This document shows positions 1 to 64,000 of a stretch of 64,000 nt of DNA, piece by piece. The notes under the pieces are model-generated. The model worked only from the letters and a program-made list of their open reading frames with translations, was not told the origin of the DNA and searched no databases. Positions within the stretch are counted from its first letter, which is position 1. Every line of letters starts with the position of its first letter. A program made the position numbers and the translations under genes. The DNA is from Bacillota bacterium (GTDB lineage: Bacteria; Bacillota; Sulfobacillia; Sulfobacillales; Sulfobacillaceae), in NCBI GenBank assembly GCA_021797515.1, contig JAJZZP010000113.1, positions 1 to 64,000 of the forward strand, read 5' to 3'.

Positions 1-172
1 TTCGGAAACTAGGGCCGGAGCGGTCCGAAGTCACGCCCGGGGAGATCACACAAGACGTGGGGGGCCCACGGCCTCCCACGCAGCGGTCAATGAGCCAGGA
101 ATTTCTGGGAACGAATCCAGAACCCCCCGCCTCGGCCTCGTAGAGGCCAGGCGGCGGGAGAAGTTCATACTT
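1..172 (+). mobile_element. 3' tail of an IS1341/IS605-type TnpB element with right-end hairpin (remnant)
   Basis: The first 110 bases read as the basic, Gly/Arg/Ser-rich tail typical of TnpB C-termini (ending around PRSGQ then TGA) with one in-frame TAG. It is followed by a GC-rich hairpin (about 125-165, GCCTC..GAGGC core) and a GGCGGGAGAAGTTCA-like right end. The intact tnpB at 22135-23292 has the same arrangement of basic tail, hairpin and right end. The element is cut by the window edge. The hairpin would be the 3' part of a TnpB guide (omega) RNA. The family call rests on architecture, not on conserved catalytic residues, which lie outside the window. Confidence 0.4.
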
Positions 173-174
173 TA

Positions 175-445
175 GCGTCAGAAGGGAACTGAAACGGCCA
201 ATCTCCTCCAGACATTCGGTGATGGTGTGCTTGAGGGGTGCAAATTTTTGGTATCGGCCTTTAATGCCTGCTGCTTTGACAAACTGCCCCAATCGTTGAA
301 TGAGGTTGAGACTGGGGGAATACTGGCAGCTAGGGGCAGGTGAAACCGAAGCGTTGCGCCGATACCGCGTGGTGTCGAGAAGGATCGTGAGGGGTCGGTC
401 GTAAAGCGTGCGGCGAGCTTCCCGCCATACTGAGACTGTTAATAT
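175..445 (-). pseudogene. IS630-family transposase C-terminal fragment
   Basis: Reading the minus strand from about 445 down to 175 gives an open stretch containing RPLTILLDTTRYRRNA, then CQYSPSLNLIQRLGQF, then a K/R-rich tail. This matches the DDE C-terminal part of IS630-type transposases (xLxLLLDNARYQRN ... YSPxLNLIERLWxxLK). The Asn after the second Asp is Thr here, and the catalytic Glu of NLIER is Gln, so the fragment is catalytically dead. There is no start codon or N-terminal half. Confidence 0.6.
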
Positions 446-1427
446 GCGTGTGACGGGCGACCGTGATTGCCGTCACCGCGTGTAACGTGCCCAAGACATG
501 GAAGTGTTGATGCCCGGAAGGTGTCGGCTACAGCCTGGGGATCATTAAAGGTAGCCCAGCCAGACCCTTAAAACGAAGTGCGCCGCGTTGCCGAAAAAGA
601 CGGGGCGGTACCTCGCTGGGGCTTTGTCTAATACCGAGGTTCATGGTGTATTCAGAAATGGTTTCGGGTTGACCGGGCCCGCTTTGGTCGGTTTTGAGAC
701 GGATCAACCTCGTTTTTAGGAGCATTGGTGGGACTCCGTTCCATTTGTTATACGACGGCCGGCCCACCGCTTCTTGCACCGTATGCGGGGATGAACGGCG
801 AACGCTGCCTTGAACGGAGTCATCTGGACGTCGAGATCCGCGGACCACTATAGAGGATGAAACCCCCCATAGAGGAAAAGGCGGGGCTATCACGCATGTG
901 TTGTCTCTGCGGACTCACACCCGCTATCCGGTATCTTACGCACTCGCATTACGATAACCGAGTGCGTCTCCACCTCTTGTTCGCCAGCGGGAGGCATTAG
1001 GTATCGAATCGGGGGATCTGATCTTCAAGGCAGGCGTTACTCCCATAAAATACCACACAGTGCCGCCCTCGTGTCGGGCTTTTAAGACAACAATGGCCTA
1101 CGGACAGAATTGGCAACACATTGACGAAGGCGCCGCGGAACAAGACACTCCGAAATTGCCACTGATAGTCTTCGATGATTAAAGTCCAAACGCTCCCGTG
1201 GAAGTCCCCAGGAGCGCTATGGGCTTCCTGTAATCACCCTCTTCCGTCGGGTGCAGTATAGTGGATCTTTCGCAGCCGGTAATTTTCTATAACGACACCA
1301 TCAACATCCTCATAGGGAAGCGGTCCCTGAACTAGCAGAAACATTTGGAATCGGGAAACGGAATTGTCATCAACTTTGTATAACGGTACACTGAATGCAA
1401 GGTCGGAACTGAGGTGGCATATTGAGT
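446..1427. other. Unassigned intergenic DNA
   Basis: About 980 bases with no gene I can support. Short open frames exist on the minus strand (for example 893-528) but have no RBS, no recognisable domain and a composition like a frame shadow. The stretch follows two IS remnants and is probably decayed mobile DNA. The last 20 bases hold the RBS of the following MFS gene (GAGGTGG, 1411-1417). Confidence 0.5.
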
Positions 1428-2603
1428 ATGGAAGTCGCAAGCCAGTCCACTCGGGAACCTTTCCGGAGCGGCGGACTGGTCGCGTTAGTTTGGGCGCATT
1501 TCCTCAATGATGGGTTGGCAAACTATCTTCCGGGGATTTTGCCGTTTTTGGGAATCGCTCTTCATTTACCATTGGCTCCCATAGCAGGGCTCATGTCTGT
1601 ATTATTGTTTGGGCAGATGCTGCAGCCAGTTTCGGGAATTTTGGCCGATCGAGTCGGTGGACGAGGATTTGCATTGTGGGGCCCGATCCTCACCACGGTA
1701 GGCGTTGTGGGCGTGGCGGTTACCCGCACTTATTGGATGCTAGCGCTTCTTTTTTTGATAACGGGAATAGGCAATACCATATTTCACCCGCAGGCGTTGT
1801 CCATTACTCGGTCCATCACTCAAAAACGGCAGGGTGTTACGATGTCGGTGTTTTTGATTGGTGGAGAAGTGGGGCGGGCATTAAGCCCCTTGGTGGCGGG
1901 ATGGGTTGTGGCTACCATGGGCCTGAAATTCATCTGGGTGATGGCTATACCCTTGGCCTTGACCTGGCCTTGGATGACACGATCTGTGCCCAAATTGCCA
2001 CGCCAAACACGGCATGGCAATCCCATAAAGTGGCGTAAGCATTTGAAGCCAGGTCTAGCGCTGATTGCTTTTTCCGGGCTTAGAGCGCTGATGTTGTACG
2101 GCCTTAGTACCTTCTTGCCAATTTTGTGGCATCAACGGGGTGGCAGTCTGGTTGCTGGGGCCTCACTAGTGACCACGTTCGTGGGCACCGGCGTTATCGG
2201 TACTTTGGGCTCAGGCGCGATGATGGACCGCCTTGGAAAGCGGGTTGTGTTGTGGGGCTCGTCGATTGCCACATTAATCTTCGTGAGCTTGGTCCCGTTT
2301 GTCTCTGGTATCTGGCTATGGCCCTTGGTCGCGATTTTGGGTATTGCCGTATTTGGAACCTTCCCGATTACGTTGTTGATTGGACAAGACATCTTTTCTG
2401 AAAATCCCGCAATGGGATCAGGTGTTGCGCTGGGATTGGCTAATGGCCTGGGAGCCCTGCTATTGCCCTTATGGGGGCTGCTAGCGGATAAGGTCGGGGT
2501 AAGCCCTGCCATGTGGACTGCTGCAGGCCTGACCGTAGTATCTTTCCTATTCATTTCCGGGTTGCGCGTCCCATATTCTGGGCACACGGTCGGCGAGCAA
2601 TAG
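1428..2603 (+). CDS. MFS transporter, Fsr (fosmidomycin resistance)-like
   Basis: A 391-residue polytopic membrane protein with about 12 hydrophobic segments. The N-terminal WAHFLNDGLANYLPGILPF segment and the LADRVGGR loop after helix 2 are typical of the Fsr branch of the major facilitator superfamily, drug/proton antiporters of the cytoplasmic membrane. A second DRLGKR loop opens the C-terminal half. ATG at 1428 lies 10 bases after GAGGTGG; a TTG at 1422 is the alternative. It stands alone and converges on the broken dehydratase gene 16 bases downstream. The substrate cannot be inferred from sequence. Confidence 0.85.
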   Translation: MEVASQSTREPFRSGGLVALVWAHFLNDGLANYLPGILPFLGIALHLPLAPIAGLMSVLLFGQMLQPVSGILADRVGGRGFALWGPILTTVGVVGVAVTRTYWMLALLFLITGIGNTIFHPQALSITRSITQKRQGVTMSVFLIGGEVGRALSPLVAGWVVATMGLKFIWVMAIPLALTWPWMTRSVPKLPRQTRHGNPIKWRKHLKPGLALIAFSGLRALMLYGLSTFLPILWHQRGGSLVAGASLVTTFVGTGVIGTLGSGAMMDRLGKRVVLWGSSIATLIFVSLVPFVSGIWLWPLVAILGIAVFGTFPITLLIGQDIFSENPAMGSGVALGLANGLGALLLPLWGLLADKVGVSPAMWTAAGLTVVSFLFISGLRVPYSGHTVGEQ

Positions 2604-2619
2604 GCGCAGAATTTTGGGA

Positions 2620-3468
2620 TTACTGATCCATGATGCGCCAGGCTTGCTTAAGTTCTGTCATGGATGCATTGGCACCGGTAACGGATAAGATGGATCGAGA
2701 ACCGGCGATTGTTTGGGCCAGTTTGATAGCTGCCGCGGTAGATGCGGCTCCTGCCATTTCCGGGAGTGTCTGCGTGTCCTGAAAGATGAGGGCTTGTGCT
2801 TGACGCATTTCTTCATCTGTTACTAGGACAATGTCATCAACATAATGCCGAATCATTTGCAGCGGCAAGTCGAATGCGACCCGGGTCGCCAATCCTTCAG
2901 CAGCAGTGTTGGCTTGGGAGGTGCTTTCGAGCCTCCCGCTGCGAAACGACTGATAGATCGCGGGAGCCCCTTCTGACTGAACTCCAATGACGCGAATGGC
3001 AGGATTGACAGACTTAGCTACTAATCCCGCAGCAGACGCTCCCGATCCTCCCCCTATGGGCACAATTAGCAGGTCTGCGGAAGGAAGGGACATCAGCGCC
3101 TCCATGTAAGCTGTGCCAACGCCGGCAATCAGCAGAGGCTCGTTCATAGAATGTACGTAGCGGGCCCCAGAGCGTTGGGCGAATGTTTCGCAGGCATTTC
3201 GCGCCTCATCGAAGTCCTTTCCCACCAGTTTAACGGTTGCACCTAGTGCCTCCATGGCCTCGACCTTGATGGGGTTGGCATTTTCGGGAGAAAAAATAGT
3301 GATCGGAAATCCAAATACCTGTCCCGCATATGCTATTGATTGCCCGTGATTGCCGGTGGACGCAGCAGTTAGTCCGCTCGAACCAATAGCCTGGTGCTCC
3401 GCCTCATGGCTCCTAAGTTCAAACCGCCACGAACCTTGAAAGCTCGGGTCGGCAGCATAAACTCACAT
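2620..3468 (-). pseudogene. Threonine dehydratase-like PLP enzyme, C-terminal part, split by a transposon and frameshifted
   Basis: Reads (minus strand) from the insertion point as EFMLPTRAFKVRGGLN, where the Lys of FKVRG is the expected PLP lysine. A one-base deletion follows near 3417, and the frame then resumes as RSHEAEHQAIGSSGLTAAST and GNHGQSIAYAGQ, then the GGGSGASAAG phosphate loop and a normal C-terminus. This is the fold-type II serine/threonine dehydratase family. The N-terminal 47 codons lie 6.3 kb away at 9892-9750. Joining the halves at the TCACAT duplication restores the reading frame exactly (codon TGT, then GAG). The frameshift shows the gene was not repaired after the insertion. 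Only the last 211 codons could be made from the internal ATG at 3255. Confidence 0.9.
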
Positions 3469-3830
3469 CTTGAGTTTCGCACCCTCAAAATACGCTACTT
3501 TGAGGTGCCCATTATTCCGCGAACCTTGGGAATCCGCTACTTTTTCCGCTTTCCGCTTTCCACTTTGGCCATTTAGGCGGACTGATTGAATGCTTGTAAT
3601 TGATCACCCAGGAAGGACTCTGCAAACAGGGTTTTGAGGGTGGCATATTCTGGCGACCGTTGAAATTGTGCGAGATCCACGGTGCCCGATTCCGCGATTG
3701 AGGTCAGGACGACCTGCAAGAGTTCCTCGAACAAGGCCCATAGGCGTTGCGCCAAGTTTTCTCGACCAACTCGGCGACAATACCTTCAAACAGAGCGCCC
3801 ACGGATTGGTACGCCTCGACTCGCCGTCGT
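3469..3830 (-). pseudogene. Truncated left copy of the IS4-type element (transposase C-terminus only)
   Basis: Minus-strand translation from about 3827 gives RRVEAYQSVGALFEGIVAEL and then, after a one-base loss in an A run near 3757, AQRLWALFEELLQVV through to FNQSA and stop at 3573. This matches the C-terminal 90 residues of the complete copy at 8191-9624 almost residue for residue. The non-coding left end (3469-3572) matches the first 100 bases of the other copy loosely, so the two copies are diverged relatives and not a recent duplication. Similarity stops abruptly at about 3830. Confidence 0.85.
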
Positions 3831-3857
3831 CGAACGATTTCCTCGCCTCTCCTCCCC

Positions 3858-3891
3858 GAACCGGACATGCACCTCTCAGCGCATCCGGCTC
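3858..3891 (-). ncRNA. Group II intron-like hairpin remnant
   Basis: On the minus strand the sequence GAGCCGGATGCG...GTCCGGTTC folds into a hairpin followed by GGGGAGG. This looks like the conserved stem found just 5' of the reverse transcriptase frame in bacterial group II introns. No reverse transcriptase or domain V was found nearby, so at most a scrap remains. It sits exactly where the left IS copy is truncated, so an intron may have caused the truncation. Recognition is from memory of the motif and is tentative. Confidence 0.3.
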
Positions 3892-4079
3892 TCTATTTAG
3901 GTGTCCGCTTAAAGCGAAGGCCACATCAGCATAACGGGACTCATGACGGCGAACCGGATGGTCCACCAGCGTCAGGAGATACGGATTTCCCACGGGGGGT
4001 ACGCCAGAGAAACCGACTTTTTGGGGTGGTCACCAAGCGCTTCAACGCGACGGTCACACGGGGTGTTCGTGGTCGCCTT

Positions 4080-4925
4080 AATGGCGATGTGGTGTCTGGT
4101 GCCCGATTCTTGTGGAACCTAGTGGGCAGTGCTGCGATGTTGATGGCCACGACAGTCCAATCTGTGGGCCTTTGGCTGATCGTGGCGCACGGGGCTTGAT
4201 CTGCTCATGATCGTGGGTCTCTCACTGGTATTGCTTATGCCCACACACCAACGCACGGATTTACTCTCGCGTGTGGTAGTGTATGCGGGAATCTCGGGGG
4301 GCGCTCTCGTGTATATAACCATCAATCACGATCCGGTTCACGATCTGTTGATGTCCCTGACGGTAGCCAGTGTGGGGTCCGCCTATAGTGTGGGACGGGC
4401 CAACCGCAACCAGCGCTGGGATCGCGACATCTACCGCGCGGAACATGATGCACTGACAGGAGCCTTGACGCGTCAAGGCCTGGACAGTTGGCTCCACCAG
4501 CGGTTGGCAGAAACCCAGTCCCCAGGGCTGATCGTCGCGTGTGGCCTTGATGATTTCAAATGGTTCAACGACCCCTTGGACCATGATCTTGGCGACCAGG
4601 TGCTCCAGACATTCGCGCATCGGCTGCAAATCGAACTGCGCAACCAGGACGCCGTCGTTCGATCAGGTGGCGATGAAGTTTGCCGTTTGGATGCCCGGCG
4701 TGTCCGCTGAGCATGCGCTGCTCCTTGTGCAGCGTCTACATCATGCCGTCATCGACTCCGCGAACACGCTCACTACGGGCCCCTTTCACTTGGGGGTTTC
4801 AATCGGGTGGGCGGTCGGTGCGCTGTCGGAAGACACGGCCCAAGCGGCCGATCGGAATAGAATCTGCTCCAAGCCAAACGTCAAGGAAAGAATCGGGTGA
4901 CCGATGCGCACGAGGAGCGCCCTCT
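4080..4925 (+). pseudogene. Membrane-anchored diguanylate cyclase (GGDEF), decayed
   Basis: Three reading frames together give two to four hydrophobic N-terminal segments (4080-4380), the GGDEF entry motif AEHDALTGALTRQGLDSWL, the metal/substrate segment GLDDFKWFND, a GGDE-type active site at about 4668-4680, and the C-terminal VSIGWAV and LLQAKRQGKNRV segments. It is broken three times: a frame change near 4190, one extra G inside the active-site codon run (GATGAAgTTTGCC would otherwise read GGDEFAVW), and a 5-base repeat (GGAAT/AGAAT) near 4857. The family makes cyclic di-GMP; this copy cannot be functional. Confidence 0.75.
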
Positions 4926-4974
4926 ATCGTCAGAAACGCCCACTGGTCCACGGCGGCCGTGTTAACTCAAGCTC

Positions 4975-5090
4975 GTGTTTGTCCGTGACCGGCACGGTCA
5001 TTCGCGGGAATGGCTGGCGTTGCTATGCACCGATATCCGTCTGCCCGACGACCAAGTCGTCTGGCTGTATGGGAAACGGTGGAACATAAT
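4975..5090 (+). pseudogene. IS4-superfamily transposase scrap
   Basis: Frame reads FVRDRHGHSREWLALLCTDI ... LYGKRWNI, matching the segment of DDE transposases that runs up to the YGKRWxIE(V/T)FF catalytic region. After RWNI the similarity stops; the catalytic Glu is absent. It belongs to a different element from the IS copies at 3469 and 8094, whose equivalent reads YATRWTIEVFF. Only about 38 codons remain. Confidence 0.55.
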
Positions 5091-5397
5091 TCCCGCCGAG
5101 CACCACCGGGGGGGTGAGGTACGTCTGCGCAACCTCTCGAATATACCAGAGGGAACCGCCGTGTCACTAGTGACATATTGCTGCGAAAACACCCACGCAA
5201 TTTGTGCCAGTTGCCTACCCGAGATATAGGTCGGCAATGCTACCAAACACTTATGTTTAGTAAATGCAGTGGAGTCTGTGCCCAGTAGCCTGACGTAGCT
5301 TAGTATGTATGTAATAATCATAAAGCAGATGGTATGCCTGATTTTAGTTATCTGTCGGTGTATGTTCTCCTAATTTGGTAGCATTGGAGTGAAGCCA
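5091..5397. other. Spacer between transposase scrap and Crp/Fnr gene
   Basis: Non-coding, noticeably A+T-rich after 5230. It must contain the promoter of the Crp/Fnr-type gene, but I see no convincing -35/-10 pair or Crp/Fnr-type inverted repeat. The RBS for that gene is GGAG just before 5390. Confidence 0.4.
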
Positions 5398-6069
5398 GTG
5401 AATCGATCAGTTATTATGGCCTTCTCGGCCATACCTGACCACGATTTAGAGCGGATGCAGTTGAGTTGGCGCGTCAGATCGTTTCGTAAGGGGCAATTTG
5501 TATACTGTGAAGGCAATGTAATCGGCGAGGTATTAGTCGTGGTAACGGGACACTTACTTAGTTATCGTTTAACGACTGAAGGAAAATCATGTACGATCAG
5601 AACCATAGGGAAGGGAGACTTTATTGGCGAGGAGAATTTGCTTGGTGGAAATGTGACGGAGAGTTATGTGAAGAGCGTGACTGACTCACGTTGTCTTGTG
5701 GTTCCGAAGGGTGACTATGAGAATTTACTTTGTCACTATCCAACATTTGCAAGAGCACGTTTGGAAGAGATGAGCCATCGTCTAAAAACTGCAGAAAGGA
5801 TGATGCAAGAAATAGCGTATAGCACCGTAAAGCAGAGAATTCTGTTGATTCTGACGAAAATAGGGTGTGAAATTGGAAAAGTCCGATCTGATGGTGTGGA
5901 GTTTACGTTGAATTGGAGCCATCACGAATTAGCGTCGATGATTGGATCGACACGAGAAACCGTCACAAGCAATCTGTCCCTATTGCAAAAGGAAGGGCTA
6001 ATAAAGATCGAGGGAAAAAGGATGACGATCACACAACAGGCATCTTTAGATGGGGCACATATGCAGTGA
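5398..6069 (+). CDS. Crp/Fnr-family transcriptional regulator
   Basis: About 223 residues. Residues roughly 10-115 form the cyclic-nucleotide-binding beta-roll (GQFVYCEGN ... GEVLVVVTGHL ... GKGDFIGEENLL), followed by a dimerisation helix and a C-terminal winged helix with HHELASMIGSTRETVTSNLS as recognition helix-turn-helix (ETV-SN matches the Crp/Fnr R/E core). There is no N-terminal four-cysteine iron-sulfur motif, so it is not an oxygen-sensing Fnr of the E. coli type. GTG at 5398 is 8 bases after GGAG; GTG at 5389 is possible. It is intact inside the otherwise decayed composite insertion and A+T-richer than the chromosome around it. It may control the OsmC/TSUP cargo downstream. Confidence 0.85.
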   Translation: MNRSVIMAFSAIPDHDLERMQLSWRVRSFRKGQFVYCEGNVIGEVLVVVTGHLLSYRLTTEGKSCTIRTIGKGDFIGEENLLGGNVTESYVKSVTDSRCLVVPKGDYENLLCHYPTFARARLEEMSHRLKTAERMMQEIAYSTVKQRILLILTKIGCEIGKVRSDGVEFTLNWSHHELASMIGSTRETVTSNLSLLQKEGLIKIEGKRMTITQQASLDGAHMQ

Positions 6070-6743
6070 GGTAGGGAAGACCGTTCCCTACGGGCATTCC
6101 CTAGATGAGTCGGGTGTACGCTTATGAGCAATGGCTGCAGAGGGTGCCGTGTTGTCTGAAATTAACAGTGGACCATCGGTCCCTAAAGTAATTCATACGA
6201 AGTGTCATACGTTATGCTACTGTAGGCTAAGCGGCGAACGCCGTGCCACATTCGGGTAGCCGGTTTCTACCTGCGCATCTCTGGATCGTACGTAGACCTC
6301 TCGATGTATACGGATCTCTATTTACTCCTTCTCGACAAACGGCGTTGGTAGCCATCTTTCGCCAGAGCTAACAATAAAACCTTCAGGCTATCGTTCAGGT
6401 AGATCCGCCTTTATCCTCCTCCCGCGCGTTTTGTCTCGACATGCCCTTCACAAGATGGTTGCTGACTTAGGTCTTTCCCGGCGGACGATGCGCCCCGTCA
6501 GGTTTCCTGTACGGATAGCTACTCGCATACACTGGGCCCACTGCCTTGCTAGGGGCAGATTTCAGACAAGCCTACGTAACACTTTGCTAGCGTTGCTTAC
6601 AGGCGCTCAGCTGACTTGTCTAGGGGTGTATCAACGGCAATACGCCGCACAGTGCGAAATATCTGCAAAAAAGTAAGGAAGATTACTGCGTCGATCACTA
6701 TAGTTGGATACATTGGTGACAACAACTAGGAGGGGGAGATTGT
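6070..6743. other. Unassigned DNA upstream of the OsmC remnant
   Basis: About 670 bases. An 81-codon frame at 6431-6676 has no RBS or domain. Nothing recognisable was found on either strand. GGAGGGGGAG at about 6729-6738 is the RBS of the following frameshifted OsmC gene. Confidence 0.45.
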
Positions 6744-7221
6744 ATGTCCCAACTCAATGGGATTGAGACGCAGATTATTGAGAACGTGGTCAGTCGTTAC
6801 CAGGAACATCCAGATGAGGCGATCTCGTCGTGGTCATCGACGGTATTGTGGCAAAAGGGATTTCAATCGACAATATCTGTTCGTGGAATTTCCCCCATTT
6901 CCGCAGACGAATCATGGCCCTAATGCACCCGAGCTGCTGTTAGGGGCACTCGGGTCGTGTATGTCCACGGTGTTTATCGCCATTGCCCGTCGTTCCGAAG
7001 TATCTGTTAAGGCTCTTGAGACCAAGGTTTCTAGGGAGATTGATACGTACAGGAACGGCAGAACACAATATCCAGGAGGCTCCTCTCCTGACTATCCTGT
7101 CCCAGAGTTTTCGGCCGAGTCATGGAAGAACTTGCTACATATTCGATACAGGCAAGATGTTAGCGGTCCTATCGATCTCAATCTAATGGACCAAGGAGGA
7201 CAGCGGGATCGGGCCAGTTGA
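6744..7221 (+). pseudogene. OsmC-family protein, frameshifted
   Basis: A strong RBS (GGAGGGGG) precedes ATG at 6744. The frame opens as MSQLNGIETQIIENVVSRYQ with a VLWQKGFQSTISVRG strand, then runs into a stop. From about 6905 the +1 frame continues with HGPNAPELLLGALGSCMSTV, the signature NPxELLLxALxxCM helix with the catalytic cysteine of OsmC/Ohr proteins (thiol peroxidase or persulfide handling). One frameshift separates the halves. It would have been about 158 residues. A TSUP permease starts 15 bases after it, a common pairing in sulfur metabolism. Confidence 0.75.
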
Positions 7222-7236
7222 GGGTCCCCATAGCTT

Positions 7237-8007
7237 ATGGACATTTTTGCATATCTCCTGATTGGAATCGTCACCGGGGCGTTAACCGGTTTTTCTGGGG
7301 CGAGTGCCGTAGTGGTGGTCGTACCTGCCTTGACCTTGGGGCTTCACGTGCCCTTTCGCACGGCCGTTGGCACTAGCCTTGCCGTCGATGTAGTGACGTC
7401 AATCATTGTGGCTTGGAGTTACGCCCGGCAGCATCACGTGGCACTCAAACAAGGAGCGCTCCTCATGCTGGGCGCCATGACCGGCGCACAAACCGGAGTC
7501 GTTTTATCTCACCACGTGCCTACTGCCTGGTTAACCGTGGCGTTCGGGGTATTTATGATGGCAATGTCATGGAATTTCTTGTCCCATGCGTGGCGCAATG
7601 TGCCACTAGTGACACCCCCTCGGCCCGGCCAGATTCAAAAACCACCGTCGTGGCAAATGGTGGCCGGGGTCGGATTGCTGGGATTTCTCATTGGCAATAT
7701 CTCAGGACTAATCGGGGCTTCTGGCGGCATTTTGTTTTTAGTGGCATTGCTCTATGGGCTGCACTATTCCCTGCGCACCGCGATTGGCACCGGGACAGCC
7801 GCGATGGCGCTATCCGCTCTGAGTGGGGCAGTGGGCTATGGCTGGCACCACGAGGTGGATGTTTTCGGATTTTTCCTCATTGGGGCCATTGCGATGATTA
7901 CGGGGTATGTCGTGGCCCGCTATGCCCAGGCAATTCGCGAACGATACCAGGTAGGGGGAACTGGCTTGTTGCTCCTGGCGGTCGGACTCTCCATGCTTAT
8001 CCATTGA
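7237..8007 (+). CDS. TSUP (TauE/SafE) family anion permease
   Basis: 256 residues with seven to eight hydrophobic helices. It shows the repeated TSUP signature: GALTGFSGASAVVVVVPALT near the N-terminus and GNISGLIGASGGILFLVALL near residue 150, each followed by RTAxGTxxA. The family exports sulfite, sulfoacetate, thiosulfate or related anions across the cytoplasmic membrane. It is downstream of the OsmC remnant in the same orientation (15-base gap) and is the last cargo gene before the right IS copy. It appears intact. The substrate is inferred only from family and neighbours. Confidence 0.85.
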   Translation: MDIFAYLLIGIVTGALTGFSGASAVVVVVPALTLGLHVPFRTAVGTSLAVDVVTSIIVAWSYARQHHVALKQGALLMLGAMTGAQTGVVLSHHVPTAWLTVAFGVFMMAMSWNFLSHAWRNVPLVTPPRPGQIQKPPSWQMVAGVGLLGFLIGNISGLIGASGGILFLVALLYGLHYSLRTAIGTGTAAMALSALSGAVGYGWHHEVDVFGFFLIGAIAMITGYVVARYAQAIRERYQVGGTGLLLLAVGLSMLIH

Positions 8008-8093
8008 TCCGGGATCGATGGATACGGCATCGCGGCGGCCCTTGGGTCGGTGTGGGGGCGCAAGGGTAAACATCGACCGCACGCCTTTTATCA

Positions 8094-9749
8094 CCTGAGT
8101 TTCGCACCCACACAATACAGCGTTTTTAGACGCCAATCATTCCGCCAACCCTTGAAAACTCCCACCTTTTCACCATTCCATTGCGGCGATTTATGCGGAC
8201 TTATTGAATGCTTGTAACTGATTGCCCAAGAATGACTCCTCAAACAGTGCTTTGAGCGCTTCATATTCCGGTGAACGTTTGAATTGCACAAGGTCTACGG
8301 AGCCCGATTCCGCGATAGAGATAATGACTACCTGCAGCAGTTCCTCGAACAATTCCCACAGGCGTTGCGCTAAGTTTTTCTCCACCAATTCGGCCACAAT
8401 GCCCTCAAACAGAGCGCCTAAGGATTCGTAGGCATTGACCCTCCGGAAATACGCCAGAAAGGTGTAGAGGATACCGCAGGTCGTGACGTGGGCAATTTGC
8501 GCGTCAAAATCCCGGGATTGGCACTGTCCCAGTCGCAAATGCTGCTTCATCTCTTTGAAAAACACTTCAATCGTCCATCGCGTGGCGTATATTTCCATCA
8601 TGGTCAGAAAGGATAGCGACGTGTCGGTGGACAGAAACGCGCGCCACTGTTTCTGGTAAGGGAATCGGCACAGGTACAGTGTGACGTCGCCGACGCCTTC
8701 ATACTGCACCACGACTTCAAAATAGCGGGTGTTCAGTTTCCGGCAACGCTTCGCGTTGCCCTCTTTTTTCAACATGGCGTGCAGAGCCTTGACGTCCATC
8801 TTTTTCCCTTGGTAGGTATACTGACGCTTGTCTTTTCGAACCCCACACACCACGTGCAGCGCTTGGTTTTTTATCTGTCGCATCGCCTGGACGAACCCTT
8901 TACTGCTAAACCCACTATCGGTCAGGACGTATTTCGCCCGAAATCCGTGTTTTACCGCGCGCTTGATCATCGTAATCGATTGCGTGATTTTATCCACGGG
9001 GCATTCTTTTCGTCGTGTATTTCCGGGCGATCCCGGCACGCAGGTTTTTTTGTACTGCTCTTTGCGCGGCTTCCCGCGTAACCCCTTTTCCGAATGAATG
9101 CTGAAGTCCAGCGGGATAAAGCTTTTCCCATCAAAATAGCCCAGCACGAGGTCTTTGAACCCTAACCGGGTTTTCCCGACCACATGGTCGAAGATGTACC
9201 ACACGTTTTCGATGCGCCGACCGACCCGCGCGTCGGTCGTATCATCAATGATGAATGCCGACGTGTCCGCCACGACCTTTTCGGGATTGGTGAGCGTTTA
9301 GAACCGCTTGGCGACACCGTACAAAATATCTCTCCAAGGCATCATCTCGTGGTTTTTTAGGCGATAAATGGCGTCCTTTTTCATCTTCGTGACCTTCTGG
9401 AATTCGCTCTTGTAAAAACTATTGACGCTGTTCAGAAGCATAAGAGGCAACATAATCATGAGTGCCAAAATTTCGGTAACACGGTACCCTTCTTGTTTCT
9501 TGAAATGAGCCTTCCTGATGATGGAATTCAGTTTGAAGGTTCCCATCGCATCGAATATAATGGCGTTGATCGAGTACTGGTGCTCATCGAGCACCTTTTT
9601 GATCTCAGTAGCATTTTCCCGCATGATAACACGCCGTTTTTGGTTGATTTGGACGATACCTTAATTATACCAAAAACCCAGTATTCATGCGGGTTTTGCG
9701 GTCTTTTTCCCCATTATATTTGTTGTGATTTCGAGGTGCGAAAGTCAAG
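8094..9749 (-). mobile_element. IS4-type insertion sequence, right copy
   Basis: A 1.66-kb element with imperfect terminal inverted repeats: CCTGAGTTTCGCACC at 8094 and, inverted, CTTGACTTTCGCACC ending at 9749. One transposase frame occupies 8191-9624 on the minus strand. The outer end coincides with the right end of the composite unit. Confidence 0.8.
8191..9624 (-). pseudogene. IS4-superfamily transposase interrupted by one in-frame TAA
   Basis: The 477-codon frame starts at 9624 and continues in the same phase to 8191, with a single TAA at 9300-9298 after codon 108. Downstream of the stop lie SAFIIDDTTDARVGRRIENV (first Asp region), VLTDSGFSSKGF (second Asp) and YATRWTIEVFFKEMKQHLRL (the YREK-type region with catalytic Glu). 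All catalytic segments look sound, so only the stop disables it. Restart at the ATG at 9273 would give 360 residues lacking the N-terminal domain. It is TAA, not TGA, so selenocysteine is not an explanation. Confidence 0.85.
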
Positions 9750-9892
9750 TCACATTTCAACCAGATGTCGCTTCCTATCCGGCGACTTAAGCCATGAGCC
9801 TGCACTAATGGGGTAGGTTGCACATACGGTTGGATTCGCTGACGGGCTATCAGTACGTCTGCCAAAGTCAGTTGTGTAAGAGGTTCCGCCAT
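9750..9892 (-). pseudogene. Threonine dehydratase-like PLP enzyme, N-terminal fragment
   Basis: Codons 1-47 (MAEPLTQLTLADVLIARQR ... GSDIWLKC) match the N-terminus of serine/threonine dehydratases, with the TPL(V/x)xxxxLS strand. The frame runs into the IS end at 9749 and a 75-codon chimeric frame ends at 9665. The rest of the gene is at 3468-2620. The start is ATG at 9892; the region upstream (9893-9987) is shared with the divergent gene at 10047. Confidence 0.9.
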
Positions 9893-9987
9893 AGCGTTGC
9901 ATCCATCTCCGTAAAGCTAGGTTCTTCAATCTGCGACAGTGCCATTATACGCCTCTCTCAGGGAGGCAATCAAATCATCGCTCATCG

Positions 9988-10034
9988 CTGACATAGGGAT
10001 AGCACTGTGATAGAATGTGCACAGTATTGTGCAC
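9988..10034 (+). promoter_or_regulatory. Promoter and candidate operator upstream of the acyl-ACP reductase-like gene
   Basis: CTGACA (9988-9993), 17 bases, then TAGAAT (10011-10016) preceded by TGTGA makes a good sigma-A type promoter. Directly after the -10 box, where transcription should start, lies GTGCACAGTATTGTGCAC (10017-10034). Each GTGCAC half is itself palindromic and the two are separated by six bases. A repressor bound here would block initiation. The RBS GGGAGG follows at 10035. Confidence 0.5.
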
Positions 10035-10046
10035 GGGAGGCCTGTC

Positions 10047-11159
10047 ATGCGTCGATTTGCATTTATTATCCATCCACTGCGTTTTGATGATTTTGCCCGC
10101 AAGTATCGGTTCACTCGATATTTGCCCCAAGGAGTTGTGGAAACTGCATTCAAAGCGGTCGGACCCGTGATGGCGGGACACACGACCGGTGTGAGGTCGT
10201 TGACTGGGGAAGAACTGGAAGGATGGCTTATTGGATTGCCTTTGACACCTAAAATTCTGCTGGAGTCACCATATGAATGGGTGTTAAAAAAATTAGAACG
10301 TGCAGGTCATTTGGCAGAACAATTAGGTGCAGATATCTTAGGGTTAGGAGCGTTCACGAAAATTGCTGGGGATCGGGGCATTACGCTTTCGGAAAGACTG
10401 TCTATTCCGGTTACCACGGGAAATTCGTACACCACGGCTACTGCGGTTGAAGGTACCTTGCGGGGAGCCGCGCGTATGGGAATTGATCTAAACACGGCAC
10501 AAGTGACGGTTATTGGCGCTACTGGCTCCATAGGCGAGGCAACCTCTCAACTATTAGCTCCGCGCGTAAGGTACTTGAGATTGGTAGCACGCACCCGGGA
10601 AAATTTGGAGATTTTAGCGCAAAAAATTTTGTCCGAAAACCCGAATATCAATGTTAGCACGTCCCAGAATGTGCCCGAATCCGTCCGCGATTCGGACATT
10701 GTGGTTGCGGTGTCTTCAGCTCAGGACGCTATCGTGGAACCCGAAGATCTAAAGCCCGGATCCGTCATTACCGATGTGGCACGACCGCGCAATATCTCAT
10801 CGCGAGTTAGTCAAGCCAGACCCGATGTTTTAGTTTTGGATGGGGGGGTCATTGAGGTTCCGGGACCGGATGCGGACATGGGTTTCGATTTCGGATTCCC
10901 TCCAAAAATGGTGGAGGCTTGCATGGCCGAAACCATGATATTGGCCCTGTCGGGACGATTGGAGAATTTTACCCTGGGCAGTCACATTGCAGTGGAAAAG
11001 GTGAGGGAAATTAATGAGTTAGGCGAATTGCATGGATTTCGCATGGCGGGGTTTCGGAGATTTGAACGCGCCATCGACGAAAATGAGATTGAGTTGATTC
11101 GCGAACGAGCGAACAAAACTGCCGAGCCGGATCGCTCGATGACTTATCGTATTCCATAG
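10047..11159 (+). CDS. Long-chain acyl-ACP reductase (AAR)-like oxidoreductase
   Basis: 370 residues. The segment FTKIAGDRGITLSERLSIPV then TTGNSYTTATAVEGTLRGA, followed by the dinucleotide-binding VTVIGATGSIGEATSQLL, parallels cyanobacterial fatty acyl-ACP reductases (FTTGNTHTAY ... VGATGDIGSAVCRWL), which make fatty aldehydes from acyl-ACP. The N-terminus (FAFIIHPLRFDDFARKY) also fits that family. It is shorter and from a non-photosynthetic lineage, so the substrate may differ; saccharopine/shikimate dehydrogenase-like names may appear in databases. ATG at 10047 has GGGAGG 6 bases upstream; a GTG at 10017 lies inside the operator-like repeat and is unlikely. It is monocistronic. Confidence 0.6.
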   Translation: MRRFAFIIHPLRFDDFARKYRFTRYLPQGVVETAFKAVGPVMAGHTTGVRSLTGEELEGWLIGLPLTPKILLESPYEWVLKKLERAGHLAEQLGADILGLGAFTKIAGDRGITLSERLSIPVTTGNSYTTATAVEGTLRGAARMGIDLNTAQVTVIGATGSIGEATSQLLAPRVRYLRLVARTRENLEILAQKILSENPNINVSTSQNVPESVRDSDIVVAVSSAQDAIVEPEDLKPGSVITDVARPRNISSRVSQARPDVLVLDGGVIEVPGPDADMGFDFGFPPKMVEACMAETMILALSGRLENFTLGSHIAVEKVREINELGELHGFRMAGFRRFERAIDENEIELIRERANKTAEPDRSMTYRIP

Positions 11160-11559
11160 TTAGGTGGGGGGAACTTCCTGTGTGGAACGCCAAAAAATAC
11201 TTGGGCAGATAACCCAGAAATAATTTTCCTGTGGAGGCAGTAGAATCAAAACGATCCCTAGGCGCCTTGCTGGTGGAAAAGATATTCGTAAAATAAGACC
11301 AAATGACCACTGGCATCCCTACGTTCGGAGTTGTGTGACCAAGTATAAAAACTAATGCTGAGTCCTCGTGAAGGGGATAGCCACGTGGGGAATGGGGTTC
11401 CGCGGCCTGGGCGGGTTTACCGGCCACCCTATTCACGCAGCGCGCGAGATGCCCATGACCGAATTTTTGTGCAAGTATTCCCGCTTTTTCACCGTTTTTC
11501 CCCGAGCTTTCTGCGCTTTCTGCGGGGTCTCTTAAAATTGGGATCATCATCGGGATGCG
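11160..11559. other. Intergenic region between two convergent genes
   Basis: 400 bases. A 179-codon minus frame overlaps the end of the upstream gene but has no RBS or domain and is treated as noise. No clear terminator hairpin was found for either neighbour. Confidence 0.4.
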
Positions 11560-12882
11560 CTAGTAGACTGTGAGATACTGGTCTATCTCCCAATCGTGGA
11601 CTTGATGACGGTAAACATCCCACTCGATACGTTTTGCCTCGATATATCGCCGACTGATATGGTCGCCGAGTGCTTCCAACATCACGGGATCTGCATCTAG
11701 ATAATCTAACGCCTCTTCTAGATTCGCGGGCAAATTTTCAATGCCCATATCTTTTCTCTCGCTGTCGTGCATGCGATAAACGTTACGGGTGATGGGAGGC
11801 GGAGCGTCAAGTTTATGACGGATGCCGTCCAACCCTGCCTTAATAGTGACAGCTAACGCCAGGTATGGGTTGCACGACGGATCCGGGGAACGCAATTCGA
11901 CTCGGGTATGTTGTCCTCTTGACGCTGGAATGCGAATCATGGGACTGCGGTTGCCCATAGACCAGGCAATATACACAGGAGCTTCATATCCGGGCACTAA
12001 CCGTTTATAGCTGTTGACTAAGGGATTAGTGATTGCGGTAAATGCTTTGGCATGGTGAATCAGTCCACCAATGTACCGTAGCGCCAATTTACTAATACCC
12101 TCGCCATTTTTGGGGTCGGCAAACGTGTTGTTGTTACCCGAAAATAGCGATTGGTGAAAGTGCAGACCGGAGCCGTTGATGCCCTGAATGGGCTTAGGCA
12201 TAAAAGTTGCGTGAAAGTTGTGTTGCATGGCGACGGTGCGGACGACAAAGCGGAAGGTGGCAATGTTGTCTGCCGTCTTTAGGGCATCAGCGTAACGAAA
12301 ATCTATTTCGTGCTGACCCGGCGCGACTTCGTGATGGGTCGCCTCAATCTCAAATCCCATTTGTTCGAGGGTGAGGACCATTTCCCGCCGCGCGTCTTCT
12401 CCTAAGTCTACTGGCGACAAATCGAAATACCCAGCCTGATCAATAGTCTTGGTGGTGGCCATACCGTTGGCATCACGAGCAAAGAGAAAGAATTCGGGCT
12501 CGGGTCCTACCATGACCTCATACCCCATGGCACGACTGTCTGCCAACACACGCTTTAGGGCGGTGCGGGGGCAACCGTCAAACGGCGATCCGTCGGGATT
12601 TTTAATGTCGCACATCAGTCGAGCGGTCATTCCATCTTTCGGTTTCCAAGGAAAAATGGCGAACGTGTCAGGATCGGGAGATAAATACATATCGGATTCT
12701 TCGACGCGGACAAAGCCCTCAATGGAGGAGCCATCGAACATGATTTTGCCATCGAGAGCTTGGCCTAGCGATTCTACTGGGATAGCAACATTTTTCACTA
12801 CCCCAAGAATGTCGGTGAACTGTAAGCGGACAAATTTTACATTGAACTCGCGAGCTTTTTCGAGTACATCAATTTTGGTCAT
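11560..12882 (-). CDS. glnA: Glutamine synthetase, type I
   Basis: 440 residues, the length of the Bacillus-type GSI-alpha enzyme, which joins ammonia to glutamate using ATP in the cytoplasm. Visible signatures: DGSSIEGFVRVEESDM (residues about 50-66), the PEPEFFLF metal-binding segment, the ATP/ammonia segment NGSGLHFHQSLF, and NRSPMIRIPASRGQHTRVE with RSPDPSCNPYLA. The adenylylation-site loop of the long proteobacterial form is absent. The RBS is GGAGGAGG about 12 bases before ATG. No glnR gene is adjacent. It diverges from the DUF421 gene. Confidence 0.95.
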   Translation of the reverse strand: MTKIDVLEKAREFNVKFVRLQFTDILGVVKNVAIPVESLGQALDGKIMFDGSSIEGFVRVEESDMYLSPDPDTFAIFPWKPKDGMTARLMCDIKNPDGSPFDGCPRTALKRVLADSRAMGYEVMVGPEPEFFLFARDANGMATTKTIDQAGYFDLSPVDLGEDARREMVLTLEQMGFEIEATHHEVAPGQHEIDFRYADALKTADNIATFRFVVRTVAMQHNFHATFMPKPIQGINGSGLHFHQSLFSGNNNTFADPKNGEGISKLALRYIGGLIHHAKAFTAITNPLVNSYKRLVPGYEAPVYIAWSMGNRSPMIRIPASRGQHTRVELRSPDPSCNPYLALAVTIKAGLDGIRHKLDAPPPITRNVYRMHDSERKDMGIENLPANLEEALDYLDADPVMLEALGDHISRRYIEAKRIEWDVYRHQVHDWEIDQYLTVY

Positions 12883-13004
12883 GAACGTTGGAAGCCTCCT
12901 CCAAGAATTACCTCCACTGTACCAAATCTACTGTGGTTTTGCGAAATTCTTGAGTATATCATGAACCTTCTCGCAACAAGCTACATTTGCGAGGAGGATA
13001 TGCC

Positions 13005-13481
13005 GTGGCCGAACTAGCAACCTTGATTTATCGTACTGGGATTCTTTATATCGTCGCACTGATCGTGTTTCGTTTGATGGGGAAACGCACCTTAGCCAAA
13101 ATGGGTCCCTTTGACTTTGCCGTGATCATTATGATTGGTGAGGCGGTAGCTATCGGAATGGAAGACACCAAAACGCCTTTAATGAACTCTATTGGCATTA
13201 CGGTGTCCTTAGGAGTTTTGCAATTTTTGCTGACCTGGCTCAATGTTAGATTCCGATGGTTGGAGAAAATTACCCAAGGAGTTCCTTCCCAGCTCATAAT
13301 GGACGGTCATATTGACGAGCAAAAACTGATCCGGGAAAGGGTCTCGACAGCAGATCTACGAATGGAGTTGCGTCAAAAAGACACCCAGCCTACGGACGTC
13401 AAAGAGGCGCGATTAGAGCCGACCGGAAAAATTTCCATATTGAAAAAGTCCAAAAAATCGAAACCTAAAAACAAGGGCTAA
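13005..13481 (+). CDS. DUF421 / YetF-like membrane protein
   Basis: 158 residues. Two to three transmembrane helices at the N-terminus (TLIYRTGILYIVALIVFRLM, then FAVIIMIGEAVAIGM and a third to about residue 85) precede the YetF-type cytoplasmic domain (GVPSQLIMDGHIDEQKLIRE ... TADLRMELRQK). The GKR and FAVIIMIGE motifs are typical of DUF421, whose function is unknown. GTG at 13005 is 7 bases after GAGGAGG; a TTG at 12987 would overlap that RBS. The C-terminus is lysine-rich. It ends at a terminator. Confidence 0.75.
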   Translation: MAELATLIYRTGILYIVALIVFRLMGKRTLAKMGPFDFAVIIMIGEAVAIGMEDTKTPLMNSIGITVSLGVLQFLLTWLNVRFRWLEKITQGVPSQLIMDGHIDEQKLIRERVSTADLRMELRQKDTQPTDVKEARLEPTGKISILKKSKKSKPKNKG

Positions 13482-13486
13482 CGGCA

Positions 13487-13519
13487 ATCGCGGGAAGGTT
13501 AAGCGCTGCCCGCGATTTT
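13487..13519 (+). terminator. Rho-independent terminator after the DUF421 gene
   Basis: An 8-bp stem ATCGCGGG / CCCGCGAT with a 14-base loop, followed by TTTT. It separates this gene from the arg operon. Confidence 0.65.
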
Positions 13520-13570
13520 AGGCCGGGTTGTTAAATGACGTTCCTTTCTATTGCATTAATTTCCCCGAAA

Positions 13571-13586
13571 TCGTATATTTATACGA
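13571..13586 (+). promoter_or_regulatory. Candidate ARG box (ArgR operator) before argC
   Basis: TCGTATATTTATACGA is an inverted repeat (7-bp arms, 2-base centre) with the A/T-rich core typical of ArgR/AhrC operators. It lies 13 bases before the argC start and abuts its RBS, so binding would block transcription or translation of the whole arg operon. No argR gene is in the window. Confidence 0.5.
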
Positions 13587-13599
13587 CGAGGTGACGCGG

Positions 13600-14586
13600 G
13601 TGAAAGTTGCGATAATAGGAGCTACAGGGTATGCCGGTCAGGAATTGATGCGCATTGTACAGCGCCATCCACACTGGGATTTGGTGGCTGCAACTGCTCG
13701 TCAAGACGTGGGTTCCAGTGTGTCGGGATGGTTTGCTCGCTCGGACTGGAGAGGGTTGCTAGTTTCCCTAGAATCCGTGGCTGATGCTGAGCCGGATCTG
13801 GTATTTAATGCTCTGCCTGCAGGTGCGGCAACTGCCTGGGTCGCCCGATTTGCTGCGATGGGGATTCGGGTTGTCGATTTGTCTGCGGATTTCCGGTTTG
13901 CGGACCAGACGCGTTATGAATCCTCGTATGGTCCGCATCCTGCTCCTTATGCCCTGCCCGTGGGCGTTGGAGGTTATGCCGATGATCCCCATATGGATTA
14001 CGGGGATGCGTGGATCGTAGGAAATCCTGGATGCTATCCCACTGGCTTCTTTTCTTTGATGGGTCCTCTGGCGCGGGCGGGCATTTCGCTGCCGCAACTG
14101 TTTGTTGACGGAAAATCGGGGGTGACCGGTGCCGGACGCACTCCGGAGTTGCGGCTTATGATGGGCGAAATGGCGGAGAACGTAGAACCTTATAGCCTAC
14201 CGGGAAAACACCGCCACACCGCCGAGATGGAAGTCGTCTCGGGGGGCATTGTGACATTTCAGCCGCACTTGATGCCGATGGCCCGCGGTATGGTGGTTAC
14301 GGTGTATTGGCCCGAACCCACGGTGTCGGTTCATGATGTGCAGGCATTGTGGCACGAATTTTACCATCACAACCCCTTTGTTGAGATCCTGGCTCCCGAT
14401 CAAAGCGTGCGCACAGGCCGAGTTCGGGGAACCAATCGAGTGGAAATCAAGGCGGCTCTGGATTCACGAGGTGGGGCCATGGTGCTTATCGCGGCATTGG
14501 ATAATTTGGGGAAAGGTGCCGCTGGCCAAGCAGTGCAGCATGCTAATCGATGGACTCGTCTGCCTTTGACTGCAGGGTTGGATTGA
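13600..14586 (+). CDS. argC: N-acetyl-gamma-glutamyl-phosphate reductase
   Basis: 328 residues from GTG at 13600 (KVAIIGATGYAGQELMRI opens the NADPH Rossmann fold). The active-site cysteine lies in GNPGCYPTGFFSLMGPL, and SGVTGAGRTP and the LMPMARGMVVTVY segments match ArgC. It catalyses the third step of arginine biosynthesis. An upstream ATG at 13528 would add 24 residues without homology and would span the ARG-box-like repeat, so GTG is preferred. First gene of argCJBDGH. Confidence 0.95.
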   Translation: MKVAIIGATGYAGQELMRIVQRHPHWDLVAATARQDVGSSVSGWFARSDWRGLLVSLESVADAEPDLVFNALPAGAATAWVARFAAMGIRVVDLSADFRFADQTRYESSYGPHPAPYALPVGVGGYADDPHMDYGDAWIVGNPGCYPTGFFSLMGPLARAGISLPQLFVDGKSGVTGAGRTPELRLMMGEMAENVEPYSLPGKHRHTAEMEVVSGGIVTFQPHLMPMARGMVVTVYWPEPTVSVHDVQALWHEFYHHNPFVEILAPDQSVRTGRVRGTNRVEIKAALDSRGGAMVLIAALDNLGKGAAGQAVQHANRWTRLPLTAGLD

Positions 14587-14623
14587 TGTTGTGACAACGG
14601 ATATTTTTCGAAGAGGGGATATC

Positions 14624-15871
14624 GTGAAATTTGAAACCAGCTCGCAAAATGAAGAGTCTAAGCCGACAGCTCTGGTTGATGGGAATGTCTCTTTTCCTCA
14701 AGGATTTCAAGCCTATGGAGTAAACGCTGGCTTACGCAAAGGCCTGTTGGACATGGCCCTAATTTGGTCAGAACTGCCCGCAACATTTTCTGGAACATTC
14801 ACCACCAACTCTGCTAAAGCGGCCCCAGTACTGGTTACCAAGTCGGTGGCGGATCGGGGACTTTGCCAGGCCATCGTGATTAACTCGACCAATGCTAATG
14901 CGATGACGGGAAATTCAGGATACCAAGATGCCGTCGCGATGCAAGCCCGAATGGCTCAAGGACTGAACCTGTCACCGGAGTTGGTGGCGGTGGCTTCGAC
15001 CGGTGTGATTGGAGTGCCGTTGCCGATGAACTTGATTTACGGGGGTATTGCCGCATTAGTCGACGCCTGGCATTCTTCCGAAATTCCGGGAGATGGAGTC
15101 ACGGCCAGTCAGGCCATATTAACCACCGATACCGTCGCCAAAACCCAGGCGGCCATAGCAACTCTGTCCTCGGGAACGGTACGGATAGGGATGATGGCCA
15201 AAGGTTCAGGGATGATCCATCCACAAATGGCGACGATGTTGGTCTTTATCACCACGGATGCCAAGGTCTCCAAATCGGTTTTGGATAATTTGGTGCGTCG
15301 GGGCGTCGAGCAGAGTTTTCATCGCATTTCGGTGGATGGCGATCCCTCCACAAACGATATGGTGTTGTGTTTGGCCAACGGTTCAAGTGGCGTGGAAATC
15401 CGTTCGGCAGATGACGAACGAATATTTGGTCAGGCGTTGGTTGCCCTGATGCAATATGGCGCCAGGCGCATTGCCAAAGATGGGGAAGGGGCAACCCATT
15501 TGTTAACCGTCAAGGTGCGCGGTGGCGTTAATGAGGCGGATGCTGCCCTTAAGGCGAGGACTGTAGTTCGCTCATCGCTGGTCAAAAGTGCGGTGTATGG
15601 ATCCGATCCCAATTGGGGGCGCGTTATTGCTTCAGTGGGGTCGGTGGGCTTAGAATTCGCCCCTGGAGTGGTCGACCTGACCATGAACGGAATGCAGCTA
15701 TTGCAATCTGGGCAACCGGTGGCCTTTGATGAAAGGCGCGCTAAAGAACTTATGGGGCAAGAGGAAGTGGTGTTTGACGTGGACTTACATTCTGGAGATG
15801 CCGAGGCTGAAGCTTGGGGTTGTGATTTAACCGAGCGTTACGTTGAGATTAACGCACGGTATCGTACATAA
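14624..15871 (+). CDS. argJ: Bifunctional ornithine acetyltransferase / N-acetylglutamate synthase
   Basis: 415 residues. The KGSGMIHPQMATML segment contains the Thr at which ArgJ cleaves itself into alpha and beta chains. NSTNANAMTG and SSLVKSAVYGSDPNWGR are further family signatures. It transfers the acetyl group from N-acetylornithine to glutamate, recycling it, so no separate argE is needed. GTG at 14624 has GAGGGGA 5 bases upstream; an earlier GTG (14591) is only 5 bases after the argC stop. Confidence 0.95.
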   Translation: MKFETSSQNEESKPTALVDGNVSFPQGFQAYGVNAGLRKGLLDMALIWSELPATFSGTFTTNSAKAAPVLVTKSVADRGLCQAIVINSTNANAMTGNSGYQDAVAMQARMAQGLNLSPELVAVASTGVIGVPLPMNLIYGGIAALVDAWHSSEIPGDGVTASQAILTTDTVAKTQAAIATLSSGTVRIGMMAKGSGMIHPQMATMLVFITTDAKVSKSVLDNLVRRGVEQSFHRISVDGDPSTNDMVLCLANGSSGVEIRSADDERIFGQALVALMQYGARRIAKDGEGATHLLTVKVRGGVNEADAALKARTVVRSSLVKSAVYGSDPNWGRVIASVGSVGLEFAPGVVDLTMNGMQLLQSGQPVAFDERRAKELMGQEEVVFDVDLHSGDAEAEAWGCDLTERYVEINARYRT

Positions 15872-15874
15872 GCG

Positions 15875-16630
15875 ATGCGTATCGTAGTCAAAATTGGGGG
15901 TAGCGTTTTAGACTCCTTAGAGACGGCACCGTGGTTGCCAGATGTTCAGTCGTTAGTGACCGAGGGGCATGATCTGGTGATTGTGCATGGTGCGGGTCCA
16001 TTGATTACGAATGCTCTGGCCCGACATCATATTCACACCGAGTTCGTCAATGGCCAGCGAGTCACCACACCCGAGGTGATAGCCGACGTGATTCGGGAAA
16101 TGAGGGGCATCGCAAGCGTCACCGTGGTTGGCCTTTGTCGACAAATGGGAATCAGTGCGGTAGGACTTAGTGGGGCCGATGGCCGCATTTTTGATGCGGT
16201 CATGGTCGATGAATCCCTAGGACTGGTCGGGCGTGTTGCCACCGTGCGCCCACAATTGGTGGAGGCACTGTGGTCGCTAAATATGCTCCCTGTGATAACA
16301 CCCGTGGCTCCAGACATTCAAACCGGAAAGTTGTTGAATTTGAACGGGGATTGGACCGCTTCCGGATTGGCACAAAAATTGGCCGCGTCCGCTCTCTTGT
16401 TTTATACCGACACCGGAGGTGTCAGATGGGATCGCAATGATCCTGCTAGTTTGATGGGGGAAATAACGGTGAAGCAAGCGCAAGAACTTATTGCTCAGGG
16501 TCGGATAGCGGCGGGAATGATCCCCAAAGTCCAAGCGGCCGCCGAGGCGGTTGCTTACGGGGTGGACAAAGTAGGCATTGGACGTTGGTTTGAACCGGCA
16601 ATGACGACCTGGGTGGTGCGAGGGGAGTGA
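15875..16630 (+). CDS. argB: Acetylglutamate kinase
   Basis: 251 residues, short for the family. KIGGSVLDS at the N-terminus is the phosphate-binding lysine/glycine loop. VHGAGPLITNAL, the MGISAVGLSGADG segment and IAAGMIPKVQAA near the C-terminus fit the amino-acid kinase fold. There is no N-terminal helix extension of the type linked to arginine feedback hexamers, so inhibition may be absent or weak (inference). It lies 3 bases after argJ and 4 before argD. Confidence 0.92.
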   Translation: MRIVVKIGGSVLDSLETAPWLPDVQSLVTEGHDLVIVHGAGPLITNALARHHIHTEFVNGQRVTTPEVIADVIREMRGIASVTVVGLCRQMGISAVGLSGADGRIFDAVMVDESLGLVGRVATVRPQLVEALWSLNMLPVITPVAPDIQTGKLLNLNGDWTASGLAQKLAASALLFYTDTGGVRWDRNDPASLMGEITVKQAQELIAQGRIAAGMIPKVQAAAEAVAYGVDKVGIGRWFEPAMTTWVVRGE

Positions 16631-16634
16631 TAAA

Positions 16635-17804
16635 ATGCAAGACACACATTTAATTGGACTATACCGGCGCCACCCGGTAACCCTGGCCAGGGGCGAAGGA
16701 GCTAGGGTGTGGGATCAAGAAGGTAAACCGTATTGGGACTTTTTGGCTGGCATAGGGGTCAATAGCCTGGGTTACCATCATCCTGATGTCGACCGCGTAC
16801 TGCAAGATGCATCGCTACTGATGCACACATCGAACTTGTTTTGGCATCAGCCGGGAATTGATCTGAGTCAGCGTATTGCTGGCATCACCGATGGTATGTG
16901 GTCATTATGGGTCAATAGCGGTACCGAGGCCAATGAAGCGGGCATTAAAATGATGCGCCGCATCGGCCATGATCAAGGGCGGTACCATATTATCACCATG
17001 ACGGGAGCTTTTCACGGCAGAACCTTGGGCAGCCTCTCGGCAACGCCTCATCAAAGCTATCAGGAACCTTTTCAACCTTTGGTTCCCGGTTTTGTGACCG
17101 TCCCTTACGGGGATTTGGATGCGTTGGCCCAGGCTTTGGCAAAATGGAACCCTTGCGGGGTAATGATGGAGCCCATCCAAGGGGAGGGTGGCGTTGTGGT
17201 GCCGCCGTCAGGATACCTGGCGGAAGCAGTACGGATGATCCATCAAGCCGGCTCCTTGGTATTGTTTGACGAGGTGCAAACCGGAATCGGGCGCACCGGA
17301 AATTGGTTTGGGTACCAACACGAAGGAGAATTGGGTCCGGATTTGATTACTGTAGCTAAGGGGATCGGGGCGGGCATGCCAATTGGGGGTCTGTTGGTCG
17401 CACCGAAGTGGGCGCAGGCATTTCAGCCCGGTGATCACGGCACTACATTCGGCGGCAACCCGTTGGCAAGTCGCATGGCGCTTACCGTTATTGAATGGTT
17501 GGAACAGGGTGGCCTGGATCATGTTCGTGAGATGAGCTCCAAATTGGAGCAAGGACTAGGGCTACTACAGCAGTCCTATCCCCAGTTGATTCAAGCGGTG
17601 CGCGGAAGGGGGCTTATGTGGGGACTGAAGATGTCTGTTCCTGCCGGACCTTTAGTCCAACACGCTTTGGCGGAAGGACTCATTGTCAATGCCGCGCAAC
17701 CTGATGTCATCCGTCTGTTGCCTCCTTTTGTCATTGACGAGTCGGCGATTGCCGCATGTTGTACCATATTAAGGACAGTGTTGGACCAAGCATCCCGACA
17801 CTAA
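16635..17804 (+). CDS. argD: Acetylornithine aminotransferase
   Basis: 389 residues, class-III PLP aminotransferase. NSGTEANEAGIKMMRR, GAFHGRTLGSLSAT, the LFDEVQTGIGRTG Asp segment and the PLP lysine in LITVAKGIGAGMPIGG are visible. Its last 49 bases overlap only a spurious upstream extension of argG; the real argG start is 27 bases beyond its stop. Confidence 0.94.
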   Translation: MQDTHLIGLYRRHPVTLARGEGARVWDQEGKPYWDFLAGIGVNSLGYHHPDVDRVLQDASLLMHTSNLFWHQPGIDLSQRIAGITDGMWSLWVNSGTEANEAGIKMMRRIGHDQGRYHIITMTGAFHGRTLGSLSATPHQSYQEPFQPLVPGFVTVPYGDLDALAQALAKWNPCGVMMEPIQGEGGVVVPPSGYLAEAVRMIHQAGSLVLFDEVQTGIGRTGNWFGYQHEGELGPDLITVAKGIGAGMPIGGLLVAPKWAQAFQPGDHGTTFGGNPLASRMALTVIEWLEQGGLDHVREMSSKLEQGLGLLQQSYPQLIQAVRGRGLMWGLKMSVPAGPLVQHALAEGLIVNAAQPDVIRLLPPFVIDESAIAACCTILRTVLDQASRH

Positions 17805-17830
17805 GACAGCTTGAGAGCGGGGAGAAGATT

Positions 17831-19045
17831 ATGATAAACGGCGTTATGCCTGGAGATCGTGTGGTTCTTGCTTATTCCGGTGGACTGGATACTTCCATCA
17901 TCATACCCTGGCTTAAAGAAAATTACGGAGTGCGTGTCATTGCCTTCTGCGCCGATTTAGGGCAAGGGGAGGACTTAGACAAAATCCGCGACAAGGCATT
18001 GCGATCAGGGGCCGAGGCGGTAGAGATCCGCGATTTGCGCCATCAGTTTTTGACGGAATTTGCCTTTCCCATGCTGCGCGCCGAAGCCATTTATGAAGGC
18101 GTGTATTTGCTGGGAACTTCCATTGCCCGCCCATTGATTGCAGAAGAATTGGCTCGTGTGGCGCGACAATATGACGCCAAAGCGGTAGCACATGGAGCTA
18201 CCGGCAAGGGAAATGACCAGGTTCGGTTTGAACTGGGAATTATGGCGTTAGCACCGGACTTGCGGGTTATTGCTCCCTGGCGTGAATGGCACATTACCGG
18301 ACGTCTTGAAGCAATGGCCTACGCCAAAGAACATGGCATTGAAGTGGCTGCCACTCCTGAGAGTCCATATTCTCGCGATCAAAATATGTGGCATGTGAGC
18401 CATGAGGGCGGAGTCCTGGAGGATCCTTCCATCCCTACTCCTTCCGATGTATATACTTGGACGGTAGATCCCATCAAAGCGCCAGATATCGTAAAGACTG
18501 TCCGGGTCGGATTTCGGGAGGGCTATCCGATCTCTCTAAATGGGGTCGATCTAGATCCGATCATACTTATGGAACAAGTCAACCAGTGGGGTGCCGAAAA
18601 CGGCATTGGACGGATTACCATGGTGGAAAATCGGCTGGTGGGCATGAAGTCCCGTGGCGTTTATGAAACTCCGGGCGGCACCATTTTATATGAGGCACAT
18701 CAGACGTTAGCGGCGTTGACGTGGGACCGGGAAACCCGAGCGTTTGCCAGTGAGGTGGGTCTTAGGATGGCGCGTTTGATTTATGACGGACTGTGGTTTT
18801 CTCCGCTTCGGGAAGCCTTAAGCGCATTTGTGGATCAAGCTAACCAAGTCGTGACCGGTGAGGTAACATTGCATCTTTACAAAGGACGCGCTACCAGCCA
18901 CGCGGCGTCGTCGCGGTTTTCTCTTTATTCCCAAGATCTCGCCACGTTTGATGGCGGGCAATACGACCACCATGATGCTCAAGGCTTCATTCGTTTGTTT
19001 GGGTTGCCTTTAGCTGTGCGGCACCATATGAGGACGGAGGAGTAG
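17831..19045 (+). CDS. argG: Argininosuccinate synthase
   Basis: 404 residues from ATG at 17831 (RBS GGGGAGA). The N-type ATP pyrophosphatase loop LAYSGGLDTSI and HGATGKGNDQVRFE are diagnostic. It joins citrulline and aspartate with ATP. Citrulline must come from an argF located elsewhere, since neither argF nor carAB is in this operon. It is followed 4 bases later by argH. Confidence 0.96.
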   Translation: MINGVMPGDRVVLAYSGGLDTSIIIPWLKENYGVRVIAFCADLGQGEDLDKIRDKALRSGAEAVEIRDLRHQFLTEFAFPMLRAEAIYEGVYLLGTSIARPLIAEELARVARQYDAKAVAHGATGKGNDQVRFELGIMALAPDLRVIAPWREWHITGRLEAMAYAKEHGIEVAATPESPYSRDQNMWHVSHEGGVLEDPSIPTPSDVYTWTVDPIKAPDIVKTVRVGFREGYPISLNGVDLDPIILMEQVNQWGAENGIGRITMVENRLVGMKSRGVYETPGGTILYEAHQTLAALTWDRETRAFASEVGLRMARLIYDGLWFSPLREALSAFVDQANQVVTGEVTLHLYKGRATSHAASSRFSLYSQDLATFDGGQYDHHDAQGFIRLFGLPLAVRHHMRTEE

Positions 19046-19049
19046 CGTC

Positions 19050-20456
19050 ATGGCCGTGGCCCGTAATCCCCGTTTTCAATCGGGGCCCGATCAAAAAGCC
19101 CAATCGTTTACCGCCTCTCTGACGTTTGATTGGCGCCTATTGCCATACGATATTGTGGGGTCCCAAGCACACGTTGCGATGCTTGGCCGCCAAGGCGTGA
19201 TCACCGATGAGGAAGCAGAAATCATTTCCCGGGGACTGCAGAAAGTGTTGGAAGAAGCGCAAGCCGGAACATTTGAGCCACGTCTGGAGCATGAGGACGT
19301 TCACATGAATGTCGAGGCTCGATTGTTGGAAATTATTGGGCCTGTGGCAGGAAAATTGCATACTGGACGCAGCCGCAATGACCAAGTTGCACTGGATATG
19401 CACCTTTATATGCGGGAAGTGGCCCAAAGGCAGCAACGCATGCTATTAGACTTGATGGAGGCAATTGTGCATCAGGCAGAGAATCACGGCGACGTGATTA
19501 TGCCCGGGTATACCCATCTTCAGGCTGCCCAACCAGTGTTGTGGGCGCATCATATGATGGCGTACGTGGCCATGTTGCGGCGTGATATGGAGAGAATTTT
19601 AACATGGGCCCCGCGCGTTGCCATTTCACCGCTGGGGGCCGGTGCCATATCAGGAACGCCTTATCCCACAGATCCTGAACTGGTGGCTCAAATGGTCGGG
19701 TTCACTGGTGTTTACCAAAACTCGATGGATGCAGTAGCGGATCGTGATTTTTTGCTGGAGTACTTATCATGGGCCAGCATTTTGATGGTCCATTTGAGCC
19801 GCCTTGGTGAGGAATTGGTGTTATGGTCCAGCCAAGAATTTGGATTTATCACCATGGCCGATGCATATAGCACCGGATCCTCACTAATGCCGCAAAAACG
19901 CAACCCTGACGTCGCAGAACTGATGCGGGGCAAGTCGGGCCGTGTCTTCGGCAGTCTTATGACCTTGCTTACCGTAATGAAAGGGTTGCCGTTAGCCTAC
20001 CATTCCGATATGCAAGAGGATAAAGAGGCAGTATTCGACGTGGTCGATACCTTAGATCGGTTGTTGCCGGTGGCTGCAGGCATGATGGAGACGCTGTCGG
20101 TGCGAAGCGATCGCCTAAAGGAACGTGTTGGCCACGATTACACTGCGGCGACCGACTTGGCCGACATGCTGGTCGGGCAGGGCGTGTCCTTTCGTGAAGC
20201 CCACCACCTGGTGGGATCATTGGTAACTAGACTGGAACAGGATGGTCTCCAATTCACCGAGGTTACCCCGCAATATTTGGCCCAGGTGGCGCCGGTCGTC
20301 TCGTTTGCGTGGATGTCGCAGCTAGAAGCTCCATCCGTTGTTCGTCGTCGTCGGCAACCCATGTCGACAGGCCCAGAGTTTGTTCAGGCTCAAGTCAGTG
20401 CAGCAAAGGGCTGGATAACTCAGTTGCGTCAAATTTTTGCTGATGCCAAGGAGTGA
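19050..20456 (+). CDS. argH: Argininosuccinate lyase
   Basis: 468 residues of the fumarase/aspartase superfamily. HTGRSRNDQVALDMHLY near residue 110, MPGYTHLQAAQPV and the catalytic serine loop TGSSLMPQKRNPDVAEL are all present. It produces arginine and fumarate in the final step of the pathway. Last gene of the operon, ending 1 base before the terminator stem. Confidence 0.96.
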   Translation: MAVARNPRFQSGPDQKAQSFTASLTFDWRLLPYDIVGSQAHVAMLGRQGVITDEEAEIISRGLQKVLEEAQAGTFEPRLEHEDVHMNVEARLLEIIGPVAGKLHTGRSRNDQVALDMHLYMREVAQRQQRMLLDLMEAIVHQAENHGDVIMPGYTHLQAAQPVLWAHHMMAYVAMLRRDMERILTWAPRVAISPLGAGAISGTPYPTDPELVAQMVGFTGVYQNSMDAVADRDFLLEYLSWASILMVHLSRLGEELVLWSSQEFGFITMADAYSTGSSLMPQKRNPDVAELMRGKSGRVFGSLMTLLTVMKGLPLAYHSDMQEDKEAVFDVVDTLDRLLPVAAGMMETLSVRSDRLKERVGHDYTAATDLADMLVGQGVSFREAHHLVGSLVTRLEQDGLQFTEVTPQYLAQVAPVVSFAWMSQLEAPSVVRRRRQPMSTGPEFVQAQVSAAKGWITQLRQIFADAKE

Positions 20457-20486
20457 AACTGGGAGCAGTTTTGCTCCCAGTTTCTT
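20456..20486 (+). terminator. argH: Rho-independent terminator of the arg operon
   Basis: The perfect stem AAACTGGGAGCA / TGCTCCCAGTTT with a GTTT loop and a following T-rich stretch lies immediately after the argH stop. Confidence 0.85.
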
Positions 20487-21534
20487 TGTGTAGCCCGAAA
20501 TTACCTTGCGCCTTGGATGAACTCTCCGCCCATCGAACCCCGGCGGGTTGCGATGAGGGTTTCTGAGGTCGCCCTCAGAAGTTCCTGGTTCTGTGATCGC
20601 TGCGCCGTGGCATTAGGCATCGTGCGTCTTATGCCGGATCTCCTCCGGGCGTCGATTCGGACCGTTCCGGCCCTATGGCCTTATTATGGAACAAAAGTTT
20701 CGCAATGTCTGGCCCTACGGGCTTGCCCGCTTGAGCCCCTTCCCGGCTTCCCCCGGGAAGGGGAATGCACGGGCATTATGTTCAAATACATAACAACACT
20801 TTGAACCTGTTGCAATGCGAGGCGCAGATAGGGTATGTTGGCGGTGGGCCAGACATTGACGGAATCGGCAATCCATTGTGCCAACCAGGTCGGATTATTG
20901 GGATCATTCGTCGGCGCCATTAACGATGTGACAACTTTCGCAGGTCTGTGGGTGGCAATCTTTGTGCGCATGGCTAACTCTTTCGCTGGGGCGACATTGG
21001 CAACAGTTCGTCGGTGGCGATAAGTGGTGGGCATCTAGGTATAATCAAGGCTAGAAACATTTTGCAAACGAAAATTGCCGGATAGACATACGGTGGCTGC
21101 CCAGATTCATTATAAGTGGGAATAGCCGCCAAGATGATCGAGAGAATGCCGAACGCCAGCAAATATGAAGGGGGGCCTTCCGGGCCAGCTATTAGGATTG
21201 AGATTCAACCGGTGCGCCGCTTTTCCCAAGGGATATAGCATCATCGAAATGATAGAGTCATGAGCGCTTCCCACACTGAACCCTAGCGGGAGTTTCCGAC
21301 TCAGAGGGCCGATCGACGTCAAAGGGGAGTTCGACATGTTGGCAGACATCTCGTGAACTCCTAGCGCTCCAACGTTAATCTAGCTAAGTTGTCAGGATCC
21401 TACCGACGCTTTTATTTGCTGTGGGGTGCCAACCGCAAGATACATGGGGAAAAAGACTGCCAGTACAGCGAACGCATAAGGGACCAGCCACTTGACGATA
21501 TGGTCTCAGGATGCCACAACGAAAAAAATCCTCT
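20487..21534. other. Decayed region with membrane-protein scraps
   Basis: About 1 kb with no intact gene. A strong hairpin CCCCTTCCCGG / CCGGGAAGGGG lies at 20736-20763. On the minus strand, short hydrophobic segments are in different frames: a WLVPYAFAVLAVFFPMYLAVG helix near 21480-21420 and SYLLAFGILSIILAAIPTYN near 21170-21110. They look like pieces of one decayed transporter or membrane enzyme, but I cannot name the family. Small frames at 20517-20804 and 21034-20684 are unsupported. Confidence 0.45.
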
Positions 21535-21963
21535 TTAGCTATCCACCAACACATTCCAGGTCTTGGTTAAATGGTGCCCCTGGTTGTTGACGGTTAAGGT
21601 CAACGACCAAGGCCCTGCCATTACCGGCACCACTTGCCCAGTGAATTGTGCGTGGGGTGGTGACAGAGTGCGCATGGAAACCACAGTAGGCGGTATGCTC
21701 ATTCCAATCATGGCCAAGCGAATTGACACGGTAACCCCTAGGGAAATGGGGTGTCCATGAGAATTGTCCACGGTTACTGTCAAATGATTGGTTTTCGATG
21801 CGACTAAAGGGTTGGGTGCCCAATTGATCTTGACTTGCATGGTACGGTTATGCACCGATTTTGGCGGGGAAACAATGGCGTTGTTTTGCGAACCACATCC
21901 CGAAAGGCCGAGCATTGTCAGAGTGGTTAAAGTTAAAAGATACCCAGGTCCTAGCCTTCCCAT
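21535..21963 (-). CDS. Secreted lipoprotein, YtkA/FixH-like domain
   Basis: 142 residues from ATG at 21963, which has a GGGGGG RBS 6 bases upstream. An upstream in-frame ATG at 21999 overlaps a TATAAT -10 box (22003-21998) and is rejected. The N-terminus is a signal peptide with lipobox LSGC, so the protein is anchored outside the membrane. The rest is beta-rich (VKINWAPNPLVASKTNHLTV ... GPWSLTLTVN), as in YtkA-like domains thought to be extracytoplasmic metal- or ligand-binding. It stands alone. Confidence 0.65.
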   Translation of the reverse strand: MGRLGPGYLLTLTTLTMLGLSGCGSQNNAIVSPPKSVHNRTMQVKINWAPNPLVASKTNHLTVTVDNSHGHPISLGVTVSIRLAMIGMSIPPTVVSMRTLSPPHAQFTGQVVPVMAGPWSLTLTVNNQGHHLTKTWNVLVDS

Positions 21964-22134
21964 TGTCGTCCCCCCGTTTCCGTTTGACCTCTCGGTCATT
22001 ATACAATAAATAAGGGCTTGGATTTACCAAGATCGGGCGTAAAGCCTCGGCGTTCACGCCTGGGGATATCAGCCCGTTGGCCGGATAGGACTAAAGCTTT
22101 TGTTGGTTATAGAAAGATGTGGTAGACTATAAGT

Positions 22135-23292
22135 GTGTTAAAGGCATACCGGTACCGCATCTATCCAACCGAAGAGCAAGCCGCATTCCTGAACTGCCAG
22201 TTCGGGTCGGTGCGGTATGTCTACAATTGGGCGTTAGCGTTGGCGACCACGACCTACCAGACGCAAGGCCAGGGGATCACGCGGTTTCAGTTAGACAAGC
22301 GTCTCACCGCGCTCAAACAGGAATTGCCGTGGTTGGGCGAAGTGGCGTCGCAACCCTTGCAACAAGCATTGGTGCATTTGGACAAAGCCTTCACGCGGTT
22401 TTTTCGGGAAAAGAAGGGGTATCCCCGCTTTAAATCGAAACACGGCATCCAAAGCGCCAGGTATCCCCAAGGGGTCAAGATGGACTGGGAGAACGGGGTC
22501 CTCTACATCCCCAAAGCCGGATGGATGCGCGTGATTCTGAGCCGACAGTTTGTGGGCGCCATCAAAACGGTCGCCCTTAGTCGCGTGCCCTCGGGCAAAT
22601 TCTTCGTGTCCGTGCTCGTCGAGGATGAAAACCAAGTCCCTGCAGGTGTGCCGGAAACGTTTGAACGGGCGGTGGGTGGCGATCTCGGACTCCACGATTT
22701 CTTGGTGTTGTCTACCGGTGAAAAATACCCGCATCCGCAATGGCTGGAACGCGAACGATACCGGCTGAAGATTCTCCAACGACGTCTGGCCCAAACGACG
22801 AAGGGGTCGAAGCATCGCGCCAAACTGCGGCGTCAAATCGCCCGATTGTACGAACGGGTGGCGAATCGACGACAAGATTTTCTTCGGAAGTTGAGTACAG
22901 ACCTCATTCGCCGCTTCGATACCGTGTGCCTCGAAGATTTAAATGTAGCGGGGATGACCCATAATCGGTCGTTGTCGCGGCGGATCGCGCAGTCCGGATG
23001 GGCGGAATTCCGCCGCCAACTGGAATATAAAGCCCAATGGACGGGGAAACATGTCCGCGTGATTGGCCGCTTTGACCCGTCGTCGCGATTATGTGCGTGC
23101 GGCTACTACAACCATCAGCTCACGCTGGCGGACCGCGAATGGACCTGTCCCCAATGTGGACGCCACCACGATCGCGACGTGTTGGCCGCGAACAATATCA
23201 AACACTTTGCATTTGCGGAGCACTATACAGGGCGGGACACGCCCAGTGGGCCTGGGGAGCGCCCTCCCGTGGACGAACGGCGACAGCCCTAA
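22135..23292 (+). CDS. tnpB: TnpB, RNA-guided nuclease of IS605/IS1341 elements
   Basis: 385 residues, GTG start. The N-terminal OrfB helix-turn-helix-like domain (YRYRIYPTEEQAAFLNCQFG) is followed by a RuvC-like nuclease. The three acidic residues are in GGDLGLHDF, VCLEDLNVAGM and HDRDVLAANNI, with the zinc finger CACGYY ... CPQCG between the last two. All catalytic residues are present and the frame is intact. TnpB proteins cut DNA guided by an RNA made from the element's right end. A weak promoter (TTGTTG, 17, TAGACT) lies just upstream. Confidence 0.9.
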   Translation: MLKAYRYRIYPTEEQAAFLNCQFGSVRYVYNWALALATTTYQTQGQGITRFQLDKRLTALKQELPWLGEVASQPLQQALVHLDKAFTRFFREKKGYPRFKSKHGIQSARYPQGVKMDWENGVLYIPKAGWMRVILSRQFVGAIKTVALSRVPSGKFFVSVLVEDENQVPAGVPETFERAVGGDLGLHDFLVLSTGEKYPHPQWLERERYRLKILQRRLAQTTKGSKHRAKLRRQIARLYERVANRRQDFLRKLSTDLIRRFDTVCLEDLNVAGMTHNRSLSRRIAQSGWAEFRRQLEYKAQWTGKHVRVIGRFDPSSRLCACGYYNHQLTLADREWTCPQCGRHHDRDVLAANNIKHFAFAEHYTGRDTPSGPGERPPVDERRQP

Positions 23293-23372
23293 GAAGCGGT
23301 GGCGCAATGAAGCAGGAACCCGATGCCGTGAGGATCGGGAATCCCCGGCTTTAGCCGTGGGGAGGATGTCAA
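23250..23372 (+). ncRNA. Probable TnpB omega (reRNA) scaffold
   Basis: It overlaps the tnpB 3' end and extends to the element terminus. A hairpin around GATGCCGTGAGGATC and the final CCCCGGCTTTAGCCGTGGGG stem match the layout of known reRNAs. The guide would be read from the bases just outside the element, here the RBS and first codons of the uracil-DNA glycosylase gene. Confidence 0.5.
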
Positions 23373-23384
23373 AGGAGGAGGACC

Positions 23385-23993
23385 TTGCAGCCGTTAAACG
23401 TTTTAGAATCCGAAGTGGTGCAATGTCGTCGTTGTGCACTACGGCAAAGTGCGCACGGGGTGGTGTTCGGCGAGGGAGCGGATAGCAGTCGCATTGTGTT
23501 TTGCGGCGAGGGTCCAGGTGCCGAAGAAGATAGGTTATTGCGGCCGTTTGTTGGCCCGGCCGGTCAATTGCTGGATAAGATGATGAGTGCCATGGGCTTT
23601 GACCGTCATCGCAACGCCTATGTGCTTAATGTCGTCAAATGTCGCCCGCCGAATAATCGGGTGCCCCTTCCTGAAGAACGGGAGTCTTGTCGTCCCCACT
23701 TGGCAGCACAATTAGAGATTTTGTCTCCCGCTATTATGGTGCTGTTGGGCTCAACCGCAATTCAAAGTTTTTTGGGGCCCGAAGCGCGGGTCACCCGGGT
23801 TCATGGTCAGTGGCACCAATATCAAACCATGTGGTTAATGCCGACCTTTCACCCTGCAGCTTTGCTGCGGAACCCGACCTGGAAAGTTCCCGCTTGGGAG
23901 GATCTAAAAAAAGTGATTGATCAGTACCGTGCTTTGGTAGACTCAAATCACCCTTCTCCTTATCATCCAATTTCTGAGGATCGTCTTGGATGA
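23385..23993 (+). CDS. Uracil-DNA glycosylase, family 4
   Basis: 202 residues, TTG start 3-4 bases after AAAGGAGGAGG. Four iron-sulfur cysteines fit the family: CRRC at residues 14-17, then VVKCRPPNNR and RESC. The uracil-binding GEGPGAEEDRLLRPFVGPAG loop and the C-terminal FHPAALLRN (catalytic His loop) are present. It removes uracil from DNA as part of base-excision repair, useful in a warm, acid-exposed cell. The IS1341 element ends immediately before its RBS, so the original promoter has probably been displaced. Confidence 0.9.
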   Translation: MQPLNVLESEVVQCRRCALRQSAHGVVFGEGADSSRIVFCGEGPGAEEDRLLRPFVGPAGQLLDKMMSAMGFDRHRNAYVLNVVKCRPPNNRVPLPEERESCRPHLAAQLEILSPAIMVLLGSTAIQSFLGPEARVTRVHGQWHQYQTMWLMPTFHPAALLRNPTWKVPAWEDLKKVIDQYRALVDSNHPSPYHPISEDRLG

Positions 23994-24063
23994 GTTAAAC
24001 CGTTAATGGTAAGATCGTAATGACTCCCCGTGTTGAATTTAAGGGCGGAAAGGCGGGCATCTG

Positions 24064-24936
24064 GTGGCAGAACGACTCGGATTTATTGGGCTTGGCATTA
24101 TGGGATATCCGATGGCTGCACATTTACTGGAACACCATCCGGTGAAGGTGTATAACCGCTCCGTTGAAAAGGCTGAGCGATTGGCGGCAAAGGGTGCTAA
24201 GCTGGCTTATAGCCCGAGGCAGGTGACGGAGGCTTCGGATATAATCTTTGTGATGGTGAGCGATGACCAAGCTTTGAAGTCCGTCATGGAGGGCAAGGAC
24301 GGCGTCATTTCGGCAATGAGTCCGGGCCAAATCATTGTCGACCATTCCACGGTATCGGTTCGACTGACCGAAGCCTTAGGGGCACGAGTGGCCGAAAAAG
24401 GGGGACATTGGTGCGACGCACCGGTGACCGGTGGGGATGTCGGGGCCCAAAATGCTACCTTGACGATTATGGTGGGCTCAGAGTCAGAGAGCTATCGTCG
24501 AATTGAACCATATCTTACTTTGATGGGCAAACTTGTGATGCATGTTGGACCCACAGGAAAAGGGCAGGCACTGAAAGTCGTGTCCAATTTAGTGTCTGCG
24601 TTGAATCTAATGGCAGCCGCGGAAGGCATTCGGCTCGGTCTGGAAGCGGGATTGTCGTTGGATGCGCTAGAGGCAGTTATGACGCATGGTACGGCCCGGT
24701 CGTTCGAGGTAACTAAAATTGTTGATCGGGTTCGCCAGCATGATTTCAACCCGGGATTTTCGGTGGCCAACCGTTTGAAGGATCTGGATCTGGCATTAGC
24801 ATTGGCTGATAGTTTGGGGTTTGCCGCTCCTCTCGGAGCATCGGCACAAGCGCTGTTTGCAGCCCATAAAGCGTTAGGATTTCAAACCCAAGACGAATCC
24901 AGTTATGTCCTACGATGGCCTGAACGCCATGATTAG
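24064..24936 (+). CDS. 3-hydroxyisobutyrate dehydrogenase / tartronate semialdehyde reductase family protein
   Basis: 290 residues, GTG start. GFIGLGIMGYPMAAHLL is the NAD(P) loop of the beta-hydroxyacid dehydrogenases. DAPVTGGDVGAQNATLTIM binds substrate, and GKGQALKVVSNLV carries the catalytic lysine. The exact hydroxyacid (hydroxyisobutyrate, glycerate or similar) cannot be fixed. Its end overlaps the next gene (HAD phosphatase) by 8 bases, so the two are translated together; a phosphoglycolate/glycerate connection would fit (inference). Confidence 0.85.
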   Translation: MAERLGFIGLGIMGYPMAAHLLEHHPVKVYNRSVEKAERLAAKGAKLAYSPRQVTEASDIIFVMVSDDQALKSVMEGKDGVISAMSPGQIIVDHSTVSVRLTEALGARVAEKGGHWCDAPVTGGDVGAQNATLTIMVGSESESYRRIEPYLTLMGKLVMHVGPTGKGQALKVVSNLVSALNLMAAAEGIRLGLEAGLSLDALEAVMTHGTARSFEVTKIVDRVRQHDFNPGFSVANRLKDLDLALALADSLGFAAPLGASAQALFAAHKALGFQTQDESSYVLRWPERHD

Positions 24937-25588
24937 CTATGTGCTCTGCGATCTCGACGGTACCATCCTGGACACGATGGACCTGATATTGTCGAGTTTT
25001 CATTATACGTTTGAAGTGGGCTTGGGGCAAACCGTGTCGGACCGCGAGTTGTTGATTTATTTTGGCCAAACCTTAGATGATCAATTCCGCCAAATGCGTC
25101 CCGACCTGTCGTCTTCCGATATTGCGCGTGTAGTGGAGATTTATCGAGCCCATAACCACTTGGAGCATGATCGCCATATTGATCTGATACCCGGAGCCGA
25201 TCAGGCGTTAAAAAGTCTATATCAAGCCGGGTACCCGCTAGGCCTGGTTACCTCAAAACGATTGGATATGGCGCGCCGTGGGCTGGAAATGTTTGATTTG
25301 TGGACTTACTTTTCTGTGGTGGTACATCATGACAGCACTACCCAGCATAAACCCCGTCCTGATCCAATATTGGAAGCACTGCGCATGCTTTCTGCCGATC
25401 CGCAGAGTGTGGTCTACATTGGTGATAGTCCCTATGACATGCAGGCGGCAAAATCCGCGGGCTGCCAAGCTTTAGGGTTGTCGTATAATACATTTACGGT
25501 TGATGATTTAGCCCAAGCTGGTGCGGATTGTGTTTACACGACATGGGAAGCCGCGTTGCACTGGATTATGGGGCAAACCGATAGATAA
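24929..25588 (+). CDS. HAD-superfamily hydrolase, phosphoglycolate phosphatase/PpaX-like
   Basis: 219 residues from ATG at 24929 (ISYVLCDLDGTILDTMDL); an ATG 24 bases earlier is less likely since the family begins just before DxDGT. Motif I is DLDGT, motif II VTSK, motif III lysine KPRPDP, and motif IV YIGDSPYDMQAAKSAG. An alpha-helical cap of the Gph type follows motif I. It dephosphorylates small phosphate esters or pyrophosphate. Confidence 0.85.
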   Translation: MISYVLCDLDGTILDTMDLILSSFHYTFEVGLGQTVSDRELLIYFGQTLDDQFRQMRPDLSSSDIARVVEIYRAHNHLEHDRHIDLIPGADQALKSLYQAGYPLGLVTSKRLDMARRGLEMFDLWTYFSVVVHHDSTTQHKPRPDPILEALRMLSADPQSVVYIGDSPYDMQAAKSAGCQALGLSYNTFTVDDLAQAGADCVYTTWEAALHWIMGQTDR

Positions 25589-25603
25589 AAGGAGGGACTT
25601 CCT

Positions 25604-26326
25604 ATGACATTGGAGGGGACGGAAATTACCTGGCTGGGGCACGCTAGCTTTATCGTAAAAACACCTGGCGGCAAGACGCTGGTGTTTGATCCCTGGCTGG
25701 GAAACGAGGGCAACCCCAAATGTCCGCCGAAATATAATGATTTAACCCAGTGGGAATCCGTCGATTACATTTTTGTCAGCCATGGCCATTTTGACCATTT
25801 AGGAAGTGCCGTGCCATTGGCTCAGCATACTGGAGCTGTAGTGATAGCTAATTTTGAGATTGCGCAGTACATAGAGCAACATGGTGTAACTAAGACGATT
25901 GGGATGAATAAAGGTGGAACCTTAGAGTTGGGGGAAATACGGGCAACCATGGTTTACGCCGATCACAGCTCGGGAATTTCGGGGGAATCGGGTATGATTT
26001 ACGGCGGTGAGGCCGGGGGATACGTGGTAACCCTAGAAAACGGCATGAGTATCTATCATGCAGGGGATACTAACGTATTCGGTGACATGCAACATATCCG
26101 TACACTTTATGGGCCGGATGTGGCCCTGCTGCCCATTGGAGGGCATTTTACCATGGGTCCCAAAGAAGCAGCTTACGCTGCAAGATTACTGGCCCCTAAA
26201 GTCATTATTCCTATGCATTATGGGACCTTCGACGTACTTACCGGAAGTCCCGATGCGTTGAAGGATTTGTTATCAGGGGAAACCATCGAGGTTCAGGTTT
26301 TACAACCAGGAGATCAATATCGCTGA
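25604..26326 (+). CDS. UPF0173-type metallo-beta-lactamase-fold hydrolase
   Basis: 240 residues. TWLGHASFIVKTPGGKTLVFDPWL and the metal site VSHGHFDHLG, then the later HAGDTNVFGDM and IPMHYGTFDV histidines, match the UPF0173/YtkL family (RNase Z/UlaG branch). Its substrate is unknown. AAAGGAGGG RBS at 25590. It is 15 bases after the HAD gene. Confidence 0.88.
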   Translation: MTLEGTEITWLGHASFIVKTPGGKTLVFDPWLGNEGNPKCPPKYNDLTQWESVDYIFVSHGHFDHLGSAVPLAQHTGAVVIANFEIAQYIEQHGVTKTIGMNKGGTLELGEIRATMVYADHSSGISGESGMIYGGEAGGYVVTLENGMSIYHAGDTNVFGDMQHIRTLYGPDVALLPIGGHFTMGPKEAAYAARLLAPKVIIPMHYGTFDVLTGSPDALKDLLSGETIEVQVLQPGDQYR

Positions 26327-26348
26327 GAGAAAACCGGGGGGAACGGAA

Positions 26349-27032
26349 GTGCGTTCGGAAAAGACTAAAAGAGCACCGAAACTGTTTCCTCCGTCAATGG
26401 CTGGTCACTGCCTGCGTTACGCGGTCATGGAACTTCTTGGCTTTGGCCGTTTGGTCACGCCGGAGTCGCAAGCAGCGATGCGCGCCGGCAGCAAATTGCA
26501 CAAAACATTCCAGCAAGAATTGTTGCAAAAAGAGCCGGTACGCGCTATAGAAGCTCCGATCCGGGATTTAGACAGGGGTATTTCCGGTCGCCTTGATGCG
26601 ATACTCGATGATCCCCAGGGACCTTTCGTGATCGAATATAAAACCGTCAACCACGAGAAGTTTATCCGCATTGTCAACGAAGGGCCGCTGATCGAACACT
26701 GGGCCCAATTACAGTTGTACTTGGCGCTTGGAGATTTCAGCGGGGGACGGCTGGTCGTGGAGTCGCGAGAGACTCATGGCCGATTGACGTATCATAGTGA
26801 CGGTGATCGAGCATGGGAAGCGTGGGTGTTGACACGGGTTCAGTTAGCGCGGGCATATCAGCAGTCTCGAAAGTTGCCGATCAGGGAAATTAGTGCCGCT
26901 TGTGTACAATGTGACCGATGGCAGCGCTGTTTTGCCAGTGAAACCGAGCGGGACCATGCGGTGCAACAGCATCCGCAGTGGGACACCGAGCCGATTTTGC
27001 CTAACGAATTGCGCATCGTCGCTATATCATAG
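26349..27032 (+). CDS. Stand-alone Cas4-like PD-(D/E)XK nuclease
   Basis: 227 residues. GRLDAILDDP then VIEYKTV gives the Asp ... Glu-x-Lys core of the PD-(D/E)XK fold, QLQLYLAL is the following QxxxY motif, and four cysteines (one in GHCLRYAV near the N-terminus, three in CVQCDRWQRC near the C-terminus) match the 4Fe-4S site of Cas4/AddB-type exonucleases. No CRISPR array or other cas gene is near. It starts with GTG 22 bases after the MBL gene (RBS GGGGGGAAC). A repair or DNA-processing role is likely but unproven. Confidence 0.75.
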   Translation: MRSEKTKRAPKLFPPSMAGHCLRYAVMELLGFGRLVTPESQAAMRAGSKLHKTFQQELLQKEPVRAIEAPIRDLDRGISGRLDAILDDPQGPFVIEYKTVNHEKFIRIVNEGPLIEHWAQLQLYLALGDFSGGRLVVESRETHGRLTYHSDGDRAWEAWVLTRVQLARAYQQSRKLPIREISAACVQCDRWQRCFASETERDHAVQQHPQWDTEPILPNELRIVAIS

Positions 27033-27070
27033 GAAATTCTTAAAAGCCTGTATGGAGGAGGTTTCAGCCG

Positions 27071-27517
27071 ATGCCCATTGCAGAAGTAGAATTTGCTGGC
27101 GGAATGAAGTTTGTAGGCCATTCCGAGTCGGGCCATTCGATCAGTATTGATTCAGCGCCCGAAGTTGGCGGTCAAAATCAAGGGGTGCGTCCCATGGAGT
27201 TGACATTAATTGCTTTGGGAGGGTGTACCGGAATCGATGTGGTATCGATTCTTAACAAAATGCGGATTCCGTTCGAGGATTTCCGCATGGATATTGATGG
27301 CACTAGGCAACCAGACCATCCCAAGACCTATCGCACCATTCAGTTAAACTATCGATTCCAGGCAGACGAATCAGCTAGTGATAAGATATCCCGTGCGGTT
27401 CATTTGAGCCAGGAAAAATATTGCAGCGTTTCGGCTATTCTAGCTGCTACGGCGGCCATTGAAGCCAACATCTATTTAAACGGAAAACTTTTGGAAACTT
27501 TGCCGCCTAAAGCCTAA
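27071..27517 (+). CDS. OsmC/Ohr-family protein (YhfA-like)
   Basis: 148 residues. PMELTLIALGGCTGIDVVSIL holds the first catalytic cysteine and KYCSVSAIL the second, the usual spacing for OsmC proteins that reduce organic hydroperoxides or handle persulfides. RBS GGAGGAGG at 27054. It is complete, unlike the OsmC remnant at 6744. Confidence 0.88.
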   Translation: MPIAEVEFAGGMKFVGHSESGHSISIDSAPEVGGQNQGVRPMELTLIALGGCTGIDVVSILNKMRIPFEDFRMDIDGTRQPDHPKTYRTIQLNYRFQADESASDKISRAVHLSQEKYCSVSAILAATAAIEANIYLNGKLLETLPPKA

Positions 27518-27594
27518 TAGTGCAACACTTAAATGGCTGAGAGCCCTCGCGAGTGGCCACACTATTCCTGGAGATAACCGGGAGGTGAAGTCAA

Positions 27595-27759
27595 ATGACC
27601 GAGGATAAAAAGACGGTGAGTCGATTCAGCCAAGAACGTTTTCAGCAAGAGGTGGCACGCGAATTGGGCATCGACCTTAATGCCGATGAAGGTAGTCGTC
27701 CTGAACGGGCGTTTAAGAAAACCCCAGCCGTAATCAATAACGATCCGGGTCAGGAATAG
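27595..27759 (+). CDS. Small 54-residue protein, possibly SASP-like
   Basis: RBS GGGAGG, ATG at 27595. The short sequence FQQEVARELGIDLNAD resembles the ELGI/L-type conserved helix of alpha/beta-type small acid-soluble spore proteins. The usual second half (GGxMVxxMI) is missing and the tail is Lys/Pro/Asn-rich. It could be a diverged spore protein or an unrelated small protein. Its own RBS and terminator support it being a gene. Confidence 0.5.
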   Translation: MTEDKKTVSRFSQERFQQEVARELGIDLNADEGSRPERAFKKTPAVINNDPGQE

Positions 27760-27769
27760 GGATTCGGTG

Positions 27770-27805
27770 CCAAAAGGCGTCGGTAATGAGACCGGCGCCT
27801 TTTGG
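27770..27805 (+). terminator. Terminator after the small protein gene
   Basis: CCAAAAGGCG / CGCCTTTTGG outer stem with a CGGT/ACCG inner stem and a 6-base loop; only a short T run sits in the descending arm. It ends the 24064-27759 block. Confidence 0.6.
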
Positions 27806-27859
27806 CGTTGGCTTAACTGGCAGCATTGGTTATAATCGGGTGAGAAATGGAGGAAGACA

Positions 27860-28927
27860 GTGGACGTCGGATTGATAGGCTTGCCACGTTCTGGCAAGAC
27901 CACCGTGTTTAATTTGCTAACTCGCTCAAAAATTGAGGTGAATCAGTTCGGCGGAGTTCGGGCTGAATCGCGTCAAGCATTGGCTCCCATACCCGATAGT
28001 CGTTTACATTGGCTGTCAGATTTGTACCATCCTAAAAAAGTCACGGCAGCCCAGTTATCGGTCGTTGATGTTCCGGGGCTCAGCCGATCGGAGACTGGCG
28101 GACCAAACCGCTTCTTAAATGACGTGCGCTTAGTGGATGCCTTGATTTTGGTGGTAAGGGGATTCACCAATGACGTGGGTGAATCGGCGACTCCCTTGGC
28201 CGATCTGGAAGAAATGGAACTGGAACTCATGCTTTCCGACTTAGACCTGTTAGAGAAGCGGAAAGAGCGCATTCGAACTGGCAAGAAAGTCACACGGGAG
28301 CAACAAGAGGAATTAGAATTGGTGGAACGGCTAGCCGACGCTTTGGAAAACAACCAACGACTTAATCAGTTGAATCTCAGCGAAGATGAATTGCGATGGA
28401 TTCGAGGATATCAGTTTTTGACGTTAAAACCCGTGATTTGGGTTGTGAATTTGGATGAATTGCAATTTAAAGCGCAAAATTACCAAGATAGGGAAACGAT
28501 TGCGGAACTTGCAGCCTCGAAAGAAGTTCCCCTGGTCATCATGGCGGCGGCGTTAGAGCAAGAAATTGAAGAGCTATCCGATGAAGACCGCGCAATCTTT
28601 ATGGAGGATCTCGGTGCCCATGATACCGGCTTAGCTCGGGTTGCCAGTGCGATGTATCGCAAGTTGGGGCTGATTTCGTTTCTTACCGCGGGCGAAGATG
28701 AAGTGCGTGCGTGGACGATTAAAGAGGGTACGGTTGCCAAACAAGCTGCAGGGAAAATTCATTCCGACATTGAACGCGGCTTTATCCGCGCCGAAGTGGT
28801 GGCATTTGACGATTTGGTACGAGCCACCACAATGTCCAAGGCACGGGACTTAGGTCTGGTAAGGCTAGAGGGCAAAGATTATCTGATGAAAGACGGCGAC
28901 GTGGTCAACTTTCGATTTAATGTCTAA
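27860..28927 (+). CDS. YchF/Obg-type GTPase or ATPase
   Basis: 355 residues, GTG start. GLIGLPRSGKTTVFNLL is the P-loop, DVPGLSR is G3, and the usual NKxE position reads VNLDE, as in YchF proteins that bind ATP. A central helical hairpin (residues about 115-175) and a C-terminal TGS-like domain ending MKDGDVVNFRFNV match the family. YchF associates with ribosomes and stress regulation. It precedes hemL by 39 bases. Confidence 0.82.
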   Translation: MDVGLIGLPRSGKTTVFNLLTRSKIEVNQFGGVRAESRQALAPIPDSRLHWLSDLYHPKKVTAAQLSVVDVPGLSRSETGGPNRFLNDVRLVDALILVVRGFTNDVGESATPLADLEEMELELMLSDLDLLEKRKERIRTGKKVTREQQEELELVERLADALENNQRLNQLNLSEDELRWIRGYQFLTLKPVIWVVNLDELQFKAQNYQDRETIAELAASKEVPLVIMAAALEQEIEELSDEDRAIFMEDLGAHDTGLARVASAMYRKLGLISFLTAGEDEVRAWTIKEGTVAKQAAGKIHSDIERGFIRAEVVAFDDLVRATTMSKARDLGLVRLEGKDYLMKDGDVVNFRFNV

Positions 28928-28966
28928 TAAAGTCAATGATGACAACAAATTGGTAAGGAGGATGTT

Positions 28967-30235
28967 ATGGCAGATTGGTGGCAGCGGGCGCAAGCCGTCA
29001 TGCCGGGTGGGGTAAATAGCCCTGTTCGCTCTTTTCGCGGTGTCGGGGGGACACCGTTTTTTGTTAAATCAGGGCAAGGCCCCTATCTTATGACAGAAGA
29101 CGGACGTACCTTAACCGATTATGTCATGGGTTACGGCCCGTTGATTTTGGGGCACGCGGCCCCCGAAGTAGTGCAAGCTGTAAAGCATCAAGCAAGTTTA
29201 GGACTGGGATATGGTGCGCCTACGGTACAGGAAGTGACCTATGCCGAATTGCTCACGCGCGAAGTGCCGGGATTGGATATTGTGCGCTTGGTAAATTCGG
29301 GCACCGAGGCGACGATGTCGGCGCTGAGGGTGGCGCGAGCGGTCACCGGACGGCACCGGGTGGTGAAATTTACTGGATGCTATCATGGCCACCATGATTC
29401 CCTGTTAATTAAGGCGGGGTCGGGAGCGGCAACCTTGGGAGTTCCCGACTCGGCTGGAGTGCCGGCCCAATTGGCGGCGTTGACGCTTACCGTACCTTAT
29501 AATGACATGGAAGCCTTAATCGCCTCGTTTGATGAATATGGCAGTGAAATAGCGGCGGTGATAATGGAACCTGTGGCTGGCAACATGGGGACGGTGGTGC
29601 CCCAACCGGGTTATTTGGAATCGGTTCAGAAGTTAGCGCATCAACACGGGGCGCTCTGGGTAGTAGATGAGGTCATGACAGGATTTCGGGTAGCCTGGGG
29701 TGGAGCCATGAAGAAATTTGGCTTAATTCCCGACTTGATTTCTATGGCTAAAGTCATCGGTGCCGGAATGCCGCTTGGAGCCTATGGGGGCAAACGTGAA
29801 TACATGTCCTTGGTAGCACCCTTAGGGCCAGTATATCAAGCGGGCACCTTTTCCGGTAACCCCATTGCGGTAGCTGCTGGAAGTGCCCAATTAAAAGCCA
29901 TTGGTGGCCCAGAGTTTTACCAGGGTTTGGAGCAGAGAACTCAACATTTAGCTCGTCAGTTGGTGGCCATGGCTGAGCGTCGAGGGATTCCCGCTGCCAC
30001 CAATGCAATAGGGGGAATGTTTACGTTGTTTTTTAGCGAGAAACCGCCAACCAATTTTGCCGAAGTGGAGCAAACCGACCGAGATCGGTATCGCAGGTTT
30101 TTTCATGGCATGCTGCAGCGTGGCATATACTTTCCGCCATCGCCTTTTGAAACCGTGTTTGTGTCTCACGCCCATTCAACTGAGGTGCTTGAAGCGACAT
30201 TAAGCGCCGCTGACGAGGTCTTTCGCACCCTATAG
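28967..30235 (+). CDS. hemL: Glutamate-1-semialdehyde 2,1-aminomutase
   Basis: 422 residues. MPGGVNSPVRSFRGVGGTP at the N-terminus, NSGTEATMSALRVARA, and the PLP lysine in SMAKVIGAGMPLGAYGGK are diagnostic. It forms 5-aminolevulinate in the C5 pathway of heme and cobalamin. RBS AAGGAGG. No other hem gene is adjacent; it leads into lgt after 10 bases. Confidence 0.95.
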   Translation: MADWWQRAQAVMPGGVNSPVRSFRGVGGTPFFVKSGQGPYLMTEDGRTLTDYVMGYGPLILGHAAPEVVQAVKHQASLGLGYGAPTVQEVTYAELLTREVPGLDIVRLVNSGTEATMSALRVARAVTGRHRVVKFTGCYHGHHDSLLIKAGSGAATLGVPDSAGVPAQLAALTLTVPYNDMEALIASFDEYGSEIAAVIMEPVAGNMGTVVPQPGYLESVQKLAHQHGALWVVDEVMTGFRVAWGGAMKKFGLIPDLISMAKVIGAGMPLGAYGGKREYMSLVAPLGPVYQAGTFSGNPIAVAAGSAQLKAIGGPEFYQGLEQRTQHLARQLVAMAERRGIPAATNAIGGMFTLFFSEKPPTNFAEVEQTDRDRYRRFFHGMLQRGIYFPPSPFETVFVSHAHSTEVLEATLSAADEVFRTL

Positions 30236-30245
30236 GAGGGAATTT

Positions 30246-31073
30246 ATGTACGTCGCTAAATTACATCCGTTCGCCTTTAAAATAGGGCCATTGGGTGTGC
30301 ATTGGTACGGAATCTTTATGGTGATGGCCATACTCGGAGGAGCTTGGTATCTGATTGAGCGCGGCCGCCAATTGGGGGAGGATCCCGACCGGTTATCCAA
30401 CATTACGCTGTGGACTGTCTTGTGGGGGGTGATTGGCGCACGGGTAGTGTTTGTCTTGGCCAATGAACCCCAGTGGATTTGGACCGACCCTGTCCAAATC
30501 TTACGGATTTGGGATGGAGGGCTAGCATACGACGGCGCCGTGGGTTTGGGAGTACTGGCGCTATGGTATCAATTGCGGAAAAAGCCGCTGGTATTTAACC
30601 ATTTAGTCGATTGGACGGTGCCCGGCATTGGACTCGGCATATTCATGGTGCGGATCGGTAACATATTTAACCATGAAGTGTTGGGACGGATGACGGAATT
30701 GGGGTTTGGCCGCTGGCCGGAACAATTGATTGGCTCTTCCATTGGCGTGATTTTAATCGTCCGGTATTTCTGGATTGAACGATATCGCACGCCGCCCCCT
30801 GGATACCAGTTTTGGTCGGCAATGCTTTATTATGCTATTTTACGAGGATTCGTGGGGGAAACCACCCGAGACAACCCGCTGTATATTTGGCATTATATCA
30901 ACCCGCACTGGGGCATTGGATTTACCACACTGATGCAGCTGTTCACGTTGCCCATCATGATCTTTACCTGGTTAATGATGCGCCGTACCTGGCGAAAGTC
31001 GGCAACGCTACTGGAGGGCCCGGGTCTGGGTATTGCAGAGGAACCTTCGTTATCGGGGGCGTCTGACCAATGA
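30246..31073 (+). CDS. lgt: Prolipoprotein diacylglyceryl transferase
   Basis: 275 residues with seven membrane segments. HWYGIFMVMAILGG at the N-terminus, RVVFVLANEP, and the signature GLGIFMVRIGNIFNHEVLGR (Lgt motif with the essential Arg and Asn) are present. It transfers diacylglycerol to the lipobox cysteine of prolipoproteins such as the one at 21963. Its last 110 bases overlap the end of the oppositely oriented L,D-transpeptidase gene. Confidence 0.93.
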   Translation: MYVAKLHPFAFKIGPLGVHWYGIFMVMAILGGAWYLIERGRQLGEDPDRLSNITLWTVLWGVIGARVVFVLANEPQWIWTDPVQILRIWDGGLAYDGAVGLGVLALWYQLRKKPLVFNHLVDWTVPGIGLGIFMVRIGNIFNHEVLGRMTELGFGRWPEQLIGSSIGVILIVRYFWIERYRTPPPGYQFWSAMLYYAILRGFVGETTRDNPLYIWHYINPHWGIGFTTLMQLFTLPIMIFTWLMMRRTWRKSATLLEGPGLGIAEEPSLSGASDQ

Positions 31074-31614
31074 TCACGACCGGAGTGCCTATCTCGGTGT
31101 AATAGTATAGCCATTTTGCATCATCGCGAATGTCGCCCGGATCGGGATTGAAAGTGCGGGTTGGCAGTTGGATACAGCCATGGCTTCGGGGAACCCCGAA
31201 TTGATGGTTCCACCAAGCGCCGTGGATAGCAATGCCACCATAAATATATTGGGCCCAGGGCACATGTTCTACATCCCAGCTATCGCTTGAGCCGCGGATG
31301 CCACCTTTCATGTGATCGTCCGCCACCTTGCGAAAAATCCAAAAGGTGCCATCCGGAGTGGTCCATTTCGGGGGAACGCCTGAAGAAATGGGCATGACTC
31401 GGAGTAGGCGCTGATCATTGTAGACGTCGAGTTGCTGGCAGGACAAATCAATTTTTAGCCATTTTCCTGTAAAATCTAGTGAGGAAGAATAATGGCCGTG
31501 ATTTGCAGGCAATGGAGACCTAAAAGCATCTCCACCGTAGACAATGGGCAGAGGTTTGGCTACGATCATACCCAACATGAGGGAGGGAAAAAGAACCAGA
31601 TGCCATAGTTTCAT
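30964..31614 (-). CDS. L,D-transpeptidase (YkuD/ErfK domain), secreted
   Basis: 216 residues from ATG at 31614 (RBS GGGAGG 7 bases upstream). An N-terminal hydrophobic segment (LVLFPSLMLGMIVA) is a signal peptide. The catalytic domain has GGIAIHGAWWNH and the SHGCIQLP nucleophile motif. It cross-links or remodels peptidoglycan. The C-terminal 36 codons lie over the end of lgt on the other strand. Confidence 0.88.
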   Translation of the reverse strand: MKLWHLVLFPSLMLGMIVAKPLPIVYGGDAFRSPLPANHGHYSSSLDFTGKWLKIDLSCQQLDVYNDQRLLRVMPISSGVPPKWTTPDGTFWIFRKVADDHMKGGIRGSSDSWDVEHVPWAQYIYGGIAIHGAWWNHQFGVPRSHGCIQLPTRTFNPDPGDIRDDAKWLYYYTEIGTPVVIIGQTPPITKVPLQYPDPGPPVALPTFARYGASLTR

Positions 31615-31668
31615 CTCGCAACCTCCCTTGCTCTCAGCCCACCAGTATGTGCTTCGAAGGAGGATTTT

Positions 31669-31923
31669 ATGAATCCGAGCACGATGACCGTCCACACGCT
31701 GTTTTTCTCTTTTGCTGCGGACCGAATGAATGGCCGACATAAAACGCTTGACTTACCGCAGGGGACAACTCTAGGGGACATGGTGCGTCAATATTTGGAA
31801 CCGGCGTTGGGACCTGACAGCCGAAATTGGCTGTACTCAGTCAACGAAGAGTGGGCGTCTTGGGAAACGCAGCTCAAAAACGGTGACGAAATTGCGGTTA
31901 TTCCGCCAGTCAGTGGGGGTTAA
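31669..31923 (+). CDS. moaD: Molybdopterin synthase small (sulfur carrier) subunit
   Basis: 84 residues, ubiquitin-like fold, ending in VIPPVSGG; the terminal Gly-Gly is the site of thiocarboxylation. RBS GAAGGAGG. It is paired with moaE 5 bases later. Confidence 0.88.
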   Translation: MNPSTMTVHTLFFSFAADRMNGRHKTLDLPQGTTLGDMVRQYLEPALGPDSRNWLYSVNEEWASWETQLKNGDEIAVIPPVSGG

Positions 31924-31928
31924 AATTC

Positions 31929-32363
31929 ATGGATGTCTACCGCATCACCAAAGAACCGATTGATGTGGCATCGGCATTAATTGATATCGCCGATGACAGG
32001 GCTGGTGCTCAAGCCCTGTTTTTAGGGACGGTGCGCAATGAATTTGAAGGGCGTTCATCGCGCGGCCTATACTATGATGCCTATGAACCGTTGGCGGAAA
32101 AGGAGCTAAGACGCATTGGGGAAGAGCTCAAACAGGAGTTTGGGGCACTCCATGTGGTTTTAATTCATCGTATCGGGGATTTGCCCCTGGGTGTCGTCAG
32201 CGTCCTGGTGGCGGTGTCGACGGGACATCGCGGGGAGGCATTTGCAGCCGCCCGAGAGGGCATTGATCGCATTAAACTGCGGGTCCCCATATGGAAGAAA
32301 GAGCATTGGGGCAACGGTCAGGATGCTTGGCACCATGATCCGGAAGCCTTTCCCGCTAAGTGA
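31929..32363 (+). CDS. moaE: Molybdopterin synthase catalytic subunit
   Basis: 144 residues. FLGTVRNEFEGRSSRGLYYDAYEPLAE, IHRIGDLPLGVVSVLVAVS and the active-site KLRVPIWKKEHW segment with its lysines are all MoaE. With MoaD it inserts two sulfurs into precursor Z. Its end overlaps the 3' end of the convergent response regulator by 8 bases. Confidence 0.93.
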   Translation: MDVYRITKEPIDVASALIDIADDRAGAQALFLGTVRNEFEGRSSRGLYYDAYEPLAEKELRRIGEELKQEFGALHVVLIHRIGDLPLGVVSVLVAVSTGHRGEAFAAAREGIDRIKLRVPIWKKEHWGNGQDAWHHDPEAFPAK

Positions 32364-33090
32364 TATTAAATAGATCTTTGACGCGACGAACATTGCTGCG
32401 GCTAACTACTACCTCACTCTGCAGTTTATCTTTCATTTTTAACAGGTAGGTGCCATTGAAGTAGGGCATAATTTCTCTGACCTGATGAAGATTGGCGATA
32501 AAGCTCCGGTGAGTGCGCAAAAAAGTATCTTCTGGCAATCGCTCTTGCAGTTCTTGTAGGGTGAATCGCGTGGGGTAGCGATCTTGGGCAGTGCAAATGT
32601 ATATGATGTCACGTTCGGCGGTGGCATAAATAATGTCCGATACCGCCACGGGGATAGTATGGCCGTTGACTTCACAAGGCACCCAGGTCAAGATCTGGGT
32701 ATTGTCCTTGCTGCGGTCCGGATTGTCCTCTGCGACCCGCAAGCGGCGCATGGTTTCGCTTATGCGATCACTGCTTACCGGTTTTAGCAGGTAATCCACT
32801 ACTTGAATGGCAAATGCGTCCACGGCGTAGTTTTCGTAAGCCGAGACAAAGACAATGCGCAGTTGTGGTTTCAAATGTTTGAGCTGACGTGCCAATTCTA
32901 GTCCGTTGACCCCTGGCATTTGCACATCTAAAAAGACCACGTCATAATCCATGGCTTCGATTAGCCGCAAGGCTTCCTTTGCCGATTGCGCCTCACCAAT
33001 AACCTCGAGTTGATCTTGATGAGGTTCCAATAAGTACCTGAGTTCCTGGCGGGCTGGATATTCATCTTCGACAATCAGTGCTTTAAGCAT
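32356..33090 (-). CDS. LytTR-family response regulator
   Basis: 244 residues. The receiver domain (residues 1-120) has acidic pocket EDE, phospho-acceptor D55 in VVFLDVQMPG and Lys in LLKPVSS. The LytTR DNA-binding domain (about 140-244) has FLRTHRSFIANLHQVREI and ends SRSNVRRVKDLF. LytTR regulators bind paired direct repeats. Its likely partner kinase is at 36549-35266, separated by the acetyl-CoA synthetase-like gene on the other strand. Confidence 0.9.
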   Translation of the reverse strand: MLKALIVEDEYPARQELRYLLEPHQDQLEVIGEAQSAKEALRLIEAMDYDVVFLDVQMPGVNGLELARQLKHLKPQLRIVFVSAYENYAVDAFAIQVVDYLLKPVSSDRISETMRRLRVAEDNPDRSKDNTQILTWVPCEVNGHTIPVAVSDIIYATAERDIIYICTAQDRYPTRFTLQELQERLPEDTFLRTHRSFIANLHQVREIMPYFNGTYLLKMKDKLQSEVVVSRSNVRRVKDLFNIT

Positions 33091-33221
33091 TGGAACCCCC
33101 CGAGCCGATTGCTTATGTAAATTATACTATCATAGATACTTGGCAGAAATAGTTTCCGTGTGGGGTTCGGGAAAAAGGAAAAAAGCGGCCCCATTGCGAA
33201 TACTACTAATATTCACTATAC

Positions 33222-33250
33222 CCGCCCCGGCGCTAGATTACCCGGGGCGG
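33222..33250 (+). promoter_or_regulatory. GC hairpin in the leader of the acyl-CoA synthetase gene
   Basis: The 9-bp stem CCGCCCCGG / CCGGGGCGG ends 12 bases before the RBS GAGGAGG and is followed by only a few T's. It could be an attenuator or a leader stabiliser, or a leftover terminator. No known riboswitch class was recognised. Confidence 0.4.
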
Positions 33251-33278
33251 CGCGATAATTTTGAGGAGGTCGTCTTGC

Positions 33279-35252
33279 ATGGAGTCAGAAAAGCCGAATA
33301 TGCCGCAGATGATTGCAGAAAGTCCATTAGTCAAACCTACGCTGCCCCAGTCGGGCCGATTGCCATTGATCACCGAAGATGATTACCGACGGGTGTACCA
33401 AGAGTCGGTCAATCACCTAGGGAGTTATTGGGCTAACGTGGCACGGGAACTACAGTGGGATGAACCGTGGCAGGAGGACTTGGTTGGAGAATTGCCAGAC
33501 TTTAAGTTTTTCGTAGGAGGCAAGGGCAATGTCAGTGCCAACTGCATTGATCGGCATTTGGAAACCAAAGGCGATAAAGCCGCGTTGATTTGGGTTGCCG
33601 AGGATGGTCAAGAGCGGTCTTGGACCTATCGAGAACTGCATCAAGAAACCGCCAAAATGGCCCAGGTCCTTGCCGATTGGGGAATCAAATCTGGTGACGT
33701 GGTCGCTATTTATCTTCCCAATTTATTGGAAACTTTCGCTGCTGTACATGCTTGTTACCGAATAGGCGCCATTTACAACATCATCTTTTCGGGATTTTCT
33801 CCGCAGGCGCTTTATGATCGCCTGATTGACACCCACCCTAAGGTGGTGATCACTGCGGACGAAGCCTGGCGACGCGGTCGGCGCATTCCCTTGAAAAACA
33901 ACTTGGATACGATTGTTGACCGCGTGTCCAGCGTCGAACAGGTGGTGGTGGTGCGCCGTACCGGGACTCTCGATGTGACCATGAAGTCCGGACGAGATCA
34001 TTATTGGGACGATTTAGTGCAACCCGGCACACCGTTGATGCCCCCCAGGCCACTTGACGCTAACGCGCCTGGATTTGTGATCTATACGTCGGGGACGACA
34101 TCCAAACCTAAGGGTTTGGTTCATGCCGGTATGGGATTTCTGGTGTCGGCCTACCACAATGTGAAGTATGCCTTGGATTTAGGCCCAGAAGACATCTATT
34201 GGTGCACTGCCGATACCGGATGGCTAACCTTCCCCATTTTTGAGTTGGTTGGGGCCTTGGCTCATGGGGCCACTGCCTTGGTTTATGAAGGCGCATTGGA
34301 CTACCCTGACCCCGATCGGGTTTACCAGATTATCGAGCAACATCGAGTGAGCAAAATATTTACTGCGCCCACCTTGCTGCGCATGCTAGCGCGTTATGGC
34401 GCAGAGTGGATTGGAAGCCACGACTTGTCGTCTCTCAAACTCATTGGACTGGTGGGCGAACCACTTGATGCCAATACCTGGCAATGGGTGCGGGACGTCA
34501 TGGGCAATGGGGTGCTGGAAATCAACAACACCTATGGCCAAAGTGAAACTGGCAGTGCCTGGACATCGTCGGTTGTTGGGGTGACCCGTTCGAAACCGGG
34601 ATCCTGCGGGATGCCCTTACCTGGCCACCGCTACTCTATTGTCGATGACCAAGGAGCCCGAGTACCCGCCGGGGTGGAAGGATACCTGTTGTTGAACGCG
34701 CCCTTTCCTGGGCTGGCACGGACCATTTTCGGAGATCCAGAGCGCTACCGGTCCCAATACTTCCGCCAGTTTCCCGGGGCTTACAGCACAGCGGACGCTG
34801 CGATTGAGGATCTCGATGGCCATATTTGGGTCTTAGGACGCGTTGATGACGTGATCAATGTTGCGGGCCACCGATTATCCACGATGGAAATGGAATCTGC
34901 CCTACTCGAAGTAGAGGGGGTGTCGGAGGCCGCCGTGATTGGTGTGGCCGACAATATTAAAGGCATGGTTCCTGTGGCTTTTGTCACAATGAACCGTCAA
35001 AATTCCCCAATGAGCCAGGGTGACTGGCAACAATTTTTGTCGCAATCAGTAGTGGATGCTATTGGGAGCATCGCTCGTCCGGCCCAAGTGTTTCGACTTG
35101 ACGCCATGCCCAAGACGCGGAGCGGAAAAATTGTGAGGCGTCTGTTGAAAGAATTGCTGCAAAATGGGCAGGCTACTGGCGATATTACCGGGTTGGAGGA
35201 TCCCGAGATATTGCCGGTTATTATGGAACAGATAGGGCATCAAGAAAAGTAG
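33279..35252 (+). CDS. AMP-forming acetyl/propionyl-CoA synthetase-like enzyme
   Basis: 657 residues, length typical of Acs. The N-terminal ACS domain (YWANVARELQWDEPWQ ... FFVGGKGNVSANCIDRH) is followed by the AMP-binding P-loop YTSGTTSKPKGLVH, TADTGWLTFPIFELVGALAHG, the NNTYGQSETGS motif and the C-terminal TRSGKIVRRLLKEL with the acetylatable lysine. The ATG at 33279 follows GAGGAGG. It activates a short-chain acid to its CoA thioester. Acetate is the default substrate, but the family does not let me exclude propionate. Confidence 0.85.
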   Translation: MESEKPNMPQMIAESPLVKPTLPQSGRLPLITEDDYRRVYQESVNHLGSYWANVARELQWDEPWQEDLVGELPDFKFFVGGKGNVSANCIDRHLETKGDKAALIWVAEDGQERSWTYRELHQETAKMAQVLADWGIKSGDVVAIYLPNLLETFAAVHACYRIGAIYNIIFSGFSPQALYDRLIDTHPKVVITADEAWRRGRRIPLKNNLDTIVDRVSSVEQVVVVRRTGTLDVTMKSGRDHYWDDLVQPGTPLMPPRPLDANAPGFVIYTSGTTSKPKGLVHAGMGFLVSAYHNVKYALDLGPEDIYWCTADTGWLTFPIFELVGALAHGATALVYEGALDYPDPDRVYQIIEQHRVSKIFTAPTLLRMLARYGAEWIGSHDLSSLKLIGLVGEPLDANTWQWVRDVMGNGVLEINNTYGQSETGSAWTSSVVGVTRSKPGSCGMPLPGHRYSIVDDQGARVPAGVEGYLLLNAPFPGLARTIFGDPERYRSQYFRQFPGAYSTADAAIEDLDGHIWVLGRVDDVINVAGHRLSTMEMESALLEVEGVSEAAVIGVADNIKGMVPVAFVTMNRQNSPMSQGDWQQFLSQSVVDAIGSIARPAQVFRLDAMPKTRSGKIVRRLLKELLQNGQATGDITGLEDPEILPVIMEQIGHQEK

Positions 35253-35265
35253 ATAGTGGGCAATT

Positions 35266-36549
35266 TTAGTGAGGAATGGGGATGGGAATCACGAGGCGTA
35301 TCGTGGTTCCTTTTCCTGGTTGGGATCGCAAGCGCAAATGGTATTGATTGCCATACAAACCGACTAGTCGTTCCGCCACGTTGCTTAACCCCAGTCCCAT
35401 GCCTTGTCCTGACCCCATTTCAAATATTTCGTACTGCTTAGATTTTGGTATGCCTGAACCATTGTCTGAAATGTAGATGACGATATCGGTTTCCCGGTAT
35501 CGTACCGTAAGGCTAACCATGCCCCAATCTTCTTTGGTAGCAATTCCATGCACTACGGCATTCTCAATCAGTGGTTGCAACATGAGCACTGGGACTGGAA
35601 TGTTTAGGGCTTCGGGTTGGATTCGCAGGCGATACCGGAGTTTGTCGCCATACCGTGCTTTTTCCAGATTCAGATAGGTTTGCACGTAATCAATTTCGTC
35701 TTTAAGTAAGATGGTTGGTCCCTTATGTGAAAGTGAACGACGAAAAAACGAGGCTAACTGAATGAGAAGATCTCGCGCCTTGTCGGGATCAGTACGGGAA
35801 AACGAGATAATGGTATTGAGGACGTTAAATAGGAAGTGAGGACGAATTTGTGCTTGAAGCGCTTCTAGCCGGGCAGCGGAGGCCAAACTGCGCTGACGGT
35901 CTAGTTCGGCGACCTCCAGTAAAATTGACAGGAGTTGGGCAATTCCTTCTGCAAACCGGCTAACCCGGTGCGGTAGCATGCTTTCTTCCGACACATAGAG
36001 TTTGACCGATCCCACAGCTTGGTCATGCGACACCAGGGGGGCAATTACCACAATTCCCAGCTGACAGTCGTCATAAGCGCCCTGGAGTTCATCGGTGTGA
36101 AGAATTCGCACAGCGCGATCCCGCATCACCTGGCGTGTCGTTAATGACAACAAGCTTCCTGGTGCGTGTTGCGGACAACTTTTCCCTGCCCATCCCAGCA
36201 CAATATTGGTGTCGGTTATGGCAACAGCTTCCACTCCAGCGGTAGTCTGGATGATTTCTGCAATGTGTTGGGCGGTGTCGCGGTTTAGCCCTTGTCGCAA
36301 ATGGGGCAAGGCCGCGCTGCCAATTTCAAAGGTGGTTTGTGCCGGGTCCTCCAATGACTGGGTCAACGGATCTTCGAGCGGTGTGGCCGTAGTCGGCGGG
36401 TGGGTCCAATACAGCCAGGCTAGGACAACGGCTGCCAAAATCCAAATGGTGACAATGAGACGCATGATGGCGTTAGGCAATCCCCAGACAGCGGCCATTA
36501 ACAGCACGCACCATACCACGCCGAGAAATTGCCACCGGGTATTACTCAT
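35266..36549 (-). CDS. LytS/YpdA-type sensor histidine kinase
   Basis: 427 residues. Two N-terminal membrane helices (to about residue 45), a GAF-like sensor region (about 85-190, with GVEAVAITDTNIVLGWAGKS), then the LytS-type His_kinase domain with QIRPHFLFNVLNTIISFSR and a HATPase (ISDNGSGIP, GSGQGMGLGLSNVAERL). It lacks the 5TM-LYT domain. It overlaps the hydrolase gene upstream by 8 bases. The response regulator at 32356 is the obvious partner. Confidence 0.88.
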   Translation of the reverse strand: MSNTRWQFLGVVWCVLLMAAVWGLPNAIMRLIVTIWILAAVVLAWLYWTHPPTTATPLEDPLTQSLEDPAQTTFEIGSAALPHLRQGLNRDTAQHIAEIIQTTAGVEAVAITDTNIVLGWAGKSCPQHAPGSLLSLTTRQVMRDRAVRILHTDELQGAYDDCQLGIVVIAPLVSHDQAVGSVKLYVSEESMLPHRVSRFAEGIAQLLSILLEVAELDRQRSLASAARLEALQAQIRPHFLFNVLNTIISFSRTDPDKARDLLIQLASFFRRSLSHKGPTILLKDEIDYVQTYLNLEKARYGDKLRYRLRIQPEALNIPVPVLMLQPLIENAVVHGIATKEDWGMVSLTVRYRETDIVIYISDNGSGIPKSKQYEIFEMGSGQGMGLGLSNVAERLVGLYGNQYHLRLRSQPGKGTTIRLVIPIPIPH

Positions 36550-37120
36550 GACGGTAGCCCCCTTTAACTTGTGGCAACCAGTTTATCACCTGAGTTGATG
36601 TCATGACCCGACTTATGCGTGGGAAAATGCGAGTGACCGCAAAAATGTGTTCATCCCGAGAACTGCCCAGCATGGCGTCGGAAACCGTGATGACATTGAA
36701 ACGGCGGTCATAGGCATCTCGGGCAGTACTTTCGACAGAAAGATTAGTCGCAATGCCGGTTAAAACAACCGTGTGCGCACGAAGACTGGCCAAATGGAAT
36801 AGGAGTTCGGTATTGTTAAAAGCGCTCCACGCCGGCTTAGCAATCACAAAATCCTTAGGGAGGACGGGAAGTTCATTTAATATGCCGTTGTCCTCCAGCA
36901 TTTCTCCGGACTTCGGGGGGCGGTCCACGGCGGGTGCAGGATAGTCCACATTGTGAGCAGAGGGTGTCCAAATGTATCCTATCGGAATTTGGTGAAAGCG
37001 TGCTTGCTGCACCAGTACTTTGATGGTCGATAAGAGCCGAGTCCGTGGGTCTTTGTCGTTTTGGGGGCGAGCCAATCCTTCTTGCATGTCTATCGCCAAC
37101 AGGACAATATCGGAGGTCAT
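36542..37120 (-). CDS. Isochorismatase-family cysteine hydrolase
   Basis: 192 residues. LLAIDMQEGLARPQND opens the fold with the catalytic Asp, and the Lys is in FVIAKPAWSAF. The usual Cys position reads VLTGIATNLSVESTARDA, where the cysteine is replaced by Asn/Leu, so the nucleophile looks missing. It overlaps the nicotinamidase-like gene by 4 bases and the kinase by 8. It may be a non-catalytic or differently acting paralogue. Confidence 0.75.
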   Translation of the reverse strand: MTSDIVLLAIDMQEGLARPQNDKDPRTRLLSTIKVLVQQARFHQIPIGYIWTPSAHNVDYPAPAVDRPPKSGEMLEDNGILNELPVLPKDFVIAKPAWSAFNNTELLFHLASLRAHTVVLTGIATNLSVESTARDAYDRRFNVITVSDAMLGSSRDEHIFAVTRIFPRISRVMTSTQVINWLPQVKGGYRHE

Positions 37121-37725
37121 GGGCGGACGGTAGAGGCGATTAACTGAGCGCCGTGCCGACGCAGGTCCTGTAATGCGCGTAGACTATCACCCGAGTTCAC
37201 ATTAACGCCGCGAACACCGTCTTCAACCACAACCACCCGGTAGCCCAATTTCAAAGCATCTAATGCCGTAGCATGAACGCAGTAGTCGGTGGCCAGGCCT
37301 ACCACATAAACTTCGCTTACCTGCAAAGAGCGCAGCAAATTATCTAGTGTCAACGAATCTTTCGAACCCCTAAGTTGGCCTTCAAATCCGCTGTACGCAT
37401 CTATGTCAGATTGAAACCCCTTGATGATGTGATACGCACTTGGGGGAATTTGAATCCCGGGATGGTATTCTACACCCGTGCTTTCCTGCACGCAATGGGG
37501 AGGCCACGGGCCGCCTTGCGAGGCAAATGACACATGATTGGTCGGATGAAAGTCGCGGGTAAAGATTACGGGGAGTTCCTGCGCAGCAAAGGAATCCACA
37601 TAATGTTGCACCACGGGGACAATTTGATCGCCGTCAGGTACGGCCAAACTGCCTCCCGGGCAGAAATCATTTTGCAAATCGACGACAATCAGTGCCGCAT
37701 GTGGGGGAAAAGACAAAACTTCCAC
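37117..37725 (-). CDS. pncA: Nicotinamidase/isochorismatase-family hydrolase
   Basis: 202 residues. LIVVDLQNDFCPGGSLAV carries the catalytic Asp, DFHPTNHVSF the metal-binding Asp/His residues, IIKGFQSDIDAYS the Lys, and VVGLATDYCVHATALDA the nucleophilic Cys, all as in PncA, which turns nicotinamide into nicotinate for NAD salvage. It is the first gene of a translationally coupled trio with the Cys-less paralogue and the sensor kinase. Confidence 0.85.
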   Translation of the reverse strand: MEVLSFPPHAALIVVDLQNDFCPGGSLAVPDGDQIVPVVQHYVDSFAAQELPVIFTRDFHPTNHVSFASQGGPWPPHCVQESTGVEYHPGIQIPPSAYHIIKGFQSDIDAYSGFEGQLRGSKDSLTLDNLLRSLQVSEVYVVGLATDYCVHATALDALKLGYRVVVVEDGVRGVNVNSGDSLRALQDLRRHGAQLIASTVRP

Positions 37726-37783
37726 CTCCCTATATATATGGCCTTAGTATACCTGGAACTTTGGCGTCAGTGTGCGCTGTATA

Positions 37784-37822
37784 CTGAAAGTGGCTCCGGC
37801 TAAGTGCCGGAGCCACTTTCAG
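37784..37822. terminator. Strong inverted repeat between pncA and the permease 3' end
   Basis: A perfect 17-bp stem CTGAAAGTGGCTCCGGC with a 5-base loop (TAAGT). There is no T run on either side, so it may act as an mRNA 3'-end stabiliser or a weak bidirectional terminator. It lies downstream of the permease gene and just upstream of the pncA promoter. Confidence 0.6.
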
Positions 37823-37830
37823 CAAGCGGT

Positions 37831-39441
37831 TTAGAATGACCCGGCTTCTTTGGTTTCGGAGATGCTCTCGAGTGCCTCTTCAACATCCTTGGTGCGATAG
37901 CCGCTGGCAGCACCCCAGTAGAAGAAGATCAGTCCCAGTATGATTACCACGATGAGGTCGAAAGGGTAAGGGATGGCGTTTTTCAGTTCTCCTAGTTTGG
38001 ACGATCCTAAATAGATCATCACTAACATCGCGAGAAGATAGACGATCATCCAAACCCCGCTCCTGATAGATTGGGCATCGGGGCGGCGAATGGAGTTTGG
38101 AGACACCCCTGACACGATAGCGTAAAGCACGACGCCAACCAATAACGCTATCAGCAACTTGGAATCGGTAGCCCACCCGGTAAAGTAGACGATAAGGGTG
38201 CCGATGGCAAACGCTGCCGGAGCAATGATGCCTGAACCTCCGAGTTTGAAAGGGCGTTTGGCTTCGGGTGCCGTTCGCCGGAGAACTGTGAGCGACACCG
38301 GTCCGATGATATAGGTGAAGACTGTTGCCGAGGAGACCAATCCCACCAATGACTGCCAAGAGGGGAAAGGCAGCAGAAAGATCAATCCAAGGACAAATGC
38401 CACAATTAGGGCAGCCGCCGGAATACCGGTTTTGGGGTCCACTTTGGCCAATCCTTTGGGGAAATAGCCGTTCTTGGCCAACGCATAAATCACGCGGGTA
38501 GTGGAAGCCATGTACACGTTACCAGTGCCGGCAGGTGACAGCACCGCGTCGGCATACAGCAACGTGACGAAGAATCCGAGGTTTAAACTGGCGGCGACTT
38601 CAGCAAATGGGGAGGTTAATACTACGCCGGCCCATCCTTTAGCCAATTCGCTACCGGGGACTGCGCCCAAAAACACCAGCTGCAGTAGCACGTACAAAAT
38701 GATGCCGATAATGATGGAGTAAATCAAAGCACGGGGAACATCGTGTTGCGGGTTCTTAGCTTCTCCCGCGAGGTCCACTGCTTGGCGAAATCCGAGATAT
38801 GCAAAGATAACTCCTGACGTTGCTAAGGCAACTAACACGCCGGAACTTCCGTCAGGGGCAAAACCGCCGTAATGGGAAAGATTAATCCAATGGAGACCGG
38901 CAAAAAGAAACACAATGATAGTTAAGCTCGGCATAATAAATTTTAAGATGGTGACGAAGGTGTTGACTTTGGCGAATGTGCGAACCCCGTAGTAGTTAAT
39001 CAAGAAAAATGCGAGCATTAGTAGTGCGGCGACGAATAGACCCAAACCAGACAAAATAGGTGGGGTCACTTTGGCATCCCATAAAGCAGGAAACCAGTGA
39101 GACGCGTATTGCATCACGCCTTCAGCCTCTACTGCCGGCACGGAGGCGTAGGCAATCCACGCCGCCCATCCCATGATAAAACTGGTTAAGTGGCCATGGG
39201 TATAATGGGGGTAACGCGCGATGGATCCGGATTCCGGAAGCATTGCGCCCAACTCAGCATAAACTAAGCCGATCAACAATACCGCAAACCCTCCGATAAT
39301 CCACGAAATGATACTGGAAGGGCCGGCATCGTTGGCGGCGAATAATGCTCCAAATAGCCACCCTGAACCGATAATGCCCCCCAATGAGGCCATGGTAAGG
39401 TCCAAGAGGCTGAGCTCTTTTTTAAGCCCCTTATTAATCAA
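37831..39441 (-). CDS. APC-family amino acid permease
   Basis: 536 residues from TTG at 39441 (RBS AGGAGG). It has twelve or more hydrophobic helices. LTMASLGGIIGSGWLFGAL is the helix-1 signature of amino acid-polyamine-organocation transporters, and FAYLGFRQAVDLAGEAKNPQ the helix-6 region. An upstream extension to 39537 lacks an RBS. Substrate unknown. A proton-coupled amino acid uptake role is usual for the family. Confidence 0.88.
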   Translation of the reverse strand: MINKGLKKELSLLDLTMASLGGIIGSGWLFGALFAANDAGPSSIISWIIGGFAVLLIGLVYAELGAMLPESGSIARYPHYTHGHLTSFIMGWAAWIAYASVPAVEAEGVMQYASHWFPALWDAKVTPPILSGLGLFVAALLMLAFFLINYYGVRTFAKVNTFVTILKFIMPSLTIIVFLFAGLHWINLSHYGGFAPDGSSGVLVALATSGVIFAYLGFRQAVDLAGEAKNPQHDVPRALIYSIIIGIILYVLLQLVFLGAVPGSELAKGWAGVVLTSPFAEVAASLNLGFFVTLLYADAVLSPAGTGNVYMASTTRVIYALAKNGYFPKGLAKVDPKTGIPAAALIVAFVLGLIFLLPFPSWQSLVGLVSSATVFTYIIGPVSLTVLRRTAPEAKRPFKLGGSGIIAPAAFAIGTLIVYFTGWATDSKLLIALLVGVVLYAIVSGVSPNSIRRPDAQSIRSGVWMIVYLLAMLVMIYLGSSKLGELKNAIPYPFDLIVVIILGLIFFYWGAASGYRTKDVEEALESISETKEAGSF

Positions 39442-39651
39442 TGGTATCCTCCTCTTAAAGTATGGAATAAGGAAATGTGCAACTATCAGAACCCAAATAA
39501 AAGTTCGACATAAGTGTCTGAATTCCTGCAAATGCAAGCGACTGCTGTAAAGAGAATTATGTAGATTGGGCCGATGTTATTCGGCCGCAGCCGTCTGGCC
39601 GCTTGTTGGAGGACTTTTATTTCGACTTAGGTGGGAATTAAATCCTAATGG

Positions 39652-40650
39652 TTAAGAGACCATAAGCGAAGCGGCGGCAGTTTTTAACGCCACGAGAGCA
39701 GGGTCTACCAAAATGTTGGGGTATTTTTTAGAATCGCCATTTCCCGATAGCCACTCTTGGGCAAGTGACAGTGCTGTACGGTAGGATGAGTGCAAATCCC
39801 ACAGATCCTGATTCGGTGGTTCTGTTTGCCATGATGTCATATCGATAATCTCATCGCTGGGACTGACACTCATAGCATGGGGAGCAGTTGCTAGAGTGAC
39901 TCCCAGAGACAGTGAGGGAATCACTACATGGTCAATTTGGCTCGGATCCCATTCGCAATGGAATAGTTGAACATCAAACCCTGTAAGCATGGCCCGTTCT
40001 GCAAACCAGCGGATAAGGGTGGTATGGTCGATTCCTAAAGGTCCTTCAAATCGAATTCGGTGCGAAATCCCATTAAATGCATCGGTCAAGAACATCATCC
40101 ATCCTTGAAAACTTATGCTGGAACCAAAATAATGTGAGGCGATGCCATCCTCAGAGCCAAAATCTGTTAAGTAAGATGCTAGCCGGCTTCGCGTTTCTGC
40201 GATCCTATCGATATCCAGAGAATGCTGCACACACTCGATTATTTCGTCACGCGCGGCCTTGGCCATTCCCAGTAAAGCAGGCACTCGCCTAGGCAACGGG
40301 GTGAGTTCGGAACCGCTCGGGCAGCGATCCTCGCCGATAGGTATGGTAAGGATGTTTCGGGCAATAGTATGAATGTTGCTGGAAACTACGAATTCCGAGG
40401 TGATGCAGATACGATTACCCACTAACACGGCAACCAGGCATTCAGGGTTCAGAGCAGAATGAAACACCTGGGCATGATCGGGAAAGATGGCAGTGGCCAG
40501 ATATTGTTGTAATATCGCGGATACCAGGTGAGGAGAACCTTTCGTTAGTAAGATGACAGTTTCCGCACGGCTTAACAAGTCCGGGTAAAAATCGCGAATG
40601 CCCCAAGGCGTAATCGCCTCGGCAAGATAATGCGAGATGTTGGTAGTCAT
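39652..40650 (-). CDS. PRK06851-like protein lacking both P-loop motifs
   Basis: 332 residues, ATG at 40650 with GGGAG upstream. The C-terminal half has GFDVQLFHCEWDPSQIDHVV, IPSLSLGVTLATAPH, which closely resembles the repeat unit of PRK06851-type tandem P-loop ATPases (xxHCxxDPxSLDHVVIPxL..AxxDGTAPH). The place of Walker A reads GPLGIDHTTL, with His for the invariant Lys. The N-terminal repeat (VILLTKGSPHLVSAIL ... VFHSALNPECLVAVLV) has lost it too. The protein probably no longer hydrolyses ATP. Function unknown even for the intact family. Confidence 0.6.
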   Translation of the reverse strand: MTTNISHYLAEAITPWGIRDFYPDLLSRAETVILLTKGSPHLVSAILQQYLATAIFPDHAQVFHSALNPECLVAVLVGNRICITSEFVVSSNIHTIARNILTIPIGEDRCPSGSELTPLPRRVPALLGMAKAARDEIIECVQHSLDIDRIAETRSRLASYLTDFGSEDGIASHYFGSSISFQGWMMFLTDAFNGISHRIRFEGPLGIDHTTLIRWFAERAMLTGFDVQLFHCEWDPSQIDHVVIPSLSLGVTLATAPHAMSVSPSDEIIDMTSWQTEPPNQDLWDLHSSYRTALSLAQEWLSGNGDSKKYPNILVDPALVALKTAAASLMVS

Positions 40651-40754
40651 TATCCAGTCTCCCTGCTCGAATTGGTGTATTGGCATGATACGAAACTCTT
40701 CCCCTAAAGGTTCCAGAATGCCGCCAGGCTAGGGAAGACCAAGACCGGTCGATA

Positions 40755-40783
40755 TGGTTTTGAACCAGATCCAGGAGTATAAT
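40755..40783 (+). promoter_or_regulatory. Promoter of the selenocysteine glutaredoxin gene
   Basis: A perfect TATAAT (40778-40783) with a weak TGGTTT -35 and 17-base spacing; transcription would start about 33 bases before the ATG. Confidence 0.55.
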
Positions 40784-40822
40784 TGGGAGCGATGGACAAC
40801 AAGATTTAGGAGGTTTTGCAAG

Positions 40823-41059
40823 ATGGCTGTTGTGGTTTACACGACCCCGACTTGACCCCATTGCCGGACGGCCAAGAAGTTCTTGCAAGAACGTAAGGTG
40901 CCGTTCAAAGAAGTGGACGTAACCAAAGGTCCTGCCGCGGCGCAAGAACTGCAACGAAAGTCCGGACAAACCGGCGTGCCGGTGATAATTGTGAACGGAA
41001 CCGTGATTGTCGGGTTTGATCGTCCGAAGTTAGTACGAGCGCTGGGCGTTCGTGACTAA
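40823..41059 (+). CDS. Glutaredoxin-like selenoprotein (UPHC active site)
   Basis: 78 residues if TGA at 40853-40855 (codon 11) is read as selenocysteine. ATG at 40823 is 9 bases after TAGGAGG. The frame reads VVVYTTPT-U-PHCRTAKKFLQ, then VPFKEVDVTKGP, the cis-proline TGVPVIIVNG and VIVGFDRPKL, a complete glutaredoxin/NrdH fold in which only the first catalytic cysteine is replaced by TGA. No other stop or frameshift occurs, and a promoter and terminator flank it. A 5-bp hairpin with a TGCA loop (40879-40892) lies 28 bases... from the TGA end to its loop 28 bases intervene, within the bacterial SECIS range. Substrate: probably a protein disulfide, persulfide or peroxiredoxin partner (inference). 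Confidence 0.85.
40879..40892 (+). promoter_or_regulatory. Candidate bacterial SECIS hairpin in the glutaredoxin mRNA
   Basis: GTTCT-TGCA-AGAAC, with G in the apical loop and 28 bases between the UGA and the loop. A longer ACGGC/GCCGT pairing can enclose it. SelB-binding SECIS elements in bacteria are small hairpins about 16-37 bases after the UGA. The fit is by inspection only. Confidence 0.45.
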
Positions 41060-41067
41060 GACGGGCC

Positions 41068-41113
41068 ACATCCCATTCGCTCTGGAAAAAACGGGCCGAA
41101 TGGGATGTTTTTT
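41068..41113 (+). terminator. Terminator of the selenocysteine glutaredoxin gene
   Basis: Stem ACATCCCATTCG / CGAATGGGATGT followed by TTTTTT. Confidence 0.8.
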
Positions 41114-41132
41114 GCTCTGCATCTGCATCATT

Positions 41133-41169
41133 AAAAACGGCTATGTTCCACAATAGGGAACATAGCCGT
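41133..41169 (-). terminator. Terminator of the persulfide/selenoprotein operon
   Basis: Minus-strand hairpin ACGGCTATGTTCC / GGAACATAGCCGT followed by TTTTT. It lies 17 bases beyond the stop codon reached only if the TGA at 41404 is read through, which supports the longer gene. Confidence 0.8.
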
Positions 41170-41185
41170 GTACGTTTTGACTGCC

Positions 41186-41833
41186 TTATTTTTGCGCATC
41201 CATCACCAGTTTGAGCAGCTGAGATTCAGGTACAGCGCCAGTTGCTTCCAGTTTGCCGTTAATCATGGACTTGGGGACACCATAAACGCTGTACTTGTTG
41301 GATAACTCGGGGAATTCCCCGGCATCAATCATATCCGCGATAATGTGTGGTGATTCCAAAGCCATTTCATGAGCCAGGCGTACAGCCCGGGGACAATATG
41401 GTCAAGTCGGGGTGGTAAACACCTGGATGTGAAGCGGATTTTGGATCGTGGCCAGCTGGTCGCGGGCCCTTGCGCTGAGGGTGCTGGCGTGGGTGGACAC
41501 GGATTTCAGAGCCTCTAGAAATGCGCCAAATTCATGTCCACTGGGAATGCCCAAAAACCTGACGCCGGTGTGCCGACCGGTATTATCCAACAGTTCCGCG
41601 ACTGGCCCCGTGATGGCTTCGTTACCAGCGTGACCAGGTTCTAATACGGGTGCGGTATCCGTGGTTTTAACCATTACCAAATCGGATAAATCCGCCACTT
41701 CATTGATTAACTCGCTGAAAGTTTCCGCCATTTCCGGCTCGGGTCCGGCAAAAAATTCAACCGTCACCGAATCCTGCATTGCTTCGAAAAACTGGGATAC
41801 TTGCTGACTAACTTGGCTGTCGAGTAAAGCCAT
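41186..41833 (-). CDS. Protein disulfide oxidoreductase (PDO)-like selenoprotein (UPYC active site)
   Basis: 215 residues if TGA at 41404-41402 (codon 144) is selenocysteine. ATG at 41833 follows AAAGGAGG. The frame reads HIQVFTTPT-U-PYCPRAVRLAHEMA, then YSVYGVPKSMINGKLEATGA with the cis-proline, and stops at TAA 41186. Two thioredoxin folds are present, as in archaeal-type PDO. The N-terminal one (VEFFAGPEPEMAETF) has no CxxC, so all redox chemistry depends on U144/C147. It is the last gene of a minus-strand operon with a persulfide dioxygenase-like protein and a rhodanese. The matched TTPT-U-P-x-C context in the neighbouring glutaredoxin gene argues strongly against a chance stop. Confidence 0.87.
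41374..41390 (-). promoter_or_regulatory. Candidate bacterial SECIS hairpin in the PDO mRNA
   Basis: Minus-strand CCGGGC-TGTAC-GCCTGG forms a 6-bp stem (one G-U pair) with G in the second loop position; the loop starts 17 bases after the UGA. This suits a short bacterial SECIS but needs SelB-aware prediction. Confidence 0.45.
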
Positions 41834-41907
41834 GGAGACACCTCCTTTCAAACACCTTAGATGTTCCCGGGGCTTAACGCAAATTTCCGGGAGAAAACTT
41901 TCTAACC

Positions 41908-42528
41908 TTAAGCCCGTTGCACCGGATGACGGGCGCCAATCCAGAGCGACATTCCGCCGACCACATTTGCGACGTTGAAGCCTTGTTGTGAGAGCCATGC
42001 GGCAACTGAAGCACTACGACTCCCCGAAGCACAGACGATTGCGTGAGCCCGTGACTTGTCTAACTCGGCGACCCGCTGTTCCAGTTGTCCCATTGGAATG
42101 CTGATAGCGCCTGGGATAGTTCCGGATCGCAGTTCATATGGTTCCCGAACATCAACGACAATATAATTCTCAAGGTTTTGGGCCAACTCGTCAACCGTGA
42201 GATCGTGCACTCGGGCAACCGGCAACCCGGCCGCTTCCCACCCTTTGACGCCTTGATCGAAGACAAACGGAACGTTTAGTCCAGCGCCCAGCAAACTGTT
42301 TTTTGCCGCTTCGGCAATGACCGTGTTTTCGGCAAAGATGCCAATGGGCGGATTTTGTCCCTGCAAGGCACGCTTAACATCGTGCCCCCATTGGCGCTGA
42401 TGAAAGGGAAAGTTGTAGCTTCCCACCGGATGTGCTTTGGAATACGTGTGAGGTGGATTGACATCCAACAAGATGACCGTTCCTTGTTGTACCTGTTCCA
42501 TAAAATCCTGTGCCGTCATTGATTCCAC
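41908..42528 (-). CDS. Tandem rhodanese-domain sulfurtransferase
   Basis: 206 residues, two rhodanese domains. The C-terminal one (YIVVDVREPYELRSGTIPGA) carries the active-site loop IVCASGSRSAS with its persulfide-forming cysteine. The N-terminal one (VILLDVNPPHTYSKAHPVGS) has IGIFAENTVIA where the loop should be, so it has no cysteine and is probably structural. RBS AAGGAGG; the GTG at 42528 or the ATG three codons later may be used. It lies between the persulfide dioxygenase-like gene (39-base gap) and the selenoprotein (74-base gap). Confidence 0.88.
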   Translation of the reverse strand: MESMTAQDFMEQVQQGTVILLDVNPPHTYSKAHPVGSYNFPFHQRQWGHDVKRALQGQNPPIGIFAENTVIAEAAKNSLLGAGLNVPFVFDQGVKGWEAAGLPVARVHDLTVDELAQNLENYIVVDVREPYELRSGTIPGAISIPMGQLEQRVAELDKSRAHAIVCASGSRSASVAAWLSQQGFNVANVVGGMSLWIGARHPVQRA

Positions 42529-42567
42529 CGAATCGTCAATCCTCCTTATTGAATTAATAACAGACTG

Positions 42568-43329
42568 TTACGCAAGAGTGGGGACACCCAAGTTTGCTGC
42601 TCTGATAGCCGCTGCGCTTTCTGGTGGCGGTTTTAACAGCATCAGCACTTGGTCGACAAATTGATCTGGGTCACTAATTTGTGCGAAGCGGTTCCATCGC
42701 CTCTCAAATCCAATCGTGGACACTGGTTTAGGGCTTAAAAACAACCCTCCGCATGCTGATGCCCCATAGTGTGCCGGATACAACTCCGTGGTATCTGGCA
42801 GGGTGAGAATTTTCTCGTGAATCGAATGAAATTGCTCCAACGCGGCTTCTCTTACCATTTCTGGAGTGGGATCAACCAGGTCTGGGCGCCCCACGTCGCC
42901 GACAAATAGGGAGTCGCCACTTAACACGAACCAGGGTTCGTTAGAACGTGTGGAGTCAGTTATCACTAGTGAAATACTATCAGGGGTATGGCCAGGCGTT
43001 TCCCAAACGGTGGCGCAAGCATGACCTAAGTCAAGCACGTCATCCTGAGAGAGCGGATTAAAAGCATAGGCAACCGGAGCACGATGGCTCAAAGAAACCA
43101 TTAGTCCAGTTTTCTCTGCGAGTTCTCGAGCGGCTGAATGATGGTCTGCGTGGACATGGGTTTCCACAATGGCCTTGATTTCTAATCCTAGTTCCGTCGC
43201 GCTTAAGATATAGGAATCTGCGCCAATATTTTCTAGGGGGTCTACGACCATGCCTTGGCCCAATGCTTCATCACCGAAAAGAAATGAGGCGCACCCCATT
43301 GATCCATCCCACATGGGAACAAAAATCAT
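42568..43329 (-). CDS. Persulfide dioxygenase-like metallo-beta-lactamase protein
   Basis: 253 residues. The metal motif is VETHVHADHHSAA (HxHxDH), with later VWETPGHTPDSISLV, LSGDSLFVGDVGRPDL and YPAHYGASACGG, all as in ETHE1/CstB-type enzymes that oxidise glutathione or other low-molecular-weight persulfides to sulfite. RBS GAGGAGGG. First gene of the operon, reading away from the CsoR/CstR-type gene and controlled from the shared operator region. Confidence 0.88.
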   Translation of the reverse strand: MIFVPMWDGSMGCASFLFGDEALGQGMVVDPLENIGADSYILSATELGLEIKAIVETHVHADHHSAARELAEKTGLMVSLSHRAPVAYAFNPLSQDDVLDLGHACATVWETPGHTPDSISLVITDSTRSNEPWFVLSGDSLFVGDVGRPDLVDPTPEMVREAALEQFHSIHEKILTLPDTTELYPAHYGASACGGLFLSPKPVSTIGFERRWNRFAQISDPDQFVDQVLMLLKPPPESAAAIRAANLGVPTLA

Positions 43330-43346
43330 GTTCTCCCTCCTCGCAT

Positions 43347-43366
43347 ATATACCACCTGGGGTATAT
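43347..43366. promoter_or_regulatory. CsoR/CstR-type operator between divergent genes
   Basis: ATATACC-ACCTGG-GGTATAT, a perfect 7-bp inverted repeat around a six-base centre. The ATACC...GGTAT arms and G/C-rich centre match the operator style of CsoR-family repressors. It lies 18 bases before the persulfide dioxygenase start and 67 bases before the regulator, so it can serve both. Confidence 0.7.
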
Positions 43367-43432
43367 AATGACGCTAGTGACGAAAAAAGTCAACGGTATT
43401 TGCCTAGGACAGAACCGGCAAGCTACTCTTAA

Positions 43433-43762
43433 TTGGTAGCCAGGGGGGCGATTAAGATTACGGACAAGGAACATCCGGAACGGCCTGTGGTTATCGGCCA
43501 ATATTGGGATACGGCGGATTTAATCCGCCGCATGCGCAGGATTGAGGGACAAGCGCGGGGGATCCAAGCGATGTTGGAGCGCGAAGAGGATTGTAAAGCC
43601 ATATTGACACAATTGTCGGCTATGGCGGGAGCCTTAAATCAAGTGGCACGGGTAGTGGGGGCCTGCGGACTGGTCGACAGTCTAAGGCGGAATGCGTCCA
43701 AGCTTAATCCTGAGGATATCCGGGCGGTATTGGAAGATTTGCAGTCGCGGGGACGGTTATAA
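43433..43762 (+). CDS. CsoR/CstR-family repressor with unusual cysteine placement
   Basis: 109 residues. LIRRMRRIEGQARGIQAMLE and EEDCKAILTQLSAMAGALNQVAR are the DUF156 helices of copper- or persulfide-sensing repressors, with the first conserved Cys present. The second helix reads VVGACGLVDSLRRN. Aligned to CstR (xNLIECV) and CsoR (HLxxCV), the usual Cys position is Ser and the only Cys lies five residues earlier; the copper-ligand His is absent. It is therefore not a copper sensor and probably a persulfide sensor. The TTG start has no clear RBS and a later start is possible. Confidence 0.82.
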   Translation: MVARGAIKITDKEHPERPVVIGQYWDTADLIRRMRRIEGQARGIQAMLEREEDCKAILTQLSAMAGALNQVARVVGACGLVDSLRRNASKLNPEDIRAVLEDLQSRGRL

Positions 43763-43800
43763 CTGAGCCAAAGACACGTATAAGATAAGGAGTGATTTTT

Positions 43801-44184
43801 TTGTTCGCATACACAAAATCCACCAGCAAAACCCAAGAAGAAGCTATTCTAAGTGTCCAAATGTCGGTGGAGGCTGAAGGTTTCAAGGTGTTAAATGCCT
43901 TGGACATCGGCAACATTCTTCGCAGCAAAGGCTTGGAACGGGAGCCTATTGTCATTTTGGAGGTCTGTCATGCCAAATCGGCTTATACTTTGCTAGAGAA
44001 CCATATCGACATGGGGTTGTTCCTGCCCTGTAAAATCAATATCTATCGTCAAAACGGACAGACCTTCATTTCCGCCTTAGATCCGCATTTCATTACGAAA
44101 TTGATTCGCATCGATTCCCAGGTCGAGAAATTGGTAGACGAAATTTCTTCCGTAATCTATCGCGCTGTGGACAATGCGGTATAG
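43801..44184 (+). CDS. DUF302-family protein
   Basis: 127 residues, TTG at 43801 8 bases after TAAGGAG (a GTG at 43792 would overlap the RBS). EAILSVQMSVEAEGFKVLNALDI, then VILEVCHAKSAYTLLENHIDMGLFLPCKI matches DUF302, a domain of unknown role often found with persulfide- and sulfur-oxidation genes. The cysteines in EVCHAK and LPCKI are the obvious candidates for thiol chemistry. It follows the repressor gene by about 38 bases. Confidence 0.8.
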   Translation: MFAYTKSTSKTQEEAILSVQMSVEAEGFKVLNALDIGNILRSKGLEREPIVILEVCHAKSAYTLLENHIDMGLFLPCKINIYRQNGQTFISALDPHFITKLIRIDSQVEKLVDEISSVIYRAVDNAV

Positions 44185-44186
44185 GC

Positions 44187-44216
44187 GGACGCCGGCGGCC
44201 ACAGGCCGGTGGCGCC
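44187..44216. terminator. GC-rich hairpin between convergent genes
   Basis: Imperfect stem of GGCGG(A)CGCC / GGCGCC type with no T run, between the DUF302 gene and the FAD oxidoreductase. A possible shared transcript end. Confidence 0.35.
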
Positions 44217-44225
44217 CCTCGGTGA

Positions 44226-45371
44226 TTAAAGTTCCTCCTCTAATGTAAACCCGGGTCGAATGGGAAAGTCGCCGCCGCGATGTCGGAGTGGGTTTAAATG
44301 CGGCGTCTTGGCTTCTCCCAGAGCTATTTTTAGGCCTAATTCTCCCAGGGCGGGGCCTCTCATGACTCCGAATCCCTGGTCGCCGCATGCGACAAAGAGT
44401 CTCTCGGCTACTTGCCCCACCAAGGGGCGGCGATCTGGGGTACTTCCTGCCAAACCGGCCCATGAGGTGCGGAGCCCTGCGGTATCCGCTTGACTGGTCA
44501 AATTAGTTACTTGGGCAGCAATATGGGATTCAAAGGCTTCGTCGCCGGTGGTCTGATAATCATCGGGATCATGTTCGGAGAGTCGAGTGCCATCGCCGGC
44601 AAGTAGATTGCGAGGGCCGTCGGGGACAAGGTAAACGTCTGTTTGCAAGTCCCATACCATCGGTAAATGGTATCCTTGGGGAAAGTCCAAAGAGGAGAGC
44701 TGAACCCGGTAAGGGCGCATTGGGAGATGAAATCCCGACTTGCCAAGCAGCTTGGCGCTCCATGTTCCGGCAGTGACTAAAACCCTTTCAGCATGTAGAG
44801 ATTCCGATCCGATTTGCACCGACACCGATACCGAATTTATGTCAAGGCGGTCCACCCGAGTGCCTAAACGCACTGACAATCCTCGATTTCGGGCTTCGTC
44901 AACAACAGACTCGGCGTAAGCGGTGGGGTTAACGTGAAAGTCTCCAGGAGTCCAAAGTCCGACAGTCTCCGGATTCAGGCGGTCTAGTTCCGGGAATTCT
45001 TTGTAGATTTTGGTAATCTCCCATAGGTCGGCTACAATTCCCCGATCCTGAAGTACTTTGGCACGTCGATGTAACAGGTCCCTACGATAGGGGTCGGCAA
45101 GCGTCAGCATGCCATAGCGTCGGAGAATGGAACGGTCATGGGTGCGCTCATAAGCCTCCTGGTAAAGCTGACGACTCCTCTGGACCCAGTCCATGTCCTC
45201 GGGGTGCCACACCAAATCCGTGACAATCCCGCCTGCCTTGGCACTACTCTCCGATGCTACGCCGGCATTGGCTTCGACCAACAACACCGATGTCAACCCG
45301 CCGCGCACGGCGGCCAGAGCGGCGGAAGTTCCCCACACCCCTGCACCAATGATGATGAGTTCAAATTTCAT
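44226..45371 (-). CDS. FAD-dependent amino acid/glycine oxidase-like oxidoreductase
   Basis: 381 residues of the DAO family. The FAD-binding IIGAGVWGTSAALAAVRGG is at the N-terminus, with a substrate-domain R and C-terminal TSWAGLAGSTPDRRPLVG and ACGDQGFGVMRGPALGELG. It oxidises a primary or secondary amine (glycine, sarcosine, D-amino acid; the ThiO-type is possible). There is no thi gene beside it, so the substrate is undetermined. The divergent CAP gene lies 166 bases upstream. Confidence 0.85.
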   Translation of the reverse strand: MKFELIIIGAGVWGTSAALAAVRGGLTSVLLVEANAGVASESSAKAGGIVTDLVWHPEDMDWVQRSRQLYQEAYERTHDRSILRRYGMLTLADPYRRDLLHRRAKVLQDRGIVADLWEITKIYKEFPELDRLNPETVGLWTPGDFHVNPTAYAESVVDEARNRGLSVRLGTRVDRLDINSVSVSVQIGSESLHAERVLVTAGTWSAKLLGKSGFHLPMRPYRVQLSSLDFPQGYHLPMVWDLQTDVYLVPDGPRNLLAGDGTRLSEHDPDDYQTTGDEAFESHIAAQVTNLTSQADTAGLRTSWAGLAGSTPDRRPLVGQVAERLFVACGDQGFGVMRGPALGELGLKIALGEAKTPHLNPLRHRGGDFPIRPGFTLEEEL

Positions 45372-45479
45372 TACGATCGCCCCTTATGTATTCTGGTCGT
45401 CAACAAATGTTTCCCCGAACACTCTATCACATAAACTGGCAGCCTTCGGAGCCAATTCCTCACGGGATTGTGCAATTTA

Positions 45480-45503
45480 ACCGATATCTACTAAGATATC
45501 GGT
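45480..45503. promoter_or_regulatory. Palindromic operator-like repeat before the CAP-domain gene
   Basis: ACCGATATCT-ACTA-AGATATCGGT, 10-bp perfect arms, 34 bases before the CAP gene start and 109 before the oxidase start. There is no T run, so an operator is more likely than a terminator. Confidence 0.45.
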
Positions 45504-45537
45504 ATGGTTGGTGGCGGATAGCGTGGAGGAGATGTGA

Positions 45538-47094
45538 ATGACACCTCAAATGACATACATCCTTCGTCGGTTACTAATAGCAGGATTGGCGCCGGTACTG
45601 GCACTGTGTTCGCTGTTTTCAGGGCCCAGTCCTACCCGGCTAACTGCTCCGATTTCGGGATATTGGCCAATCCATTTGGTGCCATCGCTGTTCGGTCCGT
45701 ACTCCACTCCGGCCAACAATGGGTATGAAAACGGCAATCAAATTAGCCCGATTATCCCCTTGTCGTATGTTGCCTGGCGGAAACCACAGATATTAGGCGT
45801 GCAATTCATCGGGGATGCCCCGCGCAATCTGGCCAGTGACAAATTTTCCTTGACTATTAAAGGGCCTCGGGGGTACATCAGGGGACTCAAAGTCCAATAT
45901 TTTAGCAATGGATTTGTAGGATGGAAAGTCCCCTCGTTGCCTGCTGGAAAGTATCGCGTCACATTTATGGCGCCGGGGTTTCAACAACCCCAGTCGTCAT
46001 GGTCGGTGACGATTGCCAAACCGCCACAAATGGTTGACCCGGTCACGGAGACCTACGCCGACCAAGCGTCTTTATCTTCACTGAATGCGTATCGCGCGAT
46101 GTTGGACGAGGCACCTGTTAAGTGGAATCAATCGTTGGCCGACGCCGCTATGGCTCACGCCCGTTATTTGGCCGAGAACGGCTACAATGCACCATCTTTT
46201 CATATGGAAGAGAAAAATCGACCGGGATATTCCGGTAAAACTCCATGGTCACGGGACCTGGTTTATGGTTGGCCTAGCATTTTGGATGGCGAAGTCGGGA
46301 TTGAATGGACCCAGTCGCTTCCCCCGGTGGCCGTGATTCAGGACTTGGTGGATACGGTATACCATCGATTGTCCTTGTTATCCGCCAATCTGTTTTTTAG
46401 CGGCGAAGGCAGCAGCACGGGGAAAACCGGGGCTGTGGTCATGGATTTGGGGTATGGTTATAGCAGTAAGCTTCCGCTGGCCATTACCTATCCGCGACCG
46501 GGACAAACGGGACTTCCTACGGCCTGGGTAGATTTGGAAAGTCCAGATCCGGTCCCTAACGGATATGGCAATCGCTACGGATATCCCATTACCGTAGACT
46601 TTCCCACCGTGGAGACGCTGAAAGATGTTCATGTGGGGCTGTTTCAAGGCACCGAGCGGGTTGCCATATATAAAGACATGCCTGGGGTTGAGTCGATGGC
46701 GGGAAACCAACTGGGGATGGTACCCCGGTATCCTTTGAATCCCAACACGGTTTATTCAGTCGAGGTTTTTGCCACTGCAACGTTTAACAGCGGGGTGACG
46801 CAGCCGATCACCTTGCACTGGCGGTTTTCGACCGGAGGCGATACAGAATCGGTGGCGGTGGCTCCTCTTTCGGCCCATCATATTTTGGTTTCTGTAGTGA
46901 GGGCGGGAAATGGAGAACCTGATGTCAATACGCCGCTTCGGATTTACCGTGTCCTATCCCCGACGCGGCAACAGATGGTGGGATCGGGTCGCACTGGGCT
47001 CAGCGGCACTTGGAATTTTGAACGCAAACAAGAGACGCGAGCTCTGTACAACGTGGTGACCCAATCGGGCAATAGCGATGAATTCTGGTGGTAG
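45538..47094 (+). CDS. Secreted CAP-domain (SCP/PR-1-like) protein
   Basis: 518 residues. A signal peptide (LLIAGLAPVLALCSLFSG) is followed by a beta-rich region (about 80-165) and a CAP domain (about 175-300) with LNAYRAMLDEAPVKWNQSLADAAMAHARYLAENG and a VVMDLGYGY strand. The rest (about 310-518) looks like Ig-type beta domains with repeated VFATATFNSGVTQ-like strands. CAP proteins of spore-formers are extracellular, with unknown role. RBS GGAGGAG. The alpha/beta hydrolase start is only 5 bases after its stop. Confidence 0.82.
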   Translation: MTPQMTYILRRLLIAGLAPVLALCSLFSGPSPTRLTAPISGYWPIHLVPSLFGPYSTPANNGYENGNQISPIIPLSYVAWRKPQILGVQFIGDAPRNLASDKFSLTIKGPRGYIRGLKVQYFSNGFVGWKVPSLPAGKYRVTFMAPGFQQPQSSWSVTIAKPPQMVDPVTETYADQASLSSLNAYRAMLDEAPVKWNQSLADAAMAHARYLAENGYNAPSFHMEEKNRPGYSGKTPWSRDLVYGWPSILDGEVGIEWTQSLPPVAVIQDLVDTVYHRLSLLSANLFFSGEGSSTGKTGAVVMDLGYGYSSKLPLAITYPRPGQTGLPTAWVDLESPDPVPNGYGNRYGYPITVDFPTVETLKDVHVGLFQGTERVAIYKDMPGVESMAGNQLGMVPRYPLNPNTVYSVEVFATATFNSGVTQPITLHWRFSTGGDTESVAVAPLSAHHILVSVVRAGNGEPDVNTPLRIYRVLSPTRQQMVGSGRTGLSGTWNFERKQETRALYNVVTQSGNSDEFWW

Positions 47095-47099
47095 AGCAT

Positions 47100-47921
47100 A
47101 TGGCTATCGTAGTTGACGAACAGATTTCGATTTACTTAAAAGGACAGGCTATTCGTCTTAATTTTGCCTCTAGCGGCCAAGGTGATTTCACGGGGAACTG
47201 GATCCTGGTTCATGGGATGGGCTCATCCCGGTTGGCGTACCGGCCGATGATGGAGCGATGGCCGTTTCCGGGCAGGGTCTATGCGGTGGATTTGCCAGGG
47301 TTTGGCGCCTCTGGACATCTCAAGCAGCCGCATAGTCTAGACGATTATGTGGCCGCGGTGGGAGCCTTGATTGACGGTCGAAGCATAGATCATCCGATCA
47401 TCTTAGGCCACTCGTTTGGCGGATTGGTGGCGGCCGAAGTGTTAGCCCAGTTTCCTCACCGGGTGAAAGGAGGCGTATTGGTGTCTAGTGCCGGATTTTT
47501 TCCCCCGCAAAATGCGATGGCGCCTACGCGCCATGTCTGGCTTAATCGGCTTGGGATTTGGGTAACCGGATTCGAATATTTTGGATTGCGCATGGTTCGG
47601 GCTTTAGGCTTGGACCCTGCCGTATTAACCCGAAATGACCGACGGCGGCTGCAGTATGGCTGGCGCCATGCCATCGAAATGGCTCGAATGCCAAAATTTT
47701 ATGAAGATACTCGATTGCTAGAGAAAATTGTGGCAGCAAAACCGCGGGTAGTCCTTATCCATGGTGAGCGGGATCCGCTTTTCCCGTTATCAGAGCTACG
47801 CCGTGTGATTGGCCCCACCTTTCCAATTTGGGAAATGCCAGGCGTTGGCCATCTCCCGTATGATACCGATCTCGATCAATTCTTGAATATTTTGTGGCAG
47901 GCAGTCCAGTCATGGTGTTAG
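47100..47921 (+). CDS. Alpha/beta-hydrolase
   Basis: 273 residues. VHGMGSSRLAYRPMMERW carries the oxyanion loop, GHSFGGLVAAEVL the nucleophile elbow, GERDPLFPL the acid and GVGHLPYD the histidine. Lipid/ester hydrolase of unknown substrate. It starts at ATG 47100 (GTG at 47088 possible) and its stop overlaps that of the convergent ATP sulfurylase gene by 4 bases. Confidence 0.85.
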   Translation: MAIVVDEQISIYLKGQAIRLNFASSGQGDFTGNWILVHGMGSSRLAYRPMMERWPFPGRVYAVDLPGFGASGHLKQPHSLDDYVAAVGALIDGRSIDHPIILGHSFGGLVAAEVLAQFPHRVKGGVLVSSAGFFPPQNAMAPTRHVWLNRLGIWVTGFEYFGLRMVRALGLDPAVLTRNDRRRLQYGWRHAIEMARMPKFYEDTRLLEKIVAAKPRVVLIHGERDPLFPLSELRRVIGPTFPIWEMPGVGHLPYDTDLDQFLNILWQAVQSWC

Positions 47922-49609
47922 TCGAGGATTCTATAAACTCCTGGCGTATTTTCAATATTCGGTGCCAACGCCCGAATCTCTTGCAGGTACTGAATAATGG
48001 TATCCACCATTTCCGGCAAGGAGTGATGCTGGGTATCGAAAATGAGGTCTGCCGTCTGGGGGACCTGGTAAGGTTCGTCAATACCTGTCATATGCTGCAG
48101 TCGGCCACTACGGGCTTGGGCATAGAGTCCTTTGGGATCGCGGCGTTCACATTCCTCAAGGGGCGTTGAGAGGTAAATTTCGGCAAACACTCCGTCTTCT
48201 TCAATGTGCTGCCGCAAGGTTTGACGATCAGCCTGGTAGGGTGCAATGAGAGCCATTACGGCGATGCCACCATGCTGAGCAATAATTTGCGCCACAAATC
48301 CTACACGGGCCAAGTGCTCTTGGCGATCCTCCCGAGAAAAGCCTAACCCTTTGGAGAGGTGGCGACGGATTACGTCTCCGTCAAGCAACGTGATGGGACG
48401 ATTGTCCAAAATTCGTAGGGCATTGACAAGGGCCGCCGCTAAGGTGCTTTTGCCAGACGCCGGCAACCCAGTAACGAGCAAAACTAGACCCTTGGATTGG
48501 AGTTGGTTATAGCCTTTTTCCAGCACTTGGCGTACTGGTTTTGGAGCATACCATTCAGGCAGCGTCTGCCCTAAAGCCAGCCGATTTCGCACCCAAGTGC
48601 CCGAGATTTTCGCAAAATCTGTGACATTCTTACCGGCGATGGGCATGTAGGTTTGCAGTTTCTTGTGCCAGGCGTACTCTGGGAAAATCAGCGCTTGGAT
48701 CTGCATTTTGTCTGACACGGTCCGAAATAGATCTTGGGCTGCATAGGGATCCCACCAGTACCCATCGGGCCTTCGCGGATTGTGCCCAGGATCGGCTGGC
48801 GATCTGCCCACGATAAAATAATCGGCACCAAAATTTTGCCGGATTAAGGCATGCCAAACGGCTTCTCGCGGACCTGCCATCCTCATGGCCAAAGGAAGGG
48901 TTGACACCGTGACCGGGGGCACGCTGTCGGATGCGGGATAACTGTCGGCTAAAGCCAGTACCGCCCGTATGCGCATGGCAGCTTGCATGTCCCCTGGATT
49001 CGTGGGTCCGATAGTAGGATGAATCAATAGGTGCCCCTGGGTGTCTTTGAGGGCTTGCTTGGTGACCGCATAATGCGCGCCATGCATGGGATTTCGGGTC
49101 TGAAAGGCTACAATCGGCTTGCCGATGGCTTTCCATCGAGGCCAAAGTTCTTGGGGGGTTCGGTACGGGGGCAAGAAGTCGACTTGTCGGGCGATGGCCG
49201 CCCTTTGGGGATCAACCACGGTCACCGGACCGCCCACATAACAAGGATGGCGTTGATGCAAAAGTCGGACTCCAGAGTGCGTCAGGTCGTCGGTGCCATA
49301 GATCTTTAACGCTTCTTCGGAAAAGTTGGGGCAAAACACATCGTCGATGCGAAGGTGGGCCAGGGGAGTCCCGTCTGCACGGCAAAGCATCAAAGTTCCG
49401 CCCAATGGCAAGGCATCGGCCAGGGATTGGGGAATGTCCAAGGTAACCGGAATCGGCCATAAGGCGCCTGTGGCCAACGTCATGGACTGAAGCACAGAAC
49501 GGTAATCCTTCTCCGTCAAAAATCCTTTTAGTGGCAAAAAAGCACCTGTCAGTAAAAGTTCTACATCGCAACGCTGCCGTTCGTCTAAAATCCATTGTAG
49601 GGTTTGCAC
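47918..49609 (-). CDS. sat: Fused ATP sulfurylase / APS kinase
   Basis: 563 residues, GTG start. Residues 1 to about 385 are ATP sulfurylase: QTRNPMHGAHYAVTKQAL (H-x-x-H type) and GRSPADPGHNPRRPDGYWWD. The C-terminal 175 are APS kinase: VTGLPASGKSTLAAALVNAL P-loop, LDGDVIRRHLSKGLGFSREDR, and IYLSTPLEECERRDPKGLY. Together they turn sulfate and ATP into PAPS. The divergent neighbour is a PAPS-dependent sulfotransferase. No PAPS reductase or sulfite reductase is adjacent, so this copy may serve sulfation rather than cysteine synthesis (inference). Confidence 0.92.
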   Translation of the reverse strand: MQTLQWILDERQRCDVELLLTGAFLPLKGFLTEKDYRSVLQSMTLATGALWPIPVTLDIPQSLADALPLGGTLMLCRADGTPLAHLRIDDVFCPNFSEEALKIYGTDDLTHSGVRLLHQRHPCYVGGPVTVVDPQRAAIARQVDFLPPYRTPQELWPRWKAIGKPIVAFQTRNPMHGAHYAVTKQALKDTQGHLLIHPTIGPTNPGDMQAAMRIRAVLALADSYPASDSVPPVTVSTLPLAMRMAGPREAVWHALIRQNFGADYFIVGRSPADPGHNPRRPDGYWWDPYAAQDLFRTVSDKMQIQALIFPEYAWHKKLQTYMPIAGKNVTDFAKISGTWVRNRLALGQTLPEWYAPKPVRQVLEKGYNQLQSKGLVLLVTGLPASGKSTLAAALVNALRILDNRPITLLDGDVIRRHLSKGLGFSREDRQEHLARVGFVAQIIAQHGGIAVMALIAPYQADRQTLRQHIEEDGVFAEIYLSTPLEECERRDPKGLYAQARSGRLQHMTGIDEPYQVPQTADLIFDTQHHSLPEMVDTIIQYLQEIRALAPNIENTPGVYRILD

Positions 49610-49764
49610 GCGAAAGCCGCCTTTGGCAAGATATTTACTTTACCGTACCGCAAAAATGCTCGGACATACAACGAAGTCAAGTGATTTCAGTAAACTTTCA
49701 GGTGTGGTTGGGTGAAACCTGGTTAAAGTGAAGGGGAGGTTTTTAGGAAAAGAGCGGTGACAAT

Positions 49765-50643
49765 TTGCAGCCCAATTTTCTGATCATCGGTGCTCCCCGT
49801 ACCGGCACTACCCATCTATATCAAGGACTCCGGCAGCATCCTCAGGTGTTTATGCCTGACTTCAAGGAACCGATGTTTTTTGCCTATCAGGGACAGGCAA
49901 GACCGTGGGCTATTGACACCTGGGCGGACTATCAGGCGTTGTTCCGCGATACCGATCATTTTATCGCCCGCGGCGAGGCTTCGACGCTGTATCTGTGGCA
50001 TCCCAACGCGGCGTTCAACATTCACCGCCGAGTACCTGAGATGCGACTGATTGCGGTGTTGCGCAATCCGGTGGAACGCGCCTTTTCGCAATATACCTTT
50101 CAGCGGCTGTTAAATATGGAACCCTATGATACATTTGAAGCGGCCTTAGCCATGGAGGCGGAAAGGCAACGATCCAGCGCCTCGGCTTTTTTGCTCTATT
50201 CCGAGGTTGGTCGTTACGGTGAACAAATTGCTCGCTATCAAACGTTATTCTCATCTGAGCAGATGCAGATCGTTCTCAATGAAGATCTTCAAGATCATCC
50301 AGACCGGGTGTTTTCCGAGATGTTCCGGCATATTGGAGTAGACCCGTCTTTTAAGCCGAAATTGGAACACCGCACCAACCCTTCAGGAATTCCCAAGAAA
50401 AAGGCGCTGTACGAACGCCTAAAGGCTGGCGGACGAAAGGTCAAAGGACTCATTCCGAAGCAGTTGGCAATGCAACTAAGCGGAGCCTTGGACAGGCGTT
50501 ATCTTACTCGTCCAAATCTGGGAAAAGAAACCTATAATACTCTCTTAGCCCTATTTCGTGAGGATATTTTGTACACCCAAGAGCTCATCGGGAGGGATCT
50601 CTCGCGCTGGTTGGAGCCGATGGATGATATGCCTAACACCTGA
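49765..50643 (+). CDS. PAPS-dependent sulfotransferase
   Basis: 292 residues, TTG start. FLIIGAPRTGTTHLYQGLRQHPQVFMP is the 5'-phosphosulfate loop, the FKEPMFF segment follows, and LIAVLRNPVERAFSQYTFQ is the 3'-phosphate motif of the heparan/NodH-type sulfotransferases. It transfers sulfate to a hydroxyl or amine, probably on a cell-surface glycan or lipid. It is cytoplasmic (no signal peptide). It is divergent from the enzyme that makes its donor. Confidence 0.9.
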   Translation: MQPNFLIIGAPRTGTTHLYQGLRQHPQVFMPDFKEPMFFAYQGQARPWAIDTWADYQALFRDTDHFIARGEASTLYLWHPNAAFNIHRRVPEMRLIAVLRNPVERAFSQYTFQRLLNMEPYDTFEAALAMEAERQRSSASAFLLYSEVGRYGEQIARYQTLFSSEQMQIVLNEDLQDHPDRVFSEMFRHIGVDPSFKPKLEHRTNPSGIPKKKALYERLKAGGRKVKGLIPKQLAMQLSGALDRRYLTRPNLGKETYNTLLALFREDILYTQELIGRDLSRWLEPMDDMPNT

Positions 50644-50948
50644 TTTAGTAGTCTAATACGGATGGGCCGCTATGTCCGATTGGTATGCTGATAGCGGCGG
50701 TCGCCTAAGCGACGGAACAAAACACCTGTCAAGCGGGGGGCATCCCACCGGCTGAGCCCCCCTTACCGGCCAACAGGTGCTGGTGGACTCACAAACCGCC
50801 CACCAGCACCTGTTGCAGAACCCAGATACCCCACTGGCTTTGCAACAGGTTCAAATATCCGGTTGGAGGCAGTTGGCTTGGTATCCCGCAGTTCGTCGCC
50901 GGGGCAGCGGTGAAAGCTTCTCTGGTAAATGTGCTGGACAATAGCGAA
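50644..50948. other. Non-coding region with strong secondary structure
   Basis: About 305 bases with no gene. CAACAGGTGCTGGTGG (50771-50786) pairs perfectly with 50800-50815 across a 13-base loop, and further ACACCTGT/ACAGGT and CAACAGGTT pieces lie on both sides, so several alternative folds are possible. It lies between convergent genes and could be a joint terminator region or a structured RNA. A T run is lacking. Confidence 0.4.
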
Positions 50949-52970
50949 TCAGTCTATCGTCGGAGTCAGATAGGTATTGAGCCAGTCACTCATGCTCTCT
51001 AGCCGATGCACCCGATGCCAGGGTTTGCCATCGCGACTCATCCCGTGAAATTCACCAGGGTAGCGGACAAATTTGACGGGTGCCCGGTTTCGGAATTTTA
51101 CTGCGGTATAGAGCATCTCTCCTTGTTCGATAGGACACCTTAAGTCGCCTTCTTGATGCTCAATTAACAGTGGGGTATTAAAATTGTCTACATAGGTAAT
51201 GGGACTTTGCTGCCGATACCAGGTGTCGTCTTGCCAAGGAGGAATGCCTCCAGCCCGCCGCATCCAGTGCCATCCCCCGTCGCCAGTGCCTACCATGGCG
51301 CGCCAATCCACCACTGACCGCATGGTGACGGCAGCGGCAAATCGCTGTGAATGGCCCAAGATCCAATTTGTCATATATCCCCCGTAAGAGCCGCCAGCAA
51401 CTCCGAGCCGTGTTGCATCAATCCAGGGATTGGCGGCAAGGGCCGCATCCAGCCCTCCCATGATATCGGCATAATCCAGACTGCCCCATTCTTTTTGGAT
51501 GGCTTTACAAAAGTCTGTACCATATCCTTGGGATCCGCGGGGATTGGTGTAAATAACTCCGTAGCCATTAGCTGCCAGCCATTGAAATTCGAAAAAGAAG
51601 CATTGCGCATAGAGCATCATAGGGCCACCGTGAATTTCCAGCACCGCAGGATAGGTGCGGCCCGGCACATAATCGACAGGCTTCATAACCCACCCATCTA
51701 TTGCGGGTCCACCGGGCGCTCGGTACTGAAAGCGATTGGGCGACGATATCTGACACTGGCTTAATAGCGCCTGGTTAGGGTTGACCAACAGAGTCTCTTT
51801 TCCAGTTTTCAGGTCAAGCCAGGTGATTTGGCTCGGATTTTCCGGTGTGCTTTTCACCAGTGCCGCGTGAGTTTGACTGGCATCCAGATCATAGCTGTAG
51901 TATACGGCATCGTCGTGAGTTTGCTGGGTTACTGTATTGGCGGCGAAATCGACGGTAATTAGCTGGGTAGCTCCAGCAAACGAACTCAAGGTCAATAGGC
52001 CAGAGCCATCAGATGTGAAACGGAAGGGATTGCTGCCGCTGCCAATCAGATCCGATAACGAGAGGTTGCCTATGGGACGATCCCAATCATAGGCTATGGC
52101 ACGCATTTCCCCGGTGAACAGGTTGTAGCTATAGAGACTGGGTGTATCATATCCCCAGTCATCTTTCTTTTCGGCTACAAATACAATGTTCCCGCCATCT
52201 GGCGTAAATGTCGGAGATTCAACGGACAAGGTGTCATCGGTCAAGGCCTGAGGGGTAGGTTTGGGTCCCTCCGTCAAGTCTAACAGGTAGAGAACGCCTT
52301 GCGGCCAATCCCGGTCATAATCGTCTCCATACCGCGACAGCACAGCGATTTTGGTGCCGCTGGCATCAATTGCCAAGCTTCCATGACGATAGGGGCCAAA
52401 GGTTAATTGTTCGGGAGGCCTCTCGAGGTCCAAGTAAACATGGACTACGTGGGGCCGTTTTTCATCGTAATAGCCTACGCCATCCATTTTGTGAGAAAGT
52501 TCGGTAATGATCTTCACGTCTCGGTTAAATTTAATTCGGGGTTCTTCGTGGTCGTCATCGGAATGGGTAGACTCTAGCTGGATTCCGGATTCTGTCAATT
52601 TTGCGATCGCGAAAAGACTATGGCCGTCGGGAGCCCAAACAAATTCCGTGATGCCCCCCTCAATCTTGCTTAACTGCTGCGCTTCGCCGCCATGGGTGGC
52701 CATGATCCAAATTTGCGGTTGGCCGCTGCGTTCCGACAAAAAGGCGACCCATAGCCCGTCAGGGGAAAATACCGGATGGGTATCGCTAGGTCCGGCAGTG
52801 AAGGCAAAAGGTTCTTCACCGGGACGAACCGCCATTAACTGTCTTTTATAGTTATTTTCTTTCTTTTGTGCTTGCGACTCCACATAGACGAGCAGGTTTT
52901 CCGTAGGCGAAACCTGCACACTACCGTCCAAGCGAAATGAAAATAAATCCTCAGGCGTAATAGTCCTCAT
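50949..52970 (-). CDS. S9-family prolyl oligopeptidase / acylaminoacyl peptidase
   Basis: 673 residues from ATG at 52970 (RBS AAGGAGGG). A seven-bladed WD40-like beta-propeller (about 1-390; repeated PVFSPDGLWVAFLSE, FTPDGGNIVFVAE) is followed by the catalytic alpha/beta-hydrolase with GVAGGSYGGYMTNW (Ser), GDLRCPIEQGEM (Asp) and YPGEFHGMSRDG (His). No signal peptide, so cytoplasmic. It removes acylated N-terminal residues or digests short peptides. The divergent Nudix gene starts in the same region. Confidence 0.92.
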   Translation of the reverse strand: MRTITPEDLFSFRLDGSVQVSPTENLLVYVESQAQKKENNYKRQLMAVRPGEEPFAFTAGPSDTHPVFSPDGLWVAFLSERSGQPQIWIMATHGGEAQQLSKIEGGITEFVWAPDGHSLFAIAKLTESGIQLESTHSDDDHEEPRIKFNRDVKIITELSHKMDGVGYYDEKRPHVVHVYLDLERPPEQLTFGPYRHGSLAIDASGTKIAVLSRYGDDYDRDWPQGVLYLLDLTEGPKPTPQALTDDTLSVESPTFTPDGGNIVFVAEKKDDWGYDTPSLYSYNLFTGEMRAIAYDWDRPIGNLSLSDLIGSGSNPFRFTSDGSGLLTLSSFAGATQLITVDFAANTVTQQTHDDAVYYSYDLDASQTHAALVKSTPENPSQITWLDLKTGKETLLVNPNQALLSQCQISSPNRFQYRAPGGPAIDGWVMKPVDYVPGRTYPAVLEIHGGPMMLYAQCFFFEFQWLAANGYGVIYTNPRGSQGYGTDFCKAIQKEWGSLDYADIMGGLDAALAANPWIDATRLGVAGGSYGGYMTNWILGHSQRFAAAVTMRSVVDWRAMVGTGDGGWHWMRRAGGIPPWQDDTWYRQQSPITYVDNFNTPLLIEHQEGDLRCPIEQGEMLYTAVKFRNRAPVKFVRYPGEFHGMSRDGKPWHRVHRLESMSDWLNTYLTPTID

Positions 52971-53008
52971 TGGCTCCCTCCTTGTGCTACCATGAGAATA
53001 CCTATTCA

Positions 53009-53566
53009 TTGCGCAGAGGACAATTCCTGGATTTAGAAGGGGGGACAATTCACATCGCTGATTGCCAACCGCAAGACTTCTCGGCCTGGGGAAAGCCTGC
53101 CGCAGTATCGGTCATCATTGCGCCCCAGCGTGCAGAGGATCATGTTCTGCTGATTGTCCGACCATCGACCATGGCAGAGCATGCGGGCCAGATTGCTTGC
53201 CCGGGGGGGCGTTATGACGCCGATCTTGACGGAAATCTGTGTGAAACGGCGATTCGGGAGACCCAAGAGGAGGTGGGAGTGGTCCTCTCGCCGTCCCGGT
53301 TGATCGCCATCTTAAACCCGGTACATATTCCGATCACCGGATATACCATTGCTCCTCATGTGTTTTGCTTAGAAGAGATGCCGACGCTGGTGCCGTCGCC
53401 GGAAGTGGTGGCGTCGCACTGGGTACCAATCGATCAGCTTCGCGATTGCGAGGAAATGATGGCTGGTTTGCCCCAATATCCATTGTCTTGGGGTCGGGTA
53501 TGGGGAGCTACGGCTAGGATTTTGCACCAGTTATTGCATTCAAGAGAAAGCGAAGGGAAGATTTAA
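53009..53566 (+). CDS. Nudix hydrolase, CoA pyrophosphatase (NudL)-like
   Basis: About 185 residues from TTG at 53009, the first plausible start; the frame is open to 52970 but that overlaps the divergent start. LLIVRPSTMAEHAGQIACPGGRYDADLDG is the UPF0035/NudL signature, with the Nudix box completed by ETAIRETQEEVGV. The family cleaves CoA or acyl-CoA to 4'-phosphopantetheine and 3',5'-ADP. The start codon is uncertain because no clear RBS is visible. It overlaps the next gene by one base. Confidence 0.83.
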   Translation: MRRGQFLDLEGGTIHIADCQPQDFSAWGKPAAVSVIIAPQRAEDHVLLIVRPSTMAEHAGQIACPGGRYDADLDGNLCETAIRETQEEVGVVLSPSRLIAILNPVHIPITGYTIAPHVFCLEEMPTLVPSPEVVASHWVPIDQLRDCEEMMAGLPQYPLSWGRVWGATARILHQLLHSRESEGKI

Positions 53567-54282
53567 TGGAGTCGTCATCCGTGGCCATCCGGGTAGTGCG
53601 TACCGTGGAGGACCTCAAGCAGGTGTTGGATCTGGAGCGCCTGGTGTGGGGAACCGATGAGCCGGTCCCCGTTTCGTTGTTAAAGGTGTTTGCCGAAGAT
53701 GGCGGTCTGGTGTTGTTGGCTGAATTGGCGGGGGAGCGCAAGCCCGTCGGTATGGCCGTGTCCTTTCCTGGACGGCGATTGGACCGCTGGTATCTCCATT
53801 CGCACATGTTGGCCGTACTGCCTCAATTCCGTCGGCATGCCGTAGGTCGTGCGCTGAAATATTATCAGTTGAGTTATGCCCGGGACCATCAATTGGCTTA
53901 CGTGGGTTGGACTTTTGATCCGTTGCAGGCCAAGAATGCTCAGTTCAATCTTAATGTCTTAGGGGCACGGGCCACAGAATTTCACCGCAATTTTTACGGG
54001 GTACTCGGTGATGCCATCAATGGGGCGTTCCCTAGCCATCGCCTATTTGTTGAATGGGACGGACAATCCTTAAAATCTGGCTCAGGCAGATATTTGGCGA
54101 TACCTAACAACATTGACGGATTGCGCGGCACTGACCCCGATAAAGCACTATGGTGGGCGGATCGATACCGACAAAAACTGGAGCGTCTGATGAAGCGGGG
54201 GTACATTGCCGTGGGTGTAGTCGGAAAACGAGACAGGAGTTTTTATCGGTTGCAAAGGGCAGAGGAAGGGCGAGCTATATGA
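53566..54282 (+). CDS. GNAT-family (COG3375-type) acyltransferase
   Basis: 238 residues. VLDLERLVWGTDEPVP, LPQFRRHAVGRALKYYQLSYA (CoA pyrophosphate loop) and LAYVGWTFDPLQAKNAQFNLNVLGA identify the COG3375 branch of GNATs, which is typically encoded beside N-succinylamino acid racemases. There it N-succinylates (D-)amino acids. This gene overlaps the racemase-like gene by 4 bases (ATGA), so the pairing holds here. Substrate inferred from context. Confidence 0.78.
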   Translation: MESSSVAIRVVRTVEDLKQVLDLERLVWGTDEPVPVSLLKVFAEDGGLVLLAELAGERKPVGMAVSFPGRRLDRWYLHSHMLAVLPQFRRHAVGRALKYYQLSYARDHQLAYVGWTFDPLQAKNAQFNLNVLGARATEFHRNFYGVLGDAINGAFPSHRLFVEWDGQSLKSGSGRYLAIPNNIDGLRGTDPDKALWWADRYRQKLERLMKRGYIAVGVVGKRDRSFYRLQRAEEGRAI

Positions 54283-55448
54283 AAATCGAGCAGGTGATTT
54301 TGCATTTCGTTGAGTTGCCGCTGAAAACACCATTTGAGACGTCGTTTGGCGTGGAGACCGTAAAATCTTGCTGGATCCTGGAATTGAAATCCGCTGGCAT
54401 TACGGGCTATGCCGAGTCGGTAGCCGATGTCGAACCGCTTTATTCCGAGGAAACCCACGCTTCGGTGTACTATGCTTGGAGAAATCACATACTGCCTCGA
54501 CTTATGGATTATGATCTCGATGGCCCGGAGTCGGTCCGGAAAATTCTAGAACCAGTGCGTGGCAATCGGATGGCCAAGGCCGCGATTGAAATGGCGGTCT
54601 GGGATTGGTGGGCAAAAAGCCTTAACCAAACGCTGTCTCAATTGTTAGGGGGCGATCCCGGCAAGACCCGGATCCCAGTGGGGGTTTCCATTGGTATTCA
54701 ACCGACCGACCAAGTTTTGGTGGATGTCGCTCAGCAATACTTGGCCGCTGGCTACCAACGCCTGAAAGTTAAGATTAAACCGGGACGGGAATTTGAGCCG
54801 CTCTCGCTGTTGCGCCACGCGGTGGGGGATGATGTCCGCATTATGGCGGATGCGAATTCCGCGTATCGTTTAACCGATATCCCGATTCTCAAAAAATTGG
54901 ACACTTTGAATTTAATGATGTTGGAGCAGCCCTTAGCCGAAGACGATTATGTCGATCATGCCGAGTTAGCTCGCGAAGTGCAGACTCCCATTTGCCTTGA
55001 TGAATCGATTCGGTCGGCCGAGGATGCGCGGCGAGCCATTGCTTTAGGATCGGCGGAAATCATCAACATTAAGGTGGGCCGAGTGGGTGGCTTGGCTGAG
55101 GCCAAGCGTATCCACAACGTGGCGATGGAAAACCAAGTTCCGGTGTGGTGCGGGGGCATGTTGGAAATCGGAATTGGTCGGGCCCATAATCTCCATTTAA
55201 CGACGCTGCCAAACTTCGTCTTGCCAGGAGACACGTCGGCCAGTGATCGCTATTTTCACGAAGACATTATCGCCAATCCCTTTGTATTGAATTCTGATGG
55301 GACTTTGACGATACCGACCGGACCCGGCATTGGGGTTTTTCCGGATCCAGACAAACTGAAACGGTTCGGCACCTACCACGAGGCCTGGGATATACCTAAG
55401 TGGCACCTGAGAGGAGGCAAGCCCAATGCAGCAACGTTGGGATTTTAA
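54279..55448 (+). CDS. N-succinylamino acid racemase / o-succinylbenzoate synthase-like enolase
   Basis: 389 residues from ATG at 54279; an upstream extension into the GNAT gene is rejected. Enolase-superfamily residues: KVKIKPG (KxK acid/base), VRIMADANSAY, MLEQPLAEDD, CLDESIRSAEDA metal ligands and NIKVGRVGGLAEAK (opposite lysine). GMLEIGIGRAHNLHLT closes the barrel. The placement between a GNAT and an M20 hydrolase favours N-succinylamino acid racemisation over menaquinone synthesis. The next gene starts within its last 23 bases. Confidence 0.85.
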   Translation: MKIEQVILHFVELPLKTPFETSFGVETVKSCWILELKSAGITGYAESVADVEPLYSEETHASVYYAWRNHILPRLMDYDLDGPESVRKILEPVRGNRMAKAAIEMAVWDWWAKSLNQTLSQLLGGDPGKTRIPVGVSIGIQPTDQVLVDVAQQYLAAGYQRLKVKIKPGREFEPLSLLRHAVGDDVRIMADANSAYRLTDIPILKKLDTLNLMMLEQPLAEDDYVDHAELAREVQTPICLDESIRSAEDARRAIALGSAEIINIKVGRVGGLAEAKRIHNVAMENQVPVWCGGMLEIGIGRAHNLHLTTLPNFVLPGDTSASDRYFHEDIIANPFVLNSDGTLTIPTGPGIGVFPDPDKLKRFGTYHEAWDIPKWHLRGGKPNAATLGF

Positions 55449-56559
55449 TGAGCAGCAGCAAGCCGCCTTAAAAACCCTAATCCAGGACCTGGTCTTGTTG
55501 GAATCGCCATCCGGGGACGCGGTGCGTATTCGCCAAGTGATGAATCGACTGGTAGAAGAAAGCGCTGCAGTACCCAATATCGAAGTAGAGTGGCAAGAAC
55601 AGGGAGGACAACCCATCCTTGAACTCCATCGTGGTCAGAGTGGGCCCTTAATACTGGGGCATGCCGATACCGTCTGGTCGGTGGGCACTATCGACTCTAT
55701 GCCATGGCGTGAAGAAAACACGGAGGACGGATTAAGAATATATGGACCCGGAATATTGGACATGAAAGCCGGATTAGCCATGGGGATTTACGCCATTCGC
55801 CAACTTGCCGAAAATATTCCTTTTGATTTCTTAGTGACACCTGATGAGGAGGTGGGCAGTGGCGCCAGCCGATCGGTAATCGAATCGAGAGCTCGCGACG
55901 CGGCCCTGGTTTTGGTGCTAGAATCGGGAATGCCAGGTGGCGCACTGAAAACAGCGCGATCTGGGGTCGGGGATTTTGTGGGCGAAATTATCGGGGTAGA
56001 GAGCCATTCTGGGCTCGACCCTGATAAAGGAGCTAGTGCCATTCACGAGGCCGCACAGCAGATTCTGTGGCTCACAACATTGGCCAATCATGTACTGGGA
56101 ACCACTGTTAATGTGGGAACCATTGCCGGCGGAACCCGAACCAACGTCGTAGCCGGGCAAGTGACCCTGGGCATTGATGTTCGGGTGCAAACTTCAGGGG
56201 AGATGCATCGAATTGAAAGCACCCTGGCTCATCCACCCGCCTTTGACAAGCATACTCGAGTGCAGTATAGAGGAGGGTTTAATCGACCTCCCATGGAACC
56301 CAATCCCGCATCAACCCGTTGGTTTGACCGAGCGCAGAAAATATGGCGGCACGATACGGGAGAAGAATTGCTTGGATCGAGAGTGGGTGGTGCCAGCGAC
56401 GGAAATTTCACTGCAATCTATGCACCCACTCTCGACGGCTTAGGCGCGGTTGGCAAGGGGGCACATGCACGCCATGAGCACATTGAGTGGCAGTTTGTGC
56501 GCCCGCGGATTATGTTGATTGCCGAGTTGTTGAGAGCAGCGGGGAGCCAACATCAGTGA
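55426..56559 (+). CDS. M20-family metallohydrolase (N-acyl-amino acid deacylase/carboxypeptidase G2-like)
   Basis: 377 residues. LILGHADTVWSVG gives the first metal His/Asp, GPGILDMKAGLAM the bridging Asp, TPDEEVGSGAS the catalytic Glu pair, and VGGASDGNFTAIYAPTLDGLG with C-terminal HARHEHIEW the other ligands. In racemase operons the M20 enzyme hydrolyses the N-succinyl-L-amino acid. It overlaps the P-loop/Asp23 gene by 4 bases. Confidence 0.85.
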   Translation: MQQRWDFNEQQQAALKTLIQDLVLLESPSGDAVRIRQVMNRLVEESAAVPNIEVEWQEQGGQPILELHRGQSGPLILGHADTVWSVGTIDSMPWREENTEDGLRIYGPGILDMKAGLAMGIYAIRQLAENIPFDFLVTPDEEVGSGASRSVIESRARDAALVLVLESGMPGGALKTARSGVGDFVGEIIGVESHSGLDPDKGASAIHEAAQQILWLTTLANHVLGTTVNVGTIAGGTRTNVVAGQVTLGIDVRVQTSGEMHRIESTLAHPPAFDKHTRVQYRGGFNRPPMEPNPASTRWFDRAQKIWRHDTGEELLGSRVGGASDGNFTAIYAPTLDGLGAVGKGAHARHEHIEWQFVRPRIMLIAELLRAAGSQHQ

Positions 56560-57386
56560 ATATTCATGCTTTGGTGGGACCGAGCGGCACCGGTAAAAGT
56601 CATCGGGCTTCCATGGTGGCTGAACAAATCAATGCCGACAGCATCATCGACGATGGTTTGTTAATTGTAGATGGACGTATCGTGGCAGGAATCTCAGCTA
56701 AACGAGAGGCTACCCGGGTGGCGGCCGTGAAACGGGCTATTCTCGCTGACGAGGATCATGCAGAAGCGGTAAAGGATGGCTTGAAACGATCGGCTCCTCA
56801 CGATGTGTTGATTTTAGGGACGTCTAAAGAAATGATTCGGCACATCTTGGCAGCGTTAGACTTAAACCAGCAGCCCATCGACTGGATTCGCATCGAACAG
56901 GTCACGACTGTGGAAGAACGTGAAATAGCACAACAGGTGCGTCGGCAGCAAGGCAAGCATGTGATCCCGGCACCAGCTATGGAAGTAAAGAAAAGCTTTG
57001 GGGGATACTGGGTAGACCCTTTAAGATTCATTTTTCGGGGGCGCCATCGACAAATGGTGGTGGAAAAATCCATTGTGCGTCCGACCTATTCGTCTTTGGG
57101 AAAATTTTATATTGCCGACACCGTGATCGCAGCAGTGGCGAGTCACATTGGCCGCACCACCCCAGGGATCTCGCGTGTCGTGCGAACAGTGGTACAATCG
57201 AATGGGGGACTCCTTTCCATCGAAATGGAGGTATGGCTTGGGACCCGAAGGCACATTTTCCATGTATTGGAGGAAACTCAAAAGCGCGTGCATGATACGT
57301 TAGAAGAGATGACAGCGGTCAATGTGGGAACTGTCAAAATTCATGCCCGACGGATAGCCGTGGAGGAGGTTCCGGTAGCGGAATAA
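56556..57386 (+). CDS. P-loop NTPase fused to an Asp23 domain
   Basis: 276 residues from GTG at 56556 (overlaps the stop before it). HALVGPSGTGKSHRASMVAEQ is a Walker A P-loop at the very N-terminus; DDGLLIVDGRIVAGISAKREA and VLILGTSKEMIRHI follow. The C-terminal 110 residues (SSLGKFYIADTVIAAVASHI ... GLLSIEMEVWLGTRRHIFHVLEETQKRVHDTLEEMT) form an Asp23/Gls24 envelope-stress domain. It precedes phoP by 2 bases, which suggests co-expression with the phosphate-sensing system. The function of such fusions is unknown to me. Confidence 0.72.
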   Translation: MNIHALVGPSGTGKSHRASMVAEQINADSIIDDGLLIVDGRIVAGISAKREATRVAAVKRAILADEDHAEAVKDGLKRSAPHDVLILGTSKEMIRHILAALDLNQQPIDWIRIEQVTTVEEREIAQQVRRQQGKHVIPAPAMEVKKSFGGYWVDPLRFIFRGRHRQMVVEKSIVRPTYSSLGKFYIADTVIAAVASHIGRTTPGISRVVRTVVQSNGGLLSIEMEVWLGTRRHIFHVLEETQKRVHDTLEEMTAVNVGTVKIHARRIAVEEVPVAE

Positions 57387-57388
57387 CT

Positions 57389-58081
57389 ATGGGACAGCGC
57401 GTGCTCATCGTGGACGATGAAGCGGCGATTGTGGAACTCGTGTCATACAATTTAAGCCGCGAAGGATTTGACGTCATTGTAAGCCATGACGGTGCCGAGG
57501 CGTTAAAAATGGCGCGTCACGACGCGCCGGATTTAGTGGTGCTAGATGTCATGTTGCCTGGTATGTCGGGTTTGGATGTATGCCGCCAACTGCGCCGGGA
57601 AACGGAGATTCCGATTATCTTGTTGACTGCGCGAAAAGATGAGGTGGACCGGGTTCTGGGTTTGGAACTGGGGGCCGACGATTACGTGACCAAACCATTC
57701 TCCCCTCGGGAACTGGTAGCTCGTGTCAAAGCCATCTTAAGACGTACCCGAGCACGCGAGGACGACGGAAGTGAATCCCAGGAAATCACTCGGACTGGAC
57801 TAGTGGTGGACCCGGAACGGCGTGTGGCTTCCCTGGACGGGCGAACCTTAAATCTTACCTTTACCGAATTTGAACTTCTCCATATCTTAGCGAAAAATCC
57901 GGGAAGGGCGTTTACTCGTGATGATTTGTTAATGCGCGTTTGGGGACAGGATTTTTTTGGCGATGCTCGCACCGTGGATGTGCATGTGCGGCACCTGCGT
58001 GAAAAACTATTGGAAGACCCGCAAAGTCCGCGCTTTATCGAAACAGTTCGCGGTGTGGGATATCGGTTTCGTGAATCGTGA
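57389..58081 (+). CDS. phoP: PhoP/PhoB-type response regulator
   Basis: 230 residues. Receiver: VDDE, phospho-acceptor D53 in LDVMLPG, Lys in TKPFSPRELVARVKAIL. The OmpR winged helix: LTFTEFELLHILAKNPGRAFTRDDLLMRVWG, then RTVDVHVRHLREKL. With the adjacent kinase and pst genes it is the phosphate-starvation regulator. It overlaps phoR by 4 bases. Confidence 0.93.
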   Translation: MGQRVLIVDDEAAIVELVSYNLSREGFDVIVSHDGAEALKMARHDAPDLVVLDVMLPGMSGLDVCRQLRRETEIPIILLTARKDEVDRVLGLELGADDYVTKPFSPRELVARVKAILRRTRAREDDGSESQEITRTGLVVDPERRVASLDGRTLNLTFTEFELLHILAKNPGRAFTRDDLLMRVWGQDFFGDARTVDVHVRHLREKLLEDPQSPRFIETVRGVGYRFRES

Positions 58082-59451
58082 ACGGGATGCGACTGCCGCA
58101 CTATGCCACGCCCATATTGGCAACTCTGGCATTGTCGGTGGCCGCCTGGCTGGCGGCATTGCCGCATGCACGGCTAGGCGCGGTGATTTTGGCGGCCGTG
58201 GCTTGGGTATGGACGATCAGGCTGGTATTGCATTTGAAGACGCAAGACACGTTTTTAAGTGAATCAATTGTGCAATTGGAAAACACCGTGGACCGTTGGG
58301 CGTCGGGCGATTTGGAGGCCCGGGTCTATTTAGATCAAGCGGATCCGTTGGATCGACTGGCCCATGGGATGAACCGCGTGGCAGAAGCGTTGAAAGAACG
58401 GACAGAAGATTTAGAGCAAGACAAAGAACGGCTCGAGGCCATTTTGACCAGCATGGCCAATGGCATTATTATCCTCAGCCACGGTTTGACTATTACCCTA
58501 ATTAACCAGGCAGCCTACCAGTTGTTTGCGATCGAAGCCCAAGATGTGATGGGTAGGCATTTGCTAGAAGTTATTCGTGATGTGGCGATTGATGACGCAG
58601 TTCATCAGGTCACCCAAAATGGGGGCACCGAGACGGTGCTCTGGAGCCCGCACGATGTCGATGATGAGGTCGTGGAAGTCACGGTTGCTGTCTTAAATCA
58701 GCCATTGGGAGGCGTCGGCGCTGTTCTAGTGGCACGCAATGTGTCGGCGCAAAAACAGGCCGAGCGAATGCGCCAGGATTTTGTCGCCAATGTTAGTCAT
58801 GAATTGCAAACACCTCTGACGATCATCCACGGATTTACAGAAACGCTGCAAGACGATCCCGATCCCGACACCGCGCGAAGATTTATTCAACTTATTCACG
58901 AAGAAGCGACGCGGATGAGCCATCTGGTCGACGATCTCCTGGCTTTGTCGCGGATGGAGCATCATTCGCTTCCAGTCAATCGCATACCGGTGGATCTTCC
59001 GGTACTGATCGAATCGATTTTAGTCAAATTAGGTCCACGAGCTCAGTCGGCTGAACTGGTGTTTGACAATCAATTGCCCAGTCATATTCCGTTGGTGGCG
59101 GGTGATCCCGACCTGCTGGCTGAGGTATTTTTAAATTTGATCTCCAATTCAGTTCAGTATACCCCGGCCGGGGGTATGATTAGCATTAAACTCGCCTCAG
59201 AACCCGGCAACCCAATGGTGGGGGTATCCGTAAAAGACACCGGTATCGGCATTCCTGCGCAAGATTTATCGCGAATTTTTGAGCGGTTCTATCGAGTGGA
59301 CAGAGCGCGTTCTAGGGCATCAGGAGGCACAGGCCTAGGACTGGCTATCGTAAAACATATCATGGAATTGCATCATGGGCGCATAGAAGTAAGTAGTCAA
59401 GTGGGACAAGGGACCATATTTACCGTATGGTTGCCGAGATTTTCGGATTAG
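58078..59451 (+). CDS. phoR: PhoR-type sensor histidine kinase
   Basis: 457 residues. Two N-terminal membrane helices with almost no extracellular loop, a HAMP region (about 60-110), a PAS domain (about 120-225; GIIILSHGLTITLINQAAYQLF), the phospho-accepting H241 in NVSHELQTPLTIIHGF, and an ATPase domain (NLISNSVQYTPAGG, DTGIGIPAQDL, GTGLGLAIVKHI). As in PhoR with a short sensor loop, it probably senses phosphate through the Pst/PhoU complex. Confidence 0.93.
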   Translation: MNGMRLPHYATPILATLALSVAAWLAALPHARLGAVILAAVAWVWTIRLVLHLKTQDTFLSESIVQLENTVDRWASGDLEARVYLDQADPLDRLAHGMNRVAEALKERTEDLEQDKERLEAILTSMANGIIILSHGLTITLINQAAYQLFAIEAQDVMGRHLLEVIRDVAIDDAVHQVTQNGGTETVLWSPHDVDDEVVEVTVAVLNQPLGGVGAVLVARNVSAQKQAERMRQDFVANVSHELQTPLTIIHGFTETLQDDPDPDTARRFIQLIHEEATRMSHLVDDLLALSRMEHHSLPVNRIPVDLPVLIESILVKLGPRAQSAELVFDNQLPSHIPLVAGDPDLLAEVFLNLISNSVQYTPAGGMISIKLASEPGNPMVGVSVKDTGIGIPAQDLSRIFERFYRVDRARSRASGGTGLGLAIVKHIMELHHGRIEVSSQVGQGTIFTVWLPRFSD

Positions 59452-59478
59452 AACGGCATCTTCTGGGACACTAGGATT

Positions 59479-60252
59479 ATGTTCTTTCTACAATGGTGGA
59501 TAGCAATATGGCTCAGCCAAAGAGGGATATTAGAACGTTCGGCGCACATAGCCATTTCTGGATCGAGCGCTCTGCTTCCCGTGATTAAAGAGGAGTTGCC
59601 GCGGTGGGAGGCCAGGCATCCAGAAGTTCGGGTGTCCGTAACCGGAGGAGGATCTTGGGCTGGGTTGGCAGCCGTGTCTCAAGGGCGGGCAGATATCGGG
59701 ATGTCGGATATTGTGCCACCTGAGGCGATGTCTCGCGGAATGCTGGGCTACCCATTAGGGCGGCTTCCGGTGCTGTTCATTGGCAACCGCCACATTGGAG
59801 TGAATCAGGTTTCGCAACCACAACTTGAGCAATTGTTGGCTGGCGATATCGGAAATTGGCGCCAAGTTGGAGGCGCGAACGCTCCCGTGGTCGTGGTATC
59901 ACGCCCATTAAGTTCTGGGGCTCGCTTTATGACCGAACGTCGGATTCTCAAAGGGCGCTCGGTTTCACCACGTGCTATTATTCAATTATCCAATGGCGCC
60001 TTGTATAAAACTGTGATAAGTACTCCCGGCGCGTTGGGATACGTGGAGTGGAGACCCGATTTGAAAGGAGTCGTGGTGATGGCCGTGGGTAGCAGCCGAT
60101 TTGACCTGAGGCGGGGGGATCGCTGGCCCTATTACACCGAGCCGACGCTGTATGTGCGCAAGAGTGCTCCCGCAATTGTCAAGCAATTAGCAGCAGATCT
60201 TAGTCGTTCTCCGGCAAAAGCGCAGTTCGGCCTTTATCCGGCACAGCCATGA
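59479..60252 (+). CDS. pstS: Phosphate ABC transporter, substrate-binding protein
   Basis: 257 residues. A short N-terminal hydrophobic segment (MFFLQWWIAIWLSQ) serves as signal/anchor without a lipobox cysteine, unusual for a Gram-positive PstS. ISGSSALLPVIKEELPRWEARHP, VTGGGSWAGLAAVSQGRADIGMSD and SRPLSSGARFMTERRIL line the phosphate site. It is shorter than most PstS proteins. It overlaps pstC by 4 bases. Confidence 0.9.
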   Translation: MFFLQWWIAIWLSQRGILERSAHIAISGSSALLPVIKEELPRWEARHPEVRVSVTGGGSWAGLAAVSQGRADIGMSDIVPPEAMSRGMLGYPLGRLPVLFIGNRHIGVNQVSQPQLEQLLAGDIGNWRQVGGANAPVVVVSRPLSSGARFMTERRILKGRSVSPRAIIQLSNGALYKTVISTPGALGYVEWRPDLKGVVVMAVGSSRFDLRRGDRWPYYTEPTLYVRKSAPAIVKQLAADLSRSPAKAQFGLYPAQP

Positions 60253-61121
60253 CGGTGCATCAAAAAAACCTCCGCACAGAACGGGTGCAGCATGGTTTGT
60301 TTTTAGCCGCGGCGGCCCTGTTAATTGCCGTGGGATTTGCGTTTTGGGGCACATTGGGGTGGGGAACGCTCCGATTCTTCTTGCAGCATGGGTTGAATAG
60401 GACGATTTTGGGCTTGCGATACCATCCCATCCAGGGTGAATTTGGCTTATTGCCCTTTATTGCCGGATCCCTCTCAGTGACCCTGATCGCCGTGGTTTTA
60501 GCTTACCCGTTGGCACTGTCAGTAGCTGTTACCGCAACGATGGTGCTGCCACACCGCTGGCTTCCGGCGATTCGTCAGACGGTGGGAAGTTTGGCGGCCA
60601 TTCCCTCGGTGATTTTTGGTTGGTGGGGGCTAGCCATGGTTGTGCCTTTGGTCAGAAAGTTAGGTGGTGGAACCGGTTTTAGTGTGGCGGCAGCAGGTAT
60701 TGTTTTGGCCGTGATGATCGTTCCCACCTTAAGTCTTTTGGCCATTCACGCTGCGATGCGGGTACCCGAGCGATGGGTTGAGGGATCTCTGGCTCTAGGA
60801 GCAACTCCGGACCAAACTTTAGGACGGGTGGTATTGCAGTCTATTCGAGCGCCACTGGCGGAGGCGGGAATTGTCGCGGTTGGCCGTGCCTTGGGAGAAA
60901 CCATGGCGGTGCAAATGGTCATAGGAGGACAAACATTTTTTCCCCATAATGTGTTTGCGCCGGGGGCGACTTTGACCAGTGAGATTCTTAATGATATTGG
61001 TCTTTTGCCGCCAGGGGCTTTTGGCCATCATGTACTCGACGTGATGGCTCTATTGTTGCTTTTGGCGATGTATGGATTGGTTTTGTTGGTGGAACGGATT
61101 GGCGGGAGGGAAATCGGGTGA
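60249..61121 (+). CDS. pstC: Phosphate ABC transporter permease PstC
   Basis: 290 residues, six membrane segments. LPFIAGSLSVTLIAVVLAYPLALSVA is the early permease region. The cytoplasmic loop EGSLALGATPDQTLGRVVL with downstream RALGETMAVQMVIGG is the EAA-type motif that docks with PstB. It overlaps pstA by 4 bases. Confidence 0.93.
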   Translation: MTVHQKNLRTERVQHGLFLAAAALLIAVGFAFWGTLGWGTLRFFLQHGLNRTILGLRYHPIQGEFGLLPFIAGSLSVTLIAVVLAYPLALSVAVTATMVLPHRWLPAIRQTVGSLAAIPSVIFGWWGLAMVVPLVRKLGGGTGFSVAAAGIVLAVMIVPTLSLLAIHAAMRVPERWVEGSLALGATPDQTLGRVVLQSIRAPLAEAGIVAVGRALGETMAVQMVIGGQTFFPHNVFAPGATLTSEILNDIGLLPPGAFGHHVLDVMALLLLLAMYGLVLLVERIGGREIG

Positions 61122-61945
61122 AAGGTACCACCTGGCATCGTTTGGCGGTGGTCGGAAGCGTCTTGACTATAGCGGTGTTCGGCCTTCTTCTGGGAGATCT
61201 GGTGTGGCAGGGATTGCCTCAGGTTTCTCTGGGTTTTTTGTGGAAAACACCTTCAGAACTGAGTTCTTTGGGTGGAATCGGACCGGAATTGCTAAACACC
61301 TTGGTGATGGTGGGAGCCGCATCAGCGATTACCATCCCCTTAGGTTTGGCAGCGGCGATTTTGCGCATCGAATACGGGGCCCGACCCGGTTTTCTTTTGG
61401 TCTTTGATCGCATGCGATATACGCTGCTTAGTCTCCCGACGGTTGTGGTTGGCCTGATGATTTATGAATGGGTCATTGCAGGAATGAGATGGCCCTTGTC
61501 GGTGGGATCTGGGATCATAGCGTTGGCTGTGGTAAACTGGCCTTTTATCGTGGACGTCAGCGTCGCAGCACTAAGCGGGGTGCCAGACAGTTTTCGCGAG
61601 GCGTCACTGGCACTAGGCGCCACCAAATACCTGACGTTGTTACGAGTGGTGTTGCCGAGCGCACTTTCTGCCTTGGTATCGGGTGTAGGGATGGCGATTG
61701 CCCGGCTCATGGGCGAATCAGCGGTCTTGATTTTCACAGCCGGGATTAATGTGTCTCGGCATTGGGGTTGGTCCGCACCCGGGGAAACTCTGGCAGTGCA
61801 TTTATGGTATCTCCGGACCGAATCAGTGGCGCCTCACGCGGATGCGCAAGCTGCGGCTACCGGAGTGGTGCTATTGTTATTAGTGGGGTTGGTGTTGTAT
61901 CTGACCCAAAAATTAGCGCACTGGTTAAAGCCCATGGATACTTAA
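61118..61945 (+). CDS. pstA: Phosphate ABC transporter permease PstA
   Basis: 275 residues, six membrane segments. LGGIGPELLNTLVMVGAAS at the start, FREASLALGATKYLTLLRVVLPSALSALVSG (EAA loop) and ARLMGESAVLIFTAG define PstA. GTG start. Confidence 0.93.
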   Translation: MKGTTWHRLAVVGSVLTIAVFGLLLGDLVWQGLPQVSLGFLWKTPSELSSLGGIGPELLNTLVMVGAASAITIPLGLAAAILRIEYGARPGFLLVFDRMRYTLLSLPTVVVGLMIYEWVIAGMRWPLSVGSGIIALAVVNWPFIVDVSVAALSGVPDSFREASLALGATKYLTLLRVVLPSALSALVSGVGMAIARLMGESAVLIFTAGINVSRHWGWSAPGETLAVHLWYLRTESVAPHADAQAAATGVVLLLLVGLVLYLTQKLAHWLKPMDT

Positions 61946-62011
61946 CAGAAAATCTGACAGCAGGCAGCCGGATTGTTTGGTAACATTAGGGAAACTCCGT
62001 GAGGGGGGAAT

Positions 62012-62797
62012 ATGACACTCGGGGGGTATCGAGTGGACAATGAAGCGCCCCACATTAATGTGACGCACTTATCTGTAGCGTACAGGGATCAACGGATTCT
62101 GAAAGACGTCTCGATGACGGTGCCTGGGGGGCGGGTACTGGCGGTGATTGGTCCTTCGGGATGCGGCAAATCAACGTTGCTTAGAGTTTTCAACCGCTTG
62201 GTCGACCGTGTTTCCGGGGTTCATATCAAAGGGCAAGTCCAAGTGGGCAACTTCGAGGTCATCGGGGATCATGTGGACTTGGTAGAATTGAGGCAAAAAG
62301 TGGGGATGGTGTTTCAGCACCCCAATCCCTTTCCCTTTAGTGTGTTCGATAACGTGGCATACGGACCGAGGCTGCAAGGGGTCAAAAACTCGAATCGATT
62401 GCGGCTGTTGGTGGAAAATAGTTTGAAACAGGCCTCGCTTTGGGATGAGGTTCGTGGGAAATTGCGGCGTCCTGCCAGCTCGCTTTCTGGAGGCCAGCAG
62501 CAACGCCTTTGCATTGCTCGAGCACTTGCGGTTTCCCCCCAGGTGCTATTGATGGATGAGCCGACGTCAGCTTTGGACCCCTTGTCCACCGCAAAAATCG
62601 AAGAATTAGTGTTAGCTCTCAAGGGGCGATACACCGTAATTTTGGTCACCCATAATCTGCAACAAGCGGCTCGGGTTTCGGACTTTACCGCCTTTTTTCG
62701 GGAAGGCCATTTAGTAGAACTGGGGCCCACCAAAGAAGTGTTTACCACGCCGAGGCGGTCGGCTACCGAAGAATTTCTCACCGGGCGTTACGAGTAG
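62012..62797 (+). CDS. pstB: Phosphate ABC transporter ATP-binding protein
   Basis: 261 residues. Walker A GPSGCGKSTLLRVFNR, Q-loop FQHPNPFPFS, signature LSGGQQQRLCIARALA, Walker B VLLMDEPTSALD and the H-loop VTHNLQQAARVSD are complete. The FNRL segment after the P-loop is typical of PstB. There is a 66-base gap after pstA; RBS GAGGGGGG. Confidence 0.95.
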   Translation: MTLGGYRVDNEAPHINVTHLSVAYRDQRILKDVSMTVPGGRVLAVIGPSGCGKSTLLRVFNRLVDRVSGVHIKGQVQVGNFEVIGDHVDLVELRQKVGMVFQHPNPFPFSVFDNVAYGPRLQGVKNSNRLRLLVENSLKQASLWDEVRGKLRRPASSLSGGQQQRLCIARALAVSPQVLLMDEPTSALDPLSTAKIEELVLALKGRYTVILVTHNLQQAARVSDFTAFFREGHLVELGPTKEVFTTPRRSATEEFLTGRYE

Positions 62798-62808
62798 GAG
62801 GGTGCTGG

Positions 62809-63465
62809 ATGCTGCGTCAATCGTTTCGCGCAGAACTGCAACAGCTGGACCAAGAGTTAATTCGCATGGGGGCCTTGGTTGAGGACCAAATTCGGCGCGC
62901 TGTGAAATCACTTACGGAGCGCAATGTCACGTTGGCAGACATGGTCATCGCCGACGACGACCGGGTGGATGCCATGGAAATTGACATTGAGCGGCGCTGT
63001 CTAACGCTTTTAGCGCTGCAGCAGCCACTAGCCGGAGATCTGCGCATTGTGTCCACCATTTTAAAAATTATTACTGATTTAGAAAGGATGGCAGACCATG
63101 CCGCTGATATTGCCGAAGTGACGGTACGGTTGGGTCAGGAACCCTTGGTAAAACCCTTGGTGGATATTCCTGAAATGGCCCGACTTTCCAGCTCTATGGT
63201 GCGTTTAGCGTTAAATGCCTATATTCATCGGAGTCTGGAAGAAGCGGTGACCATGATTCGGCTTGATGATGATGTAGACCATCTCTATTCACGGATTTTT
63301 GACGACTTACAGGGGCTGATGCAGGATCGGCCAGAGACCGTTCCCCAAGCTATCCATTTGCTTTTTGTGGCAAACTATATAGAAAGGGTTGCAGACCACG
63401 CGACCAATCTTGGCGAATGGGTGATTTACATGGTCACGGGAGAGCGGAAAGAATTGAATGACTAG
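62809..63465 (+). CDS. phoU: Phosphate-specific transport system accessory protein
   Basis: 218 residues, all helical. Two PhoU repeats with ERRCLTLLALQQPLAGDLRIVSTIL, KIITDLERMADHAADIAE, and later VANYIERVADHATNLGEWVI; the E/D-x3-D metal clusters are the PhoU hallmark. It dampens PhoR and Pst activity. Final gene of phoPR-pstSCAB-phoU. Confidence 0.95.
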   Translation: MLRQSFRAELQQLDQELIRMGALVEDQIRRAVKSLTERNVTLADMVIADDDRVDAMEIDIERRCLTLLALQQPLAGDLRIVSTILKIITDLERMADHAADIAEVTVRLGQEPLVKPLVDIPEMARLSSSMVRLALNAYIHRSLEEAVTMIRLDDDVDHLYSRIFDDLQGLMQDRPETVPQAIHLLFVANYIERVADHATNLGEWVIYMVTGERKELND

Positions 63466-63555
63466 GCTTCGGTGGCTGTGAGTCATGGCGTTTTTTCGCT
63501 AAAATAGCATTACGGTGCCGCATCACGGCGGGACTACTGATGAGGAGGGACTAGA

Positions 63556-64000
63556 GTGGTAAAAGTAGGAATCAACGGAGGCGGCAGTATTGGCCGTCGT
63601 TTCTTTCGCATTGCGCAGCAACAACGGGATTTTGAAATTGTCGCGATTAACGACTTAACCAATGCGAAAACGGTGGGACATCTCCTCAAGTATGACTCCA
63701 ACTACGGCGTGTTTGATCAAGAAGTGGGTACTGAAGGCACCGATTTGGTTGTCGGTGATCGCACGATTCGGATTTTGGCCGAACGGGATCCGGGCCAAAT
63801 CCCTTGGCGCGACTTAGGAGTGGACATTGTCGTGGAGTCCACGGGACTCTTTACCGATGCCAGCAAAGCCCGCGCCCATATCGATCGCGGGGGGGCCAAA
63901 CGGGTCATCATTTCTGCTCCGGCCAAGGGAGAAGACATTACGTTGGTTTTAGGTGTCAATGATGAAAAATATAACCCCGAGGCTCACTTCATCATTTCCA
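63556..64000 (+). CDS. gap: Glyceraldehyde-3-phosphate dehydrogenase, N-terminal part (cut by window end)
   Basis: 148 codons are visible. GTG at 63556 follows GAGGAGGG. VKVGINGGGSIGRRFFRIA is the NAD fold (GFGRIGR in most enzymes; here GGGSIGR). AINDLTNAKTVGHLLKYDSNYG and IVVESTGLFTDASKARAHIDRGGAKRVIISAP are standard. The catalytic cysteine lies beyond the edge. The glycolytic neighbours (pgk, tpi) would be expected next. Confidence 0.93.
   Translation, partial: MVKVGINGGGSIGRRFFRIAQQQRDFEIVAINDLTNAKTVGHLLKYDSNYGVFDQEVGTEGTDLVVGDRTIRILAERDPGQIPWRDLGVDIVVESTGLFTDASKARAHIDRGGAKRVIISAPAKGEDITLVLGVNDEKYNPEAHFIIS

Follow-up and report, generated by a model that had tools for sequence, protein, structure and literature searches.

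A UPYC protein disulfide oxidoreductase of a Sulfobacillus-type bacterium is very probably a selenoprotein, with a plausible role in sulfane-sulfur handling

Does a gene with an in-frame TGA at its catalytic position encode an intact redox enzyme and, if so, for which chemistry? The question is raised by a protein disulfide oxidoreductase (PDO)-like gene located in a 64,000-nucleotide stretch of DNA from a Sulfobacillus-type bacterium, hereafter the window (Table 1). Read on the minus strand, the gene extends from its start at 41833 to its last codon at 41189. A single in-frame TGA, codon 144, is found in the context VFTTPT-U-PYC and is followed by 71 residues. The initial annotation, in which the strand was unstated, had already reported this codon and its context, as well as a T-tailed terminator beyond the TGA. 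A strong terminator-like hairpin with a T tail is indeed observed 3' of the stop codon (-22.8 kcal/mol, z -6.7). As argued below, the gene very probably encodes a selenocysteine (Sec)-decoded UPYC PDO of the TIGR02187 family, with a SECIS element and a plausible sulfane-sulfur role.

Table 1 Coordinates of the features of the PDO locus in the window.
Feature	Position	Strand	Remarks
PDO-like selenoprotein CDS (predicted)	41186..41833	minus	215 codons including Sec144; TAA stop 41188-41186
In-frame TGA, codon 144, predicted Sec of UPYC	41402..41404	minus	
Predicted SECIS apical hairpin	41374..41390	minus	CCGGGC-UGUAC-GCCUGG, GU in loop
Terminator-like hairpin, T tail, 3' of PDO CDS	41137..41169	minus	
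Glutaredoxin-like selenoprotein (predicted), UPHC, facing the PDO gene	40823..41059	plus	TIGR02196 and NF041212 over cut-off
In-frame TGA, codon 11 of glutaredoxin-like gene	40853..40855	plus	YTTPT-U-PHC
Terminator-like hairpin, T tail, 3' of glutaredoxin-like gene	41068..41108	plus	
Double-domain rhodanese	41908..42528	minus	Second domain alone keeps catalytic-type Cys (VCASGSRS)
Metallo-beta-lactamase-fold hydrolase, CstB-like	42568..43329	minus	PDB matches
CsoR/FrmR-family repressor, divergent	43433..43762	plus	PF02583
DUF302 protein	43792..44184	plus	Recurring beside the module in several relatives

The protein scores 206.7 bits with the NCBIfam family TIGR02187.2 (PDO_seleno_TRX), above the curated cut-off of 185, over positions 2-208 of 209. 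A phmmer search of the PDB aligns residues 13-213 with the Pyrococcus-type PDOs 1j08 and 1a8l, likewise made of two thioredoxin folds. Alignment with CPYC oxidoreductases had been proposed as a check of the initial annotation. In this alignment, UPYC (residues 144-147), located in the C-terminal thioredoxin fold as the C/UxxC motif of TIGR02187 type, faces the C-terminal CPYC of both structures. The N-terminal CQYC of 1j08 and 1a8l faces PEMAE, and the N-terminal fold contains no CxxC, as first annotated. A two-site PDO of archaeal type is thus ruled out. Because UPYC matches CPYC and the N-terminal CQYC falls on PEMAE, the protein is predicted to be a one-site, Sec-containing PDO. It differs from the archaeal enzymes by the absence of their extra N-terminal site and by the replacement of the first C-terminal Cys with a putative Sec.

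This kind of protein is already known. The TIGR02187-type family is listed among selenoprotein families as 'homolog of AhpF N-terminal domain' (Grx-like domain protein), with a UxxC motif and a bacterial SECIS immediately downstream (PMC13188914, PMC9312934, PMC1794560). It has been described in Carboxydothermus and Symbiobacterium (PMC1794560) and appears in a 2026 inventory (PMC13188914). The papers that we found contain no report of a TIGR02187 selenoprotein from Sulfobacillus. The family is patchy among 199 sampled genomes of the phylum and has members in 17 of them (E <= 1e-30). UGA forms as well as stop-free ones occur in this sample, so the Sec form is not limited to the Sulfobacillus lineage. 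The novelty lies in the lineage and in the gene neighbourhood: compared with the earlier reports, the gene occurs nearly everywhere in the order as sampled, in multiple copies, and is set among sulfane-sulfur genes.

A search of 41 genomes gave PDO matches in 37, and 30 orthologue loci from Sulfobacillus relatives were fetched for comparison at the codon level. The closest named record, a Sulfobacillus benefaciens MAG, shows 93% protein identity. The PDO gene of the cultivated strain S. thermotolerans Kr1 shares the TGA as well as the stem of the hairpin described below. The active-site codon is TGA in 28 of the 30 orthologues, each of which has exactly one TGA, followed by 71-77 conserved codons. 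Relatives ending at the TGA, with an unconserved downstream part, had been named as the observation that would overturn the initial annotation; these 28 sequences display the opposite. Two other PDO-like sequences were also seen. One is a stop-free match over residues 35-211 (G033:C56:65321-65842), in a genome with SelA, SelB and tRNA-Sec. The other is a PDO with CPYC (TGT) and 36-37% identity (L174:229-867), on a contig binned as Candidatus Micrarchaeota.

A bare internal stop, considered alone, could denote a decaying pseudogene or a sequencing error. Against this, the TGA is shared by 28 genomes at the same codon with an intact downstream frame, and it recurs at homologous codons in other UGA redoxins. 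Conservation past the TGA, together with the synonymous constraint on the SECIS stem described below, refutes pseudogene and error alike, to which we give a negligible probability; the initial annotation had held them very unlikely. N-terminal thioredoxin folds can be stable in isolation, so that a functional short product, terminated ahead of the TGA, might exist, with the downstream part translated separately as a domain of its own. Our analysis gave no support for such a form, which we consider extremely improbable. Its N-terminal part would be devoid of CxxC, and the TIGR02187 match spans the TGA in one piece. Moreover, the TGA follows closely on the strand IQVFTTPT within the C-terminal fold, so that termination at codon 144 would cut this domain.

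The case for a SECIS element was made by comparison, because the sole Rfam match in the window is a group II intron. This intron RNA domain (RF00029, 46.6 bits) is located at 3697-3893 on the minus strand. The stem of the candidate SECIS hairpin starts 11 nt past the TGA and pairs CCGGGC with GCCUGG around the loop UGUAC. Within the 28 UGA orthologues, the four columns under strongest synonymous constraint among 108 scorable codons are +4 (CCC in 25/28), +5 (CGG in 19/19), +8 (CGC in 26/26) and +9 (CTG in 26/28), all in or at the stem. The chance of all four falling within +4 to +9 is about 3e-6, a yardstick only, which assumes independence of the columns. In the two TGC orthologues, the corresponding stretch is no longer predicted to form the hairpin.

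No double-sided compensatory change was observed within the 28 orthologues, where residues and bases vary too little for covariation to be informative. Another 43 UGA gene copies of these genomes, for the most part paralogues with a few copies of the main type, align in register and without gaps. With these copies added, 97.3% of pair cells are kept and compensatory changes are found in five of the six SECIS pairs. Cells changed on both sides number 44, versus 8.3 +/- 2.4 in shuffles, where cells count sequences and not independent events. Stem variants include CCGGGC/GCCUGG, CCAGAU/AUCUGG, ACAUGC/GCAUGU, CCAUGU/ACAUGG and CGAGAC/GUCUCG. Loop positions 2-3 are G-U in 71 of 71 sequences (nGUnn). 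On this comparative evidence, the hairpin at 41390-41374 is assigned as a bacterial SECIS. It is the one put forward in the initial annotation, and stem constraint, compensatory changes and GU loop all bear that proposal out. A covariance model of these SECIS recovered only its four source genes in the source genome, plus one match on L165 (E 0.15) that lies, by eye, in transposase-like sequence and is likely due to chance. The search thus reveals no further selenoproteins.

The source genome contains selA, selB and selD. The selD gene is itself a selenoprotein gene, with the motif SGUGCK and a hairpin AGGTCC-GGA-GGACCT after the TGA. This predicted Sec in SelD is an independent indication, internal to the genome, that Sec is decoded. 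No selC was detected in the source assembly with Rfam, the selC sequence of the same-genus genome G004 or the flanks of that gene as queries; the flanks matched only dispersed repeats. Likewise, no tRNA-Sec exceeded the Rfam cut-off in G003, of the same genus. The source assembly is a 196-contig draft, 93.5% complete, and G003 is also a draft, of about 94%. In G004, selC is intact, with anticodon UCA. We take the missing selC as a gap in the draft assembly. We read in the same way the absence of a SelB match in G023 and of SelA matches in G021 and G027, three genomes that carry the UGA form and the other components.

In another genome of the genus, G001, only the 3' 71 nt of selC are present (L119:1501-1571). 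The 5' part is replaced by unrelated sequence, a pattern resembling the insertion of a mobile element at selC. A dispersed repeat found in the window at 1-133 (minus strand) and 20544-20675 (plus strand) also occurs downstream of selC in G004. It has dozens of matches in the source genome, several of them at contig ends.

The two TGC orthologues belong to G007 and G016, from one genus. In these genomes, no SelA or tRNA-Sec exceeded the cut-offs and no SelB was found. Their glutaredoxin-like gene also has Cys (TGC, TGT). Cys codons thus stand in place of TGA in two separate genes of a genus that lacks the decoding machinery. This genus would provide an almost ideal natural control for Sec decoding, and the comparative case for Sec in the PDO appears unusually clean.

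The UGA might be read as cysteine by an opal-suppressing tRNA-Cys of selC* type. Such tRNAs, some with UCA anticodons, are known from Firmicutes and other phyla (PMC7609411), and relatives of the source organism bear tRNA-Sec-like tRNA-Cys with a long variable arm. These second tRNA-Sec-like matches (L099:529-618, L101:564-652 and L102:559-652), called tRNA-Cys (GCA) by ARAGORN, resemble the selC* type of anaerobic Firmicutes (PMC7609411). In the source assembly, no tRNA-Cys of this kind reached the tRNA-Sec cut-off. Several observations make this reading very unlikely. All three tRNA-Cys have anticodon GCA, not UCA, and a canonical tRNA-Sec (UCA) is present in the same lineage. The constrained GU-loop hairpin is that expected for SelB, selA, selB and selD are present, and genomes without Sec machinery use TGC or TGT. 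Decoding of UGA144 as Sec, which would involve SelB and tRNA-Sec acting through the SECIS hairpin, is strongly supported by the comparison. Family score, conservation past the TGA, the match between Cys use and missing machinery, SECIS and selA/selB/selD agree with the UPYC PDO-like selenoprotein initially annotated.

As noted in that annotation, the gene facing the PDO gene also has a TGA at its catalytic position. It passes the cut-offs of Uxx-star and YruB-family glutaredoxin-like (seleno)proteins (NF041212; TIGR02196, GlrX_YruB), with the TGA at the UxxC position. UxxC glutaredoxins, too, are already listed as selenoproteins. The facing gene differs by its UPHC motif, and its SECIS hairpin, which scores 12.6 bits with the PDO SECIS model, is less distinct than the one in the PDO gene. 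Its Sec seems to be exchanged more freely, because Cys is found even in the machinery-bearing genomes G008, G010 and G022. The source genome also contains at least three further PDO-like TGA genes, with UPHC (C152), UMAC (C174) and UGHC (C76). On C6, a frame of about 276 residues has a C-terminal glutaredoxin-like domain with an active-site TGA, as USVC. Counting SelD and both genes of the window, the genome has at least seven candidate selenoproteins.

A persulfide-dioxygenase-like metallo-beta-lactamase (MBL)-fold hydrolase, a rhodanese and a CsoR-family repressor are all found together at the PDO locus. The rhodanese and MBL genes are located upstream of the PDO gene, on the same strand. 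The top PDB matches of the MBL protein are the MBL-rhodanese proteins 3tp9 and 3r2u, followed by BpPRF and the human persulfide dioxygenase ETHE1. The arrangement resembles the cst-type module, composed of a CstB metallo-hydrolase-rhodanese and a CstR repressor, in its similar MBL, double rhodanese and divergent CsoR-family repressor. It differs in that MBL and rhodanese are separate genes and a putative Sec PDO is added. One more gene of the window, at 39652-40686 (minus strand), encodes a 344-aa protein with no Pfam match. It shares 76% identity with its counterpart in G003 and 42% in G004; adjoining genes show 83-99% identity, and the 344-aa protein diverges fast.

The one-strand run MBL-rhodanese-PDO is found in G000, G003 and G004, and rhodanese, MBL or CsoR genes occur near the PDO gene in seven of the nine other genomes whose neighbourhoods were fetched. 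Some of the rhodanese, MBL, Grx, CsoR and DUF302 genes are near it in most other genera examined, in varying order. In G028, all tested neighbours are absent from the 13.6 kb fetched around the PDO gene. The initial annotation had placed the PDO gene at the end of a persulfide operon. This proposal is partly supported, in that the order of the genes and the CstB-like homologues agree with it; the order differs between genera. A persulfide role, as deduced from neighbourhood and homology, is plausible but unproven. The Sec PDO could instead be a general disulfide reductase or isomerase without any tie to persulfides, its neighbours being incidental. The variable order and the G028 locus speak for this, as does the classification of TIGR02187 PDOs such as 1a8l as disulfide oxidoreductases. 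The conserved run in three genomes and the recurrence in seven of nine others speak against it. We regard a general reductase as a serious possibility, at somewhat less than an even chance. Our best guess for the PDO protein is a role in reducing persulfides, or disulfides left by them.

We propose the following mechanism for the Sec-containing PDO. Its only active site would be the C-terminal UPYC, using Sec, within a two-domain thioredoxin-fold protein whose N-terminal fold, after loss of its CxxC, presumably has a structural role. The gene order and the homologies point to reduction of disulfides or persulfides (R-S-SH) as the most likely activity of the product. It may act in sulfane-sulfur handling alongside the neighbouring CstB-like metallo-hydrolase and rhodanese, the gene set being under the control of the CsoR-family repressor. 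A bolder and tentative idea, which we hold to be rather unlikely as it stands, is that Sulfobacillus-type acidophiles keep a lineage-specific Sec redoxin set, in which the PDO would be a dedicated seleno-persulfide reductase paired with the adjacent dioxygenase and rhodanese. The set in question comprises several PDO paralogues and glutaredoxins with similar SECIS hairpins. If the idea is true, Sec would serve sulfane-sulfur chemistry in an aerobe, and the PDO would feed, or be fed by, the persulfide dioxygenase and rhodanese.

Aerobic bacteria rarely retain selenoproteins, according to a 2026 review (PMC13188914). The prior mentions of selenoproteins in the lineage that we found are scattered and concern formate dehydrogenase (PMC4378227) and the peroxiredoxin PrxU (PMC7409299). 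The PDO gene, which automatic annotation might cut in two or shorten, would encode an intact selenoprotein, part of a Sec-rich redoxin set in acidophilic bioleaching bacteria. With the Sec/Cys pair offered by the genus without Sec machinery, what these redoxins gain from Sec could be tested directly.
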